This document shows, in pieces, positions 1 through 64,000 of a stretch of DNA of 64,000 nucleotides. The translations under genes were made by a program, and so were the position numbers. The notes under the pieces are model-generated. The model was not told where the DNA came from. It searched no databases and saw only the letters and a list, made by a program, of their open reading frames with translations. Within the stretch, counting starts at the first letter, position 1, and each line of letters starts with the position of its first letter. Source of the stretch: Zwartia hollandica (GTDB taxonomy: Bacteria; Pseudomonadota; Gammaproteobacteria; Burkholderiales; Burkholderiaceae_B); assembly GCF_019923725.1 (NCBI RefSeq), contig NZ_JAHXRI010000010.1:62001-126000 (forward strand), written 5' to 3'.

Positions 1-316
1 CAAGCTGCTCGGGCGTCGCGCGATCCTGTTGGGCACGCATATGCATCAACTGCGCTGCATGATTCCATTCGTATAAAGCTTCGCGTTGCTCCATGCCGTC
101 GTAGCACTGCAAGCGCACCAGTGGACGTTGCAACACGTTGGACAACGCTTTTGCGAGCTCTGTTTTACCGACACCGGGCTCGCCTTCCAACAACAAGGGG
201 CGTTGTAGGGTCAGGCATAAATAGACAGCAGTCGCCAAGCGTCGTTCGGCCAAGTAACCAACTGAAGCAAGCGCTTCAGTTAACGCTTGTACCGAACCGA
301 CGCTTTGTTGCGACAC
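1..316 (-). CDS. MoxR-type AAA+ ATPase, C-terminus cut by window edge
   Basis: The first 105 codons of a minus-strand gene are present; the rest lies beyond base 1. Translation from a GTG at 316 gives a Walker A motif, EGEPGVGKTELAKAL, around residue 40, followed by VRLQCYDGMEQREALYEW, which is typical of MoxR/CoxD-like AAA+ ATPases. In aerobic-type CO dehydrogenase operons such ATPases help insert or mature the metal cofactor. The start is one base after the stop codon of the flavoprotein gene upstream, so it belongs to the same transcript as the three hydroxylase subunits. Family assignment is firm; the specific role (CoxD-like maturation) is inferred from the neighbours. Confidence 0.85.
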   Translation of the reverse strand, partial: MSQQSVGSVQALTEALASVGYLAERRLATAVYLCLTLQRPLLLEGEPGVGKTELAKALSNVLQRPLVRLQCYDGMEQREALYEWNHAAQLMHMRAQQDRATPEQL

Positions 317-317
317 G

Positions 318-1115
318 TTAGGCGAGTGCTTGCTGGACCGCAACACGCGTCTGGACTTTGATGAGCTGGGCGCGATAGCTGGCTGAGGCATGAATATCGC
401 TATTGAGCTCAGCGTCATCCACCGCGACACCCGCAACCGCCTCCGGTGCAAAGTTTTTAGTCAATGCAGCCTCAAGACCGGCATGACGAAACACCCCGCT
501 TGATGCGCCGGTGATCGCAACACGCACACCTTGTGCTGTATCAGCCACAAACACGCCCACCATCGCAAAACGCGAGGCTGCTTGCTTGAACTTTGCATAC
601 GCCGCACGCTTAGGGATGGGAAAGCTCACCGCAGTAATGAGCTCTCCGGGATTCAACGCTGTGGCGTACATGCCTTGAAAGAAGTCTTGCGCACTGATCT
701 TACGGGCATCGGTATGAACCGTTGCGCCTAAGGCGAGCAAGGCACTGGGGTAACACGCGGCAGGGTCGTTGTTGGCAACTGAACCGCCCATCGTTCCCAT
801 TGCACGTACTTGTCGATCGCCAATACCACCCGCCAAAGCCGCCAGAGCTGGAAGGTGTTGTTTCACCAAGGCGTTGTTCTCGACATCGCAATGTTTGGTC
901 ATCGCGCCAATCACCAGTTGATCGCCCTCTTTACGCACGCCCACAAGTTCTGGGATTAAGCGCAAATCCACGAGTTGCTCTGGTTGCATTAGGCGCTGCT
1001 TCATCGAAGCCAACAGGGTTTGACCACCAGCCAAGGCTTGCCCACCAGCTTGCACTAGCTTGCTTGCTTCGGCCAGAGTTTTCGGATGCTCATAGTTGAA
1101 TGCATACATATCCAA
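318..1115 (-). CDS. Medium (FAD-binding) subunit of CO-dehydrogenase/xanthine-dehydrogenase-type hydroxylase
   Basis: The 265-residue protein begins with FNYEHPKTLAEASKLV and carries the FAD-binding signatures LAGGQTLLASMKQRL (about residues 30-44) and TMGGSVANNDPAA (about 107-119), as in CoxM-type subunits. The length is normal for the family. It passes electrons from the 2Fe-2S subunit to FAD. It follows the large-subunit gene by 7 bp and precedes the MoxR gene by 1 bp. The order small-large-medium is the arrangement usually seen with form II enzymes. The substrate cannot be told from this subunit. Confidence 0.93.
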   Translation of the reverse strand: MDMYAFNYEHPKTLAEASKLVQAGGQALAGGQTLLASMKQRLMQPEQLVDLRLIPELVGVRKEGDQLVIGAMTKHCDVENNALVKQHLPALAALAGGIGDRQVRAMGTMGGSVANNDPAACYPSALLALGATVHTDARKISAQDFFQGMYATALNPGELITAVSFPIPKRAAYAKFKQAASRFAMVGVFVADTAQGVRVAITGASSGVFRHAGLEAALTKNFAPEAVAGVAVDDAELNSDIHASASYRAQLIKVQTRVAVQQALA

Positions 1116-1122
1116 TTTCTCC

Positions 1123-3498
1123 TTAGGCTTTCACAGCTTGAATGGCTTGCCACACGCGGTGTGGGGTCGCAGGCATATCGATGTCTTTCACACCCAAGGG
1201 TGCTAAGGCATCCAACACTGCATTGATAATCGCGGGAGGCGAGCCAATCGCACCGGCTTCCCCGCAACCTTTGGTACCAAGCGGGTTGTGCGTGCACGGT
1301 GTGCAAACATGACCGATCTTGAACTCTGGGAAATCATCCGCGCGCGGCATGGCGTAGTCCATGAAAGAACCCGTCAGCAACTGCCCTGTTTCGCGGTCAT
1401 AGACGCAGTTCTCAATGAGCGCCTGTCCGATGCCTTGCACCAAACCACCATGCACCTGACCTTCCACAATCATCGGGTTGATGATCGTGCCAAAGTCATC
1501 GACGGCGGTGAAGCGGTCTAAGCGGACCACGCCCGTTTCAGGGTCGATTTCCACCTCGGCAATGTAGGTGCCCGAAGGGAACGTAAAGTTAGTGGGATCG
1601 TAGAAGGCGGTTTCATTCAAACCAGGCTCTAAGGTCTCTAACGGATAGTTGTGCGGGACGTAGGCTGTGAGTGCCACGGTACCAAACGCAATCTTCTTGT
1701 CGGTTCCGCGCACAGTAAATTCACCGTTCGCAAAATCGATGTCGGTGTCAGAGGCTTCCAGTAAATGAGCTGCAATCTTTTTGGCCTTGGCTTCGATCTT
1801 ATCCAAAGCCTTCATGATGGCCGCACCACCCACGGAGATCGAACGCGAGCCGTACGTACCCATCCCAAAGGGCACGCGTCCGGTATCACCGTGCACGATA
1901 TCGACCGCATCCACAGCGATGCCCAAGCGCGAAGCCACCACCTGCGCAAAAGTCGTTTCATGACCTTGGCCATGGCTATGCGAGCCCGTAAAGACTGTCA
2001 CGCTACCGGTTGGGTGTACGCGGACTTCACCGCATTCAAACAAGCCAGCGCGCGCGCCCAAGGCACCCGCAATATTGCTTGGTGCAAGACCGCAAGCTTC
2101 GATGTAGCTCGAGTAACCAATCCCACGCAATTTGCCTTGGGCTTTGCTAGCCGCCTGTCGCGCTTTAAATCCCGCCACATCGGCCAGTTTCTGCGAAGCA
2201 TCCATGCAGGCAACGTAATCGCCAATATCGTATTGAAGCGCCACAGGTGTCTGATACGGGAACTGGGTAATGAAGTTGCGACGACGGATCTCGTCTTGTG
2301 ACAGCCCAAGTTCAAATGCTGCACGGCTAACAATACGCTCGAGCAAGTACGTTGCCTCAGGGCGTCCCGCGCCACGATAGGCATCGACAGGTGCGGTGTT
2401 GGTAAACCAGGCATCCACCTCGGCATAGACCAGCGGTGTCGTGTATTGCCCAGCCAACAAGGTTGCGTACAAAATTGTTGGGACGCAAGTTGAGAATGTA
2501 GAGAGATAAGCTCCTAAGTTTGCGTCGGTATGCACACGCAAGGCTAAGAATTTGCCATCTTTATCGATCGCAAGCTCAGCATGGCTTGAGTGATCCCGGC
2601 CGTGCGCATCTGACAAGAACGCCTCGCCTCGCTCACATATCCACTTGATGTTCCGATTGAGCTTTTTAGAGGCCCAGGTTAGGCAAACATCTTCTGCGTA
2701 CAAATAGATCTTTGAACCAAAGCCACCGCCTACATCCGGAGCAATCACTCTAACTTTATGCTCAGGCAGACCCATCACGAACGCTGTCATCAACAAGCGT
2801 TCAACGTGTGGGTTCTGGTTTGAAACGTACAACGTATAGTCATCGTTTGCGCGACTATAAGAACCAATCGCAGCGCGCGGCTCCATCGCGTTCGGCACGA
2901 GACGGTTATTAATCAGATCTAGTTTGGTGATATGCGCAGCACCGTTAAAGGCTGCATCGACTTGGGCTTTGTCGCCAATCGCCCATTTGTAGCAATGGTT
3001 GTCTGGTGCGATATCGTGCAGTGCTGCACCACCCTTCGCATCACGCACATCGACGACTGCCGACAAGGGCTCGTAATCGACTTCGACCAACTCGGCTGCA
3101 TTCTTTGCTTGCTCAAGCGTTTCAGCTACGACCATTACAACGTGGTCACCCACGTAGCGCACTTTATCCAATGCCAAAATAGGATGTGGCGGCTCTTTCA
3201 TGGGCTGGCCGTCTGTGCTGGTGATTAACCAGCCGCAAGGCAAGCCGTTGATCTTATCGTTCGCAACATCTTTGCCCTCGAGCACGCCAATCACACCAGG
3301 GGCGCTTTTAGCTGCACTCGTATTGACGCTCTTGACGAGCGCGTGTGCGTGCGGTGAACGCACAAACACGGCATGTGCCATGCGTGGCAGAGTAATGTCG
3401 TCGGTATATTGACCAGCGCCAGTCAGGAAACGGTAGTCTTCTTTACGCAAGACTGACTCACCAATGTGTGGCAACTTCGCGAAATCATTTGCACCCAT
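1123..3498 (-). CDS. Large molybdopterin subunit, form II CoxL-like aerobic-type dehydrogenase
   Basis: The 791-residue protein has the full molybdenum hydroxylase architecture. The N-terminal a/b-hammerhead begins near [12 protein letters not shown]. The cofactor loops include DVGGGFGSK (about 255-263) and a C-terminal GCGEAG in which E747 is the expected catalytic glutamate. The active-site loop reads AYRGAGR (373-379). This is the signature of form II (putative) CO dehydrogenases; bona fide form I CO dehydrogenases have AYRCSFR with the catalytic cysteine. The enzyme may therefore hydroxylate another small organic substrate. Small- and medium-subunit genes flank it in one operon. The acyl-CoA ligase transcribed in the opposite direction about 1.8 kb away may act in the same pathway, which is inference only. 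Confidence 0.93.
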
Positions 3499-3508
3499 GT
3501 TCGTCTCC

Positions 3509-3982
3509 TTAAGCTTTCATGGCGGCAGCACCTTGCTGCACAGCCTTGACGATGTTTTGATAACCGGTGCAACGACAAATATTGCCTTCTAGTTGCTCGC
3601 GGATCTGTTGTGCGGTTGGATTAGGATGCTTGCGGCAGATATCCACTGCATTCATCACCATACCGGGGGTGCAATAGCCGCACTGCAAACCGTGGCAATC
3701 TTTAAAGGCCGCTTGCATCGGGTGCATCGTGCCATCGGCTTGCGCCAAGCCTTCGATGGTCGAGATCTCGGCACCCTGCGCTTGTGCCAGCAGCACGTTG
3801 CAAGATTTGATTGCATTGCCATTCATCAAAACTGTGCAGGCACCACACTGCGCGGTGTCACAGCCGACGTGGGTACCGGTCAGGTTGAGGTGCTCTCGCA
3901 GCGCCTGAACAAGCAAGGTGTTGGGTGCGGCGGTCAGTGTCACTGCCTGCCCGTTCACCGTTAGTTGGATCTGCATCATCAA
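3509..3982 (-). CDS. Small 2Fe-2S subunit of the molybdenum hydroxylase (CoxS-like)
   Basis: This 157-residue protein contains both expected iron-sulfur cluster motifs. The plant-type ferredoxin cluster uses C41, C46, C49 and C61 ([16 protein letters not shown]). The C-terminal helical-domain cluster uses C101, C104, C136 and C138 ([11 protein letters not shown] and [13 protein letters not shown]). All eight cysteines are intact. It is the first gene of the operon that runs leftwards through the large and medium subunits to the MoxR ATPase; the large-subunit gene follows after 10 bp. The translation starts MMMQIQL, so initiation could be at any of three adjacent ATG codons. Confidence 0.95.
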
Positions 3983-4043
3983 GCGGTCTCCTCAGGTAAC
4001 TAAGTAAAGTTTTAATGCCAGCCATATGGTTGATCGAGTCTAT

Positions 4044-4083
4044 ACCGGTTTATGCTGAGAACCAATCCAGTAATACCCTAGAG
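4044..4083. repeat. 40-bp direct repeat, copy 1, left of fic
   Basis: These 40 bases are identical to 5266-5305, with no mismatch when compared base by base. The two copies bracket the Fic gene. The copy starts ACCGGTTTATGC and ends ACCCTAGAG. Copy 1 lies between the 5' end of the small-subunit gene and the 3' end of fic. Confidence 0.97.
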
Positions 4084-4104
4084 ATGACCACCACAAAGGC
4101 GGCG

Positions 4105-5226
4105 CTACCGAGCGAGCAACAACTCGTAACTCGTGCTGCGGCCGCTGGCCGCTGACTTCTTCAACGCGCCACGCTCGACGAGCTCAGTGATGTCACGCAA
4201 CGCAGTGTCTTGTGAGCACTTCGCGATAGCACCCCATTTTGTCGTGGTGAGCTTGCCTTCAAAGCCATCGAGCAATTTATTGAGCAACTTAAGCTGCCTT
4301 GCATTGAAAGGCAGCCCTGCCTGCTGTTGCCAGAAACGCGCCTTTGCAAGGACAGACTCAAGCGTCTGTTCAGCACCCTGAATTGCTCTTAACAAGCAGG
4401 ACAGAAACCATTCAAGCCAACCGGTGACATCCATCCCACCTTTCTGCGTGGCTTCTAAGCGCTCGTAGTAAGCCTTGCGCTCTTTTTGAATCTGGGCCGA
4501 CAGACTGTAGTAGCGATAGCTACTGTTCTCTGCACGCGCAAGTGCCATGTCGCCGACAGCGCGTGCGATGCGGCCATTGCCGTCATCAAAGGGATGAATC
4601 GTCACAAACCAAAGATGTGCAAGCCCTGCGCGAAGGACGGGGTCCTCGGCTTGAGTGTGATTGAACCACTTTAGAAATTCTGCCATCTCAGCATCTAACA
4701 CTGAAGCCGCTGGCGCTTGATAGTGAATCGTTTGACGGTGCAGAGGTCCGGATACAACCTGCATCGCGCCCAACGCATCATCGCGCCAGGCTCCAACTTT
4801 GATGGTGGCGAGCCCGCTGTAGCCAGTTGGAAACAGGGCCGCATGCCAGCCAAAGAGTCGCTCGGCAGTCAACGGCATGCGATGGCGCTGGGTCGCATCC
4901 AGCACCATATCCACCACACCTTCAACCTGTCGATCTGTCGGCGCCAAACCACCGATGTCTACTCCTAGACGGCGCGCAATTGAAGAGCGTACCGAGTCAG
5001 CATTGAGTATTTCACCCTCGATTTCGCTGGTATTGAGCACGTCTTCGGTCAAGATTCGCAATAAGGCTTGATCGCGTAGATCTAGTCCTAGGTCGACCAT
5101 TCGGCCTAACAAGTAACCCTGGGCCCTATGCACTTGCGCAAGCAATGTCGCCAGCCGCTTGGTGTCAAACACCCAGTGCGGCCAGTCGCGTTGCTGCCAA
5201 ATATAGCGTTTATCTCCGCTTTTCAT
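4105..5226 (-). CDS. Fic family protein with DUF4172 N-terminus
   Basis: The 373-residue protein starts with a DUF4172-like segment (YIWQQRDWPHWVFD). It carries an inhibitory-helix motif of the (S/T)xxxE(G/N) type in NTSEIEGEIL near residue 70. Its catalytic Fic motif is HPFDDGNGRIAR near residue 213, with histidine, acidic and both glycine/arginine positions intact. A winged-helix-like C-terminus (LNKLLDGFEGKLTTTKW) follows. Fic enzymes usually transfer AMP to protein hydroxyl groups; an inhibitory helix on the N-terminal side marks self-inhibited class II proteins. The gene sits alone between two oppositely oriented metabolic transcription units and is bracketed by perfect 40-bp direct repeats, so it looks inserted. 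The target is unknown. Confidence 0.92.
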   Translation of the reverse strand: MKSGDKRYIWQQRDWPHWVFDTKRLATLLAQVHRAQGYLLGRMVDLGLDLRDQALLRILTEDVLNTSEIEGEILNADSVRSSIARRLGVDIGGLAPTDRQVEGVVDMVLDATQRHRMPLTAERLFGWHAALFPTGYSGLATIKVGAWRDDALGAMQVVSGPLHRQTIHYQAPAASVLDAEMAEFLKWFNHTQAEDPVLRAGLAHLWFVTIHPFDDGNGRIARAVGDMALARAENSSYRYYSLSAQIQKERKAYYERLEATQKGGMDVTGWLEWFLSCLLRAIQGAEQTLESVLAKARFWQQQAGLPFNARQLKLLNKLLDGFEGKLTTTKWGAIAKCSQDTALRDITELVERGALKKSAASGRSTSYELLLAR

Positions 5227-5265
5227 GCGGAGATTATGAGGCCTATTCTCCGCAAGGTCAAGGAG

Positions 5266-5305
5266 ACCGGTTTATGCTGAGAACCAATCCAGTAATACCC
5301 TAGAG
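5266..5305. repeat. 40-bp direct repeat, copy 2, right of fic
   Basis: This is a perfect copy of 4044-4083. It ends 9 bp before the start codon of the acyl-CoA ligase, so it makes up the ligase leader. The start-to-start distance between copies is 1222 bp, which is the fic unit. Removing one copy plus fic would restore a simple divergent intergenic region between the hydroxylase operon and the ligase. Confidence 0.97.
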
Positions 5306-5314
5306 CTTAGCGCT

Positions 5315-6841
5315 ATGAATATTGCAAAACCATTTCTACTGAGAGCCCTCAGTCACCCCCACTTAAACGCCGTGACGCATCGAGGGCAAACGGTGTCCTA
5401 TGGGCAATTAGCCGCACGCATCCTCGGGCTCGCCAGTACCTTACAGCAGACTTACCAACTAAAGCCAGGCGATCGTGTCGTACTTTGCATGGAAAATCGT
5501 CGCGAATTTCTTGAGGTGTTGTTTGCTTGCTGGGTTGCTGGACTGTGTGCGGTACCGGTTAATGCAAAGCTGCATCCCAAAGAGATCAAACCCATCGCTG
5601 AAGACAGCGGGGCAACCCTGCTTTTCACGACCGCTTCGCTCTACCCGGGACTGGCACTTGAGCTTGCCCAGGCCGTACCTAACTGCCTATTGATCAATGT
5701 CGACAACGCACAGTACGAGGCCGACGTGCAAGTGCCACCAACCTCTTGCGCAAGCGTAAGACCTGACGACTTAGCCTGGATCTTCTACACAAGCGGGACC
5801 ACGGGTATACCCAAAGGTGCAATGCTGTCCCACCGAAACTTAATGATGATGTGTTTGCAATATTGCACCGATATCGATCAAGTGATCGCCGGGCAAACCA
5901 TGCTGCATGTTGCCCCACTGTCGCACGGTTCGGGTCTGTATGCCCTGCCCCATCTATTTGCCGGTGGGCATCAAGTGATTGAAGACGCGTTTACGACCGA
6001 TATTGTGTTTGAGTCTTTTAAGCGCTTTCCTGGTGTGTCGATGTTTGCAGCACCAACAATGTTGTCACGCTTAGTGCGTTCGTCTAACGGCATCAGCAAT
6101 CCGGCGGGCAATCTATTGACCATCCATTATGGTGGTGGCCCGATGTATGTGAGCGATTTGCTCAAGACTCTCGAGCTTTTTGGGCCGAAGCTTTATCAAG
6201 TCTATGGTCAAGGGGAAAGCCCAATGACCATCGCAGGTTTATCGAAACAAGACCATGAAGGTTCGATGGATACGGCACACCTCGCGCGCCTAGCCTCTTG
6301 CGGCACGGCACGTACGGGCGTCGAGATGCGCGTAGTTGACGAGCACGGCGCAGACGTCCCGCCTGGCGAGTTAGGTGAAGTGATCACCCGCAGCGATACC
6401 CGTATGCTTGGCTATTGGAATAACGCCAAAGCCACGGCTGCTGCCATACGCGATGGTTGGCTATGGACGGGCGACATCGGTACCATGAACGAGCTCGGTT
6501 ATCTGACCCTGCGGGATCGCTCTAAAGATATGATCATCCGAGGTGGCAGCAACATCTACCCACGCGAGATCGAAGAAGTGTTGTTGCGTCACCCCGCTAT
6601 CGTCGAAGTCTCTGTGATCGGCCGAGAGCACGCAGATCTTGGTGAAGAACCCATCGCTTTTGTCGTTGTAAGAGCAGAGCACGAAATCACAAGCGACGAA
6701 ATGGACGCACTATGTCTAGAAAATATGGCACGCTTTAAGCGACCACGAGAATATGTTTTCGTAGATAGCTTGCCGAAGAATAACTATGGAAAAATCTTAA
6801 AGACGGAGCTGCGAAAGACGCTGAAGGGCAAAGTGAAATAG
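5315..6841 (+). CDS. AMP-dependent acyl-CoA synthetase/ligase
   Basis: The 508-residue protein has the standard ANL-superfamily motifs in order: the P-loop YTSGTTGIPKGAML (158-171), YGQGE of the adenine-binding region, GWLWTGDIG, and RGGSNIYPREIEEVL at the hinge. The C-terminal KNNYGKILKTELR contains the catalytic lysine. It should activate a carboxylic acid as the acyl-adenylate and then the CoA thioester in the cytosol. The substrate cannot be read from sequence. It faces away from the molybdenum hydroxylase operon and may share a pathway with it (hydroxylation, then CoA activation), although fic now separates them. Its leader is one copy of the 40-bp repeat. Confidence 0.93.
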   Translation: MNIAKPFLLRALSHPHLNAVTHRGQTVSYGQLAARILGLASTLQQTYQLKPGDRVVLCMENRREFLEVLFACWVAGLCAVPVNAKLHPKEIKPIAEDSGATLLFTTASLYPGLALELAQAVPNCLLINVDNAQYEADVQVPPTSCASVRPDDLAWIFYTSGTTGIPKGAMLSHRNLMMMCLQYCTDIDQVIAGQTMLHVAPLSHGSGLYALPHLFAGGHQVIEDAFTTDIVFESFKRFPGVSMFAAPTMLSRLVRSSNGISNPAGNLLTIHYGGGPMYVSDLLKTLELFGPKLYQVYGQGESPMTIAGLSKQDHEGSMDTAHLARLASCGTARTGVEMRVVDEHGADVPPGELGEVITRSDTRMLGYWNNAKATAAAIRDGWLWTGDIGTMNELGYLTLRDRSKDMIIRGGSNIYPREIEEVLLRHPAIVEVSVIGREHADLGEEPIAFVVVRAEHEITSDEMDALCLENMARFKRPREYVFVDSLPKNNYGKILKTELRKTLKGKVK

Positions 6842-6898
6842 GTTATGAAGGGGGTATGGAGGAATTCTCGCAAAATCACGCAAAGCACTTTCTTATTG

Positions 6899-6928
6899 TT
6901 GACTGCTGAAAACTAACCACCTTATAAG
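6899..6928 (+). promoter_or_regulatory. Sigma-70-type promoter for the RiPP-like precursor gene
   Basis: TTGACT at 6899-6904 is separated by 17 bp from TTATAA at 6922-6927 (TATAAG one base further). This is a close match to -35 and -10 consensus elements. It lies about 75 bp upstream of the small precursor ORF and points towards it. Two direct copies of CACTAGT (6934-6940 and 6952-6958) follow in the presumed leader and could be an operator, which is speculative. Confidence 0.65.
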
Positions 6929-7003
6929 AAAGGCACTAGTCAGCTACCACTCACTAGTTCCCCATGACCACACGGAGATGGGTATACAACCTTGGAGTTA
7001 ATA

Positions 7004-7135
7004 ATGAATATTGAACTCGATGAAGTAGTTGTTCAGAGTATTTCTGACGATGCACTGGAACAAGCTGCGGGCGACTCGAAAGGCGGACAAATCAACTACA
7101 CCATGGTCAAAAGCTACGCAGGGTGTAACTGCTAG
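7004..7135 (+). CDS. 43-residue RiPP-like precursor peptide (candidate)
   Basis: ATG at 7004 is preceded by GGAG with 6-bp spacing and opens a 43-codon frame ending in TAG at 7133. The first 23 residues are acidic and end ISDDALEQAAG, which resembles the helical leader ends of many bacteriocin-type precursors (for example LExxAG before cleavage). The remaining 20 residues, DSKGGQINYTMVKSYAGCNC, would be the core; an internal GG (27-28) offers an alternative cut. The C-terminus has two cysteines and a tyrosine. The gene has its own promoter, is followed by a hairpin-T-run, and then by an AurF-like oxygenase on the same strand, a layout typical of a precursor and its modifying enzyme. I do not recognise the peptide family. 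No leader peptidase or exporter is adjacent. Confidence 0.7.
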   Translation: MNIELDEVVVQSISDDALEQAAGDSKGGQINYTMVKSYAGCNC

Positions 7136-7159
7136 TCCCAATTAGACATTGAACCCCCT

Positions 7160-7192
7160 CCACTTGTAGATCGAGGTCTTCAAGTGGTTTTT
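7160..7192 (+). terminator. Intrinsic terminator/attenuator between precursor and oxygenase genes
   Basis: CCACTTG (7160-7166) pairs perfectly with CAAGTGG (7181-7187). An inner AGA/TCT pairing is possible, and five T residues follow at 7188-7192. Its position just after the small ORF and before the oxygenase fits partial termination, which would give more precursor than enzyme. Confidence 0.75.
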
Positions 7193-7224
7193 AGAGATAG
7201 TACTCTCGACGTTGGATTGATCTC

Positions 7225-8247
7225 TTGGACAAAAAAAATAGTTACGACGACTTGTGCGCCTATTCCGAGAAATTTTTAAACGACTGGGAGAATAAATCAA
7301 CGGTTCGCACACAAAAGCGCAGTCGATTTAGTAAACAGCTATTGGCGAAAGTCGAGTTTGCATATCACCTAAAATCCTATGCCCACTATCCTGAAGTACA
7401 AGCGCTTACAAAGAAACAGCTGCAGCCCTTTTACCTGCAAAGCTTTTGCGACATGTTGGGAACTGTCGCAATTTTTGAAGTTAGCTTCGTCACGGATCAA
7501 TGCGGCAAGTTAGCAACGCAGGATCTTGGGGTTGAGCTAAGCGACTCAGTCAAGCGAGCCGCTATCGCCATCGGCACCGACGAGATGTACCACGCGCTTG
7601 TCGCTCGGGAGCTGCTATCGGATATCAAAACGCTCACTGGCATGGAGCCAAGCCATATCGCAACCGGTGCAGTCAAGAAAAAATCTGTCGGTACTAAAAA
7701 AATTAAATCCTCTGGAGTGCAGCTTGCGCCACTGGATTACTTTAAAAGTGCGGTGCCGCCAAAACTACAAAACATTGCCGCAGCTATCGTGCTGTGCATC
7801 TCCGAAAATTCAGCAGTAGATGATCTGATTGTCATGGCAAGAAATGCCAATAAGGACAATCCAGCAGACCTCTATATTAGAGAACATCTGGCAGATGAGA
7901 GTCGCCACTCAGCTTTTTTTCAACGTTTGTTGAAATATATGTGGTCGATCGTGACAGAGAAAGATCGGATTGTTTTAGGCCGTGCTATCGCAGGTTATTT
8001 CGTTAAATATATTTCTTCGAACGAAGATCAACGCTATCGCGTTCACTACAACGAACTAAGACGCTTGGAATTATCTGAGCAGACTTGTCAAACCATTGCG
8101 CGAGAGGTCGCGCAGAATGAGTGCAACACACCACTCTATGATGTTGAATTCAACAAACCTGCAATGCAGTTAATGAAAATTGCCGGAGTGCATGATCATC
8201 TGCCAACCCGTCGATTATTTGTAAGAAATAACTTATTAGCCGCATGA
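7225..8247 (+). CDS. AurF-type diiron oxygenase, putative peptide-modifying enzyme
   Basis: The 340-residue frame begins at a TTG (7225); there is no ATG near the N-terminus and only a weak ribosome site. The sequence fits the p-aminobenzoate N-oxygenase AurF family of ferritin-like diiron enzymes. E85, E120, H123, E194, H221, E225 and H228 occupy the seven metal-ligand positions, in EVSFV, GTDEMYHA, SENSA and EHLADESRH. Their spacings match AurF (E101, E136, H139, E196, H223, E227, H230) everywhere except one longer loop between H123 and E194, which is Lys/Ser-rich. AurF enzymes oxidise arylamines. Here the only partner visible is the 43-residue peptide encoded upstream, so the substrate may be that peptide. 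Catalytic competence is well supported; the peptide substrate is inference. Confidence 0.85.
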   Translation: MDKKNSYDDLCAYSEKFLNDWENKSTVRTQKRSRFSKQLLAKVEFAYHLKSYAHYPEVQALTKKQLQPFYLQSFCDMLGTVAIFEVSFVTDQCGKLATQDLGVELSDSVKRAAIAIGTDEMYHALVARELLSDIKTLTGMEPSHIATGAVKKKSVGTKKIKSSGVQLAPLDYFKSAVPPKLQNIAAAIVLCISENSAVDDLIVMARNANKDNPADLYIREHLADESRHSAFFQRLLKYMWSIVTEKDRIVLGRAIAGYFVKYISSNEDQRYRVHYNELRRLELSEQTCQTIAREVAQNECNTPLYDVEFNKPAMQLMKIAGVHDHLPTRRLFVRNNLLAA

Positions 8248-8392
8248 ATCACTCGCGCTCACCACAGAAATCATAGAGCGGATTGATCAATTTATTACGT
8301 GTTTGGCCATACAAATGACGACACTCTTTGCCATTATTGGCTTACTCTCAAAGATTGCGAACATTTTCTAATTTTCAAAAGGCTCGAACACC

Positions 8393-8902
8393 ATGTCCAC
8401 ATCCCTTTACAACGCCACAGTCCCTGTCTTCAAGCAAATGCTCTTAGCCCTTAGTGACGTCTTAAAAAAAGGCGAGGAGTATGCTGAACAGAAAAAATTT
8501 GACTCGACAGTCTTATTGCAGGCGCGTTTGTTCCCCGACATGCTTCCACTGGTTCGCCAAGTACAAATTGCCTGTGATTTCGCCAAGAGCGTCCCTTCGC
8601 GTCTTGCCGGGGTAGAAGTTGCCGCGTATGAAGATACTGAACAAACTTTTGCTGAGTTGCAGCAACGTATTGCCAAGACACTTGCGCTCATTAACGCGTT
8701 CACGCCCGCGCAATTAGACGGTAGCGCCGTCAAAGAAATTGTTTTACGTCCAGGCACTCCAAAAGAGAAAAAACTCGCGGTCGAAGACTACGCCTTGAAA
8801 TACGGCATGCCGCAATTCTTCTTTCATGTCACCACCGCATACAACTTGCTACGCAGCAATGGTGTCGAAATCGGCAAGAAGGACTTTATGGGTTCGTACT
8901 AG
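8393..8902 (+). CDS. DUF1993 family protein
   Basis: The 169-residue protein (SLYNATVPVFKQMLLALSDVL at the N-terminus, PQFFFHVTTAYNLLRSNGV near the C-terminus) matches the DUF1993 family, small cytosolic four-helix proteins of the DinB-like superfamily with no established function. The length is usual and no signal peptide is visible. It follows the oxygenase gene after 145 bp on the same strand. I see no reason to link it functionally, because DUF1993 genes are commonly solitary. Confidence 0.88.
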   Translation: MSTSLYNATVPVFKQMLLALSDVLKKGEEYAEQKKFDSTVLLQARLFPDMLPLVRQVQIACDFAKSVPSRLAGVEVAAYEDTEQTFAELQQRIAKTLALINAFTPAQLDGSAVKEIVLRPGTPKEKKLAVEDYALKYGMPQFFFHVTTAYNLLRSNGVEIGKKDFMGSY

Positions 8903-8907
8903 CATTC

Positions 8908-8955
8908 TTTAGCACTGGCATTATTTAGCACTGGTATTAATTAGCACTGTCTTTA
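8908..8955. repeat. Three tandem 16-bp units
   Basis: Units at 8908-8923, 8924-8939 and 8940-8955 share the core TTAGCACTG. Units 1 and 2 differ at one base; unit 3 is more diverged. They fill the gap between the DUF1993 gene and the SRAP gene and leave no clear ribosome-binding site before the latter. Confidence 0.8.
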
Positions 8956-8961
8956 TGCGCG

Positions 8962-9603
8962 ATGTGTAGCCACTACAAACCAGTCTCCCATATCAACCAG
9001 CTGCGCCAAGCCTTTGGGCTGGGCCCGCTGGAGGATCTTGGCAGGCCAGATATGTGGCCGGGTTACCAAGGCGTGTTTATCCGCCCTCACCCACACGCGG
9101 ATGTCGGTGACGAGGCGGTTCCCGCGCGCGAGGCACTTGCTGGTCACTGGGGTCTGATCCCCCATTGGTCTAAAGATGGCAAGGTCAAGGGCACGTTCAA
9201 TGCCCGCAGCGAAACCATCGCAGAGAAGCCAACGTTTCGTGATGCCTGGAGAAAAGGCCAACGCTGCATCATCCCGGCACTATCAGTATTTGAGCCCGAC
9301 TGGCGCTCAGGCAAGGCCGTGCCCGCCAAAGTATCACGTGCCGATGGTGAACCGATGGGTATCGCGGGAATCTGGTCGACTTGGCGTGGCCCGACCGGCT
9401 GGGTAGAAAGCTACACCATGCTGACTGTTAACGCGGACGATCACGCTGTCTTTAAGCTCTTGCACAAACCGCAAGACGAAAAGCGCATGGTGGTGATCCT
9501 GAACCCCGACAGCTACGAGACTTGGCTTAAAGGGAATGCTGCGGACGTCGCGCCACTTATTCGGCAGTGCCCGGCAGAGGCGCTTAAGTTAGGTCAAACC
9601 TAG
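8962..9603 (+). CDS. SRAP (YedK/HMCES-type) abasic-site processing protein
   Basis: The 213-residue protein starts MCSHYKP. After removal of Met, Cys2 would be the nucleophile that forms the thiazolidine cross-link with abasic sites in single-stranded DNA. Other family features are present: GLIPHWS, FNARSETI with the active-site Asn and Glu, RCIIPALSVFEP, and a histidine in LLHKPQDEKRMVVIL. The role is protection of replication forks at abasic DNA. The start is fixed by the need for Cys2 even though no good Shine-Dalgarno sequence precedes it; a short tandem repeat lies immediately upstream. Confidence 0.93.
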   Translation: MCSHYKPVSHINQLRQAFGLGPLEDLGRPDMWPGYQGVFIRPHPHADVGDEAVPAREALAGHWGLIPHWSKDGKVKGTFNARSETIAEKPTFRDAWRKGQRCIIPALSVFEPDWRSGKAVPAKVSRADGEPMGIAGIWSTWRGPTGWVESYTMLTVNADDHAVFKLLHKPQDEKRMVVILNPDSYETWLKGNAADVAPLIRQCPAEALKLGQT

Positions 9604-9607
9604 CAAC

Positions 9608-10159
9608 CTAGCCCACCCGCTCTTCATCAACTTCTTTTGAGCGGTCAAAGAACTTTCGGACTTCAGCTTGGTAGCGGGCTCTAATTACATTGGACTGTTT
9701 ATTCCCTTGACCAATGGTGATCCGCTTGTTCTGCAACTCATCGAACATCTGATCTATTTCATTATGAAAAATCGTCAGTTGAACCTTAAGCTCATATTCC
9801 CTAAAAGCTTGAAGCCGTAGCGCTCTGCACTCTTTATTTTTCTCACGAAACTCTTTAAGCAACTCGACCTGGGTATCGGTTAAGTACTGCGTAGAATTTT
9901 CGAGATAAGAATACTCTCTCGCGATTGCCGGTGAGTACAAGATTTGAGAAAACACACGCTTCCCCACGTCTGAGTCATTCAGGTCGTCCAGACAGCGATT
10001 CGCTTGAGCAAAAGTGACAACCGTAGCCGGCTTAGCAACGGGGGTGGCGGTCTCCTGCTTTGTTGCAGAACTCTGGCATCCGCTTAAAACAAAGGCGATC
10101 GCTAATAATCCTAGCTTCATTCGCAGGTTGGTTTGGCGCATTTCACGCAGTCGTTTCAT
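9608..10159 (-). CDS. Putative lipoprotein of unknown function
   Basis: The 183-residue protein has a basic N-terminus, a hydrophobic stretch and a lipobox, LSGC, about residues 26-29, so it is probably exported and lipid-anchored. The mature part is mostly charged and helical (for example QVELLKEFREKNKECRALR) with no domain I recognise. It starts 9 bp after the stop of the DUF2779 gene on the same strand and is likely cotranscribed. A shorter start at an internal ATG (10120) would still keep the signal peptide but lacks a ribosome site. Confidence 0.7.
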   Translation of the reverse strand: MKRLREMRQTNLRMKLGLLAIAFVLSGCQSSATKQETATPVAKPATVVTFAQANRCLDDLNDSDVGKRVFSQILYSPAIAREYSYLENSTQYLTDTQVELLKEFREKNKECRALRLQAFREYELKVQLTIFHNEIDQMFDELQNKRITIGQGNKQSNVIRARYQAEVRKFFDRSKEVDEERVG

Positions 10160-10168
10160 TCAAACTCT

Positions 10169-11629
10169 TTAATTTGGTTGTAATGCACAAAAGCGCTTAG
10201 CGACGTGCACCATCGCTAGGGTATCTTGATAACAGTACTTCAATAAGTCCTCATAGAGCGCATCGCGCCGCAAGACTGGTGTTGCGCGATCAATCAGCTC
10301 TAGGTACGCGACCTGTGCCAAACCACCATTTCCAATTGCTAAATTGACGTAGTCCAAGTCTGACAAAGTTGGTAACACTGCTTTGATTGACCACGACCCC
10401 ATCATTGCTGGGTGATAGTAGTTTTTCTGTGCCAACGGCAAGAGATCAAAAATTCGCTCTATCAACGCCAACAACCGCGGAGCTAGGTCCGGGAAATGCG
10501 CAGCAAGCTCTTCTATCCGGGAACTCTCAAAACCTGCGTTATAGACAAGAATGCTCCCCTGCGCCCCCAAGGTATTGAGCAAAGACTCTGCAAAGACGCG
10601 CCTAGGGTCGCTCGCGTCTCGGTGCAAGAACTGCTGATGTTGTAACGCCGCACCTGCACCCGTCTCGATATGGCATGACCACTGAAAAGGTATTTGTTGA
10701 TACGGACGACTGTCTAGCCAACGTGGCACCGCCGGTGCAACGGTCTCAAAGTCTAGGTAATAACGGGGATACGGCAACTGATCCAGCGCTTCTTTGGCCA
10801 AAGGATTCAAATACGTCTGACCGGACACAGAGACTTGGCGCACACGCTCGTGGTTCTCTTTATCTAGATAGCCGTCGGGGATTTGTCTTACATCGCTGAT
10901 GCCCTTTTTTGCAAACTGTTCTAACTGCTTTGCACTGACTCGCGGCAAGATAGAGACTGGGTACTCGGTTTGCTTCTCTAAGGATTTGCAATATGCAAGG
11001 TAGCCGCACTCAAAGGGCTGTTTGCACTGACGACCCGTCTTTACTTCTGGGAGCTCAGTTTGTTCGCTGGTTGCCTTAGCTGAGGCGATCCAGTCGGGCA
11101 CTTGATCAAGACGCTCTTTGACTGAAGCGGTAATGTCGACTTCAGTAATCAAGCCTTGGTACTGCCCTTCCGTTTTGTACTCAAACGTATTATTGATATG
11201 ACCTAACGCTACGCTTGTGGGTACCAAGCCTGCTTGCTGCATTACCCAGTACTGAACGCTCGCGTCCTCGTAGTGATAGTCCTTCACCTCAGTTGAGGAC
11301 TTCACTTCAACAAGCCGATAGCTACCTTTTTGTGGCAAGAGTAGATCGACTCTGACTAAGACATCGCCTGCAACAAACGCAGGTTCAAACACGGGAACCG
11401 TTTTTTGGTTTAGCGCCTCTTGCGTGCGCACCAAGGCCTGGGGAAGATGTAGGGTATCTATCAATACACCGCCAGGGTGCAATTGACGCGAGACATCCCC
11501 AACCCGATTGCCCTCAGCCAGGCGCGCGATGGTCGCGTCGTCGTATTGCGCCAAAGAGCGTCGGTTCAGATCAAGCCATAAGAGCCTGGGGCACTGTCGA
11601 TGCTTCGTGATCTTTGATTTTGTTAACAC
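10169..11629 (-). CDS. DUF2779 protein with Cas4-like nuclease N-terminus
   Basis: The 486-residue protein begins at a GTG (SKITKHRQCPRLLWLDLNRR), a Cas4-like N-terminus with a cysteine in KHRQCPRLLW. It continues through a PD-(D/E)XK-like core (VRVDLLLPQKGSYRLVEVKS, with the D...E-V-K triad). A cysteine cluster follows (GRQCKQPFECGYLAYCKS), which may bind Fe-S as in Cas4. The C-terminal DUF2779 part has an RNase H-like exonuclease look (YYLDFETV). DUF2779 proteins are solitary predicted nucleases of unknown substrate. The stop is 9 bp before the lipoprotein gene, and the WYL regulator lies 10 bp upstream, so the three genes form one minus-strand unit. Confidence 0.85.
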   Translation of the reverse strand: MLTKSKITKHRQCPRLLWLDLNRRSLAQYDDATIARLAEGNRVGDVSRQLHPGGVLIDTLHLPQALVRTQEALNQKTVPVFEPAFVAGDVLVRVDLLLPQKGSYRLVEVKSSTEVKDYHYEDASVQYWVMQQAGLVPTSVALGHINNTFEYKTEGQYQGLITEVDITASVKERLDQVPDWIASAKATSEQTELPEVKTGRQCKQPFECGYLAYCKSLEKQTEYPVSILPRVSAKQLEQFAKKGISDVRQIPDGYLDKENHERVRQVSVSGQTYLNPLAKEALDQLPYPRYYLDFETVAPAVPRWLDSRPYQQIPFQWSCHIETGAGAALQHQQFLHRDASDPRRVFAESLLNTLGAQGSILVYNAGFESSRIEELAAHFPDLAPRLLALIERIFDLLPLAQKNYYHPAMMGSWSIKAVLPTLSDLDYVNLAIGNGGLAQVAYLELIDRATPVLRRDALYEDLLKYCYQDTLAMVHVAKRFCALQPN

Positions 11630-11639
11630 TGGCGAGCGC

Positions 11640-12611
11640 TTAATAAAGCTGTGACATTTTTTGTACGGTCTCTTTAACTTTCTTTTTAAGTGCAGGTGGC
11701 CCGAGGACTTCTACGTCAGGCCCTTGGCGCAAGATATCTTGGATGAGCTCCCAGTCTTCGCCATACGGCACTTCTAAGGTGTAGCTGCCATCTGGGTGCA
11801 CTTCACCCACTTGCTCGGGATGCCAGACCTCGCGCGCAACCCATTGCGCTCTGAAGGGTGTGAACTTCAACTTTGCAAGCTGGCTATTCTTGCCAGAGAA
11901 AATACCGTAGCTCGTCTCAAACATTTCGCGTAACTCGCCTTCGGGAACGTTCTTCGCGATTTGCTCTGTTAACTGTGCACCATTCAAGGCATCGAGCGCA
12001 AAACTGCGTAGACCATCGCGTAGATGACAGTAAGCATCAAGGTACCAATTGTCGCGGTAGTACACAAGCCGCTGCGGAGATACTTGACGCTCGGTCGCCT
12101 GACCCGTTTGACGCGCAAAATGTTTGAGGTCGAGACGCTTGCGTTGTACCAACGCATGGGTGATCACTTGAAAATGTTCACCCAAGACCTGGCGCTGCGC
12201 CATCGGCAAAATCCGAATGCGCGACATCACCTCTTTGGAACCACCAACGCCCCCGTCTAATAAGCCCTCAAGACGGCTCTTAAACGGTGAAACGTGTGGC
12301 AGTAGCAAGCCACCCGGTTCGAGTTTTGAAATCAATTCAATCATCGTCAACAATGAATGGATCTCTTGCTGGTTAAACCAAACACCTGGCAGCTCGAAGG
12401 TTTTGTCCTCCGACGGTTGCCGTGTCATGGCGTAGCCGCGTAGCGTCGCATCCCAAGCGAAGGGGATATTGAGCCGATCACGCATATAGGCCAGATCACG
12501 ATTTAAGGTTGCGCGCGAGACTTCAAGCGCGTCCTGCATTTGCTTCATTGTGACTGAGGGCTTGGCCATCAACATGGCTTGAATCTTGTAGAACCGTTCT
12601 GTGCGATCCAT
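11640..12611 (-). CDS. WYL-domain transcriptional regulator
   Basis: The 323-residue protein has an N-terminal winged helix (SVTMKQMQDALEVSRATLNRDL), a WYL domain with NWYLDAYCHLRDGLRSFALD (about residues 200-220) and the usual C-terminal WCX extension. WYL proteins are DNA-binding regulators that sense nucleic-acid or nucleotide ligands and often control defence or DNA-repair genes. It is the first gene of the unit that continues into the DUF2779 predicted nuclease 10 bp downstream, so it may autoregulate that pair. Confidence 0.92.
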   Translation of the reverse strand: MDRTERFYKIQAMLMAKPSVTMKQMQDALEVSRATLNRDLAYMRDRLNIPFAWDATLRGYAMTRQPSEDKTFELPGVWFNQQEIHSLLTMIELISKLEPGGLLLPHVSPFKSRLEGLLDGGVGGSKEVMSRIRILPMAQRQVLGEHFQVITHALVQRKRLDLKHFARQTGQATERQVSPQRLVYYRDNWYLDAYCHLRDGLRSFALDALNGAQLTEQIAKNVPEGELREMFETSYGIFSGKNSQLAKLKFTPFRAQWVAREVWHPEQVGEVHPDGSYTLEVPYGEDWELIQDILRQGPDVEVLGPPALKKKVKETVQKMSQLY

Positions 12612-12677
12612 CGTTCTTTTTCACCAATCTTGTGTCAAGGAGCGTTTAACAAGGACGTTTGTTAAGTAAATATTAGA

Positions 12678-13013
12678 CTACTTCTGACAACTATTTTGCA
12701 CGTTGCGGTGGCTCACCACGCGATACATCGACAAATTGCAAGGAGGCGCCGCAGCGGCCAAGCGCGCACGGCGTTTAGACCGTCGCTTCTCTAACGCCAA
12801 GACAAAGTCCCGCCGCCATCGCTTGGCGTGCGCCCCCTCAGGCTTAATGACGAGGACGAGCATTCCCAGACTCGGCGCAACCCATTGCAGTGACGCACAA
12901 CAGTCGTAGCCCTGTGAGTATGGCGTGAGGTACATCAATCGTGGAGAACTAAGCGCTAACACACAGATACTCAGGAGCGCTGTGAACGTTTTAACCAACT
13001 TTCGACCCCACAA
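12678..13013 (-). CDS. Small hypothetical membrane-associated protein
   Basis: The 111-codon frame starts at a TTG overlapping the end of the upstream 480-residue gene by 43 bp. Residues 5-25 and about 45-60 are hydrophobic, and the tail is very basic (KRWRRDFVLALEKRRSKRRARL). No family is recognised and the start is weak, so this may be noncoding or start later. It is listed because it fills the gap between two genes in the same direction. Confidence 0.35.
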   Translation of the reverse strand: MWGRKLVKTFTALLSICVLALSSPRLMYLTPYSQGYDCCASLQWVAPSLGMLVLVIKPEGAHAKRWRRDFVLALEKRRSKRRARLAAAAPPCNLSMYRVVSHRNVQNSCQK

Positions 13014-14413
13014 TTCCTTGCCATTAACCTGGCGGTTGATCCATCAAACTGAACATAGTCAGGATTCGCTCCTTTTCTGAGCAGAGCTCTTACGGCCAAT
13101 TGATCTCTCCGACGAATGGCACCAGGCAGTCGCTCCGTCGCTAAATCCGCTTGACGCTGCCGAGCACGTATCAACCGCTCTCGCTCCTTGCGAGCCGCTA
13201 ATCTGGCACGTTCAAGACGCAATGCATGATGTTCAATCATTCGATCAAGAATATTTCGAACACCATTACGCGCGAGAGTGTTTATTTCAGCCTCACTTAA
13301 GTAACCTGCTTCAAGGTAGATCAACACCGATCGAATCTCAACCTCATAGCGTTTTACCTCGTCGTATCCAAGACTTCCCAAGTCGCTTAATATTTCCGCT
13401 GTACTTGACGCTTCAAGATACTTACGTAAGTTCCTACCACCACAAGTACCGCAACTTAAATCGGCACACCCAGATAAACTAGCTTGAAAAAAAGCAGCCA
13501 AGAGCGGGTTGATTCTCAGATGTAGTAACTTTTCTATTTGTCGCCGCCTATTTGCAGCTCTTGCACGTAGTTCAGAGTAGCGCTCGTTATATTTATCTTT
13601 CTCGGCCATTTCGATTTGAACCATAGCTCGAGCCGTCCCCATACGCACTCGTTCTTCTACTTGCGGTGACGTCGGTTGCATAAATAGCTTCCAAACAGTC
13701 AAGCCTTGATAGGGTCGAGATGTTGGAATTTTTTTGACAACTTGACTGTACCAACGCCAAGGTGACGATGCATCTTGCCCTTGCAAACTGCTCACTAAAT
13801 ACTTAGGCGGCATAAGCGGATGAGCCATCATGACTAGGCTAGCTAGCTCGGCTTTATCGTCACGAAATGCAGTCCAGTTGCCAGTAAAGCCATCACAGCG
13901 AACGAGTGCAATGGCATACGGCGAAACATTAAAACGCCAATACAAAGACCAATAGGCAGAAACAGCCTCACCACCGATATAAAGCAAACTGAATCGCTCG
14001 GGACCATGTTCGGGTCCATAAGTATCAAGTCTTTCAAACACAGCCCACAACGCGTAACTGAAATAGGGGGAGCGGAACCTAAAATCTCGGCGGTCACCTT
14101 CTTCAACATACCGATGGGGTTCGAACGATTTGATGCCGAGAGTGTTTTGCTCGATATTTTTTTGAAACAGAAGTCTGTAACCCTTAAAGGTATGTAGCGC
14201 TTGTTCTACATAATTACGAGGACAACTTTGATCAACATACACAAAACTATGCACTGCTCCAGAAAAATACTGCACAGGTCTTCCGTCGTACCCGCAAGCT
14301 GGATAAAAAAACGAACGCCATAGGATGTGTCTTAAAGGCAATGCATCCTCGAGCGAGGCTTTCATCAGCCAGTCTGGCGTCGCAATAGTCTGATCCGCAA
14401 GTTCGACCAACAT
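12971..14413 (-). CDS. Hypothetical protein with ankyrin-like C-terminus
   Basis: I do not recognise the family of this 480-residue protein. The N-terminal 230 residues are rich in aromatic residues (for example YWSLYWRFNVSPYAIALVRC). The centre has a Cys pair region, CADLSCGTCGG, that might bind metal. A long basic coiled coil follows (ERARLAARKERERLIRARQR). The last 50 residues resemble one ankyrin repeat (AIRRRDQLAVRALLRKGANP followed by a DGSTARLMA segment). No signal peptide is visible. It starts 10 bp after the YbjN-like gene stop, so the two are probably cotranscribed. Composition is somewhat AT-richer than neighbouring genes. Confidence 0.75.
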   Translation of the reverse strand: MLVELADQTIATPDWLMKASLEDALPLRHILWRSFFYPACGYDGRPVQYFSGAVHSFVYVDQSCPRNYVEQALHTFKGYRLLFQKNIEQNTLGIKSFEPHRYVEEGDRRDFRFRSPYFSYALWAVFERLDTYGPEHGPERFSLLYIGGEAVSAYWSLYWRFNVSPYAIALVRCDGFTGNWTAFRDDKAELASLVMMAHPLMPPKYLVSSLQGQDASSPWRWYSQVVKKIPTSRPYQGLTVWKLFMQPTSPQVEERVRMGTARAMVQIEMAEKDKYNERYSELRARAANRRRQIEKLLHLRINPLLAAFFQASLSGCADLSCGTCGGRNLRKYLEASSTAEILSDLGSLGYDEVKRYEVEIRSVLIYLEAGYLSEAEINTLARNGVRNILDRMIEHHALRLERARLAARKERERLIRARQRQADLATERLPGAIRRRDQLAVRALLRKGANPDYVQFDGSTARLMARNCGVESWLKRSQRS

Positions 14414-14423
14414 ACAGATCTCT

Positions 14424-14891
14424 TTAATTAAGCGTCACAGGCTGTGACTCGCGTCGATACAACTCGCGATACTCACGGCTGGCGCTAATGACGAATTCAG
14501 CTGCAGACACCACGGTTCTGCTGTATTCCGCCGCCTCAGCGCAGTGGGTTTCGTAGGTGACCCAGACGGTGTTGTTGCTGTTGACGAAGGCTTTTACGCA
14601 GCGTCGGTCTGCGTTGAGATCGTTTGCAATGTCGATGCACTTGGTGCGCTCGGCCGAGTCCAGTTCCCAGAATACGCAGCAATAAAGGCGAAAGCCACCG
14701 CCCGCTTGATACGGGTCTAGATAGAGCTTCCACCCTTCGCACTTAAAGCCAATCGAGCCGTCTTCATCGATCTTTGGCCGAAAACCTTCTTGCGCTAGGT
14801 GTTCATAGATTTGCTGAAGGCTGACGTCGACGTCAATTTTTGGGACGGGTAAAGCAATGGTTGCGCTCTCAGCGCTGCGGGCTTCTGCCAT
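14424..14891 (-). CDS. YbjN-like domain protein
   Basis: The frame is open from 14969, but the ATG at 14891 has a good AGGAG site 7 bp upstream and is chosen, giving 155 residues. The protein has the pattern of the YbjN/sensory-transduction fold: QQIYEHLAQEGFRPKIDEDG, a GWKLYLDPY strand, then DIANDLNADRRCVKAFV. Related proteins are often chaperone-like or type III secretion chaperone-like, but no function can be assigned here. It precedes the ankyrin-tailed hypothetical gene by 10 bp. Confidence 0.7.
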   Translation of the reverse strand: MAEARSAESATIALPVPKIDVDVSLQQIYEHLAQEGFRPKIDEDGSIGFKCEGWKLYLDPYQAGGGFRLYCCVFWELDSAERTKCIDIANDLNADRRCVKAFVNSNNTVWVTYETHCAEAAEYSRTVVSAAEFVISASREYRELYRRESQPVTLN

Positions 14892-15037
14892 GGTGGGGCT
14901 CCTGTTCTGTTGTCCTGAATACGTGGTGTAGTCAGTATTGAATTTTTGGTGGCTCACTGCATGAGCCACTCAGCGACTTATGATCTTATTTTAATTAAGA
15001 CAGTTTATTTGTACAGTAGTAGTGTTATTATAAACAC

Positions 15038-15472
15038 ATGAACACTGCCAATCACACCCAAACGTTCTCGCTTGACGAGCTCTGTGCCCTCACTGACCTC
15101 ACCAAACGCACGGTTCGCTATTACGTCCAAATCGGACTTGTGAACCGGCCTGAAGGTGAAACACGGGCAGCAAAGTATTCGCCACAGCATCTTGAACAAC
15201 TCTTGCTCGTCAAAAAATGGACAGCTGCCGGGGTGTCGCTTGACCGTATTCGTGAACTGCTTCAAGGCGGCTCAGCGCCAGTACCTGAGCGCGGGCCCGC
15301 CCCCGGGTCTATCGAAGTCTGCAGCCATTTGCACGTGGCGAACGGGGTCGAACTCGTGATTGAACCGACACGTGCAGGGCTCAGCCCAGAACAACTGCGT
15401 CAGTTTGTGCGCGCCGTCATGCAGGCCTACGCGCAGCTCGACTCAGACAACACTAACAGGACAGAAAAATGA
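15038..15472 (+). CDS. MerR family transcriptional regulator
   Basis: The 144-residue protein carries an N-terminal MerR winged helix (FSLDELCALTDLTKRTVRYY followed by VQIGLVNRPEG) and a short dimerisation helix. No metal-binding cysteine pattern is seen in the C-terminus. The stop overlaps the start of the VIT/VWA gene by 4 bp (ATGA), so the pair is translationally coupled and the regulator probably controls its own operon. Confidence 0.92.
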   Translation: MNTANHTQTFSLDELCALTDLTKRTVRYYVQIGLVNRPEGETRAAKYSPQHLEQLLLVKKWTAAGVSLDRIRELLQGGSAPVPERGPAPGSIEVCSHLHVANGVELVIEPTRAGLSPEQLRQFVRAVMQAYAQLDSDNTNRTEK

Positions 15473-17811
15473 GCATCGACACAATAGAAGATCTGATGAC
15501 CGCCACCGTCTGCAATAGCCTCGGTGACCCCATCCCTTTAAAAAACGTAGCGATTACGGGCAACCTAAAAGGCGCCTTGTTTGAAGCCCAAGTACGTCAG
15601 TCGTTTCACAACCCTAGAAAGATCCCGACCGAAGTGGTCTACAGCTTTCCCCTACCGATTGGGGCAGTCTTGCTGGGGGTTGAGGCGCAACTCGGTCAGG
15701 CCAAGCTCAGCGGCTCTGTCATCGCAACGCCCGAAGCGACAGAGCGTTATGAGGAGGCGCTGTCTCAAGGCGACGCAGCCATCATGCTCGAGCAAGCGGG
15801 CGATGGCACCTATGTTTTGAACCTAGGCAATCTTCTGCCGAAGGAAGAATGCATCATCACCCTCACCTACGGTCAGCTATTGGATTTTGAGCAAGGGGGT
15901 TTGCGCTTGGCGATACCCACAGTGATTGCGCCGCGCTTTGGTGATCCAATGCGTGGGGGTGGTTTAGCACCCCATCAAGTACCCGACACGAATGTGCTTG
16001 CCGAGTACGGTTTTAGCCTAACCCTGACCTTGCACGACGCACTCGCCAACGCGCGCGTTGCCTCGCCTAGCCATCCGATTAGCGTGGCTCGTGGTGCAAC
16101 GGGCCAGCAGCTCACCGTCTCACTCGCAAAACAAAGCTATCTAGATCGCGACTTTATTTTGGTATTGGATCAGTTGGCAGAGACGTCTCTGCTAACCGTC
16201 GGGGCAGACTATGCGGACCCAAGCAAGTTTGTTGCGACGGCAAGTTTTTGTCCGAGCATCCCCCAAGCTGGCACACAACCCACGGCGGTCAAGATTTTGG
16301 TGGACTGTTCTGGCTCAATGGGTGGCGGGAGCATCACGGCCGCTCGCCGGGCGCTGATGTCGGTGCTTAAGCAACTCAAAGCGGGCGATAAGTTCTCGCT
16401 CTCTAAGTTTGGTACGAGTGTTGAACATGGCTCGCGCGCGCTTTGGTCGGTGTCGGATCAGTCACGTGTCAGCGCAGAAAGCTGGATCACGCAACTAGAA
16501 GCCAACATGGGTGGCACGGATATCCCCGACGCACTTGAAAGCACCCTCGCTCTAGGAAGCAACAGTAACTGCGACGTGCTGCTCATTACCGATGGTCAAA
16601 CACATGAAGTCAACAGCATTATCGAGCGCGCAAATAAATCGAAGCACCGGATCTTTACCGTGGGTATCGGCGCGAGTCCCAGTCAAGGTGTGTTGGAGCG
16701 CTTGGCTGCTGCAACAGACGCGACTTGCGACTTTATCGCCGCGGGCGAAGCGGTCGAGCCTGCGATCGTGCGCATGTTTAATCGCTTACGCTCCCCTTCC
16801 TTACAGAACATTCAAGTTCATTGGCCCAAAGACTGCGTACCCACCAAAGAGATTCCGCTTGGTCAAGCGCTGTTTGACGGCGACACCGTGCACGTCTCGG
16901 CTTGGTTCGATCAAGCCCCGACTGGTCGCGTAACGCTCAGTGGCCACGTCGCTGGGCAAGAGATCGCACAAGAAATCGGCGTGGTTGAATTTAAACCTGC
17001 CACACAGGACAACGCAGACGCCACCGGCACGATAGCGAGCGCCTTATCCCGCATCGCTGCCGCACAGAGCCTTAAAACACTCGACAACGAAACGCTTGAA
17101 AACGAAGCGCTCGCAACACAGATCGCTGTGGCCTATCAACTCGTCACCGAGCACACCAACTTCTTGATGGTGCACGAGCGAAGCGCCGCTGACAAAGCCA
17201 CGCAAATGCCGGTGTTGCACAAAGTGCCGCAGATGTTGCCGGCGGGCTGGGGCGGGACGAGTCATGAAGTCAGTTTGATGTGTGACTCCATCAGCTTTGC
17301 ACACTCATCTGCCTCTGCCGCACGAAATCTGCCACAGACGAGTATCCAAGAACTTCGCGCCTCGGTAGGCGACTTCTCAATGCCAAGCCTGCTGCGCAAC
17401 CCAAGAAATAACCCACCCGCTTCAGACAAAAAGATCGTGCGTGACACTACGCATTACGAAGTCCCTGCGTTTTTGCGCAGAGAGGGCTATGACCAAAAAT
17501 CTGGGTACAACCTTGGTGATGTCTTAAAGATCAAAGCAGATTCTATTTGGTTCGTCATCAATGAGAATCAAGAAAAAATCCTCGCCTTGATCACCGACCA
17601 CCCCAGCGATCCTGGCATCCGGGTTTGGTTCACCAACGCGCAGCACGAAGTGTTTGATTATCTCGATTTCGACACCCTCGAAGAAGCACTCACCACCCTT
17701 CGCGTGCACGGCTTTGAAGATCAAGTAAAAAAACGCGTCTCGCTCCTAAGCCGCTTCCGGACTCGTTACATCTGGAAATGCGAGGATCACACGAGAAGGT
17801 ATAAGCGCTAA
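15469..17811 (+). CDS. VIT and von Willebrand factor A domain protein
   Basis: The 780-residue protein has an N-terminal VIT domain (VAITGNLKGALFEAQVRQSF, then YSFPLPIGAVLLGVEA). A VWA domain follows whose MIDAS motif is intact (VDCSGSMGGGS, with a downstream GGTDIPDAL threonine and TDGQ). The last 100 residues have a separate small domain. There is no signal peptide or sortase motif, so the protein may be cytoplasmic, unlike many VIT/VWA proteins. Coupling to a MerR regulator is a repeated gene arrangement, but its function is unknown. The C-terminus overlaps the end of the convergent DUF4143 ATPase gene by 4 bp. Confidence 0.9.
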   Translation: MSIDTIEDLMTATVCNSLGDPIPLKNVAITGNLKGALFEAQVRQSFHNPRKIPTEVVYSFPLPIGAVLLGVEAQLGQAKLSGSVIATPEATERYEEALSQGDAAIMLEQAGDGTYVLNLGNLLPKEECIITLTYGQLLDFEQGGLRLAIPTVIAPRFGDPMRGGGLAPHQVPDTNVLAEYGFSLTLTLHDALANARVASPSHPISVARGATGQQLTVSLAKQSYLDRDFILVLDQLAETSLLTVGADYADPSKFVATASFCPSIPQAGTQPTAVKILVDCSGSMGGGSITAARRALMSVLKQLKAGDKFSLSKFGTSVEHGSRALWSVSDQSRVSAESWITQLEANMGGTDIPDALESTLALGSNSNCDVLLITDGQTHEVNSIIERANKSKHRIFTVGIGASPSQGVLERLAAATDATCDFIAAGEAVEPAIVRMFNRLRSPSLQNIQVHWPKDCVPTKEIPLGQALFDGDTVHVSAWFDQAPTGRVTLSGHVAGQEIAQEIGVVEFKPATQDNADATGTIASALSRIAAAQSLKTLDNETLENEALATQIAVAYQLVTEHTNFLMVHERSAADKATQMPVLHKVPQMLPAGWGGTSHEVSLMCDSISFAHSSASAARNLPQTSIQELRASVGDFSMPSLLRNPRNNPPASDKKIVRDTTHYEVPAFLRREGYDQKSGYNLGDVLKIKADSIWFVINENQEKILALITDHPSDPGIRVWFTNAQHEVFDYLDFDTLEEALTTLRVHGFEDQVKKRVSLLSRFRTRYIWKCEDHTRRYKR

Positions 17812-18992
17812 AGCCATTGTTCCGGCTTTGAGAGCAGGAACTCGGTCAAGGGTATGCCGCCTGTGCCCACGACCAAGGGCTTGCTTTGCTTGTAGTTGTT
17901 CGTGAAGTGCTTCAGCCCTGGATACTGACCTTTATCGCGACCGCTCTTTACCTCGATCGCGGTCAGTCTCTCGCCTTGGCTGAGCACAAAATCAACTTCG
18001 TCGGCACGCTCACGCCAATACTGCAGGGCCACACCCGAAGGCTTGTAGTTATGGAGGTGGGCGCCGACAGCGGACTCAACTAAGCGCCCCCACAACTCGC
18101 GATCTTTAAGCGCGGCCTCAAAGTTTGTCCCGAGCTGCGCACTCACCAGCGCTAAATTCAACGCCTGCAGTTTTGGGCTCGACGCACGACTGCGAGCCTG
18201 ATCACCTGCGAACTTCTCAAGGCCTGTCAGCAGCCATGCGCCGCTAAGCAGTGTGAGGTAACTCGAAAGCGTTGTCGTATTGCCAGCATCTTGCAATTGC
18301 CCGATCATTTTTTGATATGACAAAATCTGACCCGAGTAATGGCACCCCAATACAAACAAGCTTCTTAACAACGCAGGCTTGTCGATGCGCGTGAGTTGCA
18401 ATACGTCTTTTGCGAGTGTTGGTTCAATAATCGAGTCGAGCACATAATCGCGCCACCGGTTCTCGTCAGAAATCAGGGAGGCCGCGCCGGGATAGCCACC
18501 GAAATAAATGTACTGCTCGAGGTTCCAGTCAAACGCTTCGCGCATTTCCGCGAAAGACCAGTGCGGCACGCGGATTAACTCAAAGCGCCCTGCGAGACTT
18601 TCGCTCACGCCTTGTTGCATCAAAAACTGAGACGAACCCAGCAGCACGACACGCAAAGGATTAGCCGCTTCAGAATTAAAGCTGTCCTCGTCCCACAACA
18701 TTTTGATGACTTCAGACCAACGCTCTACTTTGTGCACTTCATCCAATACCAGCACACATGGTTGGCCTTGGGCAGACCGGCGAGCGACAGCCCACTGCTG
18801 TTGAAGCCACGCTGCGTCAGGCTTACTCGGCAGATCAGCAGACGCGTAATGACTCACCCCCTGAAAGCTCGCCATCGCTTGGCGCGCAAGGGTTGTCTTG
18901 CCGACCTGACGCGGCCCGGACAAAATCTGTATGAAGCGTCGGGGCTCAACTAGGCGCTGACACAAGGTGGCGTACTGAAGACGATTAAACAT
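17808..18992 (-). CDS. AAA ATPase with DUF4143 C-terminus
   Basis: The 394-residue protein has Walker A SGPRQVGKTTLARQ (about residues 25-38) and Walker B VLVLDEVHKVERW (about 81-93). The C-terminal DUF4143 region includes a nuclease-like EVDFVLSQGERLTAIEVKSG segment that fits PD-(D/E)XK residues. Proteins of this kind are widespread, usually solitary and functionally unassigned. The intergenic region in front of the start holds a nested palindrome (19011-19062) that may be its operator or promoter region. Confidence 0.93.
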   Translation of the reverse strand: MFNRLQYATLCQRLVEPRRFIQILSGPRQVGKTTLARQAMASFQGVSHYASADLPSKPDAAWLQQQWAVARRSAQGQPCVLVLDEVHKVERWSEVIKMLWDEDSFNSEAANPLRVVLLGSSQFLMQQGVSESLAGRFELIRVPHWSFAEMREAFDWNLEQYIYFGGYPGAASLISDENRWRDYVLDSIIEPTLAKDVLQLTRIDKPALLRSLFVLGCHYSGQILSYQKMIGQLQDAGNTTTLSSYLTLLSGAWLLTGLEKFAGDQARSRASSPKLQALNLALVSAQLGTNFEAALKDRELWGRLVESAVGAHLHNYKPSGVALQYWRERADEVDFVLSQGERLTAIEVKSGRDKGQYPGLKHFTNNYKQSKPLVVGTGGIPLTEFLLSKPEQWL

Positions 18993-19010
18993 AGCTTAGT
19001 CTTTAATATT

Positions 19011-19062
19011 ACAATTTGCTCAACATGGTGAGTAATTTTACTCAATATATTGAGCAAATTGT
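19011..19062. promoter_or_regulatory. Nested inverted repeat upstream of the DUF4143 gene
   Basis: ACAATTTGCTCAA (19011-19023) is matched perfectly by TTGAGCAAATTGT (19050-19062). Inside it, TGAGTAA (19029-19035) pairs with TTACTCA (19038-19044). The structure fills the gap between the ATPase start and the end of the next gene. It has TGAG/CTCA half-sites like an operator, but could equally be an RNA hairpin. Confidence 0.6.
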
Positions 19063-19072
19063 AAATTTTTAC

Positions 19073-19702
19073 TTACTCCCCGTCAGTTTCTGCTGCAAAC
19101 CTCTCCTGCACCATGTCGCGCAAGGTCTCGTCTAAGCACGGATAGAACTCAGACTCCGCCTCAAAGAAACACTGCATTTCTTCTACGTCGTCGGGGTAGT
19201 TCATCTTCAGACACCCCATCAGATCCCAGGCGTGCAAGAAGAAGTCAATCAACTGCCCCATTGTGAGCGGCCTGGCAGAGGTGCGCGTGGTGGGTTCTTC
19301 TAAGGTCTCGCCCTCGTACTCATCCACGACACGGTAGTGAATGCGTTTGCCAACTAGGCGCGCGTAGACCACGGTCACATCAAACGTTGTCGAGCGGATA
19401 CTAATGCGCGCGATTTCTACCTCCTTAGGCTTTAAGCGCGCCAAGAACTCACCGCCTAAAAACATGGGATGCATACGACCGAGCATCGTCCGATCAAACG
19501 ATTCGAGTTCGGGCTCTTTAAGGAAGTCCGGCAGCTCGTCGATGGCGCCGTTCTCGAGCGCGCCTTTAATCATCTCGCGCCGGGCTCGGCCTTTGACGTG
19601 CGTTAAGAGCTCAGCCTGTAAGTCATACCGTGCGAAGTAATCGCGCGGACGATACTGCAACGAGCTGACCGGTAACGCCTTGGGTGTTTGCGCCTTAGAC
19701 AT
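19073..19702 (-). CDS. Hypothetical protein
   Basis: The frame is open from 19729, but ATG 19702 has a strong GAGGAG site and gives 209 residues. The protein has a YRPRDYFARYDLQAEL start, a strand-rich middle (VEIARISIRSTTFDVTVVYA) and an acidic C-terminus. No family is recognised. It overlaps the end of the upstream 110-residue gene by 8 bp, so the two form a translationally coupled pair of unknown function. Confidence 0.75.
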   Translation of the reverse strand: MSKAQTPKALPVSSLQYRPRDYFARYDLQAELLTHVKGRARREMIKGALENGAIDELPDFLKEPELESFDRTMLGRMHPMFLGGEFLARLKPKEVEIARISIRSTTFDVTVVYARLVGKRIHYRVVDEYEGETLEEPTTRTSARPLTMGQLIDFFLHAWDLMGCLKMNYPDDVEEMQCFFEAESEFYPCLDETLRDMVQERFAAETDGE

Positions 19703-20027
19703 GACGGCTCTCCTCGCGCAACTCGGCAACCCAGGACGGTGGCATTGAATCCCCCTTCACGGTGAAGACAATATGCGGATTGTGTTTGAGAGGACCTAGC
19801 CACATATCGGCTAAGGCCACCCAGTCATCGGGCTCAAAAGACTCGGTGCGCAACGCGTCAAGCGCGCTTTCAAGATCGCCGCCACTCATTGCCACAAGGC
19901 AATAGAGGTCGGCATCGCCAACGCCCAAGAACTGCTCACTTTCGAAGGCACGACAGTCACCCGGATAGTGGGCTGCGATATCGGTTTTACGAAAAAAAGC
20001 CGACAAAAACTTCACTTGCACAGTCAT
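19695..20027 (-). CDS. Hypothetical protein, partner of the downstream gene
   Basis: The 110-residue, acidic, cytosolic-looking protein (MTVQVKFLSAFFRKTDIAAH) belongs to no family I recognise. A GGAGATTGCA ribosome site precedes the ATG. It overlaps the following gene by 8 bp, which argues for coordinated expression of two interacting proteins. Confidence 0.7.
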   Translation of the reverse strand: MTVQVKFLSAFFRKTDIAAHYPGDCRAFESEQFLGVGDADLYCLVAMSGGDLESALDALRTESFEPDDWVALADMWLGPLKHNPHIVFTVKGDSMPPSWVAELREESRHV

Positions 20028-20104
20028 TGCAATCTCCTGTTTAGCCAGTTTGGCAATACGCCCGGGTTGGCAAGTTGGATATAAATCCCCCGTCCTACTT
20101 CACT

Positions 20105-20512
20105 CTACCGCCCATAAACGTTATACCCACCCACGCCATTCGGTATGACTTGAGTCGAACCATTTGGACCGTACACGTTATAGCCGCCGACGCCGTTTGA
20201 TTGAATCTGCGTCGTGCCATTAGGACCATAGCTGTTGTAGCCGCCCACACCGTTGGGTATGACCTGCGTTGAGCCTTGTGGGCCATAGACGTTATAACCA
20301 CCGACACCGTTTGACTGGATCTGGGTCGTGCCATTGGGACCGTAGGTGTTATAGCCCCCTACGCCATTAGGGATCACTTGCGTTATGCCCTGCGGGCCAT
20401 ACACGTTGTAGCCACCTACCCCGTTGGGTATCACTTGGGTCTGAGCCAACACGAGCCGATCACAGAGGGCAAGGCTCCATACAGCCAACACAACGACAGC
20501 AAGCTTTTTCAT
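20105..20512 (-). CDS. Secreted protein of 19-residue glycine/asparagine/tyrosine repeats
   Basis: ATG 20512, with AGGAG 7 bp upstream, gives 135 residues, so an earlier in-frame ATG at 20569 is not used. Residues 1-24 are a signal peptide ending LVLAQ. The whole mature protein is a tandem array: five 19-residue units plus a 16-residue final unit, with consensus TQVIPNGVGGYNVYGPQGS. Units alternate between TQVIPNG and TQIQSNG. Such repeats could form a beta-solenoid or bind a surface, but function is unknown. No cysteine or catalytic motif is visible in the repeats. A stray piece of one repeat occurs at 21100-21129. Confidence 0.85.
   Translation of the reverse strand: MKKLAVVVLAVWSLALCDRLVLAQTQVIPNGVGGYNVYGPQGITQVIPNGVGGYNTYGPNGTTQIQSNGVGGYNVYGPQGSTQVIPNGVGGYNSYGPNGTTQIQSNGVGGYNVYGPNGSTQVIPNGVGGYNVYGR
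20108..20440 (-). repeat. 57-bp tandem repeat array
   Basis: This is the coding repeat of the secreted protein: five 57-bp units and a partial sixth of 48 bp. The copies vary mostly at third codon positions while the peptide is conserved, which indicates selection on the protein. Confidence 0.9.
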
Positions 20513-20696
20513 AGTCGATCTCCTGTTTAGGAGATGATGCGCCATTGAGTGCCTCACTGGATGACACACTTAAAAAGCGTTGAAATCACAGGCAATCACG
20601 TACCCCCTCCCTCAGCCTGGCAATTAACTCTTAGCATTGATCCGTTGAGACTTTCTTAGTCATTGAAGCATTGCAGTTATAGCAAAAAAGAGATAA

Positions 20697-20819
20697 ATTA
20701 CCTATGCGACCGGTAAGCAGTTAGTGGTGCTGCATATCTTCACCAAAAAGACTGAAAAAACACCGAGTCGAGCCATTGAAACGGCAAAAGACAGATTACG
20801 GAGAATCAATGTTAAATGA
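20697..20819 (+). pseudogene. C-terminal remnant of a HigB/Gp49-like toxin
   Basis: Directly after an in-frame TAA (20694-20696) a 40-codon frame reads LVVLHIFTKKTEKTPSRAIE and then a TAKDRLRRINVK segment, ending in TGA at 20817-20819. This matches the usual C-terminus of HigB-type RelE-superfamily toxins (LHxFxKKTxKTPxxEIxxAxxR). The N-terminal half, with the start codon and first catalytic residues, is absent. The stop overlaps the start of the XRE gene, the normal toxin-antitoxin arrangement. The toxin is therefore broken and the antitoxin is left as an orphan. Confidence 0.75.
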
Positions 20820-21093
20820 CTTAAAAGGTGTCAAAGCCCGCCTCTTGAAGGATCCCGAGGCGAGTGCCGAGTACGCAAAGCAAGCACCTGAGTTCGCGAT
20901 CGCACGCGAGCTTATCGCTGCACGTGTTCGAGCAGGCATGACACAAGCCGAATTGGCCCAGCGCATGAGCACGACTCAATCAACGATTGCCAGACTAGAA
21001 AGCGGTCGTATGTTGCCCTCAATGCGGACATTTTCTAGGTATGCTCAAGCCACGAATAGCCATCCAGTATTGCGGCTAGTTGCAAAAACGTGA
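20809..21093 (+). CDS. XRE-family antitoxin (HigA-like), orphan
   Basis: ATG 20809 with GGAG 8-9 bp upstream gives 94 residues; the longer frame from 20776 has no ribosome site. The C-terminal half is a Cro/C1 helix-turn-helix (AGMTQAELAQRMSTTQSTIA, then RLESGRMLPSMRTFSRYAQA). It follows the remnant of a HigB-type toxin with an 11-bp overlap, so it is the antitoxin of a decayed HigBA-type module. It may still repress its promoter. Confidence 0.88.
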   Translation: MLNDLKGVKARLLKDPEASAEYAKQAPEFAIARELIAARVRAGMTQAELAQRMSTTQSTIARLESGRMLPSMRTFSRYAQATNSHPVLRLVAKT

Positions 21094-21099
21094 AGGTTT

Positions 21100-21129
21100 T
21101 ACCCACCCACGCCATTCGGCATGGCTTGG
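21100..21129 (-). repeat. Stray copy of part of the 57-bp coding repeat
   Basis: Bases 21100-21119 are identical to 20124-20143 (TACCCACCCACGCCATTCGG), and similarity continues for about ten more bases with a few changes. It is a detached fragment of the repeat array on the same strand, directly after the XRE gene. Confidence 0.75.
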
Positions 21130-21157
21130 TTCGAGGCGTCTTCCTGAAAAACGCCAA

Positions 21158-22057
21158 TTATTTCGGACCCGGCCCACCTGGTTTGTATTGCGGATAGATG
21201 ACCGCGATCGGCAAGCCAAGCTGCGTCATGAATTTTTCTAGGTAAGGCTCCCATATTGCGCGACCATCTCTGTGGCCAAACAAACTGTGCGCGTCTTCAC
21301 CAAACACACCGAAGGCCACAAGCTGCGCCTTGGGGTTTGCTTTGCTGTAGCGCTCAAACATGTCTGAATAAATCTCTTTAGAGAAATAACTATCGTTATC
21401 TCCATACAGCCAGAGCGATGGGATGGTTGTTGCAGCCCCATAGCTTGCAGCACCTTTCGCCAGATTAGGCGCCCACCCAAGGCAATTTGTTTGACGCAGC
21501 CCACCCGCGAAATTCACTAAACCTTTAACGGAGGGATCGGGCTTAGAGGCACCATAGGCAAGCGTGGTCCAGCCACCATGAGACTGCCCTAGTACCAAGG
21601 TTTGTGTACGATCAACATAGTCAAGAGTGTGCGCATAAGCGACTGTGGCTGCGACATCCTCCGCTTGCTCGAGACCATTGGACTCGACATTGCATTCACC
21701 GCCGACATAACTGCCGGTTGATTTTGAAAATCCCGAGCGCATTGGTACAAAGACAACATAGCCGCGCTCAAGAAAAAATCTCGCCGCCCACCCAGGCGTA
21801 TAGCGAGCCTGCAACCCGGGCGGCCCAGCTTGTTTTCCATGGTTAATGACAATCAAAGGAAACGGTCCATTTCCCTTGGGCTTGTAAACGGTTGTTTCTA
21901 GCTTAAGTGTGCCAAGCAATATCTTTTTAGGGATAAAGATGACTTCCGACGGCAGGCTTATTTGCTGAGCCCAAACCAAGGTCGCAGGTGCAAACAGCAC
22001 GATTGCTAAGCCCAAGGCACAAAACGTTTGTGTGAAAAGCTTGATCATTATTATCAT
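21158..22057 (-). CDS. Exported alpha/beta hydrolase, dienelactone-hydrolase-like
   Basis: The frame is open from 22087; an ATG at 22057 (or 22048) starts a clear signal peptide ending LVWAQQ, so about 299 residues are expected. The protein has the nucleophile elbow GQSHGGW (serine), an oxyanion segment VINHGKQAG, and a late acidic/histidine pair (DNDSYFS and EDAHSLFGH). It is a periplasmic serine esterase or peptidase of the dienelactone-hydrolase-like group. The substrate cannot be named. It is 13 bp downstream of a small hypothetical gene in the same direction. Confidence 0.85.
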   Translation of the reverse strand: MIIMIKLFTQTFCALGLAIVLFAPATLVWAQQISLPSEVIFIPKKILLGTLKLETTVYKPKGNGPFPLIVINHGKQAGPPGLQARYTPGWAARFFLERGYVVFVPMRSGFSKSTGSYVGGECNVESNGLEQAEDVAATVAYAHTLDYVDRTQTLVLGQSHGGWTTLAYGASKPDPSVKGLVNFAGGLRQTNCLGWAPNLAKGAASYGAATTIPSLWLYGDNDSYFSKEIYSDMFERYSKANPKAQLVAFGVFGEDAHSLFGHRDGRAIWEPYLEKFMTQLGLPIAVIYPQYKPGGPGPK

Positions 22058-22100
22058 CCAACGCCACCACGAGGGCGCCCCTCGCATACGGTAACACCCA

Positions 22101-22469
22101 TTACACTTCTTCCCAGTCGTCGTGCACTATGGGGTCACCCGACACATCCCACACCATCGAATGGTATTGCACCTCAAACCACTGCCGAAACATCCCTAGA
22201 GTACGACGCTCTGGCCACATGCTTTCATCCATAAACCAAGAGAATAGAAATTGTGTGAATATTGCATCCCAACGTCGTTCAGCCCAGCGCTGTGCTGCCT
22301 CTGGCGTTTCGACCTTACCCTCCGGAATAAGAAAAGCGTCTTGCTCTTGCCGAAAAGCGTCAAGCGTGAGGTAAGTCATAGGCTCTGGGTCTACACGCAA
22401 GATCCAGTCGAGTGCGGGCTGCTTAGGTAGTAAGACAATCAGATTGCGGTTTATCAGTGCACGTTTCAT
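22101..22469 (-). CDS. Hypothetical protein
   Basis: The 122-residue, tryptophan-rich protein (ALDWILRVDPEPMTYLTLDA, then FSWFMDESMWPERRTLGMFR) has a WFEVQYHSMVWD tail. It looks like a cytosolic protein found adjacent to other genes in proteobacteria, but I cannot name a domain. It precedes the exported hydrolase on the same strand by 13 bp after the likely hydrolase leader is allowed for. Confidence 0.65.
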   Translation of the reverse strand: MKRALINRNLIVLLPKQPALDWILRVDPEPMTYLTLDAFRQEQDAFLIPEGKVETPEAAQRWAERRWDAIFTQFLFSWFMDESMWPERRTLGMFRQWFEVQYHSMVWDVSGDPIVHDDWEEV

Positions 22470-22933
22470 AGGAGCCTGTTAAGTTGTAAAAAAACAGTAC
22501 GATCATGAGGATTTTATGAAAAAAACACTTGTTTAAATCATAAATCCGCATGACCATGCGGATCTGTTTCCAGCAGTTAAGGCATTTGGGTTTTAACCGT
22601 ACCCCCAGACTTTGTACTCTGACAGCTTTGCTCTACCTGCGAAACGACCATTGTTGATGCGTCTAGTGACTTACCGAACTGCCGTTGGAAGGATTCACCT
22701 CCTCCTGCTTGCATATGTCTATTAGATGTTACGTAACAGATTAAAGCTTAACGAGTTGGCCACTGAGATAAAGACCTCAAGCGGACGGACGGTCAAATGA
22801 CGACGCGATATATTTATTTGCTTCATTTATATATAGATAGAAAATAACTATAAAATCGAACAAACATAGCACTATGCTTACTCAAAAAAGCAGATCAGGC
22901 AAGAAGTCGTCATGACACCTAAGGAGACTGGAA
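22470..22933. other. 464-bp intergenic region with one hairpin
   Basis: No open frame is supportable. ATCCGCAT (22544-22551) and ATGCGGAT (22556-22563) form an 8-bp stem with a four-base loop, a possible terminator. The 3' part is AT-rich and should hold the promoter for the dioxygenase gene, which has an AAGGAG ribosome site 9 bp before its ATG. Confidence 0.6.
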
Positions 22934-23824
22934 ATGAATCAAGCCGTTGCCTCGCCTAAAAGTATAAAAATTACACCGCTGAATGGACCACTTGGAGCGG
23001 ATGTCGAGGGTGTTGATTTTTCAACGCCTTTAAGCGAGACCGATCGCCAAACAATAGAGCAAGCGTGGACCAAGCACCTGATACTGCGCTTTAGGGGGAT
23101 TGGCAAGCTTTCGGCAGATGATTTGATTCTGTTCTCCAAAAACTTTGGTAAGTTGGATTCTCGCCCCATTGGTACCTCTGACAGGAATCCGTATTTTGAT
23201 GTTGATAAACCAGAGATCACGATTATTTCTAATGTGGTGATGGATGGGAAACCAATCGGTGGGCTAGGCTCCTATGAGGCGGTATGGCATTCAGATATGA
23301 CCTATGTCGATCTGCCCCCAAAAGGAAGCTGTCTCTACGCAGTTGAAATTCCGCCTAGTGGCGGAGATACGTACTTCACAAACATGTACGAGGCTTACGA
23401 AACACTCAGCCCTGCGATAAAGGAAAAGATCCAGAACCTTTTTTGCATTCACGATGCCAGTCGTAATAGCGCCGGGGAATTAAGAAAGGGATTCAAAGAT
23501 ATTGATGACCCAACGCAAACGATTGGTGCACGACATCCCTTGGTCCGCCTTCATCCTTTGAGTCAACGTAAAGCTTTATTTTTAGGTCGTCGCAGGAGTG
23601 CCTATATTTCAGGCTTGTCTTTGTCTGAAAGCGAGGACCTGCTAAACCAATTATGGGAACACGTCACGCAACCGAAATTCGCTTGGGGCCAGCAGTGGAA
23701 ACTCGGCGACATGATCATGTGGGACAACAGATGTACGATGCACCGCAGAGAAGCATTTGACACATCGAGCCGCAGGTTGATGCTTCGCACTCAAATTTCG
23801 GGCGAACCAGTGTTGGCAGCTTGA
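22934..23824 (+). CDS. TauD/TfdA family Fe(II)/2-oxoglutarate dioxygenase
   Basis: The 296-residue protein has the iron-binding facial triad: H119 and D121 in WHSDMTY and H270 in RCTMHRRE. An arginine about 11 residues later (SSRRLMLR) would bind 2-oxoglutarate. Length is normal. The family hydroxylates sulfonates, phenoxyacetates, carnitine precursors and similar compounds. The next gene, 32 bp downstream, encodes a Bug-type binding protein, so the pair may import or sense and oxidise the same organic acid (inference). Confidence 0.93.
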   Translation: MNQAVASPKSIKITPLNGPLGADVEGVDFSTPLSETDRQTIEQAWTKHLILRFRGIGKLSADDLILFSKNFGKLDSRPIGTSDRNPYFDVDKPEITIISNVVMDGKPIGGLGSYEAVWHSDMTYVDLPPKGSCLYAVEIPPSGGDTYFTNMYEAYETLSPAIKEKIQNLFCIHDASRNSAGELRKGFKDIDDPTQTIGARHPLVRLHPLSQRKALFLGRRRSAYISGLSLSESEDLLNQLWEHVTQPKFAWGQQWKLGDMIMWDNRCTMHRREAFDTSSRRLMLRTQISGEPVLAA

Positions 23825-23856
23825 TTCTTTTAACCTACATATCGCGGACAAACTAA

Positions 23857-24852
23857 ATGACACACCGTTTCAATAAATTTCTGATATTGCGCGGACTTAC
23901 TGTCATAGCAACGTGTGTCATGACTATGTTGGGCATGACGGTTCAGGCTCAGTCTTTTCCTAATGCGCCTGTCACTTTTGTTGTCCCTGGGCCAGCAGGG
24001 AGTGGGACTGATCAGATTGCAAGACTTTTGGCTGAGCAGTTCACGAAACAGTGGAACCAATCTGTCGTCGTGGAAAACCGTGCGGGTGCTTCGGGTTCGC
24101 TCGGGGTGCAAATGTTGATGCGCGCCAAACCTGACGGATACACCATTATGATTGGCCATGTATCCACGCACGGTATCGTGCCAGCGCTTCGCAAACCTAA
24201 ACCCTACGATCCATTTACGGACTTTGCACCGATCGGCGAGATTGGCTCCTCGTCCAATATTCTCGTCATTACAGCTGAGAAAAACATTAAGACATTAAAT
24301 GAATGGGTTGCCGCGTCTAAAACAAAGAGCACTGTTTCGTATGGTTCGCCCGGGATAGGCTTGTCTCAACACTTTGATGGTTACTCTTTCGGCAAACAAT
24401 TTAATGTAGAGGTGCTGCATGTTCCTTACAAAGGAACCGGACCCGCGGTGAATGATTTGCTTGGTGGCCGAATCGACATGATGTTTGTGACCCCCCCGGC
24501 TGTGATGCCTATGGTGAATAGCGGAAAACTGGTCGCGTTAGCGCAAACTTCTGAAACCCGCCAGATGGCCTTTAGCAACGTACCGACCTTTAAAGAACTC
24601 GGTTACGGTGAGTTAGTTAATAAAACTTGGTGGGGTTTGTTTGCACCCCTTGGTACACCTAAAAATATTGTTGAAAAACTCCATGAGTCACTTTTAAGTG
24701 CTCTCAAGAATGATTCGGTCCGAAAGGGACTAGAGTCGCTCGTTGTTGATCCAGCACCGCCCAAATCATCCGCCGAATTCGGTGATTTTGTCCGGACGGA
24801 TTTCCAGCGTTGGGTGGAACTGGTTCAGCAGTCAGGCATCACTGTGAACTAA
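23857..24852 (+). CDS. Bug/TctC-type tripartite tricarboxylate transporter binding protein
   Basis: The 331-residue protein has a signal peptide ending VQAQ and the family features PVTFVVPGPAGSGTDQIAR, VVVENRAGASGSLG and ILVIT...VSYGSPGIG. These periplasmic receptors are greatly expanded in Burkholderiales and mostly lack adjacent TctAB membrane genes, as here. It probably binds a carboxylate. It is in an operon-like arrangement after the TauD-type dioxygenase (32-bp gap). Confidence 0.95.
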   Translation: MTHRFNKFLILRGLTVIATCVMTMLGMTVQAQSFPNAPVTFVVPGPAGSGTDQIARLLAEQFTKQWNQSVVVENRAGASGSLGVQMLMRAKPDGYTIMIGHVSTHGIVPALRKPKPYDPFTDFAPIGEIGSSSNILVITAEKNIKTLNEWVAASKTKSTVSYGSPGIGLSQHFDGYSFGKQFNVEVLHVPYKGTGPAVNDLLGGRIDMMFVTPPAVMPMVNSGKLVALAQTSETRQMAFSNVPTFKELGYGELVNKTWWGLFAPLGTPKNIVEKLHESLLSALKNDSVRKGLESLVVDPAPPKSSAEFGDFVRTDFQRWVELVQQSGITVN

Positions 24853-24863
24853 TGCCAACGTCC

Positions 24864-25421
24864 CTACGCCTTTAACCACCGATCCAACACCGTGGTCACA
24901 TAGTCTTTAGGCAGCATATGCCCTGCCTGCGGTACGACCGTAACAGGCACACCCAATAACTGACCGAATTCACTCACGTTTTCTGGATTACTTTGCCAGT
25001 CTTGCTCACCGACATGTATCTCGCAGCGCATGGACGTGGGGTACTTCTTGGCAAGGGCTAACTCTTTTAGCTTGCGTGCGCGGGGTGGCACAAAATGTGT
25101 TCCGGTCTCGTTATTTGAAAATTCACCAACAATCGGGGATAGCAGCAAGACCTTGCCGGTATACGCTGGCATCAGGGTCTGAGCGTGTAAAAACAAATAG
25201 GCACCGAAGGAATTCGCCAGAATCCTTGCGTGTTCGTGCCAAAAGTGCGTTTGTATGTCTCGCGCGACGTGTTCCACCTGCTCCTGAAAACTGAGCGCAG
25301 CAAACGCACCAACGGTCTCACGACCTACCACAGAGAGCTTGCGCTCAATTAAAGCGGTACCAAGTCCCGACCCTAGTCGCCCGCCGCGACCGGGTAGGTA
25401 ATACAAGGCACTATCTTGCAT
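24864..25421 (-). CDS. Small alpha/beta hydrolase-fold protein
   Basis: The protein has about 185 residues; ATG 25421 is chosen, with a GTG at 25433 as the alternative. It shows ALYYLPGRGGRLG near the N-terminus, a nucleophile elbow ANSFGAY, an acidic residue in VGEQDWQSN and a histidine in VPQAGHMLP. It resembles YqiA-like small esterases but cannot be assigned. The start codon ATGCAAGATAG overlaps the stop of the small regulator-like gene upstream, so the two are translationally coupled. Confidence 0.7.
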   Translation of the reverse strand: MQDSALYYLPGRGGRLGSGLGTALIERKLSVVGRETVGAFAALSFQEQVEHVARDIQTHFWHEHARILANSFGAYLFLHAQTLMPAYTGKVLLLSPIVGEFSNNETGTHFVPPRARKLKELALAKKYPTSMRCEIHVGEQDWQSNPENVSEFGQLLGVPVTVVPQAGHMLPKDYVTTVLDRWLKA

Positions 25422-25569
25422 AAAGAAGATCACTCAAGATGCGCTTTGCAGTTTCAGGCTCGCCATTCAGATACAACGAAATAGCTTCGTCAAACATAGC
25501 GCGAGCGAATGCGGAATCGCTCTCAACGCGTGCTATCACTGTTTCCTTGAAGTTCTTTGTAAGTACCAT
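25411..25569 (-). CDS. Short antitoxin-like protein, probably truncated
   Basis: ATG 25569 opens a 52-codon frame ending in TAG at 25411, shorter than usual annotation cut-offs. It reads MVLTKNFKETVIARVESD, then AFARAMFDEAISLYLNGEPE and a TAKRILSDLLYAR tail. This matches the first half of addiction-module antidote/transcriptional regulators (MALTRxFKETVxARxxxDPxF...LLxGExxxAKxxLRDY), which normally continue into a helix-turn-helix of about 40 residues that is missing here. It is probably a truncated antitoxin. No cognate RelE-type toxin is seen. Confidence 0.6.
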   Translation of the reverse strand: MVLTKNFKETVIARVESDSAFARAMFDEAISLYLNGEPETAKRILSDLLYAR

Positions 25570-25632
25570 TTAATTTTTTATCTTTAAACCATCACACTTT
25601 GACTCTACCCGCAAGCTCTGGTCTAGTGCGGA

Positions 25633-26019
25633 CTACGTAACCTCTTCGCAGTCTTCATGCTCCGAAAGATCAACTTCAGAGACTTTAGCTTCCCAGCCGT
25701 GTTTCGTTTCTGTCATAACGAAGTGAGCCATCCTCTCAACACCGCTCATTGCGTCAATACTATTTGTGACTTGCTCATTGCCGTCTGAGTATGCCGCAAT
25801 TGCCTCAAGTGTCGGTTGCAACAGGAGCATCGCTTGACGTAAGTAGCGGGACTCTGCATCCGTTAAATTGCTGTTCTTACGAGTTAAGACATCGCAGATA
25901 GCTCTTGAGAGTCCTGGCAAATCACGGATGGCGATAGCCATTCCATACGGAGTTTCCGAGCGTTCATAGCCGTTTGCCAACCAGAAATTACTCAGGTCCC
26001 CATCCGTGTAGTAGTACAT
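25633..26019 (-). CDS. Regulator-like protein with YTDG...WLxNGY N-terminus
   Basis: The 128-residue protein (YYYTDGDLSNFWLANGYER and ETPYGMAIAIRDLPGLSRAI) resembles a group of proteobacterial transcriptional regulators with this N-terminus and a C-terminal XRE-like helix-turn-helix. Here the second half (YLRQAMLLLQPTLEAIAAYS) keeps only a degenerate helix-turn-helix, so DNA binding is doubtful. An AGGGAAGGG ribosome site precedes the ATG. It lies upstream of the truncated antitoxin-like gene on the same strand. Confidence 0.6.
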   Translation of the reverse strand: MYYYTDGDLSNFWLANGYERSETPYGMAIAIRDLPGLSRAICDVLTRKNSNLTDAESRYLRQAMLLLQPTLEAIAAYSDGNEQVTNSIDAMSGVERMAHFVMTETKHGWEAKVSEVDLSEHEDCEEVT

Positions 26020-26112
26020 GCCCTTCCCTAATTTTTACAGGTTTACCAAGAGGTTTTCTATATAAACGCATCAGCATATTAGGATCAAGAGGATTTACAA
26101 ACTTTTACATCA

Positions 26113-27717
26113 CTACCTCGCATAAACAACCCCCGCTCCACCCCTAGGATCCGCCCCACCCCGCATGCGCCCACCGATCGTTGAGATCACGTGCGCCCTC
26201 GACATACTAGGTTCAAAACTATGCGCACTCTGATGCACGGTATGCCCCAGCGCCCGTAACTCTTTAATCACTGAGCGTGGTACGGTGGCTTCGGTGTGTA
26301 TCCCCAGTCCCTCGCAATGTATGCGTGGCACCGTGACCGCTTCGACCGGCGACATCCCAAAATCCACGACGTTCAAAATAGACTGTAAGGTCGCGCTAAT
26401 GATCACGCTCCCACCCGGGGCTCCGGCTAACAACACAGGCTTACCGTCCTTAAGCAACATGGTCGGCACCATCCCCGTGGTACGTGCTTTACCCGGAGCC
26501 ATGGAATTCTTTTTATTCGGCACTGGATCAAACAGCTTCATCGAGTTGTTGTAGTTAAAACCCAAACCTGGGGTGACGACACCGGCGGCTGTGCCCAGCG
26601 TATGGGTCATTGACACCGCATTACCCTCGGCATCCATGACACACACATGCGTGGTGCATCCTGGTGGCGCCTCTTCCTGGCCCCCAGCATACTGCCCAGA
26701 CTTGATGCGGTCAGCCCAATAGGCTGCACGTTTCTTTGAAATCAACATGTCGGTAGGCACATCAGCAAAACGTGGGTCACCAAGATAGGCATTGCGATCC
26801 ACGTGGGCAGCGCCCATCGCACGGGCAACTAAATCGATGTGCCTTGCCGAGCCATGGTCGAGCGCACTCAGATCAAAGTGCTCCAGAATCTGCAGCATTT
26901 CAATCAAAGTTGCGCCACTGCCTGGTGGCGGATTAGAACGGACCTCGTAACCGCGATAAGAGCCGACCAAGGGTGCGCTTTCCTCCGGTTGATAGTCCGC
27001 TAGGTCCTCGCGAGTTACGAAGGCGCCATTGGCTTGTAGGTCGCGGGCGATTTCATCGCCGAGCGCACCTTGATGAAACTCCCTCCAACCGCCTTTAGCC
27101 AGACGCTCTAAGGTACGTGCATAGTCTGGCAAGCGCATCACATCGCCGACCTTGAACAAACGCCCCTCAGGGTGCAGATACACACGCGCACATTCAGCCG
27201 TCTTACGAATACGTGTAAGGCCATCCGGAATACCGGGCTGTGCGTAACCACTCCAGACACTCGCCAGGTTTGGTGTAACCAAGATGCCTTCATTGGCTTG
27301 CGCAATCGCCGGTGCGATCAGATCGGCCCACGGCATGGAGCCAAGCTTTGCATGAAAAAGACCGAGGCCCGCTGGTGTGCCAGGCGTCATGACGGCGGTG
27401 TAGCCGATCTCGCTGCGGAAATCATCGAACAAGCTATAACCAGAAATCGGGGTGCGACCTTTGCAGTCTTTCTCCCACATATCGGGACGCACTTTGGAGC
27501 CCGCGCGGTTATAGAAGTCGATCATCCCACTTGTGCCAGTCGCAGCATGGAAGTAATGCAAGGTCCCCATGCCACCCAAACCGCACATAAACGGATCATT
27601 GACCATCTGCGAGAACGCAGTCGCCAAGGCCGCATCAAAGGCGTTACCGCCCTTCTCTAGAATCTCTGCCCCCACCTCGGCAGCACGCGGCTGCGGACAC
27701 ACAACAACGCCTTTCAT
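26113..27717 (-). CDS. ggt: Gamma-glutamyltransferase family protein
   Basis: The frame is open from 27750, but ATG 27717, with a GGGAG ribosome site, matches the usual family start (MKGVVVCPQPRAAEVGAEIL) and gives 534 residues. The Ntn-hydrolase autoprocessing site is CTTHVCVMD with the catalytic threonine at about residue 355. The substrate-binding stretch GGSVIISATLQ is also present. No signal peptide is seen, so it is probably a cytosolic member of the superfamily (gamma-glutamyltransferase or a cephalosporin-acylase-like homologue); substrate is uncertain. Confidence 0.93.
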   Translation of the reverse strand: MKGVVVCPQPRAAEVGAEILEKGGNAFDAALATAFSQMVNDPFMCGLGGMGTLHYFHAATGTSGMIDFYNRAGSKVRPDMWEKDCKGRTPISGYSLFDDFRSEIGYTAVMTPGTPAGLGLFHAKLGSMPWADLIAPAIAQANEGILVTPNLASVWSGYAQPGIPDGLTRIRKTAECARVYLHPEGRLFKVGDVMRLPDYARTLERLAKGGWREFHQGALGDEIARDLQANGAFVTREDLADYQPEESAPLVGSYRGYEVRSNPPPGSGATLIEMLQILEHFDLSALDHGSARHIDLVARAMGAAHVDRNAYLGDPRFADVPTDMLISKKRAAYWADRIKSGQYAGGQEEAPPGCTTHVCVMDAEGNAVSMTHTLGTAAGVVTPGLGFNYNNSMKLFDPVPNKKNSMAPGKARTTGMVPTMLLKDGKPVLLAGAPGGSVIISATLQSILNVVDFGMSPVEAVTVPRIHCEGLGIHTEATVPRSVIKELRALGHTVHQSAHSFEPSMSRAHVISTIGGRMRGGADPRGGAGVVYAR

Positions 27718-27860
27718 GAGGTCTCCCGTATTTTGTGATCGTTTGAACAAAAATTAACACGGTATCGGGTAGATCGTCCCACTAGGCACAGAGGTATCCG
27801 TGGCGGGCATACATTTCGCCTCTAAAGACCAGAACGTGCGTCCGGCACTGAAACCACTAC

Positions 27861-28625
27861 TTATACGTCTTGTAGTCCCTCGTACCTAACGTGCATCCCG
27901 TGTCCGCGATAGAGGGGCATACAGTTCCCGTTAGTAACAGCTTGAGGATCAAACGGATCATCCACAGACGCCATTGCCACAGACGCGAAATATCCAGAGT
28001 TCCCAAGTTTCTTGAAATGCGCTTTTATCTCGGCGTAATTAACTGGCGGAGAGGCCTCTGCCTTGGGATATCGCGCCGCACGTACCACCACCCACTGTGG
28101 TCCTGCATCACCAACAAACCATATTGAAGGGTTGACTCGCGGGTCGCCATTCCATGACATCAACTTTCGCCCTTCTTTGACCAATTGATCACGAACTACT
28201 TGTACCGCCATGTCTTGAAGCTCCCATTCTGTCATCACGATTTTCACATCCGAAATAAGACCCGCCGGGTTGACCGGTTTGCGCGTGCGAGCGTCCAACA
28301 AGCCCCAACCAGGCTCTGTAGGTTTCCATTCAGCGCCAACCTTACTCATGGGCATAACACAGGCGTGTCCGGCACAGCCGTCCGCGATGGCGAGCAGTCC
28401 CTCGGGGTTGCCTGGGGTCTGCAGGCGCCCGTTAACATCCTCGAGCTGCAGGTAGAACAACTGATTACCGAGCCTGAAGGATAGGTGCTCGAGAAAAGGT
28501 GGATTCAGGTGCGATCGCAACCAACTTTGTAAAGGCCCCTGTGCCATTTTCTGTATGTGTAGCCCAGCAGCGTTCCAACACCGAGCGAATTCTTCGGTTA
28601 CATCGGCCATGTGAATGTCGTGCAT
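27861..28625 (-). CDS. Hypothetical protein
   Basis: The 254-residue protein belongs to no family I recognise. It has a LEHLSFRLGNQLFYLQLEDV region, a CAGHACVMPMS segment and repeated aromatic strands (NPSIWFVGDAGPQWVVVRAA), suggesting a compact alpha/beta fold. No signal peptide or membrane segment is seen. An ATG five codons later (28610) is an alternative start. It stands alone between the gamma-glutamyltransferase gene and the SprT-like gene. Confidence 0.65.
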   Translation of the reverse strand: MHDIHMADVTEEFARCWNAAGLHIQKMAQGPLQSWLRSHLNPPFLEHLSFRLGNQLFYLQLEDVNGRLQTPGNPEGLLAIADGCAGHACVMPMSKVGAEWKPTEPGWGLLDARTRKPVNPAGLISDVKIVMTEWELQDMAVQVVRDQLVKEGRKLMSWNGDPRVNPSIWFVGDAGPQWVVVRAARYPKAEASPPVNYAEIKAHFKKLGNSGYFASVAMASVDDPFDPQAVTNGNCMPLYRGHGMHVRYEGLQDV

Positions 28626-28893
28626 ATGAATGAACTCTCGTCCTAGCGCTTGTTAAATTTAGGTGTAAAAGAAGTTCAACCAGAGCCTAGCAAGTGCCTA
28701 GTAATTTGGTGGCGATTCAGATCGGACTTTAGCAGCTGCTGGCCATGAAAGCTGCACTACATCCAAATTTAGGTCTTGAGCGCTGATCTATTTGCGGACC
28801 ATACGACAGGCTCACCTCCTGAGGCACTGGCCTCCGTATGCTGAACGAAGAAACAGTACCAACCCTCGGTCTACTCCTTCGTCAGCCCCCACC

Positions 28894-29487
28894 ATGTCCA
28901 AACCCAAACACCCCACGCGTGAGCAGTGGCTACAACAAGCCATCCTGTCACTTACGCCGCTCTTTAAAGAGAAAGGCTATGCCGTGCCCAAGTGCCACGT
29001 TTCCTGTGGCTTTGCCAGTACGGACGTGAAGCGCGGCCACATCGGCCAGTGCTGGAGCACCAAGGCCTCTACCGACAAGGTCAATCAGATCTTTATCTCA
29101 CCCGCCTTAAGCGATAGCGTGCAGGTACTCGACACCCTGATGCATGAGCTGATACACGCCGTAGACGACTGTGAGAATAAACACGGTCCAGTGTTTAAAA
29201 AGATGGCGCTTAAACTTGGCTTAAAAGGCCCGATGCGTAGTGCCGGGGCTGGGCCAGAACTCAAAGTCAAGCTACAAGACATGGCCCTAACCCTTGGCCC
29301 CTACCCCCACGCCAAACTCAGCGTGCCAGCAAAAGTAGTCGACAGACGCCCTCGCCCGCGGGCAAAATGCAGTGAATGCGGCTTTACAGTGCCTATGCTT
29401 AAAGCCTTTATCCATTACGGGCCGCCGATTTGCCCGAAAGATAAGATTGAAATGGCAGCCGTTGGTAATTGGGAGGAATCGTATTGA
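28894..29487 (+). CDS. SprT-like zinc metallopeptidase domain protein
   Basis: The frame is open from 28792, but ATG 28894 starts the recognisable protein (197 residues). It has the zinc-protease motif HELIHAVDDCENKHG (HExxH) and a C-terminal zinc-ribbon-like pair (KCSECGFTVPM and PPICPKDKI). SprT/Spartan proteins cleave DNA-crosslinked proteins in eukaryotes; the role of bacterial homologues is less clear. Its stop overlaps the start of the next gene (TTGA), so the two are coupled. Confidence 0.88.
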   Translation: MSKPKHPTREQWLQQAILSLTPLFKEKGYAVPKCHVSCGFASTDVKRGHIGQCWSTKASTDKVNQIFISPALSDSVQVLDTLMHELIHAVDDCENKHGPVFKKMALKLGLKGPMRSAGAGPELKVKLQDMALTLGPYPHAKLSVPAKVVDRRPRPRAKCSECGFTVPMLKAFIHYGPPICPKDKIEMAAVGNWEESY

Positions 29488-30032
29488 TTAGCGCAAACAT
29501 CGCCACAAGCCTTGCCATCGACACCAACGAGTCTGTGCACGGCGAGGTCTATGACAAGCAAGGCATGATCTCTGCTATTCGGGAGCAGTTCAAGATTAGC
29601 TGGCATGGCATACACGGCGCAAACCACTGGGCCCGTGTCCTGCGTCACTGCATGACCATTGGTACTGAGCGCGGCGCGGACTTACTCGTGGTGGAGCTCT
29701 TTGCCTTTTTGCATGACAGCCAACGCCATAGCGACGGAGGTGATCACTTCCATGGCAAACGCGGTGCAGAATACGCCCGCTCGCTCAATACCACTTACTT
29801 CGAACTCACCCCATCGCGTATCGATGCATTATGCGAAGCGATTGAGCACCATAGCGGTGGCAAAGTGCACGATCAGGCGACGATTCAAACCTGCTGGGAT
29901 GCAGACCGGCTAGATCTTGGGCGAGTCAATATCATGCCCAGCCCTAAGTTCCTGTCTCAAGAGGCGACTAAGCATATAACTAGGGCTTATCGGTGGAGTC
30001 GGGAGAATCGGAAACGCATCGAGATTGAATAG
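29484..30032 (+). CDS. HD-domain-like phosphohydrolase family protein
   Basis: A TTG at 29484, with GGAGG 7 bp upstream, is the best start and overlaps the SprT gene stop by 4 bp; the protein has 182 residues. The conserved histidines and aspartates are in order: HGANHWARV, FLHDSQRHSDGGDHFHGKR, IEHHSGGKVHDQ and CWDADRLDLGRV. This fits an HD-type metal-dependent phosphohydrolase. The substrate is unknown. The coupling to an SprT-like protease is unexplained. Confidence 0.8.
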   Translation: MISANIATSLAIDTNESVHGEVYDKQGMISAIREQFKISWHGIHGANHWARVLRHCMTIGTERGADLLVVELFAFLHDSQRHSDGGDHFHGKRGAEYARSLNTTYFELTPSRIDALCEAIEHHSGGKVHDQATIQTCWDADRLDLGRVNIMPSPKFLSQEATKHITRAYRWSRENRKRIEIE

Positions 30033-30078
30033 CAGACAATCTGCATTTACGACCAACGCACTGTGTGTAAGTAGCCGA

Positions 30079-30504
30079 TCACCTCTTTGTCCCAGGATTG
30101 CCACTAATCGGCCATGCAGTTGGAACTTTCGCGTTGGTGTAGGTTATTTCACCTGAACGCACGTTTCCTTGGATAAATTTTGCAACCCGATGCGCCTTAT
30201 CCAATTCTTCTTGCGTGATACCTTGACTCGCTATCTTTGGATAAGAAAGCACGGCTAAAACTAGTGAATATCTTTTGGACGATATTTTAGGCAAAACTAG
30301 TCGGGCATATAAATTTTCAAAAAAAGGATCGTTAAGTAGAGCGTGGACTATGCTCCAATCGGGTTTGACCTTCTGATCTAGCGGCATGCTATCAACTGGT
30401 TTATCCAACAACGCTGTTTCTTTATTCACAGCGTCTGGGCCAAGAGCTTTCAAAATCTGTATAAGCTGTTTTTTCAGTGGATCTTTCTGAGTCATCACGC
30501 TCAT
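30079..30504 (-). CDS. Hypothetical protein, last gene of the helicase/HNH operon
   Basis: The 141-residue, mostly helical protein (KKQLIQILKALGPDAVNKET, then IVHALLNDPFFENLYARLVL) belongs to no family I recognise. It starts 38 bp after the stop of the SF2 helicase on the same strand, so it is probably the sixth gene of that operon, although the gap is larger than the overlaps within the rest of it. Confidence 0.65.
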   Translation of the reverse strand: MSVMTQKDPLKKQLIQILKALGPDAVNKETALLDKPVDSMPLDQKVKPDWSIVHALLNDPFFENLYARLVLPKISSKRYSLVLAVLSYPKIASQGITQEELDKAHRVAKFIQGNVRSGEITYTNAKVPTAWPISGNPGTKR

Positions 30505-30542
30505 TACCTTTATGTGCTGCCTTAAAACTGAATGAAGTTGAC

Positions 30543-32222
30543 CTATAACTTCCCGAAACGTACCTCATCTAGCATTCGACCCAGCCTCGAATAACTTTCC
30601 TCTGGAACTGTTTTTAAAAAACGTATTAAGTGTTGATCACCACTTTTAAGAATAAGTCTTTTCAATTCAGGAGCCATTTCTTCTGATCCCTGAACTTCAC
30701 ACTCATCAAGCTCCATGCCTCTGACAATCGCACCGACTCGCAAGGCTTCTTCAAGTGTTAAAGTAAATTCGGTTGAAAAGCTTTTGCCACAGGCGTGACA
30801 AGTCTCGGCATGCCGTAAGTTGAGTGCCCCGCAAGACACACATTTTTTAATTTGCTTTATTTTTGCCTCAACTGGAAATTCGTACCCACACTCACATTCG
30901 GTTGTAGACAGCGGGTGTGTTTCACCACAGTTAGGACAAATCTTCTTTTTTGGAGGGCCAGGATCTACTCTGTGTGCCGGTGACATTTCCGCCTCTACAC
31001 GTTTAGCGTACTTCTCAAAAGTCTTGAAGGCCGGCATCACCACGTAAGCACGAGAGCAGTCATCGTATGAATCGGTTCTAACGACTCGCCCCATGGCCTG
31101 CCTGAAGGCAAGCTCAGTTAATGCATTGGGCAAATAAATTAAGACCCTAAGACGTCGAATATCAACACCCTCGGATACCATAGCAACAGAAACCAACCAT
31201 CTACGCGTTGTATTACGAAATTGTTTAATTTTGTCTTCTGGGTTAGCCAACTGACTATGGACAATTAATGGCCTCTCGCCATCCAAATTCTCCAATAAGG
31301 AAGCCATAAACTCCGCCACTTCAATATTTGGAGCTATTACCAATCCACCAGCCTCAGGCATAGTAAGACGCAACTGATCTAACTTTTCAATGCCCGACTC
31401 AATCATCGATGCCTGATAGCCAGTCATCAACGGTTTTTCGGTTCCAGTAACATACTGCGGAGTCTTGGCAAGCTTATAAAAATCAAGTGCAGTCTGCAAT
31501 CCAGGAATTCGGGCAAGATTTTTAGGTAATGAAGACTCTGTATCACCAGAAACCTTTACTTCTTCGCCGCCGAGGTCAACAGTAAACTTGCCTTGATGCT
31601 TGTGAAACGTAATTGGCCGGCAGTATCCAAGCTCAACGGCGTCACCGTAAGTTAATGTATACGTGCCATCTTCAGGGTGAGATATCGCACCACTATCGTC
31701 ATAGGCTAACCAAACGGACTCAGCACCATCCGAACGAATAGGCGTTCCAGTTAAGACTAGTACATACTTTGCAGTCTCAAAGGCACCGCCAGCACTCTCA
31801 CCCCAGGCAGCCTCAACAGCGGCATGATGATGTTCGTCGCAAATTACCAATACATTTGAAGACTTGCATACGGCTTGCAGTTCGGGCCATAAGCCTTGTA
31901 TGGCAGACCACGTCGCGCAGATGTCCATATCTAAGGCACCTAACTCTCCATCTTTCGCAGTGACCTTACCCATATGCAGTCCAGTTACACGAGTAAAGTC
32001 ATCGGCCCACTGAGTTACCACTTGCGTCCGTGGTGCAATAACGATTACTCGAGTAATTTCTTCGCTATCTAGCAATGTTTTTGCGATAGCACATGCCGCT
32101 AGCGTTTTTCCAGCACCCGGAGCCGCATTAATCAAAAAATGCCGGTCCTTTTTCATATGAACTAACCAGTCCATCGCTTTTTGATGAGCTTCTATCTGCC
32201 ATGGCCTTAATTTGATATTCAC
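30543..32222 (-). CDS. SF2 DEAD/DEAH-type helicase with C-terminal zinc ribbons
   Basis: The 559-residue protein shows the full SF2 motif set: Walker A NAAPGAGKTLAACAIAKT (I), CDEHHHAAV (II, DEHH), LTGTPIRSDG (III), and QAMGRVVRTDSYD (VI). The C-terminal part carries two Cys4 zinc-ribbon modules, CPNCGETHPLSTTECECGYE and CVSCGALNLRHAETCHACGK. Such restriction-endonuclease-like ResIII helicases occur in phage and defence loci. The start overlaps the HNH gene by 4 bp. The gene is AT-rich relative to the metabolic genes nearby. It may act with the HNH nuclease on foreign DNA, but no system name fits. Confidence 0.92.
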   Translation of the reverse strand: MNIKLRPWQIEAHQKAMDWLVHMKKDRHFLINAAPGAGKTLAACAIAKTLLDSEEITRVIVIAPRTQVVTQWADDFTRVTGLHMGKVTAKDGELGALDMDICATWSAIQGLWPELQAVCKSSNVLVICDEHHHAAVEAAWGESAGGAFETAKYVLVLTGTPIRSDGAESVWLAYDDSGAISHPEDGTYTLTYGDAVELGYCRPITFHKHQGKFTVDLGGEEVKVSGDTESSLPKNLARIPGLQTALDFYKLAKTPQYVTGTEKPLMTGYQASMIESGIEKLDQLRLTMPEAGGLVIAPNIEVAEFMASLLENLDGERPLIVHSQLANPEDKIKQFRNTTRRWLVSVAMVSEGVDIRRLRVLIYLPNALTELAFRQAMGRVVRTDSYDDCSRAYVVMPAFKTFEKYAKRVEAEMSPAHRVDPGPPKKKICPNCGETHPLSTTECECGYEFPVEAKIKQIKKCVSCGALNLRHAETCHACGKSFSTEFTLTLEEALRVGAIVRGMELDECEVQGSEEMAPELKRLILKSGDQHLIRFLKTVPEESYSRLGRMLDEVRFGKL

Positions 32223-32416
32223 TTTGCACCTTTGTTTAAGTTACAACTCTGGCATAGGGCTTGACCGTTATTAGTCACAGTCTTCCCGCCATTAACGAAT
32301 GCCTGAACATGATCCGCATGAAAATTGCGCACGAGCTTTTCTCTGCAGATCTGACATCGCCCCCCGGACACCCAGGCCAAGATAGAGCGCTGTTTTTTAT
32401 CAAAAAACCTCTTCAT
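32219..32416 (-). CDS. Small HNH endonuclease domain protein
   Basis: At 65 residues it is about as short as an HNH domain can be. It has CQIC and CQSCN cysteine pairs (a zinc knuckle) around the HNH core FHADHVQAFVNGGKTVTNNG, in which H/N/H-like residues are present. It overlaps the winged-helix gene in front of it by 4 bp and the helicase behind it by 4 bp (ATGA overlaps), so it is translated with the helicase. It may provide the cutting activity of a helicase-nuclease complex. Confidence 0.88.
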   Translation of the reverse strand: MKRFFDKKQRSILAWVSGGRCQICREKLVRNFHADHVQAFVNGGKTVTNNGQALCQSCNLNKGAK

Positions 32417-32685
32417 TTCTCTAACCAGTACTCTGTCATTTCAATTTCATTAATAGGTAAATTAATCGGTGGCTTTACAACGGCAACCTTATTAATCCTG
32501 AGAAGAACCCTTACGTAACTCACCTTTCTGGACTTAACCATCCAACCTTCTTGACGCATTTTTGAAATATTTGAGGTCAATGAAGGAACACCAAAATAGA
32601 TAATTGCTTCAAGCCTTGTAATTGGATTTCCGGCTGCTAAATGTTCTTTTAATGCTAAGGTCACGCCGTATCTATTAGCACTCAT
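32413..32685 (-). CDS. Small winged helix-turn-helix protein
   Basis: ATG 32685 with GGAGG 6 bp upstream gives 90 residues. The segment LEAIIYFGVPSLTSNISKMR, then QEGWMVKSRKVSYVRV, resembles a winged helix-turn-helix in which a second strand follows the recognition helix. It may regulate the operon or act as a DNA-recognition subunit for the helicase. It overlaps the HNH gene by 4 bp and the preceding gene by 11 bp. Confidence 0.65.
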   Translation of the reverse strand: MSANRYGVTLALKEHLAAGNPITRLEAIIYFGVPSLTSNISKMRQEGWMVKSRKVSYVRVLLRINKVAVVKPPINLPINEIEMTEYWLEK

Positions 32686-33004
32686 AATTTCCTCCAAAAT
32701 ATCTGCTCCACGGCTTATTCGTTATGAAGTCATCTGATTCATAGACTAAATTCAACAGTTCTCGCTCCTCATGCATCATCTCTTCACCAAAGGAACTCAT
32801 CAAGCTGTATACATCTTGCGTATTATGTTCATAGTGAGATGCCCTGAATTCGTAGCCTTCTTCAGGTTCGTTGTTGAATAAGTCATGCAACGTACTTGCA
32901 TACTCAATCAACTGTGAATCACTGTATTTTTCGCCTACCGATTCCCTTAGAATGTAATATATGTATCGCACCTGATTGGGTCCGTTCATCTGTCTGATCT
33001 CCAT
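32675..33004 (-). CDS. Hypothetical protein in helicase/HNH operon
   Basis: About 109 residues from ATG 33004 (a GTG at 33010 is possible). Acidic and Tyr/Glu-rich (YIYYILRESVGEKYSDSQLI, then SFGEEMMHEERELLNLVYES). No recognised domain. It lies 9 bp after the DUF4258-like gene and overlaps the winged-helix gene. Confidence 0.6.
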   Translation of the reverse strand: MEIRQMNGPNQVRYIYYILRESVGEKYSDSQLIEYASTLHDLFNNEPEEGYEFRASHYEHNTQDVYSLMSSFGEEMMHEERELLNLVYESDDFITNKPWSRYFGGNYEC

Positions 33005-33013
33005 TGCCACTCG

Positions 33014-33316
33014 TTAGTGATAAAGACGATTAACTTTGGATTTAGTCAGACGCTGATTTTGGTATAACTTTCCCACCGTCACGATTGCACGATCTGCACG
33101 CGACTCGATCAGATAGCTTCTTAAGTTCTCATGATTCTTTGCAATGAAGACATGACCAAAGTCAGCTTCCATTTCTTTTATAGATTTCTTACTAAAAAAT
33201 CTCACTACACACCCGTGCGTCGCTGGACGTACTTCTCCATAGACTTGCAGCAAGTGCTCTACCCCATCATTAATGCCTCGTTGTTGCGCCCTGACTTCAG
33301 CATGCTTGGTTTTCAT
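33014..33316 (-). CDS. DUF4258-like protein, first gene of the helicase/HNH operon
   Basis: The 100-residue protein starts HAEVRAQQRGINDG, a pattern like the H..xRxxQRG opening of DUF4258 (RelE-like fold), then VVRFFSKKSIKEMEADFGHV. Its relation to toxins is a possibility only. AGGAGGATTT precedes the ATG, an excellent ribosome site, so it is the start of the operon that runs through the HNH and helicase genes. It may be a toxin, an inhibitor or a regulator. Confidence 0.6.
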   Translation of the reverse strand: MKTKHAEVRAQQRGINDGVEHLLQVYGEVRPATHGCVVRFFSKKSIKEMEADFGHVFIAKNHENLRSYLIESRADRAIVTVGKLYQNQRLTKSKVNRLYH

Positions 33317-33416
33317 AAATCCTCCTGGTTAACGAGAAGGAGCGAAGAGGGCCACTTTTGTATATGGCTAATTTCTTTGCTCTTGGTCACAAGACGAGAC
33401 GAAATTGCAAAAGTCA

Positions 33417-33482
33417 GGGCCCCGATCAAAAAAAATTGATACTGGGGCCCAGAAATTGACAAAGGCCCGAGAAGGGGCCTTT
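33417..33482. terminator. Two adjacent GC-rich hairpins
   Basis: GGGCCCC (33417-33423) pairs with GGGGCCC (33444-33450), with an inner ATCAA/TTGAT pairing. AAAGGCCC (33461-33468) pairs with GGGCCTTT (33475-33482). They separate the operon to the left from the anti-sigma/sigma unit to the right and probably end the latter. The flanking T-runs are weak on both strands. Confidence 0.6.
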
Positions 33483-33509
33483 TGAGGGAACGTGAGTAGT
33501 CCTATACGT

Positions 33510-34070
33510 CTATTGTTTACTTGATCCGATAATCACATTGACTGAGCCAGAGGAGTCTGCACTGATACCAAGCAAAGATCTAAGTTTATCTTGTTTTTTT
33601 ACATTCGGCTTAAACGGCTTGATGTACAGGCCATATTTATCTCCAGCATATGCTACCTCAACGTCCAACTCTGCATCGAGAGCTATCGCAATGATATTAA
33701 AAGCCAACTCTCGAGGGTTAGAAACCTGAAACGAAACATACTCCTGCGCCGACGATACTTGAACAGCTTGACTGTCCTCACCAACGCTTCGCGTTGCGAC
33801 TGTTGCAGGGACCATAAGGAGTCGGCTAAGCAAAAGACCAACAGAAAAAGCTGACAGCAATGATGCAGTAAATCCTTTCCAGCTGACAGCGAACGGCTTT
33901 TTAGTGTGGCCTAGTAGGGCGAGCTTACCTTCAAAAGATCGCTTAAGATAATCTGGCGTCTCTTTCGTGATGCCCAGCGTTTTTTCAAAGCTATGCACTG
34001 AGCGCTTAATGATTTTCTCTTGTTCAGCTGAAAATATATTTTCGTGAGGATCTTGACTGTTTACTGGCAT
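33510..34070 (-). CDS. Putative membrane-anchored anti-sigma factor
   Basis: The 186-residue protein has a cytosolic N-terminus of about 70 residues (IIKRSVHSFEKTLGITKETP), one membrane segment (about residues 72-92, GFTASLLSAFSVGLLLSRLL) and a periplasmic C-terminus. This is the topology of a transmembrane anti-sigma factor, although no ZAS zinc motif is seen. It starts 13 bp after the stop of an ECF sigma gene, which is the standard pairing. The name rests on context; homology to a characterised anti-sigma family is not evident. Confidence 0.65.
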   Translation of the reverse strand: MPVNSQDPHENIFSAEQEKIIKRSVHSFEKTLGITKETPDYLKRSFEGKLALLGHTKKPFAVSWKGFTASLLSAFSVGLLLSRLLMVPATVATRSVGEDSQAVQVSSAQEYVSFQVSNPRELAFNIIAIALDAELDVEVAYAGDKYGLYIKPFKPNVKKQDKLRSLLGISADSSGSVNVIIGSSKQ

Positions 34071-34083
34071 ATAGCAATCCTCT

Positions 34084-34671
34084 CTAATTATCTAGACAGT
34101 GCTCAATAAATGGAGCTAGTTTTTTCTTACTCTCATATACGTATTGTTTGGTCGCTCCCACAGTTCTCGATATAACTTCGGCGATTTCAACTATGGACAT
34201 GCTTTCCAAAGACATAGAAATAACTAGGGCATTTTGCGGGAATTTTTTAGAAAACACAGTCAAACCTTTTGAAACGCAATCTTGGATATCCGATTCGACT
34301 TCCAGTGACGCCTCTACCTCGGAGGAAAAATCGTCGTCAACCGTTTCCGTCTCATCGGGCAGTGGTATTTCATATTTTTTATAAGCTTTCTTAAATAGAT
34401 CTAACGCCGTATTCTCAGCAATTGTTAACACCCAAAAAAACAAAGAGGCTGCTGACTGAGGTTTAGAATTCGTCGTTGCTAGCTTGAGAAATGCGTCTTG
34501 TACGATATCTTGAGCTTCACTAGTAGAGAGATCTTGATATTTGTAACGTAACTTTCTATAAACAACAGGCTGAAATTCCTCATAAATTAGTTTGATTGCA
34601 CCACTCTTTTCAATAGCACTATCGCTCACTAAATGACGAAAAATTGCCTCTTTTTCTTGTTGACTGAGCAT
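34084..34671 (-). CDS. ECF-type sigma-70 family factor
   Basis: The 195-residue protein has a sigma-2 region (LIYEEFQPVVYRKLRYKYQD, then SEAQDIVQDAFLKLA) and a sigma-4 helix-turn-helix (SMSIVEIAEVISRTVGATKQ, then YVYESKKKLA). The linker between them is acidic and extended (DETETVDDDFSSEVEASLEV). It is followed by the putative anti-sigma gene and lies next to divergent caspase-like genes, which may be its regulon. The acidic linker might be a protease-sensitive point, but that is speculation. Confidence 0.88.
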   Translation of the reverse strand: MLSQQEKEAIFRHLVSDSAIEKSGAIKLIYEEFQPVVYRKLRYKYQDLSTSEAQDIVQDAFLKLATTNSKPQSAASLFFWVLTIAENTALDLFKKAYKKYEIPLPDETETVDDDFSSEVEASLEVESDIQDCVSKGLTVFSKKFPQNALVISMSLESMSIVEIAEVISRTVGATKQYVYESKKKLAPFIEHCLDN

Positions 34672-35039
34672 AAAGACGAATCAGCGTGTAAAAATTCAAA
34701 ATCAGTGTGAGTGAATAAAGCGAATAAAAAATGTTATAGCCAATCATATCCTAATAGATCGCAAAGGAAAGTAATTGAGTTCGACACATTGGCGAGAGTT
34801 GTTTAGGTCCCACATCGGGGGTACGTATCTGGTGATGGCTCTTCCTTGCAACCGATTGTCCGCATGCATGTTTAGCTACATCACTAGGCCTCGTGAAAAC
34901 TCTCATTCGAACAAGTACAGGAACTTTGCCTTAATCGCTGTGGACCTATGCACAGCTTTCGCGATGTATATCAACCACGATCAGCATTTCCCTCGTGATA
35001 ATTCAATTAATATACAGTATCTTTATTAGTTGAATTTAA
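34672..35039. other. 368-bp divergent intergenic region
   Basis: This lies between the sigma gene (minus) and the first caspase-like gene (plus). It should contain both promoters. A plus-strand open frame at 34775-35029 has no ribosome site or family resemblance and is not called. No clear consensus promoter was found by eye. Confidence 0.6.
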
Positions 35040-36167
35040 ATGTCAGACAAAGGCCCTGCTCTTCTGCTAGCAAGCGCACTCCTAGTAGGAATCGTAGGAG
35101 GCTCTTTTTATTACAATTCAATTAAGCCAACACAGGAACAACAGGAGCAACTGTTAATAAACTCAAAAATACGGAGTGAGGTGTGTAGACGAATTGAAAG
35201 CGAAGTCAATAACTATAAACAATCGCCGCATACCTTTAAACGTGGTACCTTAAAAAACATTAAAAATGAGGCCAGGGAGACAGCAAAGATTGAGTTACCT
35301 CAACTCGCAGTTGATCGTCAAATTCAATACTTAGCTCGAACATCAATCCTTGAAAACTGTCAGCCCTTGGCGCAGGGATGGTTAAGAATTCCGAGTGCGT
35401 TTCCTGAATTTTACGAGGCTGAACTTCAAGAAGCGGGGCTTGTACCCGGAAAAACCAAACATCCACAGCCCGCACTTGCAAACAATAGCGTTGCACAAAA
35501 AAGAATTGCCTTGGTAATTGGCAACTCATCCTATGAATCAAGACCTTTAAAGAATCCAGTGAATGACGCGGAGGATATGGCGATCTTCTTAAAAAGCGCA
35601 GGTTTTCAAGTAACAGAAATTAAAAATGCTGATATCTTTCAGCTTAGATCCGCCATAAAAAAATTCGAACACGACCTATCAATTTATGATGTTGGGCTAA
35701 TTTACTACTCTGGTCATGGAGTTGAATTCAGAGGTTCGAACTACTTAATACCAGTAGATGCCCAACTTAGGAACGAGCAAGATATTCCGCGACAAGGCTA
35801 CGATATTGGTAGTGTCCTCGTAAGAGCGTCTAAATCTAACGAAAAAACACTCATATTTATTTTAGACGCCTGTAGAAACAGTCCGATCTTTTCTCAAAAT
35901 AGATCAACTACCGATGGTTTGACTCAAGTTTTGGCACCTAGTGGAGCCATTGTTGCATTTTCTGCCGCGCCTGGACAAGTGGCCAGCGATGGTAACGGGC
36001 GAAACAGCCCGTACACAGCCGCGCTTTTGTCTCAGGCAAGAATGCCAAATAAAAAAATTGAAGACATACTAAAAGAAACCTCTAAAATAGTTTCGCAGAA
36101 TACGGGAGGGCGACAAATCCCTTGGTACAACAGCAGCCTAGTCGGCGATTTTTATTTCGACAAATAA
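35040..36167 (+). CDS. Membrane-anchored caspase-like (peptidase C14) protein
   Basis: The 375-residue protein begins with a single membrane segment (residues 7-25, ALLLASALLVGIVGGSFYY), then a linker of about 130 residues. The metacaspase/caspase-like domain has the RIALVIGNSSYES start and the catalytic histidine H226 in YYSGHGVEF. The catalytic cysteine C278 is in FILDACRNS. Both catalytic residues are intact. It lies divergently from an ECF sigma/anti-sigma pair and 3 bp before a small membrane protein gene. The protease may sit at the membrane with the anti-sigma factor as a possible substrate, which is a hypothesis. Confidence 0.92.
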   Translation: MSDKGPALLLASALLVGIVGGSFYYNSIKPTQEQQEQLLINSKIRSEVCRRIESEVNNYKQSPHTFKRGTLKNIKNEARETAKIELPQLAVDRQIQYLARTSILENCQPLAQGWLRIPSAFPEFYEAELQEAGLVPGKTKHPQPALANNSVAQKRIALVIGNSSYESRPLKNPVNDAEDMAIFLKSAGFQVTEIKNADIFQLRSAIKKFEHDLSIYDVGLIYYSGHGVEFRGSNYLIPVDAQLRNEQDIPRQGYDIGSVLVRASKSNEKTLIFILDACRNSPIFSQNRSTTDGLTQVLAPSGAIVAFSAAPGQVASDGNGRNSPYTAALLSQARMPNKKIEDILKETSKIVSQNTGGRQIPWYNSSLVGDFYFDK

Positions 36168-36170
36168 AAA

Positions 36171-36572
36171 ATGAATCTAATCTACAGATTACCGATTTTC
36201 GTCCGATGGATACTTTTACCATTTGCCAGTTTTTTCACTGTTCTTCTGGTCAATGCTTTTGGAAAGTTAGCAGCAAAAATATTTGTTTTTCTTAGCACCC
36301 CAGGAGGCTTGTCTGAGAACTTTTTTGAATTTTTATTTCTGCCTGGAGTTTCAGGTTTCTGTGGTGTCTATATAGCGATGGCATTTGCTCCTAAAAAGAA
36401 AAGCTTTGTCGGTTATACCGTCGCCTTTTTATGGATTGCGTTAGCGGGAGCGTTAGCCGTATTCAATATTATGCTTCGAGAATGGCCATCTGTGCTGCAA
36501 TCAGCATCTCTAATTGGCGGATGCATATTGGCTATTTACAATCCTCTACCAGAAGAAACATCGCAAAAATAG
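36171..36572 (+). CDS. Small polytopic membrane protein next to caspase
   Basis: The 133-residue protein has at least three hydrophobic segments (WILLPFASFFTVLLVNAFGK; a second around GVSGFCGVYIAMAFAP; a third near TVAFLWIALAGALAVFNIM). It starts 3 bp after the caspase stop and is surely cotranscribed. No family is recognised. It may anchor or respond to the protease. Confidence 0.75.
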   Translation: MNLIYRLPIFVRWILLPFASFFTVLLVNAFGKLAAKIFVFLSTPGGLSENFFEFLFLPGVSGFCGVYIAMAFAPKKKSFVGYTVAFLWIALAGALAVFNIMLREWPSVLQSASLIGGCILAIYNPLPEETSQK

Positions 36573-36583
36573 TTTCGTAACAC

Positions 36584-38842
36584 TTATTGCCTCGCGAAAT
36601 CAGACAGTACCAATTTACCAGCGCCCAACGAACCATACTCCCAAGGCTCTTGTTTTCCGCTAGTGGCCTTCAATACGCTATCTCGCACATTTCGCAAAAG
36701 AATAGCAATATCCTCCTTCTCTCCGATCAAATTCGCTAATGCTGCAGTGTAAGGACTATTTCTTCCAGCAGTGCCGTCAAAGGCTACCCCCCCATCCTTT
36801 GTTGCAAAGGAAATCAGGGTTCCTCTTGGAACATTCATGGGCGCGAGGCCATGATTTGCAAATGCACTGGTTGAGGACTCGAATGGTTTAGTTCTGCATG
36901 CATCCAAGAAAACAATTTTAGTTTTACCAGGGAGATTTCTACGAATTACGTCATTAAGGCTTATGCCATCCATCGCAACAATGTTCTCTTTAGATTTAAA
37001 ATCTATATCAGTTGGCAAAAGATAATTAACACCACCAAGCTGCATGCCGTGGCCAGAATAATAGAAAACTGTCACGCCCGCATTTTTAGCTTTATAAGAA
37101 AAATTCATCAATGCACTCATAAATGACTTTCTATTTAGATTCGTAGCAAAAGTAACGTCAAAGCCAAATCCTCTCAATTTATCAGCAATAAGACTCGCAT
37201 CATTAAGTGAATTGCTTAAACGTCCAGATTGATATTGAGAGTTACCAATCACCAAAGCATAACGTTTAGGTGTGCCAGCAGCGAATGCACCATGCCCCTG
37301 ATCCATTAAAGACTGCATCTCGTTCAAAGTATCTAGAGGATTACTTTCCCGAATTTCATATAAGTCATCAATAGCTTTACGCATATCAGGCATATCCTTG
37401 ACATAATGTCCTGCGATGATCTTATCCATCCGATGCAACCTCGAGTCAGCATCTGCACCCTGTAGCCTCTGACGAACTTCGTACCATATTTTGGCTTGTG
37501 CCAAGTCTGCGGGATTAGCGAAATTATCTTCCAACATATCCGCAATTTGCTCGGCTAGTTGATCATTCGGTTGCTCATTATATTTTTTTATCAAGTACTG
37601 AATTATTTCATGTGGTTTGTTTCTCAAGTCAGCCGGCAGTGGACCCAACGATTGTAGGATATGGTCTTCTCCCTCTAACTCCTTGTATCTTTTGAGTAAC
37701 ACCGTATATTGCATTTCAGACAAGTCAATCTTGCCCTCATAAGCAAACCAGATCAAATTGTCAGGCCCATATTTACTTTCAGCACCATCTAATATGTGCA
37801 CCTGGGCTAATCTCTTATTACGAACGATAGGATTAACTGCAGCACCGAATAAGACACCTAAATTGTTTCGCGCATGACTAACTAAATCTTGCTGTCCGAT
37901 AGCTATAGCCTTTTTCAAGCCTTCTTCCATCAATAGTTGCGCAAATGGTTCGTTTACGTCGCCACGTTGTCCTACAAATTGCCGCCAACCCTCATCAATC
38001 AAATCACTAGCTTGAATAGGTCCGTATTTTTTCTTATGCTCACCCAAAAATCTATCTGTCTTCGCTACTAATTCAGATAAGCTCATCGCTCTGACTTCCT
38101 GAATCTCTTCAGGTTTCAAAGACTCAATTGCAGCTTCTAATTCATCAGAGTAATCGGGGAAATCCTTAATCTCTGGATTCTGAAGGTCATACAACGCCTT
38201 TAACCAAGCTGCATTCAAAACATCCGAAAACTGAAGAAACCTAGAATTATCTATGATGTACCAGATTGGCGACGACGCGCCCCGTCGAATTGACTCTAGT
38301 GCATAAGGGATGGACTTATACAAGTTGGATGGCTTGTATAACCCGTTCCCGTAAAGATTCATAAGAACCAAGGAACCTGAGACGGATTTATCTTTTTCCA
38401 AAGCTTTTTCAATTTCGTCGAGTCCTCGTTTTGTATGTCCTTGGAGAACAATTTGCGAATAGCGGGCGATTGCCACAACATTATCTTGGTCTGCTGCTCG
38501 ACGAAAATAAGACATTGCTTTAACATTGTCTTGAATTAATCCGCCATATCCATTGAGGTAAAGGTAGCCCAGTATGCCTTGGCCTATCGGGTCATTATTT
38601 GCGGCAGCTTTTGTAGCCCAATATAAAGCAGTATTAAAATTTTGCTGCGTACCGAGACCATTTATAAATATGCGAGCCACATAGCTTTGCGACTTTGTAT
38701 CTCCACTTTTGGCTGCTTCTAGAAAAATAGGAAGTGCCTTTTCGTACTGCTTATTGATGAAGTAGTCAATAGCATCTGGCGGGGTTGAGGCATTCGCGAA
38801 ACCCAGCATTAACGAACAAATTAGAAGCAAGATCCAATTCAT
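36584..38842 (-). CDS. Sel1-repeat caspase-like (peptidase C14) protein
   Basis: The 752-residue protein starts with a signal peptide or signal anchor (MNWILLLICSLMLGFANAST) and Sel1/TPR-like repeats (for example YFINKQYEKALPIFLEAAKS and GLGTQQNFNTALYWATKAAA). A long helical middle part follows, then a caspase-like domain from about residue 526 (RYALVIGNSQYQS). H598 lies in YYSGHGMQL and C649 in FLDACRT, so the dyad is complete. The protease is probably exported or membrane-anchored. It is convergent with the first caspase unit and in the same AT-rich island. Confidence 0.92.
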   Translation of the reverse strand: MNWILLLICSLMLGFANASTPPDAIDYFINKQYEKALPIFLEAAKSGDTKSQSYVARIFINGLGTQQNFNTALYWATKAAANNDPIGQGILGYLYLNGYGGLIQDNVKAMSYFRRAADQDNVVAIARYSQIVLQGHTKRGLDEIEKALEKDKSVSGSLVLMNLYGNGLYKPSNLYKSIPYALESIRRGASSPIWYIIDNSRFLQFSDVLNAAWLKALYDLQNPEIKDFPDYSDELEAAIESLKPEEIQEVRAMSLSELVAKTDRFLGEHKKKYGPIQASDLIDEGWRQFVGQRGDVNEPFAQLLMEEGLKKAIAIGQQDLVSHARNNLGVLFGAAVNPIVRNKRLAQVHILDGAESKYGPDNLIWFAYEGKIDLSEMQYTVLLKRYKELEGEDHILQSLGPLPADLRNKPHEIIQYLIKKYNEQPNDQLAEQIADMLEDNFANPADLAQAKIWYEVRQRLQGADADSRLHRMDKIIAGHYVKDMPDMRKAIDDLYEIRESNPLDTLNEMQSLMDQGHGAFAAGTPKRYALVIGNSQYQSGRLSNSLNDASLIADKLRGFGFDVTFATNLNRKSFMSALMNFSYKAKNAGVTVFYYSGHGMQLGGVNYLLPTDIDFKSKENIVAMDGISLNDVIRRNLPGKTKIVFLDACRTKPFESSTSAFANHGLAPMNVPRGTLISFATKDGGVAFDGTAGRNSPYTAALANLIGEKEDIAILLRNVRDSVLKATSGKQEPWEYGSLGAGKLVLSDFARQ

Positions 38843-38909
38843 TTTTTAACCCAATACTCACGTGTTAAACCTCATCGAATACTTAGCCAAGGCTTCTATC
38901 TCCTGATTC

Positions 38910-39728
38910 CTACCAAACAACCTTCAATTCAATTTTTCGAATTAAATTTCCCGGATCTTTGGCTGTTATCTTCAAATTTTTTATTAATGTTTCATAACCG
39001 AGACAAGTAAAAACGCCTGCGACCTGGAACTCATTTAAAGATGTTGGAACATCGTCAAGGTACAACCCAGAGATAACATCTGCCGTACATTGACCATCTT
39101 CATACTCTTCAAAAAAGAATGACATTTTCTTCTTCCCTTGCTGAATATGTTCCCTCACAGATTCGAAGATAATGTTGAAGCTTTTATTTTCGACTGAAGC
39201 GATGCTTTTTAAAACAACAGGATTAAAGCCAGGATACCTAGGGACACAAGCAGTTGACGTACCAGACGCCCAGTCAATAGCGATAACTCGCATTCTTGTC
39301 TGATTTGCGAAGGATAGGTCTCCGTCATTTTTAGGTTTATAGCTCGCTATTGATGACCAAGGGGAGTTTTTTACTATATCTTCCCACTCGGGCCTTTCAT
39401 CCAAGCTCGGAAGTTCCTCTCTCAATTGCGATACGTTCTGCAACCCAAGAGCGACCAATCGGAATCCACAACCAGATATTAAATCCGCATATACAGTCAC
39501 GACATCATCTAGTAATTGACAAGAAAGGTTACCGCTCAAGGCCGCAGTAATGCACTGGCTCGCAACGCTATTAAAAAAATCTACTTCCTGTAATTTTTCT
39601 TTTTCGTTACTGACTCGCAGCTCATTCGCTAACGTGTTCGTCGCTGACCTTTGTCTCTCTCGCTCTAACTTTTCCTGTTGTTTCATTTCTTTGGCTCGAG
39701 CCACTAAGTCTTTTGCTGCATAGGACAC
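38910..39728 (-). CDS. Hypothetical protein next to the caspase genes
   Basis: The 272-residue protein starts at GTG with GGAG 8 bp upstream. The first 50 residues are charged and coiled-coil-like (AKEMKQQEKLERERQRSATN). The rest is mixed alpha/beta with several cysteines. No family is recognised. It lies 67 bp upstream of the Sel1-caspase gene on the same strand and may be its operon partner or substrate. Confidence 0.65.
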   Translation of the reverse strand: MSYAAKDLVARAKEMKQQEKLERERQRSATNTLANELRVSNEKEKLQEVDFFNSVASQCITAALSGNLSCQLLDDVVTVYADLISGCGFRLVALGLQNVSQLREELPSLDERPEWEDIVKNSPWSSIASYKPKNDGDLSFANQTRMRVIAIDWASGTSTACVPRYPGFNPVVLKSIASVENKSFNIIFESVREHIQQGKKKMSFFFEEYEDGQCTADVISGLYLDDVPTSLNEFQVAGVFTCLGYETLIKNLKITAKDPGNLIRKIELKVVW

Positions 39729-40099
39729 TTTTTTTCTCCGTTGTTCTGATTTCTAGGAGGCTAAGCTAACTAAAAAATATTGACTTCGATTTTTCATAAG
39801 AATCAGCTGAGAAAGCTTGGTACGACATATTTAGAAGTAGTTTGACTGCCGAATAAGTTAGTCCGCAATTGAATAGTCGGAGTTAGTCGCCTAGTGGCGC
39901 ACAAAACTTTAGTTCAGATTACAGCGATTTCCAACTCAAATGGCCAGATTAGTGCCGGCATAAGCCTCACACCGCTCAGGTGAATCAGTATTTGAGGCAC
40001 TGAAAGCAAGCAATAAAAGATCTGCATCATGCTGCATCCATGGACTAACAACCCGTATAAACTAGTTACAAACCTAATGATTAAACGCTCAGGGACCAA
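39729..40099. other. 371-bp intergenic region
   Basis: No gene is supportable. Short open frames on both strands lack ribosome sites and family signatures. It separates the caspase island from the HNH endonuclease gene and should carry promoters for both. Confidence 0.55.
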
Positions 40100-41062
40100 A
40101 TGCGCTTTTGGTGGGTTAACCAGAACCAAACATATCGCCACGAAATCGATGGCGGGTATCTTTGGTCGCCTAAAAAGAATAAGAATCAGGCGCGCAATCA
40201 GTTTTATGAGAACATGCGTGAGGTCGCACCTGGCGATCTGATCTTTTCATTTAAAGACACACTGATCCTAGCTATCGGCATTGCTGAGTCTTACTGTAGT
40301 GAGAGTCCAAAGCCAATTGAGTTTGGTAGCGCAGGCTCCTATTGGGAAAATATTGGCTGGAAAGTCAGGGTAAGGTTCACCCAGCTAACAAAACAGATCA
40401 GGCCCAAAGATCATATTGAACTGTTACGGCCATTTCTTCCAAGCAAATATTCACCTCTTCAGGCAAACGGTAATGGCTTGCAATCCGTCTACCTCGCAAG
40501 TGTTAACCAGAGCTTCGCGGCCGCCCTCATGCATCTTATCGGTGCGGAAGCAGCCCTCCTGCTTCAAGCCGCGCAAGCAGTGGACCCAATAGCAGCGGAT
40601 GACTTGGACTTCTGGGAAGGCGAGATCGAAAATACGATTGTGCAAGACACGAGCATCCCCGAAACCGAACGTATTGCGCTCGTGCGCTCGCGGATCGGTC
40701 AAGGCCTATTCAAGGATCGCGTCAAGAAAATCGAGACGCACTGCCGTATCACGAAGGTAGACAACCCCACTCACCTGATCGCAAGTCACTGTAAGCCCTG
40801 GCGAGACGCAACCAACGAAGAACGCTTAAATGGTGAAAACGGACTGCTGCTAACCCCGACCATCGATCACCTATTCGACCGAGGCTTTATTGGCTTTGAA
40901 AACAATGGCGAACTCATCATCTCTCCGGTGGCTCACCGCCCTTCATTGGAGCGAATGGGCATTGAAACAAGCAAGACTGTTAATGTCGGGACCTTCAGCG
41001 AGGGTCAACGAAGATTTCTTGAGTTTCACCGGGATTTAGTGCTCTTAGTTGCCAGCCGATAG
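40100..41062 (+). CDS. EVE-like/HNH endonuclease (type IV-like restriction enzyme)
   Basis: The 320-residue protein has an N-terminal EVE-like fold (RFWWVNQNQTYRHEIDGGYL, with a VAPGDLIFSFKDT strand). The C-terminal HNH domain is in HLIASHCKPW, then NGLLLTPTIDHLFDRGFIGF. EVE/SRA-type domains read modified bases and HNH cuts; EVE-HNH enzymes are known modification-dependent restriction nucleases. The enzyme probably restricts DNA with modified cytosine. It stands alone at the edge of the defence-like region. Confidence 0.82.
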   Translation: MRFWWVNQNQTYRHEIDGGYLWSPKKNKNQARNQFYENMREVAPGDLIFSFKDTLILAIGIAESYCSESPKPIEFGSAGSYWENIGWKVRVRFTQLTKQIRPKDHIELLRPFLPSKYSPLQANGNGLQSVYLASVNQSFAAALMHLIGAEAALLLQAAQAVDPIAADDLDFWEGEIENTIVQDTSIPETERIALVRSRIGQGLFKDRVKKIETHCRITKVDNPTHLIASHCKPWRDATNEERLNGENGLLLTPTIDHLFDRGFIGFENNGELIISPVAHRPSLERMGIETSKTVNVGTFSEGQRRFLEFHRDLVLLVASR

Positions 41063-41080
41063 GATTATCGTTGACCGTGC

Positions 41081-41332
41081 ATGTTATTGGAGAGCACGCA
41101 CGCCTCAATCGACAATTTGTCTAGGGCAGAAAAAATCACAGCCTCTTATGTCAGCCGAGTGCTTCGCCTGGCATACCTGTCACCAACGATCGTCGAAGCC
41201 ATCCTGGACGGAAAGTACCCAGCGCATTTGACGTTGAAAGACCTGATGGAGCCGTTCCCGCTGGAGTGGGATCGGCAGGTGGCACATTTTTTTGTTGCAG
41301 AACCTGCGCATCCGGCTAGCACACAACAGTAA
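41081..41332 (+). pseudogene. Remnant of a recombinase-accessory helix-turn-helix gene, copy A
   Basis: The 83-codon frame reads EKITASYVSRVLRLAYLSPT, then IVEAILDGKYPAHLTLKDLM and an EPFPLEWDRQ tail. This matches the C-terminal part of small proteins that accompany site-specific recombinases in proteobacteria (INxSYVxRVLRLxxLAPxIVEAILDG). The N-terminal half is missing. A second, frameshifted copy of the same sequence lies at 44692-44907. The two copies bracket 3.4 kb of unrelated genes. Confidence 0.75.
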
Positions 41333-41336
41333 ACGC

Positions 41337-41939
41337 TCAGGGTGAGGGCTTCTTGCGCTTCGGGGTCTTCTTCTTTTCGAAATCCCACAACGCCAAAATT
41401 TCAGCACCTCCGATCGCATTGGCCTCACTGTGGAATAAAAACCCAGCCGAGCGTAGGTGCCTATAAAAAGCATCCTTGTCTGCAAAGACTCCGTGCCATT
41501 GCGGAATATGGTCGTGACCGCGAATTTCAACTGTGCACCCTAAGATCGCGCGTGCGCCGTCTTCGCGTTCAATTGGAAAACTGTGGACACTAGGGCTGTC
41601 ATCCCCTTCACTATTTTCAACTGCATAACTGATAGCTGCGCGAGCAAAGTCGACTCTCATCCGATCAGTTATGGCCTCAGCCTCATCAAGGCCATCGGTA
41701 TCGCGCAGCGTTGAATCAGAAAATTTATAGGTGACCCATTGTTTTAGATTTAAAGCGACGTCTTCATTAATCCACGCTGCAAGAAGGTCATCCCAGCCGT
41801 CAGTAGCAAGCCATTCTTGAAGATCGGCAAGGCCGGCAGGCAATCCTGAATTTGACAAGACCTGTTCGATCGCAGCATCACGTGCTTTCCAAAATCTTTT
41901 GGGTAATTCAGAGGGAATCGGAGCTATTGGCACAGTCAT
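41337..41939 (-). CDS. Hypothetical protein
   Basis: The 200-residue protein (IPSELPKRFWKARDAAIEQV) has a charged, strand-rich C-terminal half and a lysine-rich tail. No family is recognised. It is the first gene of the cargo between the two recombinase-accessory remnants. Confidence 0.65.
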   Translation of the reverse strand: MTVPIAPIPSELPKRFWKARDAAIEQVLSNSGLPAGLADLQEWLATDGWDDLLAAWINEDVALNLKQWVTYKFSDSTLRDTDGLDEAEAITDRMRVDFARAAISYAVENSEGDDSPSVHSFPIEREDGARAILGCTVEIRGHDHIPQWHGVFADKDAFYRHLRSAGFLFHSEANAIGGAEILALWDFEKKKTPKRKKPSP

Positions 41940-42131
41940 AATCAGTGCGCTCTATCTTGCTTGTATGTAGTTTAAAAAATCATGCAATTACGGCGCCGCC
42001 GCAAATGTTACAGCAATATCTGGAGTCGCTACTGCCAGTCTAAATCCATCACTGCCTTTGTCTACAAGTATTTAACGCCATCAAGTAGATTTACAGATTA
42101 GCTCTGCACCAAAACCGTAGTATTTTGAAGG

Positions 42132-42413
42132 TTAGAGATCAAGTGCTTTTGGTAGCTTGCCTCTAATAATCTCCGTTCCGTAGTATTTTGACAATTGTCG
42201 CTTTAATTCAGTGAGTGTTTTGAACTCTACGTTGCTGAAGTCCTTGCCTTTTGATGCTAACTGAATCTCAGCAGTCCATAGCCCATTAGCTGTCTTATAT
42301 GCTTGAGCGCATATGCACCATTGCCCTGTATGAAAAAACCAATGTCCAGGGGTTAAGCCCAGTTGGTTTTCTCTGACTTCATGATGAAGAATCTCACTCA
42401 TTTTACGAGTCAC
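42132..42413 (-). CDS. Hypothetical protein
   Basis: The 93-residue protein (LGLTPGHWFFHTGQWCICAQ) overlaps the following membrane protein gene by 4 bp, showing it is a real translated partner. It is soluble and short, with no recognised domain. Confidence 0.6.
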   Translation of the reverse strand: MTRKMSEILHHEVRENQLGLTPGHWFFHTGQWCICAQAYKTANGLWTAEIQLASKGKDFSNVEFKTLTELKRQLSKYYGTEIIRGKLPKALDL

Positions 42414-42859
42414 ATATAAATAATTTTTTTCAGTGCATTGATGTTCAATAGCGCTAGCACTAAAAAAATTAGAGGGGCAAAAACTGTGAAATATTGTTTA
42501 CTAGAAATGCTCAAATAAATTCCAACGAATCCAAACAATAGAATTATTAGATTTGCACAGAACATCGCAGTCCTGATCATTTTTCTGATTTTAGTGTTAA
42601 CGAAAAAACTAAAACTAAAAAAATATACTCTGTCATTTGTGAGTGCAATTGCAGTGAGTGCAGGCACACCAGCAAACAAGAATCCAAAGATTAAAAGCCA
42701 AATGGATCCAACAATAGTTGGTGATTTCAATAACATCAGGCCAAAACCAACAATAAAAAAGATGGCTACTGCCCAGTTCATTGCTCTGATTTTTTTGTAA
42801 TTGTTAGGATTCGCATTTGCCACAGCAGAATTTTGATCTCGTTCTGTATTCGTGGTCAT
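42410..42859 (-). CDS. Small polytopic membrane protein
   Basis: ATG 42859 is preferred over a TTG at 42916; the protein has 149 residues with about four hydrophobic segments (WAVAIFFIVGFGLMLL, WLLIFGFLFAGVPALTAIA, FCANLIILLFGFVGIYL and YFTVFAPLIFLVLALLNI). The next gene overlaps its stop by 4 bp. Function unknown. AT-rich. Confidence 0.7.
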   Translation of the reverse strand: MTTNTERDQNSAVANANPNNYKKIRAMNWAVAIFFIVGFGLMLLKSPTIVGSIWLLIFGFLFAGVPALTAIALTNDRVYFFSFSFFVNTKIRKMIRTAMFCANLIILLFGFVGIYLSISSKQYFTVFAPLIFLVLALLNINALKKIIYM

Positions 42860-42939
42860 AGCAGCAAGTTCCTCTTTTTCAATGATTAAGTGTTTGGCAA
42901 TGGCTGGACAGGTCAAAACTATTACGACTCAGAACCTAG

Positions 42940-44430
42940 CTATTTAAGCGTTCCATACATCACAATATCGCGTTGATCGATGGGCAACCTTTTGATTCCG
43001 TTGTAATACTTTACGATGCCAGTACAACTGGCCTCTACATTCGTTGCATCAGGAGCGCCAATTGCGCCAATTTCCGAATCGCTCATGTCGGCGACAACGG
43101 CTTGAATCGCATTATCAAAGGCGTCATCTGTGTAGTTTTTTGGGCGAACAAACGTTGAGTCCAGTGCGTCTTCCAATAACTTAAGCTCCTGATTCACTAA
43201 CGCCTTTGACAAGACCTTGGTGACATCAAGTTGAGCGAGTATAAAAGCTGCGCAAGCAGAGACGCCAAATTTCGCAATTTCAGTCGCTTGAGCTGCGCCC
43301 AGGTCTGCAAATCGGATTCTGATTTCTGGTGTGCTATTGGCAACCGATTTAGTTTGTAATGCCCCCGCTATCCCTCTAATGGCATTGAATACCTCAGAGT
43401 CAGCCTTGCCCGCTAAGATCAGTGGTAGCGCTGCATCCGCGGCATTATTGATAAACCCCGGAAATTTGTTGTCATATTTCTGGAATAGAACAATTGTGGA
43501 TAATTTTTTGGCAATGTCCTGTTTGGTTGCACCAAATGAACTGCTCGCCGTGTTGGATTCACCTCCGAGGGATAGCCGACTAACGACACCGGCGGCAACT
43601 AACTCTTGGTATGTTGGGTACCAAACATCCTCAAATGGAGTACTGAAAATCTTCTTAATAAATACATCAGGTAAGTTAAACGACTGGTATAGACGAATAG
43701 ATTCATCATTAAATTTTCCACTCAGGTTTCCTGCCCCAACAAGGGAAGGTGTGTGAAATCCAATTTTGGCTGTTGGTGTTGCATATCTTGGATTGCCAGC
43801 CAAAAACACGATCGTGCAGAAGGATTCACAAAAGCCCTCAACATAGGTTTCCAAGCTTTTTGACTGAACCACTTGCGCGATTTGACTGACCTCTTTTAGC
43901 CGACCCCCGTGCGACGCAAGGTAAATCCGACTTACATTTGGATTGCTGCTGATGGCGCGCTCAAACACATCGAACGATCCATTTCCAAACATACCCTTGA
44001 TTTGAAGGGTCTTCCCTTGATCGACAACTGCCACACTAATTTTGCCCCACGGATCGCCGCCCGTGAGAAACCCTTTCATTGAATTTGCGTAGGGTACATA
44101 GTCTGTAAAGACTAGAGTACTGAATTGCAACAAGCCTAATATCACGGCAAGCTTGGCACCCCTACCCCAAATTTTGGAGTTACCCGACTCCAAGTAATTA
44201 GTAGCTGATTTCCAGATTCCTACGTATGCCCAAATTGGATACGCACATGACAACAAGATGGCGAGGACGACGAGCCAGGCCGTAAAGGTCAGGGACGTTG
44301 TGAGCGATTCAAGCCAATCTATAGCTAAGGGTGTTGCGATAAAAAAAATAGTACTTAGAACCGAGCCAATGACCCAGTAGGAAAAAGGCAAGCTGAATTG
44401 TCCGTCCCAGTGCTTTTTTATGAAATTCAT
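42940..44430 (-). CDS. Membrane protein with periplasmic ClpP/crotonase-fold domain
   Basis: The frame is open to GTG 44472; ATG 44430 has a GAGG ribosome site and gives 496 residues. There are three N-terminal membrane segments. A ClpP-like fold follows: ISVAVVDQGKTLQIKGMFGN, YLASHGGRLKEVSQIA and GFCESFCTIVFLAGNPRYAT, where the serine after CE would be the nucleophile. A GFHTPS motif completes a COG3904-like periplasmic protein. The long alpha-helical C-terminus is unlike the usual family. The protease activity and substrate are unknown. It is the first-transcribed gene of the 3.4-kb cargo. Confidence 0.8.
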   Translation of the reverse strand: MNFIKKHWDGQFSLPFSYWVIGSVLSTIFFIATPLAIDWLESLTTSLTFTAWLVVLAILLSCAYPIWAYVGIWKSATNYLESGNSKIWGRGAKLAVILGLLQFSTLVFTDYVPYANSMKGFLTGGDPWGKISVAVVDQGKTLQIKGMFGNGSFDVFERAISSNPNVSRIYLASHGGRLKEVSQIAQVVQSKSLETYVEGFCESFCTIVFLAGNPRYATPTAKIGFHTPSLVGAGNLSGKFNDESIRLYQSFNLPDVFIKKIFSTPFEDVWYPTYQELVAAGVVSRLSLGGESNTASSSFGATKQDIAKKLSTIVLFQKYDNKFPGFINNAADAALPLILAGKADSEVFNAIRGIAGALQTKSVANSTPEIRIRFADLGAAQATEIAKFGVSACAAFILAQLDVTKVLSKALVNQELKLLEDALDSTFVRPKNYTDDAFDNAIQAVVADMSDSEIGAIGAPDATNVEASCTGIVKYYNGIKRLPIDQRDIVMYGTLK

Positions 44431-44472
44431 AAGACCTCGAATATTGCCTTGTGAGAGTCCATTACCGTTCAC

Positions 44473-45049
44473 GGCCTTATTACTCGGCGCTGCTTTCTAA
44501 GATTACTCTCTTAACCGAGCGTCTCGCAGGCACCCGCCCAAAATCACGTAGCTTCCCTAATGACTCATGGAAATTTACCAAGGTCGTAGCATGACCACTT
44601 TACACACGAAGTGCCTCACCTGGTGAGCCTGCAATACATTTTTCACAACAGACAGATAGTTGCCGATCGGTGAATCACTCAGGCGATTACAGTGGAGGAT
44701 AAGTTTTTACCGACGATCGTCGAGGCGATTTTGGACAGAAAGTACCCAGCCCATTTGACGCTGAAAGACCTGATGGAGACGTACCCGCTGAAAGTGGGGT
44801 CGGCAGCGGGTATGCTTTTGCTGCTGCTGCAGCGCAGTTCAAGGCAGATAAACCGCGCATTCTCGGCGCCTGAAAGGGACTTGGCGTCCCGCCAAAGTCC
44901 ACGCTGAAGCGCACTCGAATCTACACACACTATTTTAACGAACGTCGATCGGTTATCCTGCCTGTTCTAGTGGGAATCTGTAATGTTGGGATAGCGCCTC
45001 TAGGGAGAGCGCACATTTCACTGCCCAATTGATACAAAGGAACGCAAAC
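44473..45049. other. 577-bp mostly noncoding region with a decayed gene remnant
   Basis: This region separates the cargo block from the HMA-like operon. It contains the frameshifted recombinase-accessory remnant at 44692-44907 (listed separately). No other frame is supportable, and it should carry the promoter of the helicase operon. Confidence 0.6.
44692..44907 (+). pseudogene. Frameshifted remnant of recombinase-accessory gene, copy B
   Basis: Residues PTIVEAILDRKYPAHLTLKD, then LMETYPLK, match copy A at 41081-41332. One extra base at the PLEW position (CTGAAAGTGG against CTGGAGTGG) shifts the frame, so the end is nonsense. Over about 100 bases (44709-44807 against 41182-41280) the nucleotide match is roughly 85 per cent by eye, in the same orientation. 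Confidence 0.75.
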
Positions 45050-45079
45050 ATGCCCAGCCGCACCAAAAACAATGATTAA
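45050..45079 (+). CDS. Nine-codon leader ORF overlapping the helicase start
   Basis: ATG 45050, with AAAGGA about 8 bp upstream, encodes MPSRTKNND and stops at TAA 45077-45079. The stop overlaps the helicase ATG (45072) in a different frame, so translation of the leader would couple to helicase translation. The strong ribosome site belongs to the leader; the helicase itself has none of its own. Confidence 0.5.
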
Positions 45080-48000
45080 CCTTGATTCAATAACTGCAGG
45101 ACTTGCGCTGACCGGTCTTGATCCAATTGGCATCGGAAGCGTGATTGCCGTTGTACCGATTGCTGACGGTGCTATCCAAGTTCTCTACAAAACGCCCGAT
45201 GGCACTCTAAAGGAACGCCTACTTAACCGGGGTGATGAAGGATCCATTTCGATTGCCACCACCGAGCGACCTTGGGCCTTCGATGGTGATGGCGAGGCAT
45301 TCAAGCTCACAGTCGAGGCCAAACGTATTGACCTTGCTTTTTTATTCGATCCGATGATGGCTGTCCATACGTCTAACGTCGAGCCGCTCCCACATCAGAT
45401 CACAGCAGTTTATGAAGCCATGCTCCCGCGACAGCCTCTGCGATTTGTTCTCGCCGACGATCCTGGAGCGGGAAAGACCATCATGGCGGGTCTATACATA
45501 CGCGAACTCATCATGCGCGCAGACGCGCGAAGGATTGTCATCGTTGCACCAGGCAGTTTGGTAGATCAGTGGCGCGAGGAAATGTTCGAGAAATTTGGCT
45601 TAGACTTCCGCGTTTTCACTAAAGACTTGGAGTTCGCCACACCAACTGGCAATCCGTTTGAGGACATTGATCACCTCATCGTTCGCCTCGACCAGATGGC
45701 GCGTAACGAAGAACTACAAGAAAAACTCTGCGCAGCGGGGTGGGATCTGGCCGTATTCGATGAAGCGCACAAACTTTCCGCGCATTTCTACGGTAACCAA
45801 CTGGAGAAGACCGGTCGTTTCAAACTAGCCGAAAAGCTTGGCGCACAAACACGCCATCTCTTACTGATGACGGCAACGCCGCACAACGGTAAGGAGGAGG
45901 ACTTTCAGTTATTTCTTTCGTTGCTCGACTCTGACCGTTTTTACGGCAAATTCCGGGATGGCGTACACAAGGTCGATTGCTCAGATCTGATGCGCCGCAT
46001 GGTCAAGGAAGAAATGCTTCGCTTCGATGGCACCCACCTTTTTCCCCCACGTAAAGCCTACACCGCCAACTACACGCTTTCCGACATAGAGTCCGCCCTC
46101 TACGAATCCGTGACCGAGTATGTGAAGACTGAAATGGGGAAAGCCGATCAACTCGATGGCAAACGAAAAGGCTCAGTTGGTTTTGCGCTCACCGCACTTC
46201 AGCGCCGCGTTGCCTCTAGTCCCGAAGCCATCTTTCAGTCGCTCAAGCGCCGCCGCGAGCGTCTTGAAAGTCGCTTACGAGAAGAACGAATGGGCGCTCG
46301 AGGCCAGTCACTCCTTACGCAAAATCTTCCAGATGTACCCTTCGACGACGACGACCTCAACGCTGAGGAACAAGAGGATTTGGAAGAAACGCTAGTCGAC
46401 CAGGCCACTGCCTCACGCAGCATCGCCGAACTCGAGGGCGAGATAATTATTCTTCAATCTCTTGAACAACAGGCCAGAGCACTAGTCGCTTCGGGCAAGG
46501 ATCGAAAGTGGGACGAACTCTCGCGCATCCTGCAGAACGAACCACAGATGCATGATGCTGGCGGACGGATGCGCAAGATCATCATCTTCAGCGAGCATCG
46601 CGACACTCTGAATTACCTGCATGAAAAGATTGCCGGCGTTCTAGGAGGCCATGACGCTATTGTCGTGATTCACGGTGGAGTGCATCGAGATGACCGCCGT
46701 AAAGCCCAGGCATTGTTTCGCTCCGACCCAGACATCCGCGTACTGGTAGCCACTGATGCTGCCGGCGAAGGTATCAATCTACAAAACGCCAATCTCATGG
46801 TGAACTACGATTTGCCGTGGAATCCCAACCGGCTTGAACAACGTTTTGGTCGTATTCACCGCATCGGCCAACAAGAAATATGCCATCTTTGGAATCTAGT
46901 CGCTAAGGAAACCCGTGAGGGCGAGGTTTATCACCGTCTTCTGACCAAGCTTGAAACAATAAATGAAGCATTTAACGGTCGTGTGTTCGACATACTTGGC
47001 GAGGTATTTGAAGAAAAAAGCCTAAAAGACCTCTTGCTGGAAGCCATTCGCTACAACGATCACCCGGAGCGAAAGAGTGAACGCCTTAAAAGCATAGATG
47101 CTGCGTTCGACAGCACCCACATCAAAGACCTGCTCCAACGTAACGCCCTCGCCCAAGAAAGTCTTAACCCGGAGCGCCTCTTTGCTGTGAAGGAAGAAAT
47201 GGAGAAGGCGGAAGCCCGTCGTCTCCAGCCATTCTTTGTCCGTTCGTTCTTTATGAAAGGCTTTGAGGCACTCGGTGGCTCTATTTACACTCGCGAATCA
47301 GATCGCTTCGAAATTACACACGTTCCTGCTGAACTGCGCGAACGTGACCGACTCATCACAGGACGAAATCGGCGCGATCTCGCACCCGTCCTAAAACGTT
47401 ACGAGCGTGTTTGCTTTACGAAGGGTGCCGTACGTCCGACCGATCGCCCAGGTCTCGCCTTTGCAAGCATGATTCATCCTGGCCACCCCCTTATGCTGGC
47501 GCTCAGCGATGTCTTACTTGAGCAGCACGCGAATTTACTTCGCCAAGGAACGCTACTAGAAGATCCCGCGGACGATGGCGATCAGGTTTCCTTGCTCTTC
47601 CTCTTGACCCACGAAGTCAAGTCTGGCGATGGACTAGTCATTTCCAAGCGCCTGCAATTTGTTCGCGTACTACCCGATGGCAGCGCGACTTTTGCCGGTT
47701 GGGCACCGCATCTCGATTTAGAGCCCCTCGCACCTTCCGACCATCCGTTGTTAGCTGAAACCCTGGCTGCGTCTTGGCTTACGGCTGGTTTGGAAAGCCG
47801 AGCGTTGGCGCTCGCCGCACAGACACTCGTTCCCGAGCACTTCAAGGAAATTGCCGAACGCCGCATCGCTCATGTGGACAAAACTCTCGCCGCCGTCCAT
47901 GAACGCCTGACTAAGGAAATTGATTACTGGTCTGATCGTTTCATCAAGCTGACTGACGACAAGGCCGCTGGCCGAGATGTGCGGCTAAATCTGGAAAATG

Positions 48001-48581
48001 TCCGACGAACGCTTAGCGATCTTGAATCACGATTGGATAGCCGCAAGAAAGAACTACAGTCCATGCGTCACATTACCTCCGCCACACCGGTTGTACTCAG
48101 TGGCGCGCTGGTCATACCGGCAGGATTACTCCGTCGATTACGTGGTGAACCTTTGAGCGCAGACGTGGGGTTTTCAGCTGACCCCGCCGCGCGATCACGA
48201 ATTGAGCAACTAGCAATGAACGCAGTGCGCAGCGCGGAGGAAGCCCGTGGTTGCCGCGTCGTGGATGTGTCCGCGCAGAAATGCGGTTGGGACATTACCT
48301 CTTACGCGCCAGTCGTGGACGGCAAGTTACCCGAATCTCGTCACATCGAAGTTAAAGGCCGCGCGAAAGGCGCGACTTCGATCACAGTCACGAGAAACGA
48401 AATTTTGTACGCACTGAATCAGGCTGATAAATTTATCCTCGCAATTGTTTTGGTGGGTGAAGACGAAATTATCGATGGTCCCCACTATGTGAGAAAGCCC
48501 TTCACAAAAGAACCAGATTGGTCAGAATCTTCAAGCAATCACGACCTAGCCAAGCTGCTCTCAATTGCCACTCGAGAATAA
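45072..48581 (+). CDS. SNF2-type helicase with C-terminal DUF3883, HMA-like system
   Basis: The 1169-residue protein has SF2/SNF2 motifs: [18 protein letters not shown] (Walker A), FDEAHKLS (DEAH), [11 protein letters not shown] (III), [20 protein letters not shown] (V) and [12 protein letters not shown] (VI). A helical central region of about 450 residues follows, then a C-terminal DUF3883-like domain ([20 protein letters not shown]). It is the first gene of a plus-strand operon that continues into a DUF1156 methylase, a DUF932 protein and a DUF499 ATPase. The methylase ATG follows its stop by 7 bp. This is the helicase of a predicted HMA-type defence system. Confidence 0.93.
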
Positions 48582-48588
48582 CTACAAA

Positions 48589-51504
48589 ATGTCCGACTAC
48601 CCCATCAAATCACCCCGCAAGTTAATCGAAGTAGCCCTGCCGTTAGACGCAATCAATGTCGCTTGTGCCCGCGAAAAATCCATCCGGCATGGGCATCCGT
48701 CCACGTTGCATTTGTGGTGGGCGCGGCGACCGCTGGCAGCGGCGCGGGCGGTCATCTTTGCGCAATTAGTTAACGACCCCGGCTACCAGCAGGGCGGCGG
48801 GTTCAAATATGGGAAGAACAAGAAGGACGCCGCCATCGAACGGAAGCGGCTGTTCAAAATCATCGAAGAACTCGTGCTGTGGGAGAACACCACAAATGAG
48901 GAAGTGCTGGAGCGTGCCCGCGCCGAGATTCGCCGCTCGTGGCGGGAGGTGTGCGAGCTGAACAAGGACCACCCGCAGGCCGCCGAGCTGTTCAATCCCG
49001 ACAAGCTTCCCGCTCTGCACGATCCCTTTGCCGGTGGCGGAGCCATCCCGCTGGAGGCGCAGCGCCTGGGGCTGGAGGCTTACGCCAGTGACCTCAACCC
49101 CGTGGCCGTGCTCATCAACAAGGCTATGATCGAGATCCCTCCCAAGTTCGCGGGCAGGCCGCCGATCAATCCAGATTGGCAGCGCAAGAGCCCGCAAGAA
49201 AAGGCTCTGTACGATTGGTCCGGCGCCAAAGGTCTGGCAGATGACGTGCGCTACTACGGCGCTTGGATGCGCGAGGAAGCGCAGAAGCGCATCGGCCATC
49301 TCTATCCGCCAGTAGAAATCACGGCGGAGATGGCTAAGGAACGGCCCGACCTCAAACCGCTCGTCGGCCAGAAGCTTACCGTCATTGCTTGGCTCTGGGC
49401 GCGGACGGTCAAGAGCCCCAACCCGGCGTTCTCGCATGTGGATGTGCCGCTGGCGTCCAGCTTTATCCTGTCAAATAAGGAGGGGAAAGAGGCATATGTT
49501 TGTCCGGTGCTGGAAGGTGATCACTACCGCTTTACTGTAAAGACAGGCCCTCTGCCGTCGGAAGCCGCATCAGGCACTTCTGCGGGTAAGAGAAAGGGCT
49601 TTCGCTGCCTTATGTCTGATGTGCCCATGGATTACGACCACATCCGGACAGAAGGAAAAGCTGGACGTATGGGCCAAAAGCTAATGGCTATCGTTGCAGA
49701 GGGCATCCGTGGGCGGATCTATTTTTCACCCACAAAGGAAATTGAGACAATCGCAAAAACTGCGATACCGACCTGGAAGCCCGATTGTGAAATGCCTAAA
49801 AAGCACCGAAATTATCAGCCGCCTGTTTACGGAATGAACAATCTCGGAGACATATTTACCGCAAGACAGTTGGTAGCTCTAACGACCTTCAGCGACCTAA
49901 TCGGCGAGGTCCGCGAACGTATCAGAATAGACGCTCATTCAAATGATTTCAGTAATGACGAAGGACTCGAAAAAGGTGGGTTGGGTGCAGCCGCATATTC
50001 TGAGGCCTTAAGCCTATATTTGGCATTCTGCTTAGATAAAATGGCCGATTTAGGAAATAATTTGGTGCGGTGGGAGCCTATCGCACAGTGCCCACGCCAA
50101 CTTTTCGGAAGACAGGCGATCCCAATGATCTGGGATTTTGCAGAAGCTAATCCATTCGGAAATTCTTCTGGTTCATGGGATGTGTTTATCGAAGGCTTCA
50201 CGAAGGCTTTTACAAAAACGTTCGCAGCCGTGCAACCGTGGTTCAAGGCCACGGTTAGACAAGCAGATGCTCAAACACAAGCTGTCAGCAAAGGTAAATT
50301 CATTTCCAGTGATCCACCATACTACGACAATATAGGGTATGCGGATTTATCGGACTTCTTTTACGTCTGGTTGCGGCGAAGCCTCCGATCCGTTTTTCCT
50401 GAACTTCTAGCTACGATTTCAGTTCCTAAAGCAGAAGAGTTGATTGCCAGCACATATCGACATGGATCGACAGAAAAGGCGGAACAATTCTTTCTCGATG
50501 GTATGACATTGGCAATGAAAAGCCTTGCCGATAAAGCGCATCCAGAAGCACCAATCACGATCTACTATGCATTTAAGCAATCAGAAACATCTGAAGAAAC
50601 TGGAACGGTTTCCGCCGGTTGGGTAACATTTCTTGGCGCAGTGCTTCACGCCGGACTTCAACTCAGCGGCACATGGCCGTTACGGACAGAAAACGCTTCT
50701 AGAATGATTGGTCAAGGTGCCAACGCACTTGCTTCCAGCATCGTCCTCGTCTGCAGGAAGCGCCCCGCCGACGCGCCCTCCATTTCCCGCCGCGAGTTCA
50801 TCCGCGAGTTGAACGGCGTGCTGCCCGATGCGCTCGACGAGATGACCAAAGGATCCGGCGACGAGCGTTCGCCCGTGGCCCCGGTGGACCTTTCGCAGGC
50901 CATCATCGGGCCGGGCATGGCGGTCTTTTCCAAATACGCGGCCGTGCTGGAGGCCGACGGCTCGCCCATGAGCGTGCGTACCGCCCTCCAACTCATCAAC
51001 CGCTTCCTCGCCGAGGACGACTTCGACGCCGACACCCAGTTCTGCCTGCACTGGTTCGAACAACACGGCTGGACAGAAAGCGTCTTTGGCGAAGCCGATG
51101 TTCTGGCGCGCTCTAAGTCCACCAGCGTTGACGCCATGAAGGACGTCGGGGTGCTGCAAAGCGGAAGCGGCAAAGTCCGCCTGCTTAAGTGGGCAGAATA
51201 CCCAACCGACTGGGATCCGCGTACCGACACACGCATGCCTGTGTGGGAGGCTTTGCATCATCTGATACGCGCGCTGAAACAAGGCGGTGAATCCGCATCC
51301 GGCGCGCTCCTCGCCGCCCTCGGCGGCAAAGCCGAAGCAGTGCGCCAGCTTGCTTACCGGCTCTACACTCTATGCGAACGCCTCGGCCAGGCCGAAGACG
51401 CCCGCGCCTACAATGAGCTTATTACCAGCTGGACCGGCATCGAAACAGCTGCTAACAGCTTACCTAAGCCTACTGTCCCGCAAGGGACACTCTTTGAAAG
51501 CTAG
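48589..51504 (+). CDS. DUF1156 adenine-specific DNA methylase
   Basis: ATG 48589 gives 971 residues (an in-frame TTG at 48565 is rejected). The N-terminal DUF1156 reads [20 protein letters not shown] and [20 protein letters not shown]. The SAM-binding motif [20 protein letters not shown] and the catalytic DPPYYDNI, with [17 protein letters not shown] after it, mark an N6-adenine or N4-cytosine methyltransferase. It should modify host DNA in the HMA-type operon. Base composition is mosaic: 43/60 G+C in 50761-50820 but 24/60 in 49921-49980. Confidence 0.93.
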
Positions 51505-51515
51505 AGGACTGACAC

Positions 51516-52454
51516 ATGAATCTGCTTCCTGACCCAGACGTGCTCGACCCGTATTCAGAAGAGCCCGTACAACTCACCAGTGAAAAGGTACGCTGGCGTG
51601 CACGCGATGCCACTTACTTGGCTGGTAAGTGGGATGCTTTGTCGGAGCGGATACCACGCTTCGTTGTTGATGATTTCAAGGCGACCGCTGACGGCCCTGC
51701 AAACCCGCACATTCGAACTGTCGTCAGACTGCCGGCGTCGGTGACCGAGCAGCGGATACCTGTCGGTGTGGTGTCAAAGACCTACCGGCTGGCGCAACAT
51801 GCGGATGTAGTGGAAATGTGCCTGAAAGGCATTCGAGCGCACAACATTGATCCCAGCGTATTGAGATGCGAAGTGGGTCTCACGCCGCTGGGAGAATGGA
51901 TGAATTTCCGCGCCTATTTTCCCGAAAACTTCTCTCACAATCCGAGTGATGGGAATAAGTTGGCGCTGCGACTGGAGTGTTTCAATTCCGTGGATGGGTC
52001 AAGTCGCTTGGTGATTCTGTTCGGTTGGTTCCGCTTTATCTGCACCAATGGTCTAATCATCGGAGAAACAAAAGCGTCGCTACGCGATACTCATGATGAG
52101 AATTTGAATCTGGAGGTGATTCCAGAAATTATCTCGGAGGGATTGGCGAAGGTCAAAGCCGACCTGGCACGTCTGCGGCAATGGGAACAGTCATCGATCG
52201 AGTCTTCAACGTTCGACGTATGGGTCGATGACCACTTGGCCGAAAGGTGGGGAAAGAAGGCTGCATGCCGCGCCTTACACATCTGCCGTAGCGGCGCCGA
52301 TGTCGAGTTGCTGGACCCTTTCGCTGGCGGTAAACCGAGTGAAAAGCCAATCAAACTGCTAAACGATGTCCCCGGCGCAGACGAGCGTCTTGAGTGGCAG
52401 GGGCATATTCCGGGACTCATCGAGAATTTGCGGGATCATTTGAAACCCGCGTAA
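51516..52454 (+). CDS. DUF932 protein within the HMA-like operon
   Basis: The 312-residue protein has the DUF932 core ([20 protein letters not shown] and [20 protein letters not shown]). DUF932 proteins occur on phages and plasmids and have no known activity. It is preceded by a GAGGA ribosome site 11 bp after the methylase stop and followed by the DUF499 gene 19 bp on, so it is part of the same operon. It may be an accessory or anti-restriction-derived factor. Its presence in an HMA-like operon is not something I recall as standard. Confidence 0.82.
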
Positions 52455-52473
52455 CACAACTGGGAAACCTTTT

Positions 52474-55296
52474 ATGAGCTTGAAACCCTGGCGAGAAATA
52501 ATCGTGCCCCACCCGGACGTGCTGAATGGCACGTTTCAGCAATCCGAGTTTGCTGCCGACCTGACCGCCGTGCGCACGGGCAGAGCGACAGCGGAATACG
52601 GGGATGCAAAGTCTTTTTACGCGCGCACATTCATTACCGAGGGAATGGGCAGGCTGCTCACCCAAGTGGCGCAGCGCCTCAATGGCAAGGGTGGTGAGCC
52701 GGTCATTCAGTTGCAGACTTCTTTCGGTGGCGGCAAGACGCACACTATGCTTGCCGTGTATCACTTGGCGAATCGGCAATGTGCGCTAAGTGACCTCGCT
52801 GGCATCCCAGCGCTTCTGGACCAAGCTGGTGTGATGGATGTGCCGGCAGCCAAGGTAGCCGTGCTGGATGGCACCGCCCATGCCCCCGGGCAAGCCTGGA
52901 AACAAGGCCAGCAAGCGGTGCACACCTTGTGGGGCGAGATGGCATGGCAGCTAGGGGGGGCAGAAGCTTTCTCTCTGGTCAAGGCAGCTGATGCCAACGG
53001 CACCTCACCGGGTAAAGATGTTCTTTGCACTTTGTTGACCCAGTGTGCGCCCTGCGTGGTATTACTTGACGAGTTGGTTGTCTACATCCGCCAGTTCGTT
53101 GAGAGCCAGGCGCTCACCGGCGGCACCTTCGACAGCAACCTGTCTTTCATTCAATCGCTGACCGAGGCGGCTAAATTGGTCCCGAATGCAGTGGTGCTAG
53201 CGTCGCTACCCGAATCTAATAGTCAGGCTGGTGGGCCGCGCGGCGTAGCGGCCTTACAGTCGCTGGAAGCAGTCTTCAATCGCGTGCAAGCCATTTGGAA
53301 AACAGTGGCGCCTGAGGAGGCGTTCGAGATCGTTCGTCGGCGCTTGTTCGAGTCTATTCGCGACGCCAAAGCACGTGATCTGACCTGTCGTGCATTTGCA
53401 GATGCATACATAGCCGAACGTGCGAAGGTTCCACAGGAAACGCAAGAAGCTCGTTACTTTGACCGTATGGTGCAAAGTTACCCAATACACCCCGAAGTGT
53501 TCACTCAACTCTACGAAGAATGGACGACGATTGACGGGTTCCAACGAACGCGCGGCGTGTTGAAACTAATGGCCAAGGTTATCTACCGACTATGGCAGGA
53601 CGATAATAAAGACCTGATGATTCTCCCAGGCAGCCTGCCTCTCTACGACGGCAGTGCCCGTAATGAACTTGTCTACTATCTTGGTCCAGGTTGGGACCCA
53701 GTGATCGACCGCGATATTGATGGCGAACGTGCAGAGACTACGGTTATAGAAACGAAAGAGCCTCGATTTGGATCGGTACAGGCTGCTCGACGCGTTGCTC
53801 GAACAGTATTCCTTGGCAGTGCCCCCTCATCAGTCACTACAAAACCGGGCATACGCGGGCTAGACCGCGCGCGAGTGCTGCTGGGCTGCCTTCAGCCCGG
53901 GCAAACGTCTTCCGATTATTCGGATGCGCTGGACCGGCTGGCGGGCAAACTCCACTACCTGAATTCATCAGGGGACAAGACTCAAGAAGAAACTCGCTAC
54001 TGGTTCGACACCCGCGCCAATCTTCGCCGCGAAATGGAAGAGCGCAAACAGCGGTTTGAAGACGGGGCAGTGCGTGGGCGCATGGCCGAGGTTTTAAAGC
54101 GGATCACCAGCAATGCTGCATTCTTTGATGGCACGCATATTTTCACGCCGCATAGTGATGTGCCAGATGACAGTGCGCTGCGTCTGATTATGCTGCCACC
54201 AGAACAGTTCTACTCGCGCGAAGCGGCTCAAGTTGCTTTTGAGGGAGTGCTTGAGTATGTCAAGCACCACGGCACCACGCCCCGCTATCGTGGCAACCGC
54301 TTGCTCTTTGTTGCGCCAGATCATGGGGCACTGACGCGGCTGCGCGATTGCATACGGGTAGCACTGGCTTGGAAGTCCATCGTGGAAGATGTCGAGCAAA
54401 ATCGACTTACGTTAGACAATCTGCAAACAAACCAGGCCAAGAAGGAACTGATCACAGCAGAGGAGGTTCTGCCACGTGTAACACGAGAGGTCTACAAGTG
54501 GTTGCTATGCCCGTCGCAAGACACCCCGACCTCACCCAAAGCTACTGTTGAGGTATTCCCGCTAAATACCGCCAGTGCGTCGCTGGGGCCAGAGATTGAG
54601 CGCGTTTGTACGGATAACGTACTGGTGATTACAACTTGGTCGCCAATACATCTGCGCGAAGAACTAAAGAAGCTTTACTGGAAGGTAGATAAAAACGCCA
54701 TTGGTGGAATGGCCTTCTGGGAAGACACGCTACGTTACCTATATCTGCCTCGCTTGAAGAGTAGCCAAGTGCTGGAGCAAGCCATTATAAAGGGCGCAGG
54801 TAGCCGGGACTTCTTCGGTACGGCCTACGGACAGCATGAGGGCAAGTTCGACGGTTTTAAATTCGGCGATGCAAACGTGCAACTGGACGACACACTCCTG
54901 CTGATTGAACCTACTGTGGCAAAAGCGTATGAGGCAGCGAACCCGCCAATCATGCCACCGGGCCCCACACCACCCGGGCCAGGACCACTTCCACCAGGCC
55001 CTGGACCGACACCTACTAGTCCGATACCGTCGGGTCCAACGCCCTCTGGCCCGGCACTGACGCCCAAACCCCGTGCGTTTCATGGCAACGTAGCCATCGC
55101 TGCAACGACTGCTAAGATGCGCTTGGTTCAAGTTGCGGAAGAGATCATTGCAGTGCTGGCGGCAGACCCCAATGCAGACGTCAAAGTCACATTAGAAATT
55201 CAGGTCAACTTCCCATCCGGCGCCTCTGACCAAACCAAGCGCGCTATCACGGAGAATGCGAAGACGTTGAACTTCAAGAATGCGGATTGGGAGTGA
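52474..55296 (+). CDS. DUF499 ATPase, HMA-like system
   Basis: The 940-residue protein has Walker [21 protein letters not shown] and Walker [16 protein letters not shown], as in DUF499 (COG1483) AAA-like ATPases. A long middle region follows. A proline/glycine linker of about 45 residues ([20 protein letters not shown] is part of it) joins a small C-terminal domain ([20 protein letters not shown]). The linker is probably flexible. It is the last gene of the operon. DUF499 ATPases accompany DUF1156 methylases and SNF2 helicases in defence islands. Confidence 0.93.
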
Positions 55297-55634
55297 CGGA
55301 GTGCCACCCAAAACCCACCGCACCACAAACTTTTGTTCACCAAGGTTCTCAGCTTTCTCGCCAAAACCACAAACGACAAACCTCTGAACCGACGACCAAA
55401 AAGTCATGAGGTTTTGAGACAAACGGGCTTTGAGACCACTTTTACGGCCCGCGGTCACAGGTCGCAGTCAAGAGGTAGCAACGCAAAGCCCCGCACTGTG
55501 CGGGGCTCGTGGCATAGCAAATCTCTGCGTAGCAGGTTCGAAACTTGAGTTTTGGCGGAGCGCATGGGATACGAACCTTAACTACGCTGCGCCGTCGAAC
55601 AAGTCCTCCGCTAAAAAATCGATACTCAGACCAC
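55297..55634. other. 338-bp intergenic region between the HMA-like operon and an HNH gene
   Basis: It holds a strong hairpin, AGCCCCGCA/TGCGGGGCT (55487-55507), which can end transcription from either side. Its right part has two GGTTCGAA/GATACGAACC-like tRNA T-arm-like motifs, but no full tRNA fold was found. No coding frame is supportable. Confidence 0.6.
55487..55507. terminator. 9-bp GC-rich hairpin terminator
   Basis: AGCCCCGCA (55487-55495) and TGCGGGGCT (55499-55507) pair perfectly with a three-base loop. The minus strand continues TTGCGTTG, so it probably ends the HNH gene, and may also end the DUF499 operon. Confidence 0.7.
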
Positions 55635-56642
55635 TCAATCGAGCTCCTCCGGCTCCCAGGTATGAAACAACCGAGCCAGCGCCCTATTATGAAAATCGCT
55701 CAAGAACGTCCTCCGCGCACTTTCGGTAGCGCCTGTCTGATTAATCAGCGTTTCCCGCAAGGGGTGGTGGCTGGCAATCAGAAAGTTGTTTCTAGTTTCT
55801 AAACGCTCTAGTAACCGTATCGTCGGGATGCGTGCAAACTTCCCACCGACGCCGGCATTACATTCGGCACATGCCAGTACAAGGTTCCAAACACCGTCTA
55901 TGCGTTCAAAGGACTCCTCGCGGCTCAACACGTGTGGAAAGAAGTGATCCACTTCGGTTTCCTGGCCGGTGGTGATGTCAATATCACAGCGGCAATAGAA
56001 GCACTTACCCTTTTGATAGCCATTGAGGGCACCGCGCGCACTAGTGACGCTCTTTCTCCGGTTGCTACGATCAAAGGTGAACAACATGCTCTGGTCCGCG
56101 TCATGTTTAACATCGATCAAATGCGTTGCCACGCCAAGCGACCACGCAGTCTCGACTAGATTCCATCTCGCTTCGACTTCTACTCCGAGGTTTTGAATAT
56201 AGTGTCCTGCCATCAAGGCAGTGAATTCATCGGTGATACGAATTCCGTTATTACTCGAACGCTCATCAATAAAGAATCGCTTTTGCGTGTCTTTTGCTCC
56301 AACAACGTGGAAAGCATCAATCACATTGACAAAGCCACGGCGTACGGTTTCTTCGACTAGCTTTGTCTGATTGGGATCATCAATGCCATAGCGGCGGCAA
56401 GCGTCTAAATATTGGCTTGAGGCAGACAGGGCTTGTTTAGGTGCTTGTTTGAGATGACTAACAATATGCTTGGCAAAGGCTGGTGCAAGATCTGATAACT
56501 TCAGTAATTGACCCGCTTGGGGGTTAAGCTCTAGCAACGATTTCGCTAATGCGAATTTGTAGGAGGCTGAGTTTTTGCCGAATAAAATAATCCCACGCCA
56601 ATAGTCTTCGAGTGCTGGGGCGACGGAGATAAAAGGTTGCAT
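55635..56642 (-). CDS. HNH endonuclease family protein
   Basis: The 335-residue protein has a helical N-terminus of 210 residues and a C-terminal HNH domain: CFYCRCDI (zinc pair), TEVDHFFPHVLSREESFERI (HxxP histidine) and NLVLACAECNAGVGGK (second zinc pair and N). It lies convergent with the HMA-like operon, separated by a hairpin. Its target is unknown; it may be an unrelated solitary nuclease or part of the defence region. Confidence 0.88.
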   Translation of the reverse strand: MQPFISVAPALEDYWRGIILFGKNSASYKFALAKSLLELNPQAGQLLKLSDLAPAFAKHIVSHLKQAPKQALSASSQYLDACRRYGIDDPNQTKLVEETVRRGFVNVIDAFHVVGAKDTQKRFFIDERSSNNGIRITDEFTALMAGHYIQNLGVEVEARWNLVETAWSLGVATHLIDVKHDADQSMLFTFDRSNRRKSVTSARGALNGYQKGKCFYCRCDIDITTGQETEVDHFFPHVLSREESFERIDGVWNLVLACAECNAGVGGKFARIPTIRLLERLETRNNFLIASHHPLRETLINQTGATESARRTFLSDFHNRALARLFHTWEPEELD

Positions 56643-56726
56643 TGAGCCTAACGCTGTAACATTTGTAACTAGGTTGTTTCAAATGTAACCAAATTACGCT
56701 CGGATGGCTAAGTTCTTGGAGTTTTT

Positions 56727-57332
56727 ATGGCAGGTATCCCCTACTACGACCAACATGCAACGGTGCTTACTGAACAGTACGAGGCCCTGGCACCCGAGGC
56801 AGTGCATCACTGGCTGATAGACCTGATGCCAACAGGGAAAGACTTAAAGGCTTTAGATGTGGGCGCAGGCTCTGGGCGCGATGCGGCTTGGCTTGCATCG
56901 CGTGGTTATGACGTCTGGGCGGTAGAGCCCTCTGAGGGTATGCGGTTGCAGGGGCAACAGCTACACGCGACAAGCCGGATTACTTGGGTGGAGGATGCCT
57001 TGCCTAAGCTCGAAGTAATTACAGGCTTGAATCAGGGCTATGACTTCATCTTGCTGAGTGCGGTGTGGATGCACGTAGCGCCTGAGCAGCGAGTCTCAGC
57101 ATTTGAGAAACTTACTCAGTTACTGGAGCCTAAGGGTGTACTAGCAATCACACTGCGTTGTGGTCCAGCGCCCGCTGAGCGTGCGATGTATGAGGTTACT
57201 GAACAAGAGGTCAGGCAGCTGGCGGACCGCTTTGGCGTAAAGGTTTTACGCTGTGTGACTGCTCCGGACCAAAGTGGACGGAGCGAGATTAGTTGGATAC
57301 AGATGGCTCTGCAAAACGACTTACCTGGGTAG
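56727..57332 (+). CDS. Class I SAM-dependent methyltransferase
   Basis: The 201-residue protein has motif I ALDVGAGSGRDAAWLASRGY, an acidic loop end WAVEPSEGM and the downstream FILLSAVWMHVAP, the usual order of a small Rossmann-fold methyltransferase. Substrate is unknown. It is a single gene with a good reading start (TTGGAGTTTTT before the ATG). Confidence 0.9.
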   Translation: MAGIPYYDQHATVLTEQYEALAPEAVHHWLIDLMPTGKDLKALDVGAGSGRDAAWLASRGYDVWAVEPSEGMRLQGQQLHATSRITWVEDALPKLEVITGLNQGYDFILLSAVWMHVAPEQRVSAFEKLTQLLEPKGVLAITLRCGPAPAERAMYEVTEQEVRQLADRFGVKVLRCVTAPDQSGRSEISWIQMALQNDLPG

Positions 57333-57764
57333 CAAGCCCATTGTGCGGCTGAGGCTATTCACTTTTACAATCGTAGCCTGAATCAAACGCCACAGCAGCT
57401 TCAAAACCCGCCCTACGATCGCAGTAAAACTTGAGACAAAAACAAAGAAATACAGAATTAAACCTAAGATCTCAATCCACTTAGCTAGGTCTTTTCCTAC
57501 GAACGCATTGAACCCTAAGGCGTGGACTAACACTAGCGTTGCAATGAATCCTACACCTGCTGATAAATACTTTAGCTTCAGTGATGAACCGTGCTCCCAC
57601 AGAATCACTGCAACTACCATCGGATAGATAAACGTAAATCCAAGAAGCGTATCGCTGTAGTACCTGTTTCCTCCCGAAGCAAGTGGCGCATCCGCCATAA
57701 CAGCGACGATGAAGGACAGGATTAGAAAGACGACCGCTGCCCACTGCAGCAACTTCTTAAGCAT
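57321..57764 (-). CDS. Hypothetical membrane protein with four membrane segments
   Basis: ATG 57764, with AGGAGG 5 bp upstream, gives 147 residues; the frame extends upstream to 57818 without a ribosome site. Four hydrophobic segments are visible (LLQWAAVVFLILSFIVAVMA, DTLLGFTFIYPMVVAVILWE, LSAGVGFIATLVLVHALGF and WIEILGLILYFFVFVSSFTA). No family is recognised. The C-terminus is convergent with the methyltransferase gene, overlapping by 12 bp. Confidence 0.72.
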   Translation of the reverse strand: MLKKLLQWAAVVFLILSFIVAVMADAPLASGGNRYYSDTLLGFTFIYPMVVAVILWEHGSSLKLKYLSAGVGFIATLVLVHALGFNAFVGKDLAKWIEILGLILYFFVFVSSFTAIVGRVLKLLWRLIQATIVKVNSLSRTMGLLPR

Positions 57765-57832
57765 GACGCCTCCTGTGTGTTTTGCGCGAGATCTCGTTAA
57801 TAAGAAGTGTACTTGCAATCACCATAAGTAAA

Positions 57833-57858
57833 CGCCCCAGACCAAAATGGCTGGGGCG
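57833..57858 (-). terminator. Intrinsic terminator for the small minus-strand gene
   Basis: CGCCCCAG (57833-57840) pairs with CTGGGGCG (57851-57858). Reading the minus strand, the stem is followed by TTTACTT, a U-rich tail. It lies about 35 bp after the stop of the 74-residue gene at 57894-58118. Confidence 0.7.
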
Positions 57859-57893
57859 AGGTTGGTTAGAAACAGATGGTCTTACAGAACTCC

Positions 57894-58118
57894 TTACATA
57901 GGCAACAGACTACCCAAGAGCTCCGCACCGAAGCCAAGCGCACCGGTCAGGGTGATGGCGCCAAGCTGCAGGCGGAACAGGTTGGTGGTGCGTTTCTCAA
58001 GGGCTTCGCGCAGGGTTTCGAGCTCTTTTCTTGCGTAGGTTTGATCGTATTGGATCTGCCTCAAGATTTGTGCCTGTTGGTCAAGTGTGGGGTGGCAAGA
58101 TGGGGGAGTAAATGGCAT
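57894..58118 (-). CDS. Small coiled-coil protein with C-terminal membrane segment
   Basis: The 74-residue protein has a heptad-like helix (RKELETLREALEKRTTN) and a terminal hydrophobic segment (LGAITLTGALGFGAELLGSL). It is followed by a good intrinsic terminator, supporting a real gene. It resembles small phage-type or DUF1640-like membrane-anchored coiled coils; function unknown. Confidence 0.6.
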   Translation of the reverse strand: MPFTPPSCHPTLDQQAQILRQIQYDQTYARKELETLREALEKRTTNLFRLQLGAITLTGALGFGAELLGSLLPM

Positions 58119-58224
58119 AGCGTACAGTCCTCTGCTGGTTGAAAATGAACCCGCTATGGTACGGAAAGAGGCCTAGGTAGAGATCGCAATAGGTTATAAA
58201 AGTCCTTTGCCGTTGGAGTCCTTT

Positions 58225-59877
58225 ATGGCGCTGTTAAGCCCCGCCCTTCCCCCTCTTACGCCGTCTGGCGGTTTGCATCGCGAGCTCGATGTGTTGTGGC
58301 GTTTGCAGTCGTCGTTATCCGAGGGCTACGAGGTCTTTCATAGTGTGTCCTGGCATTCTCTGCACGAGGGTCGGGATCGCCATGGCGAGATCGATATTGT
58401 CGTGTTGGGCCCAACTGGCAATGTGCTGTTAATGGAAATCAAAGCCGGGGCGGTCTCTCTCACCAATGGCGAGATCTTTAAGCTCTATGCCGATGGTGCA
58501 AGCAACGTCGGGCGGCAGACCCGTGTGCAGTTTGCGGCGATGGTACATCGCTTGCAACAGGCGGGGCTCTATACCTTTGTGACCAACTGCTTGGTCCTGC
58601 CGGATTACGTCTTGGGTACTCAACAAGTTGTGAGCCTGCCACCGGAACGCATTATTGATGCCACCCGCTTTGAGCAGCTTGGCTCGTATGTGTTGGAGTT
58701 CTTGGCCCAAGGTTCTGCGCCAGCGGGCTCAGCGCAGACGCAGAGCAGTGTGCAGGCGCTACGGCAATTCTTTTGTAATGAATTCAATGTCACCTTAGAC
58801 CTGCGTGCCTTGGGCGCCCAAGTCCGTGATACAACACTACGCTTAGCCGATGGGTTGGCGACTTGGGTACCGAGGATCACCACCCCTTCTGGTGTCATCC
58901 GCGTACAAGCCACAGCCGGGTCTGGCAAAACCCAACTCGCCCTGCGCTTACTGCAAGACGCCGCTGCCAGTGGGCTGCGCAGCCTCTATGTTTGCTACAA
59001 CCGTAGTCTGGCAGACCATATCGGGCGGATTGCACCACCCAAGGCTAAGGTCGCGAGTTTTCATGAACTTTGTGTTGAATACTATCGACACGCAGTGGGT
59101 GAGCCAGACTTTGCCGCGCAAGACACCTATGCCCAGCTCACCCAGCATTACTGCGAGGCCGTTGAGCAAAACACCGAGATGCAAGGGCGCTACCAATTGC
59201 TCGTAATTGACGAGGGGCAGGATTTTGACCCAGCCTGGGTCGCTGCCCTACTCCCACAGTTGGCAGACAACGGCCGTATCTATTTGCTCGAAGACGAAGC
59301 ACAGCGCCTGTATGCGCGTGACGAATTCGATCTCTCTGACGTAGTGGTCGTCAATTGCCGCGATAACTTCCGTACTCCACGTGCGGTGTGCTCAGTGATT
59401 AATGCACTAGCTCTAACTGAACCCCCAATTGATGCCCGGGCGGCGTATGAAGGCGAGCTGCCCAACTTTTATACCTATAACTCTGACAAAGCACTGTTAC
59501 GCGAAACCGAACGTGCGGTGCAGGCGCTGATGACACGCGGTATCGCCTTAAGTGACATCGCCGTGATTAGCTGGCGTGGCTTAGCCAAAGCGTTGCTCGT
59601 ACAAACACCAACACTTGGGCAGTTCAGCTTGCGACGCCCCACGGGCAAATACACCAATGCCGGCGATGCGGTTTGGACAGAGGGTGATTTATTGGTCGAA
59701 TCTGTCTATCGGTTTAAAGGACAAAGCGCGGCCGGGATTGTGTTGACGGAAGTGGATTTTGAAGAGCTAGATGAAGGGAGCAAGCGCAAGCTGTTTGTGG
59801 GGCTTACGCGGGCGCAGTTAGCGGTCGAGGTCGTGCTCAGTGAACGTGCGGCGGCTTGTTTGAGTGCGGTGGTTTAG
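58225..59877 (+). CDS. NERD nuclease-related domain and UvrD-like helicase
   Basis: ATG 58225 with GGAG 7 bp upstream gives 550 residues (a TTG at 58207 is the longer alternative). The N-terminal NERD domain has GEIDIVVLGPTGNVLLMEIK, the E...D...E-x-K nuclease pattern. An SF1 helicase follows with Walker A ATAGSGKTQLALRLL, DEGQDFDPAW (DExx-box), a FRTPRAVCSVINAL segment and a VYRFKGQSAAGIVLTEVDFE end segment. It may unwind and cut DNA in repair or defence. It lies alone between small membrane protein genes. Confidence 0.92.
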   Translation: MALLSPALPPLTPSGGLHRELDVLWRLQSSLSEGYEVFHSVSWHSLHEGRDRHGEIDIVVLGPTGNVLLMEIKAGAVSLTNGEIFKLYADGASNVGRQTRVQFAAMVHRLQQAGLYTFVTNCLVLPDYVLGTQQVVSLPPERIIDATRFEQLGSYVLEFLAQGSAPAGSAQTQSSVQALRQFFCNEFNVTLDLRALGAQVRDTTLRLADGLATWVPRITTPSGVIRVQATAGSGKTQLALRLLQDAAASGLRSLYVCYNRSLADHIGRIAPPKAKVASFHELCVEYYRHAVGEPDFAAQDTYAQLTQHYCEAVEQNTEMQGRYQLLVIDEGQDFDPAWVAALLPQLADNGRIYLLEDEAQRLYARDEFDLSDVVVVNCRDNFRTPRAVCSVINALALTEPPIDARAAYEGELPNFYTYNSDKALLRETERAVQALMTRGIALSDIAVISWRGLAKALLVQTPTLGQFSLRRPTGKYTNAGDAVWTEGDLLVESVYRFKGQSAAGIVLTEVDFEELDEGSKRKLFVGLTRAQLAVEVVLSERAAACLSAVV

Positions 59878-59885
59878 AGGGTTGG

Positions 59886-60188
59886 CTATTTGGCGTAGCT
59901 GTCTATTAGGTATTTAGCTAAGAAGCCTAAGAGCGTGAACAAGCTGCCGCAATAGGTTGTGATCAGCCACATAAACTTTCTATCAAAGTACTTGTGCAAA
60001 TCTTCACGGGTTTGTGCGATCTCCTTGTGTAGCTCAGTTCGGACTGAGTCTATTTCAGTTCGCAGTTCAGCTTGGCCTTGCACCATTTGAACGCGCAAAT
60101 CCGTAACGGCTTGGCAAAGCTGCGCCATCGTTGCCTCGAGGCGCTCGTAGGCTTTGGTGTTTTGTTCAACTGCTTTAGGTGTGAGCAC
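59886..60188 (-). CDS. Membrane-anchored coiled-coil protein, DUF1640-like
   Basis: The 100-residue protein has a long coiled coil (AYERLEATMAQLCQAVTDLR, then VQGQAELRTEIDSVRTELHK) and a C-terminal membrane segment (FMWLITTYCGSLFTLLGFLA). This architecture is like the DUF1640 group of tail-anchored coiled-coil proteins. Function unknown. It is convergent with the NERD helicase, which ends 8 bp away. Confidence 0.72.
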   Translation of the reverse strand: MLTPKAVEQNTKAYERLEATMAQLCQAVTDLRVQMVQGQAELRTEIDSVRTELHKEIAQTREDLHKYFDRKFMWLITTYCGSLFTLLGFLAKYLIDSYAK

Positions 60189-60636
60189 GCTTTGATCCGT
60201 GACGAAATCTCAGGCGGTATTGTGAGCCGTTTCTATTCGTATATTTGCTTGTAGAGCAAGTATTTGGTTAGAAATTGTTAGGGGTTGTATCAAGTATGAA
60301 ACTGGATACGTCTCAACTAACGCACCAACCATTAAAAAGCAAAAGCCCCCAAACGGGGGCTCTAAAACTGACGCTCACTAAAGCTTTCAAATGGCTTTAA
60401 GTGAGCCGCTGTGAGGACTTAACCTCTCAGACTCCAGCCGAACACCGAAGTGCCGGAAAACAATGAAATACTACATTATCGGTTGAGCCTAAGCAACTAT
60501 TAATAGCGTTGGACATCAGCTCTGGCATCGCCAAGGCGGACGCACCGACAATCACCGCCAAGGCATCATAGGTTTCGCTACGCGAATATGCTCGAGTGCA
60601 TGAATGAACTCTGAGCGCATGTCATCGCTCATCGCG
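60189..60636. other. 448-bp intergenic region
   Basis: It contains the terminator at 60344-60361. The stretch from about 60362 to 60636 follows the SGNH gene without an acceptable gene. On the minus strand a frame reads TYDALAVIVGASALAMPELM but has no start codon and may be a remnant; it was not called. Confidence 0.55.
60344..60361 (-). terminator. Terminator for the SGNH hydrolase transcript
   Basis: AGCCCCC (60344-60350) and GGGGGCT (60355-60361) pair with a four-base loop. On the minus strand the stem is followed by TTTTGCTTTTT, a U-run. It lies about 275 bp downstream of the SGNH gene stop. Confidence 0.8.
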
Positions 60637-62103
60637 CTATCGATAAAAAATGCGTTTGTTTGGTACGGGTGACAGCTCTTTTAACCAACCCACCACTGAG
60701 TGGGGTTGAATGTTGACTGTTGTTTTTATTTCTAAAGATTTAATCGCTGGCTCGCGCTTGAAGCGCTCGAGCGTGTTTAACAGGGACTGCGCCAAGAGAT
60801 CTCCCTTGACTGCATATCCTATACCGGTCAAGTGAATGTTATCGGTACTGGCAAGACCGTAAGCTGTCCAAATTGTCATCGCCCCTCTTCCCCCTGCCAC
60901 GCGATACCAGTCGTAAAACAGGCAATCATTTTCAAAGGCGACGCGTCGAGCCAACTCTGCAAAATCCCACGCGGCTGTGATGTTCTTTCTTCTAAAATTC
61001 ATGTCCTGCGCGGACGTGATGAGGATCACTGCCTGGGGATGTTTAGCCTTTACCCTTTTGATGGTCTGCACCATAATTTTTTCGAGGTCGGGTGCAATAC
61101 TGTTTTTATAGACTAGATCATTGGTGCCCCAATCGAGCACGATTAAATCCGGAGCCAGCTGCGCCGACTGTTCTTCAAAGTATGTTTGCGCGAGCAACGC
61201 ACTGTAGGTGGCGCCGCCAACCCCTAGGTTGTGATACATCACACCCGGCGTCGTGTTTTCAATGCTGACACCATGCACTTCAAAATAACCACCGCTATTG
61301 GGGCTTGCATTGCGGAGTTCGAATCGCAGCGTGTCAGAGAGCTCAGGAAAGCTCAAGGTAAGCATTTGCGAACGTGGCTGTGTACCGCCGCTCGGCACAA
61401 CAACATCATGTACGAAATTACCCGACTGCACGCGTAACGTAAACGCTGTTGAGGTCGCAACATAAAAAAACTTGACGAGCTTCTTGCCAGGTTCGGGAGT
61501 CGAAACGAAATTCAACGTGAATGATGCGTCTGCACCACTGGTTCTTGCAACAAAGCCAGAAACGCCGAGGGGTAAGCGTGGTGTCTGTTGAATACTGTTC
61601 GCAGTGGCCCATTCGCCGCTAAACGTAGACTTGTAGTCATTTTGCGAGTACGTCTTGGCGATCGAATACGGAAACACCATGCCGCGCCCTGCACTCCCGC
61701 CTATGCTCTGGAGACGATTGCGAGCGATCTCGGCGGCATACCCCCCCTGCACCAACGAATCACCAAAATGCGCGACCTTAAAACCTTCAGTCTTCGCAGC
61801 AGCCCATTTCTGTTGTAAGCGCTGCACCAGCCGAGCATCTTTAAATTCAAAGATGTTTGTCTCGGCAGTTACATAACGATTCAGTGACTGCCCTTGCTGG
61901 GCTAAGAAATCATCGACCGTACGACGCGCATAGGCTTTAGCAGAGGAATTGCCCACAAAGGTGTCTACGCGCTGGGGAACCAAAGCCCCCGATGCCTTCT
62001 CTTGCGGAGGCCTTGGTGCTGTCGTGCAAGATCCAAGAAAAAGTGCCACCAACCCGAGCAAGGTTGAACGAATAAAAAATCGGTGCAATGAACGAGTAAG
62101 CAT
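60637..62103 (-). CDS. SGNH/GDSL hydrolase lipoprotein
   Basis: The 488-residue protein begins with a signal peptide and lipobox (LVALFLGSC). The SGNH blocks are present: block I HFGDSLVQGGYA with the catalytic serine, the block II/III region LDWGTNDLVYKN with the conserved asparagine, and the late TDNIHLTGIGYAVKG with the Asp-x-x-His dyad. A lectin-like insertion lies in the middle. It is probably a periplasmic or outer-membrane-anchored esterase acting on polysaccharide O-acetyl groups or similar, which is inference. Confidence 0.88.
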   Translation of the reverse strand: MLTRSLHRFFIRSTLLGLVALFLGSCTTAPRPPQEKASGALVPQRVDTFVGNSSAKAYARRTVDDFLAQQGQSLNRYVTAETNIFEFKDARLVQRLQQKWAAAKTEGFKVAHFGDSLVQGGYAAEIARNRLQSIGGSAGRGMVFPYSIAKTYSQNDYKSTFSGEWATANSIQQTPRLPLGVSGFVARTSGADASFTLNFVSTPEPGKKLVKFFYVATSTAFTLRVQSGNFVHDVVVPSGGTQPRSQMLTLSFPELSDTLRFELRNASPNSGGYFEVHGVSIENTTPGVMYHNLGVGGATYSALLAQTYFEEQSAQLAPDLIVLDWGTNDLVYKNSIAPDLEKIMVQTIKRVKAKHPQAVILITSAQDMNFRRKNITAAWDFAELARRVAFENDCLFYDWYRVAGGRGAMTIWTAYGLASTDNIHLTGIGYAVKGDLLAQSLLNTLERFKREPAIKSLEIKTTVNIQPHSVVGWLKELSPVPNKRIFYR

Positions 62104-62156
62104 TGAGACAAATCTAAAGTGTTAGCAAGGTATGCGCGTGGACGCGCCCTTCGCTA

Positions 62157-62561
62157 CTATATGCCATCTATGTAGTACCAACGACCTTCTTGATAAACAA
62201 AGCGACTGAGCTCGTGCAAACGCGAAGCCTTACCTTGGACACGATAACGAGCAACGAATTCCACCTCTGCGTGCCCGAGGTTGATTGTGCGGTGCGCCTT
62301 AACTTCTAACCCGAGCCATTTCGTGTTGGCATCAAAATCCACCTCGGCCGGACGGTGGCTAGGATCCCAAGTGTTCAGCAGGTAACTGGCGCGCTGCAGC
62401 ACAAAAGCTGAATAGCGCGAGCGCATCAGACTTTCCGCATCAGGCGCTGGCGTCGAGTCAAAATGATCCAAATAGCGCTGGCAACATTCCTCGAAGGACA
62501 AGCTACGCTTACCCTGCATACGGCCGCAGGGGCATGCTGTGTTTTTAGCGAGCGTGATCAT
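62157..62561 (-). CDS. YchJ (UPF0225) family protein
   Basis: The 134-residue protein has the N-terminal zinc-binding CPCGRMQGKRSLSFEECCQRYL (SEC-C-like) and a YchJ core (SLMRSRYSAFVLQRASYLLN) with a nuclear-transport-factor-2-like fold. Full length is normal. Function is not established; the family is common in proteobacteria. Confidence 0.92.
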   Translation of the reverse strand: MITLAKNTACPCGRMQGKRSLSFEECCQRYLDHFDSTPAPDAESLMRSRYSAFVLQRASYLLNTWDPSHRPAEVDFDANTKWLGLEVKAHRTINLGHAEVEFVARYRVQGKASRLHELSRFVYQEGRWYYIDGI

Positions 62562-62588
62562 GACAACCTTAGCGAATGCCTTTAATCA

Positions 62589-63515
62589 CTATCTCGCTCC
62601 ACGCGTTTTAAGTGCCGCATGATTTTTGCAGCCTTGCTCGAGTTTCAAATTGCATGCTTTGTCGTACAACGCCAGTGCTTTTATTTTGTCTTGAGGCACA
62701 CCCTCACCGTTGCTGTACATCGCACCTAGAATGTCACAACTTCCTGCCACACTCGCATCACAGGCCTGTTGATACAACTCAACGGCCTTGGACTTATCTT
62801 CACGCACACCATCGCCGTTTTTGTACATCGCACCCAGGTTGTAACAACCTCTCGCAATACCGCGATTGCATGCTTTCTGAAAGAAATCGGCCGCCTGAAC
62901 TTTATCTTCACGCACGCCAGCGCCGTTACTGTAGATCACGCCTAGGCTATAACAACCTCCTGCCACTTCACGATCACAGGCTTTCTGATACAACGTGGCT
63001 GCCTTAAGTTTGTCTTCAAGCACACCTTGACCGTTGTCGTACAGCACGCCTAAGTTATAACAACCCCCTGGAATACCACCATCACAGGCCTTTTGATAAA
63101 ACGCGGCTGCTTTGCGTTTGTCGGCACGCACACCCTCACCGTTGCTGTACATCACGCCTGAGTTGGAGCAGCCTATTGCAACACCACCATCACATGCTCG
63201 TTGATAAAACTCGAGCGCCTTGGCTTTATCTAGAAGAACACCTTCACCGTTGTCGTACATAAAGCCTAAGTTGTAACAACCGGTTGCCCGACCGCCGAGA
63301 CAGGCCTTTTGATAAAACTCAAATGCTTTAACTTTGTCTTGACGAACACCTTCACCGTTGTCGTACACCGCAGCTAAGTGAAAACAACTCATTGCACGAC
63401 CCTCCTCACATTCCTTTTGAAGCTCAGGAACGGATTGCGCATAAAGCGAAGAGGAGAACGTCATTGCTGCTGCTAGGCAGAAGACATAGGCGACATAAAA
63501 AATCGACTTTTGCAT
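62589..63515 (-). CDS. Exported Sel1-repeat protein
   Basis: The 308-residue protein has a signal peptide (ending LYAQ) and a run of about seven Sel1 repeats of 36 residues, each with the pattern GGCYNLGVMYxNGEGVRxDK followed by KAxxFYQKACDGG. This tandem helical array is a protein-interaction scaffold in the periplasm. Cysteines recur once or twice in each repeat and may form disulfides. Function is unknown. Confidence 0.9.
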   Translation of the reverse strand: MQKSIFYVAYVFCLAAAMTFSSSLYAQSVPELQKECEEGRAMSCFHLAAVYDNGEGVRQDKVKAFEFYQKACLGGRATGCYNLGFMYDNGEGVLLDKAKALEFYQRACDGGVAIGCSNSGVMYSNGEGVRADKRKAAAFYQKACDGGIPGGCYNLGVLYDNGQGVLEDKLKAATLYQKACDREVAGGCYSLGVIYSNGAGVREDKVQAADFFQKACNRGIARGCYNLGAMYKNGDGVREDKSKAVELYQQACDASVAGSCDILGAMYSNGEGVPQDKIKALALYDKACNLKLEQGCKNHAALKTRGAR

Positions 63516-63606
63516 CGTGTTCGTCCTTTAGTTTCTCAGCAAACAACTAGCTAGGTACGCAGTGCCAAGGGCAAGGCAAGCGTCGCACGTATAAACAGAC
63601 AATAAA

Positions 63607-63632
63607 AAACCACCGATTTTTTTCGGTGGTTT
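63607..63632 (-). terminator. Terminator of the tRNA-Met transcript
   Basis: AAACCACCGA (63607-63616) pairs with TCGGTGGTTT (63623-63632) around six T residues. On the minus strand it is followed by TTTATT, a short U-tail, downstream of the tRNA gene. Confidence 0.8.
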
Positions 63633-63736
63633 GCGTGTCTACCTTGTCCCAAAAGTATCCAAATCAAGACTTAGCTATTTTCTTGTTTGTGCCAAACGCA
63701 AAAATTACTTTAAGTATTTGATTTTATTGGGAAATT

Positions 63737-63813
63737 TGGTGGCGCATCCCTGATTCGAACAGGGGACCTGCGGATTATGATTCCGTCGCTCTAACCGGCT
63801 GAGCTAATGCGCC
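63737..63813 (-). tRNA. tRNA-Met (CAT anticodon)
   Basis: The minus strand folds as a full cloverleaf. The acceptor GGCGCAT/ATGCGCC pairs over 7 bp, the D-arm is GCTC/GAGC, and the anticodon stem holds loop ATCATAA with CAT. The T-arm is CCCTG TTCGAAT CAGGG, and CCA is encoded. The anticodon stem starts with an A-C mismatch. CAT is taken as elongator Met; tRNA-Ile2 (lysidine) cannot be excluded by sequence alone. Confidence 0.93.
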
Positions 63814-63985
63814 ATTTGGGGCGATTTTGCCTTGAAAAGGCAGATTGCTGCACACCAAAGACCAAAATTCTAGCATTTTTTTGGTGTTTCCGCAGTGAAA
63901 CAAGCTCGCCTGCGTGTCAAAATAGGTCGCATGACGGGGCACCAAGACCCCGCCACAAACCGAGACAAGGGAAGCCTTTAGCAAT

Positions 63986-64000
63986 ATGAGTGAACCCATC
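63986..64000 (+). CDS. Start of a gene running off the right edge
   Basis: ATG 63986 opens MSEPI and continues beyond the window. An AAGGGAAG purine-rich stretch precedes it by about 10-16 bp. Only five codons are visible, so the product cannot be named. Confidence 0.4.

Follow-up and report, generated by a model that had tools for sequence, protein, structure and literature searches.

An AurF-type oxygenase gene beside a candidate prochlorosin-like lanthipeptide precursor in Zwartia hollandica

A gene for a 43-residue peptide is followed by a gene for an AurF-type diiron oxygenase in the window, the 64 kb stretch of the Zwartia hollandica genome analyzed here. We consider it likely that the peptide is a prochlorosin-like class II lanthipeptide precursor from a diversity-generating family, served in trans by a LanM synthetase with a CCG motif, and that the neighboring oxygenase is a tailoring enzyme of the same pathway. 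An earlier note on this DNA had pictured a stand-alone oxygenase modifying a peptide. This picture is not supported: the leader belongs to a family with nine matches in the genome and a CCG LanM is encoded in trans, which makes a lanthipeptide tailoring enzyme the better reading of the oxygenase. The suggestion that the peptide is the likely substrate of the enzyme gains from the conservation of the pair, and given the linkage described below the peptide probably is the substrate. In the mechanism that we propose, the LanM encoded on contig C23 would bind the conserved leader, dehydrate Ser/Thr residues of the core and presumably close (methyl)lanthionine rings to Cys, while the AurF-fold enzyme would activate O2 and place oxygen on members of the peptide family as a tailoring step. 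The likely terminator between the two genes may hold the output of the enzyme under that of the precursor through attenuation.

The precursor gene and its leader family

The precursor gene (7004..7135, forward strand) runs from an ATG at 7004 to a TAG stop at 7133-7135 and encodes MNIELDEVVVQSISDDALEQAAGDSKGGQINYTMVKSYAGCNC. The same frame is found in a metagenome-assembled genome (MAG) of a second species in the genus (G005; locus L014, contig CAMBFI010000018.1), where the peptide is 86% identical and most codon changes are silent (10.5 synonymous and 6.5 non-synonymous differences, a small total of 17), so that the 43-codon gene postulated 5' of the oxygenase is real. The dN/dS ratios derived from these few counts (0.11 for the whole gene, 0.06 for the leader, 0.18 for the core) place the precursor under purifying selection; the ratio for the oxygenase gene is 0.18. 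Gene order is also the same in both genomes (AMP-ligase, precursor, hairpin, AurF), and downstream of AurF lies a DUF1993 gene in the window and other genes in G005. The record titles of two MAGs, those of L014 (Bordetella parapertussis) and L017 (Ca. Methylopumilus), conflict with their common genus placement and look mislabelled.

Of the expression signals proposed in the earlier note, the GGAG ribosome site is present at 6994..6997 (forward strand), within a TTGGAG stretch; of 68 precursors of the leader family, 51 have this stretch no more than 20 nt before their start codon. The sequence CAACCTTGGAG stands upstream of 20/68 precursors, often after a CCCAC..GTGGG-like stretch, and such a recurrent 5' stretch before dispersed precursors (6960-6997 in the window) perhaps reflects shared regulation. 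The proposed promoter, TTGACT-N17-TTATAA (6899..6928, forward strand), is conserved in the alignment with G005, but it was missed by a consensus promoter scan (3 matches in the region against 3.6 expected) and TTGACT-N18-TATAAG is an equally possible reading, which leaves it a possible and unproven element. The hairpin and T-run described after the precursor are there in both genomes (CCACTTG...CAAGTGG, 7160..7192, forward strand, in the window) and likely form a terminator or attenuator in the gap before the oxygenase gene. Folding against shuffled sequences gives a modest signal in each case (MFE -12.7, z -1.6 in the window; MFE -14.8, z -2.2 in G005, where the inner stem is changed), and a pattern scan with a loop limit of 8 did not report the hairpin.

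When the precursor was used as query against 32 genus genomes, 18 of them gave matches at E<=1 and 17 at E<0.01. The matches number 84 in total, up to 15 in a single genome and 9 in Z. hollandica. Among 69 distinct precursors, drawn from the fetched loci and fewer than all matches, the leader is near-constant (M-N-I-E-L-[DE]-E-V-V...S-D-D-A-L-E-x-A-A-G); a Ser/Thr precedes a Cys in 68 of them, and the cores otherwise share little. A Cys falls within the last four residues in 58/69, and GG marks the leader-core junction in 50/69. Left out of this set were three precursors with non-ATG starts (L054 5781, L059 8037, L089 7301), a further one (L094) that is truncated where its contig ends, and the whole family of the genomes G430 and G431, in which further precursors combine a related leader with varied cores. 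In the window the junction reads GD, with GG four residues later (SKGG|QINY...). The cleavage site AAG|DSKGG, as suggested before, is therefore doubtful. The leader spans approximately residues 1-23, or extends to SKGG at residue 28, and the core ends in ...KSYAGCNC, with Ser/Thr able to undergo ring closure to Cys (TMVKSYAGCNC).

Some precursor genes stand alone and others form arrays, of ten genes at most. The largest array (L044 5857-8725, on G004:C14) joins one leader to ten different cores, and no LanM was found within the 16 kb read at this locus. Neither Pfam (up to E=1) nor NCBIfam matched the precursor to a Nif11 leader, and a tblastn search of plasmids for the precursor yielded just two matches, both at chance level (E about 9). 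The leader family of the window peptide, taken with the LanM described next, makes a class II lanthipeptide precursor modified in trans its most likely identity.

A LanM synthetase encoded in trans

One cluster of proteins of about 1073 aa was recovered from 5 of the first 20 regions examined, and both copies scanned with Pfam (from Z. hollandica and from L015) combine DUF4135 with LANC_like, which identifies them as LanM. The synthetase is present in 16 of the 32 genus genomes; in Z. hollandica it lies at G000:C23:541130-544351, on a different contig from the window. The statement that no lanthionine enzyme is nearby thus holds for the 64 kb window, where LanM had no match, but not for the genome. 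Precursor and LanM tend to occur together (15 genomes with both, 2 with the precursor only, 1 with LanM only and 14 with neither, scoring G021 at E=0.45 as precursor-absent; Fisher p=7e-6), although the genomes, being related, do not count as fully independent. The CCG motif is present in each of the 16 LanMs inspected, and the available text of one study associates this motif with highly promiscuous ProcM-like enzymes (PMC10027976). The motif together with the many precursors suggests that the system works like that of the prochlorosins.

It could be argued that AurF is the sole modifying enzyme of a ribosomally synthesized peptide with zero lanthionines, as the pair of precursor and AurF is conserved and the window itself holds no LanM. 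However, the genome does encode a CCG LanM, precursors that adjoin LanM elsewhere have this same leader, and Ser/Thr and two Cys are retained in the core, so that we regard this explanation as improbable and retain that of a lanthipeptide modified in trans.

The AurF-type enzyme and its genomic linkage

The AurF-like reading frame (7225..8247, forward strand) comprises 340 codons from a TTG at 7225, a start that is assumed in a frame open from 7201, and its product is 83% identical to that of G005. Its score against the Pfam AurF family (PF11583) is 23.3 bits and that of the L015 enzyme 19.9, both under the cut-off of 29.6, and by this measure the two are members of a divergent outlying clade of the family. 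NCBIfam gave no match for the enzyme or for the precursor. The modelled enzyme (pLDDT 83.7, built from 7 sequences) has the AurF fold, with AurF (3chu, Z 20.5) and CmlI (5hyh, Z 20.4) as the best PDB structure matches and ribonucleotide reductase R2 next (Z 15.3); a sequence search of the PDB with the AurF profile found zero diiron proteins (best E 0.066, to sulfhydryl oxidases). Seven residues (E85, E120, H123, E194, H221, E225, H228) are invariant in the window enzyme and its six aligned relatives, and we take these to be the diiron ligands on the pattern of AurF. Fold and invariant residues are in agreement with the AurF-type enzyme with seven diiron ligands described in the earlier note.

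A total of 7 loci came from a scan of genome contigs for which the AurF alignment served as query, the closest after G005 being L015 (52%) and L016 (50%). Beyond these, a search across the order found only distant matches (22-27%) in 4 of 398 other genomes, and tblastn against plasmids found four at 22-23%: those of Fischerella and Megaera lie near NRPS genes, the Burkholderia record carries no annotation at that place, and the Streptomyces match has no NRPS link in the stretch shown. In a tree of 15 rows (the Burkholderia plasmid match is missing, as the filter found no ORF for it) the enzymes of the window, G005, L015 and L016 group with support of 92/95 inside a 7-row clade at 100/100, at whose base, by the program's own warning, long branches meet. 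These four are the AurFs linked to a precursor or to LanM.

At L015 the AurF gene (7974-9005) is followed after 87 nt by LanM (9093-12332), with an SbmA/BacA-like gene 3' of LanM, and at L016 AurF (233-1300) is followed after 61 nt by LanM (1362-4607); in G028 a 35-residue AurF remnant lies immediately upstream of LanM. The adjacency comprises two intact loci from related genomes and one remnant, with much of the data from draft genomes or MAGs, and should be read with this in mind. Just 5' of the AurF-LanM pair in L015, a coreless leader-only ORF (7853-7933, MPANVIELENAQLLEFTVEHFESITN) may be a stand-alone leader or what is left of a precursor after decay. In L016 the contig extends 232 nt ahead of AurF, and no leader-family ORF lies there. 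L015 comes from the genome G430; in a set of 250 relatives of that genome, close copies of AurF occur only in G430 and G431 (a G450 copy is 29% identical), and the same is true of LanM (a G497 copy is 34% identical). Because this set was built around a genome in which both genes had already been seen, its Fisher p of 3e-5 is not an independent test; the pattern shows a shared rarity of AurF and LanM.

The position before LanM is variable. The regions upstream of 15 LanMs were inspected, one of which extends over just 297 nt. An intact GNAT is present in 5 of them, the remnant of a GNAT in 1, that of AurF in 1 and neither gene in 8, Pfam having been run on one GNAT. The GNAT-like genes, of 301-304 aa, lie between precursors and LanM at L053 (7034-7939; the copy scanned with Pfam), L056 (5570-6475), L062, L069 and L087, in G004, G009, G023, G020 and G030 respectively; the remnant is in G031. 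These loci possibly encode an acylated lanthipeptide system. Since a GNAT acylates the nostolysamides according to the available text of PMC13060382, the slot before LanM may be a tailoring slot. A role for AurF in self-protection, or as a regulatory oxidase of the lanthipeptide pathway, would also be in line with the linkage data, which suit any function within the pathway, but a slot that is filled by GNAT in other genomes suits maturation better, and we consider such a role very unlikely.

A third species (G022) offers a clean empty site: one block of about 1.48 kb, which in G005 holds the precursor, the hairpin and AurF, is missing from G022 in the alignment, and the ligase is directly followed by DNA that in G005 lies 3' of AurF. 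Precursor and AurF thus come and go together, and the gain or loss of the block as a unit argues that these two belong together and that the ligase does not. G022 retains LanM and other precursors, which shows AurF to be accessory to the system. This bears on a further explanation, in which the substrate of AurF is a small molecule, the AMP-ligase upstream (5315-6841) being a conceivable partner, and AurF lies beside the precursor by accident. In its favor, an acyl-CoA-ligase-like gene precedes the pair in both the window and G005, the PDB titles name AurF an N-oxygenase and CmlI an arylamine oxygenase, and HamC oxidizes carrier-bound valine in the portion of its description available (PMC11659414). 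Close ligases are, however, found in 19 of the 32 genus genomes (E<=1e-150), and of the ligase loci besides those of Z. hollandica and G005, 14 have no AurF in at least 797 nt behind the ligase and 3 are too short to tell. With the ligase kept at the empty site of G022 and LanM adjoining AurF in L015 and L016, we find the small-molecule explanation unlikely and continue with that of a lanthipeptide tailoring enzyme.

Within the genus, LanM is present in 5 of the 6 genomes with a full-length AurF and in 11 of the 26 others, a difference that is not significant (p=0.17), and most genomes with LanM, G022 included, are without a full-length AurF; in Z. hollandica and G005, AurF adjoins one precursor and not LanM. 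A more distant AurF clade (L017-L020, 36-38% identical, on the same contigs as L003-L006) adjoins a membrane pyrophosphatase, with what is presumably an MlrC-like gene alongside in the copies read through. Neither a profile search nor inspection of ORFs and alignment gave a leader-family ORF near these four. The earlier note had held that AurF homologues lacking a small ORF would count against the pairing and had proposed a search upstream of them: the pair recurs in G005, and homologues lacking the ORF do exist at L017-L020 and L016, but L015 and L016, the closest after G005, adjoin LanM. Neither LanM nor a precursor match occurs in G027, a genome of 89% completeness that carries the distant clade. 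The G030 copy of this clade (L006) has an in-frame stop, and degenerate AurF pieces occur at L080 6616-7014 in G017, a genome without LanM or precursor matches.

The cores linked to AurF (10 from G430/G431 and that of the window) were compared with 59 of the 69 precursors as background; near-duplicates, one masked row and the precursors of the window and G005 had been taken out by hand. Tyr occurs in 10/11 linked cores against 32/59, CxC in 4/11 against 6/59 (each p=0.04, uncorrected) and Lys in 1/11 against 15/59; after allowing for the seven motifs tried, no core motif marks the AurF-linked precursors. An aromatic residue or CxC as the target was accordingly not accepted, and Lys as a common target was rejected on its single occurrence. 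As to the site of oxidation we can offer only guesses, each of them tentative: N-oxygenation of the N-terminal alpha-amine after leader removal comes first, C-H or aromatic hydroxylation is slightly less favored, S-oxidation of the thioether somewhat less again, and Lys is improbable. On balance, we lean towards the AurF-type oxygenase being a core-tolerant tailoring enzyme of a prochlorosin-like family in the Burkholderiales, perhaps oxygenating many lanthionine cores.

Comparison with known systems

Should this reading be correct, a ferritin-like diiron oxygenase would join the known tailoring enzymes of lanthipeptides, and AurF chemistry, known from amines that are small or bound to a carrier, would extend to ribosomal peptides. 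It would also mean that in a non-cyanobacterial lineage one CCG-type LanM accompanies many cores unrelated to each other (a genome has up to 15 precursor matches), and that the slot before LanM holds exchangeable genes, AurF or GNAT. The sequences of the peptide, of LanM and of AurF are at hand, so that the chemistry is directly testable by co-expression.

The likeness to the prochlorosins (ProcM, SyncM), as far as the available texts describe them, lies in one promiscuous CCG LanM, many precursors dispersed over the genome, a conserved leader and hypervariable cores (PMC10783134; PMC10027976). The system here differs in its Burkholderiales hosts, in a leader of about 23-28 residues without a Nif11 match as opposed to the long Nif11-type leader of the prochlorosins, and in the AurF or GNAT that takes the slot before LanM in some genomes. 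The nostolysamides and the GNAT selidamides combine a class II LanM with a GNAT in one cluster, similar to the GNAT-LanM loci of this genus; in the accessible parts of their descriptions the GNAT acylates Lys and a diiron enzyme does not appear (PMC13060382; PMC10373908).

Oxygenation of lanthipeptides is itself not new. CinX, like DurX, is an Asp hydroxylase of the Fe/2-oxoglutarate type. Hydroxylation by DurX and by a P450, as covered in the available text of PMC10373908, which contains no occurrence of "diiron", shares with the proposed reaction an oxygenated lanthipeptide core, but these are not ferritin-like diiron enzymes as the window AurF would be. Radical SAM enzymes, P450s and 2-oxoglutarate oxygenases are named for lanthipeptide clusters in the main text of PMC7268733, which in the form available mentions neither AurF nor diiron. 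Among the papers listed from the open-access literature searched, no title or abstract shown connects lanthipeptides with AurF or a ferritin-like diiron enzyme, which says little about whether such a report exists; "lanthipeptide" stands together with "diiron" or "AurF" in PMC7357120, PMC7670169, PMC4239341 and PMC8359417.

The closest counterparts in fold are the small-molecule oxygenases AurF and CmlI, to which the window enzyme is only 11-14% identical. These two and HamC presumably share the seven-ligand pattern with it. The three are known to act on arylamines or, in the case of HamC (PMC11659414), on carrier-bound valine, and not on ribosomal peptides in the text consulted. Since HamC, by the same account, oxidizes a valine bound to its carrier, relatives of AurF can act on a tethered substrate.
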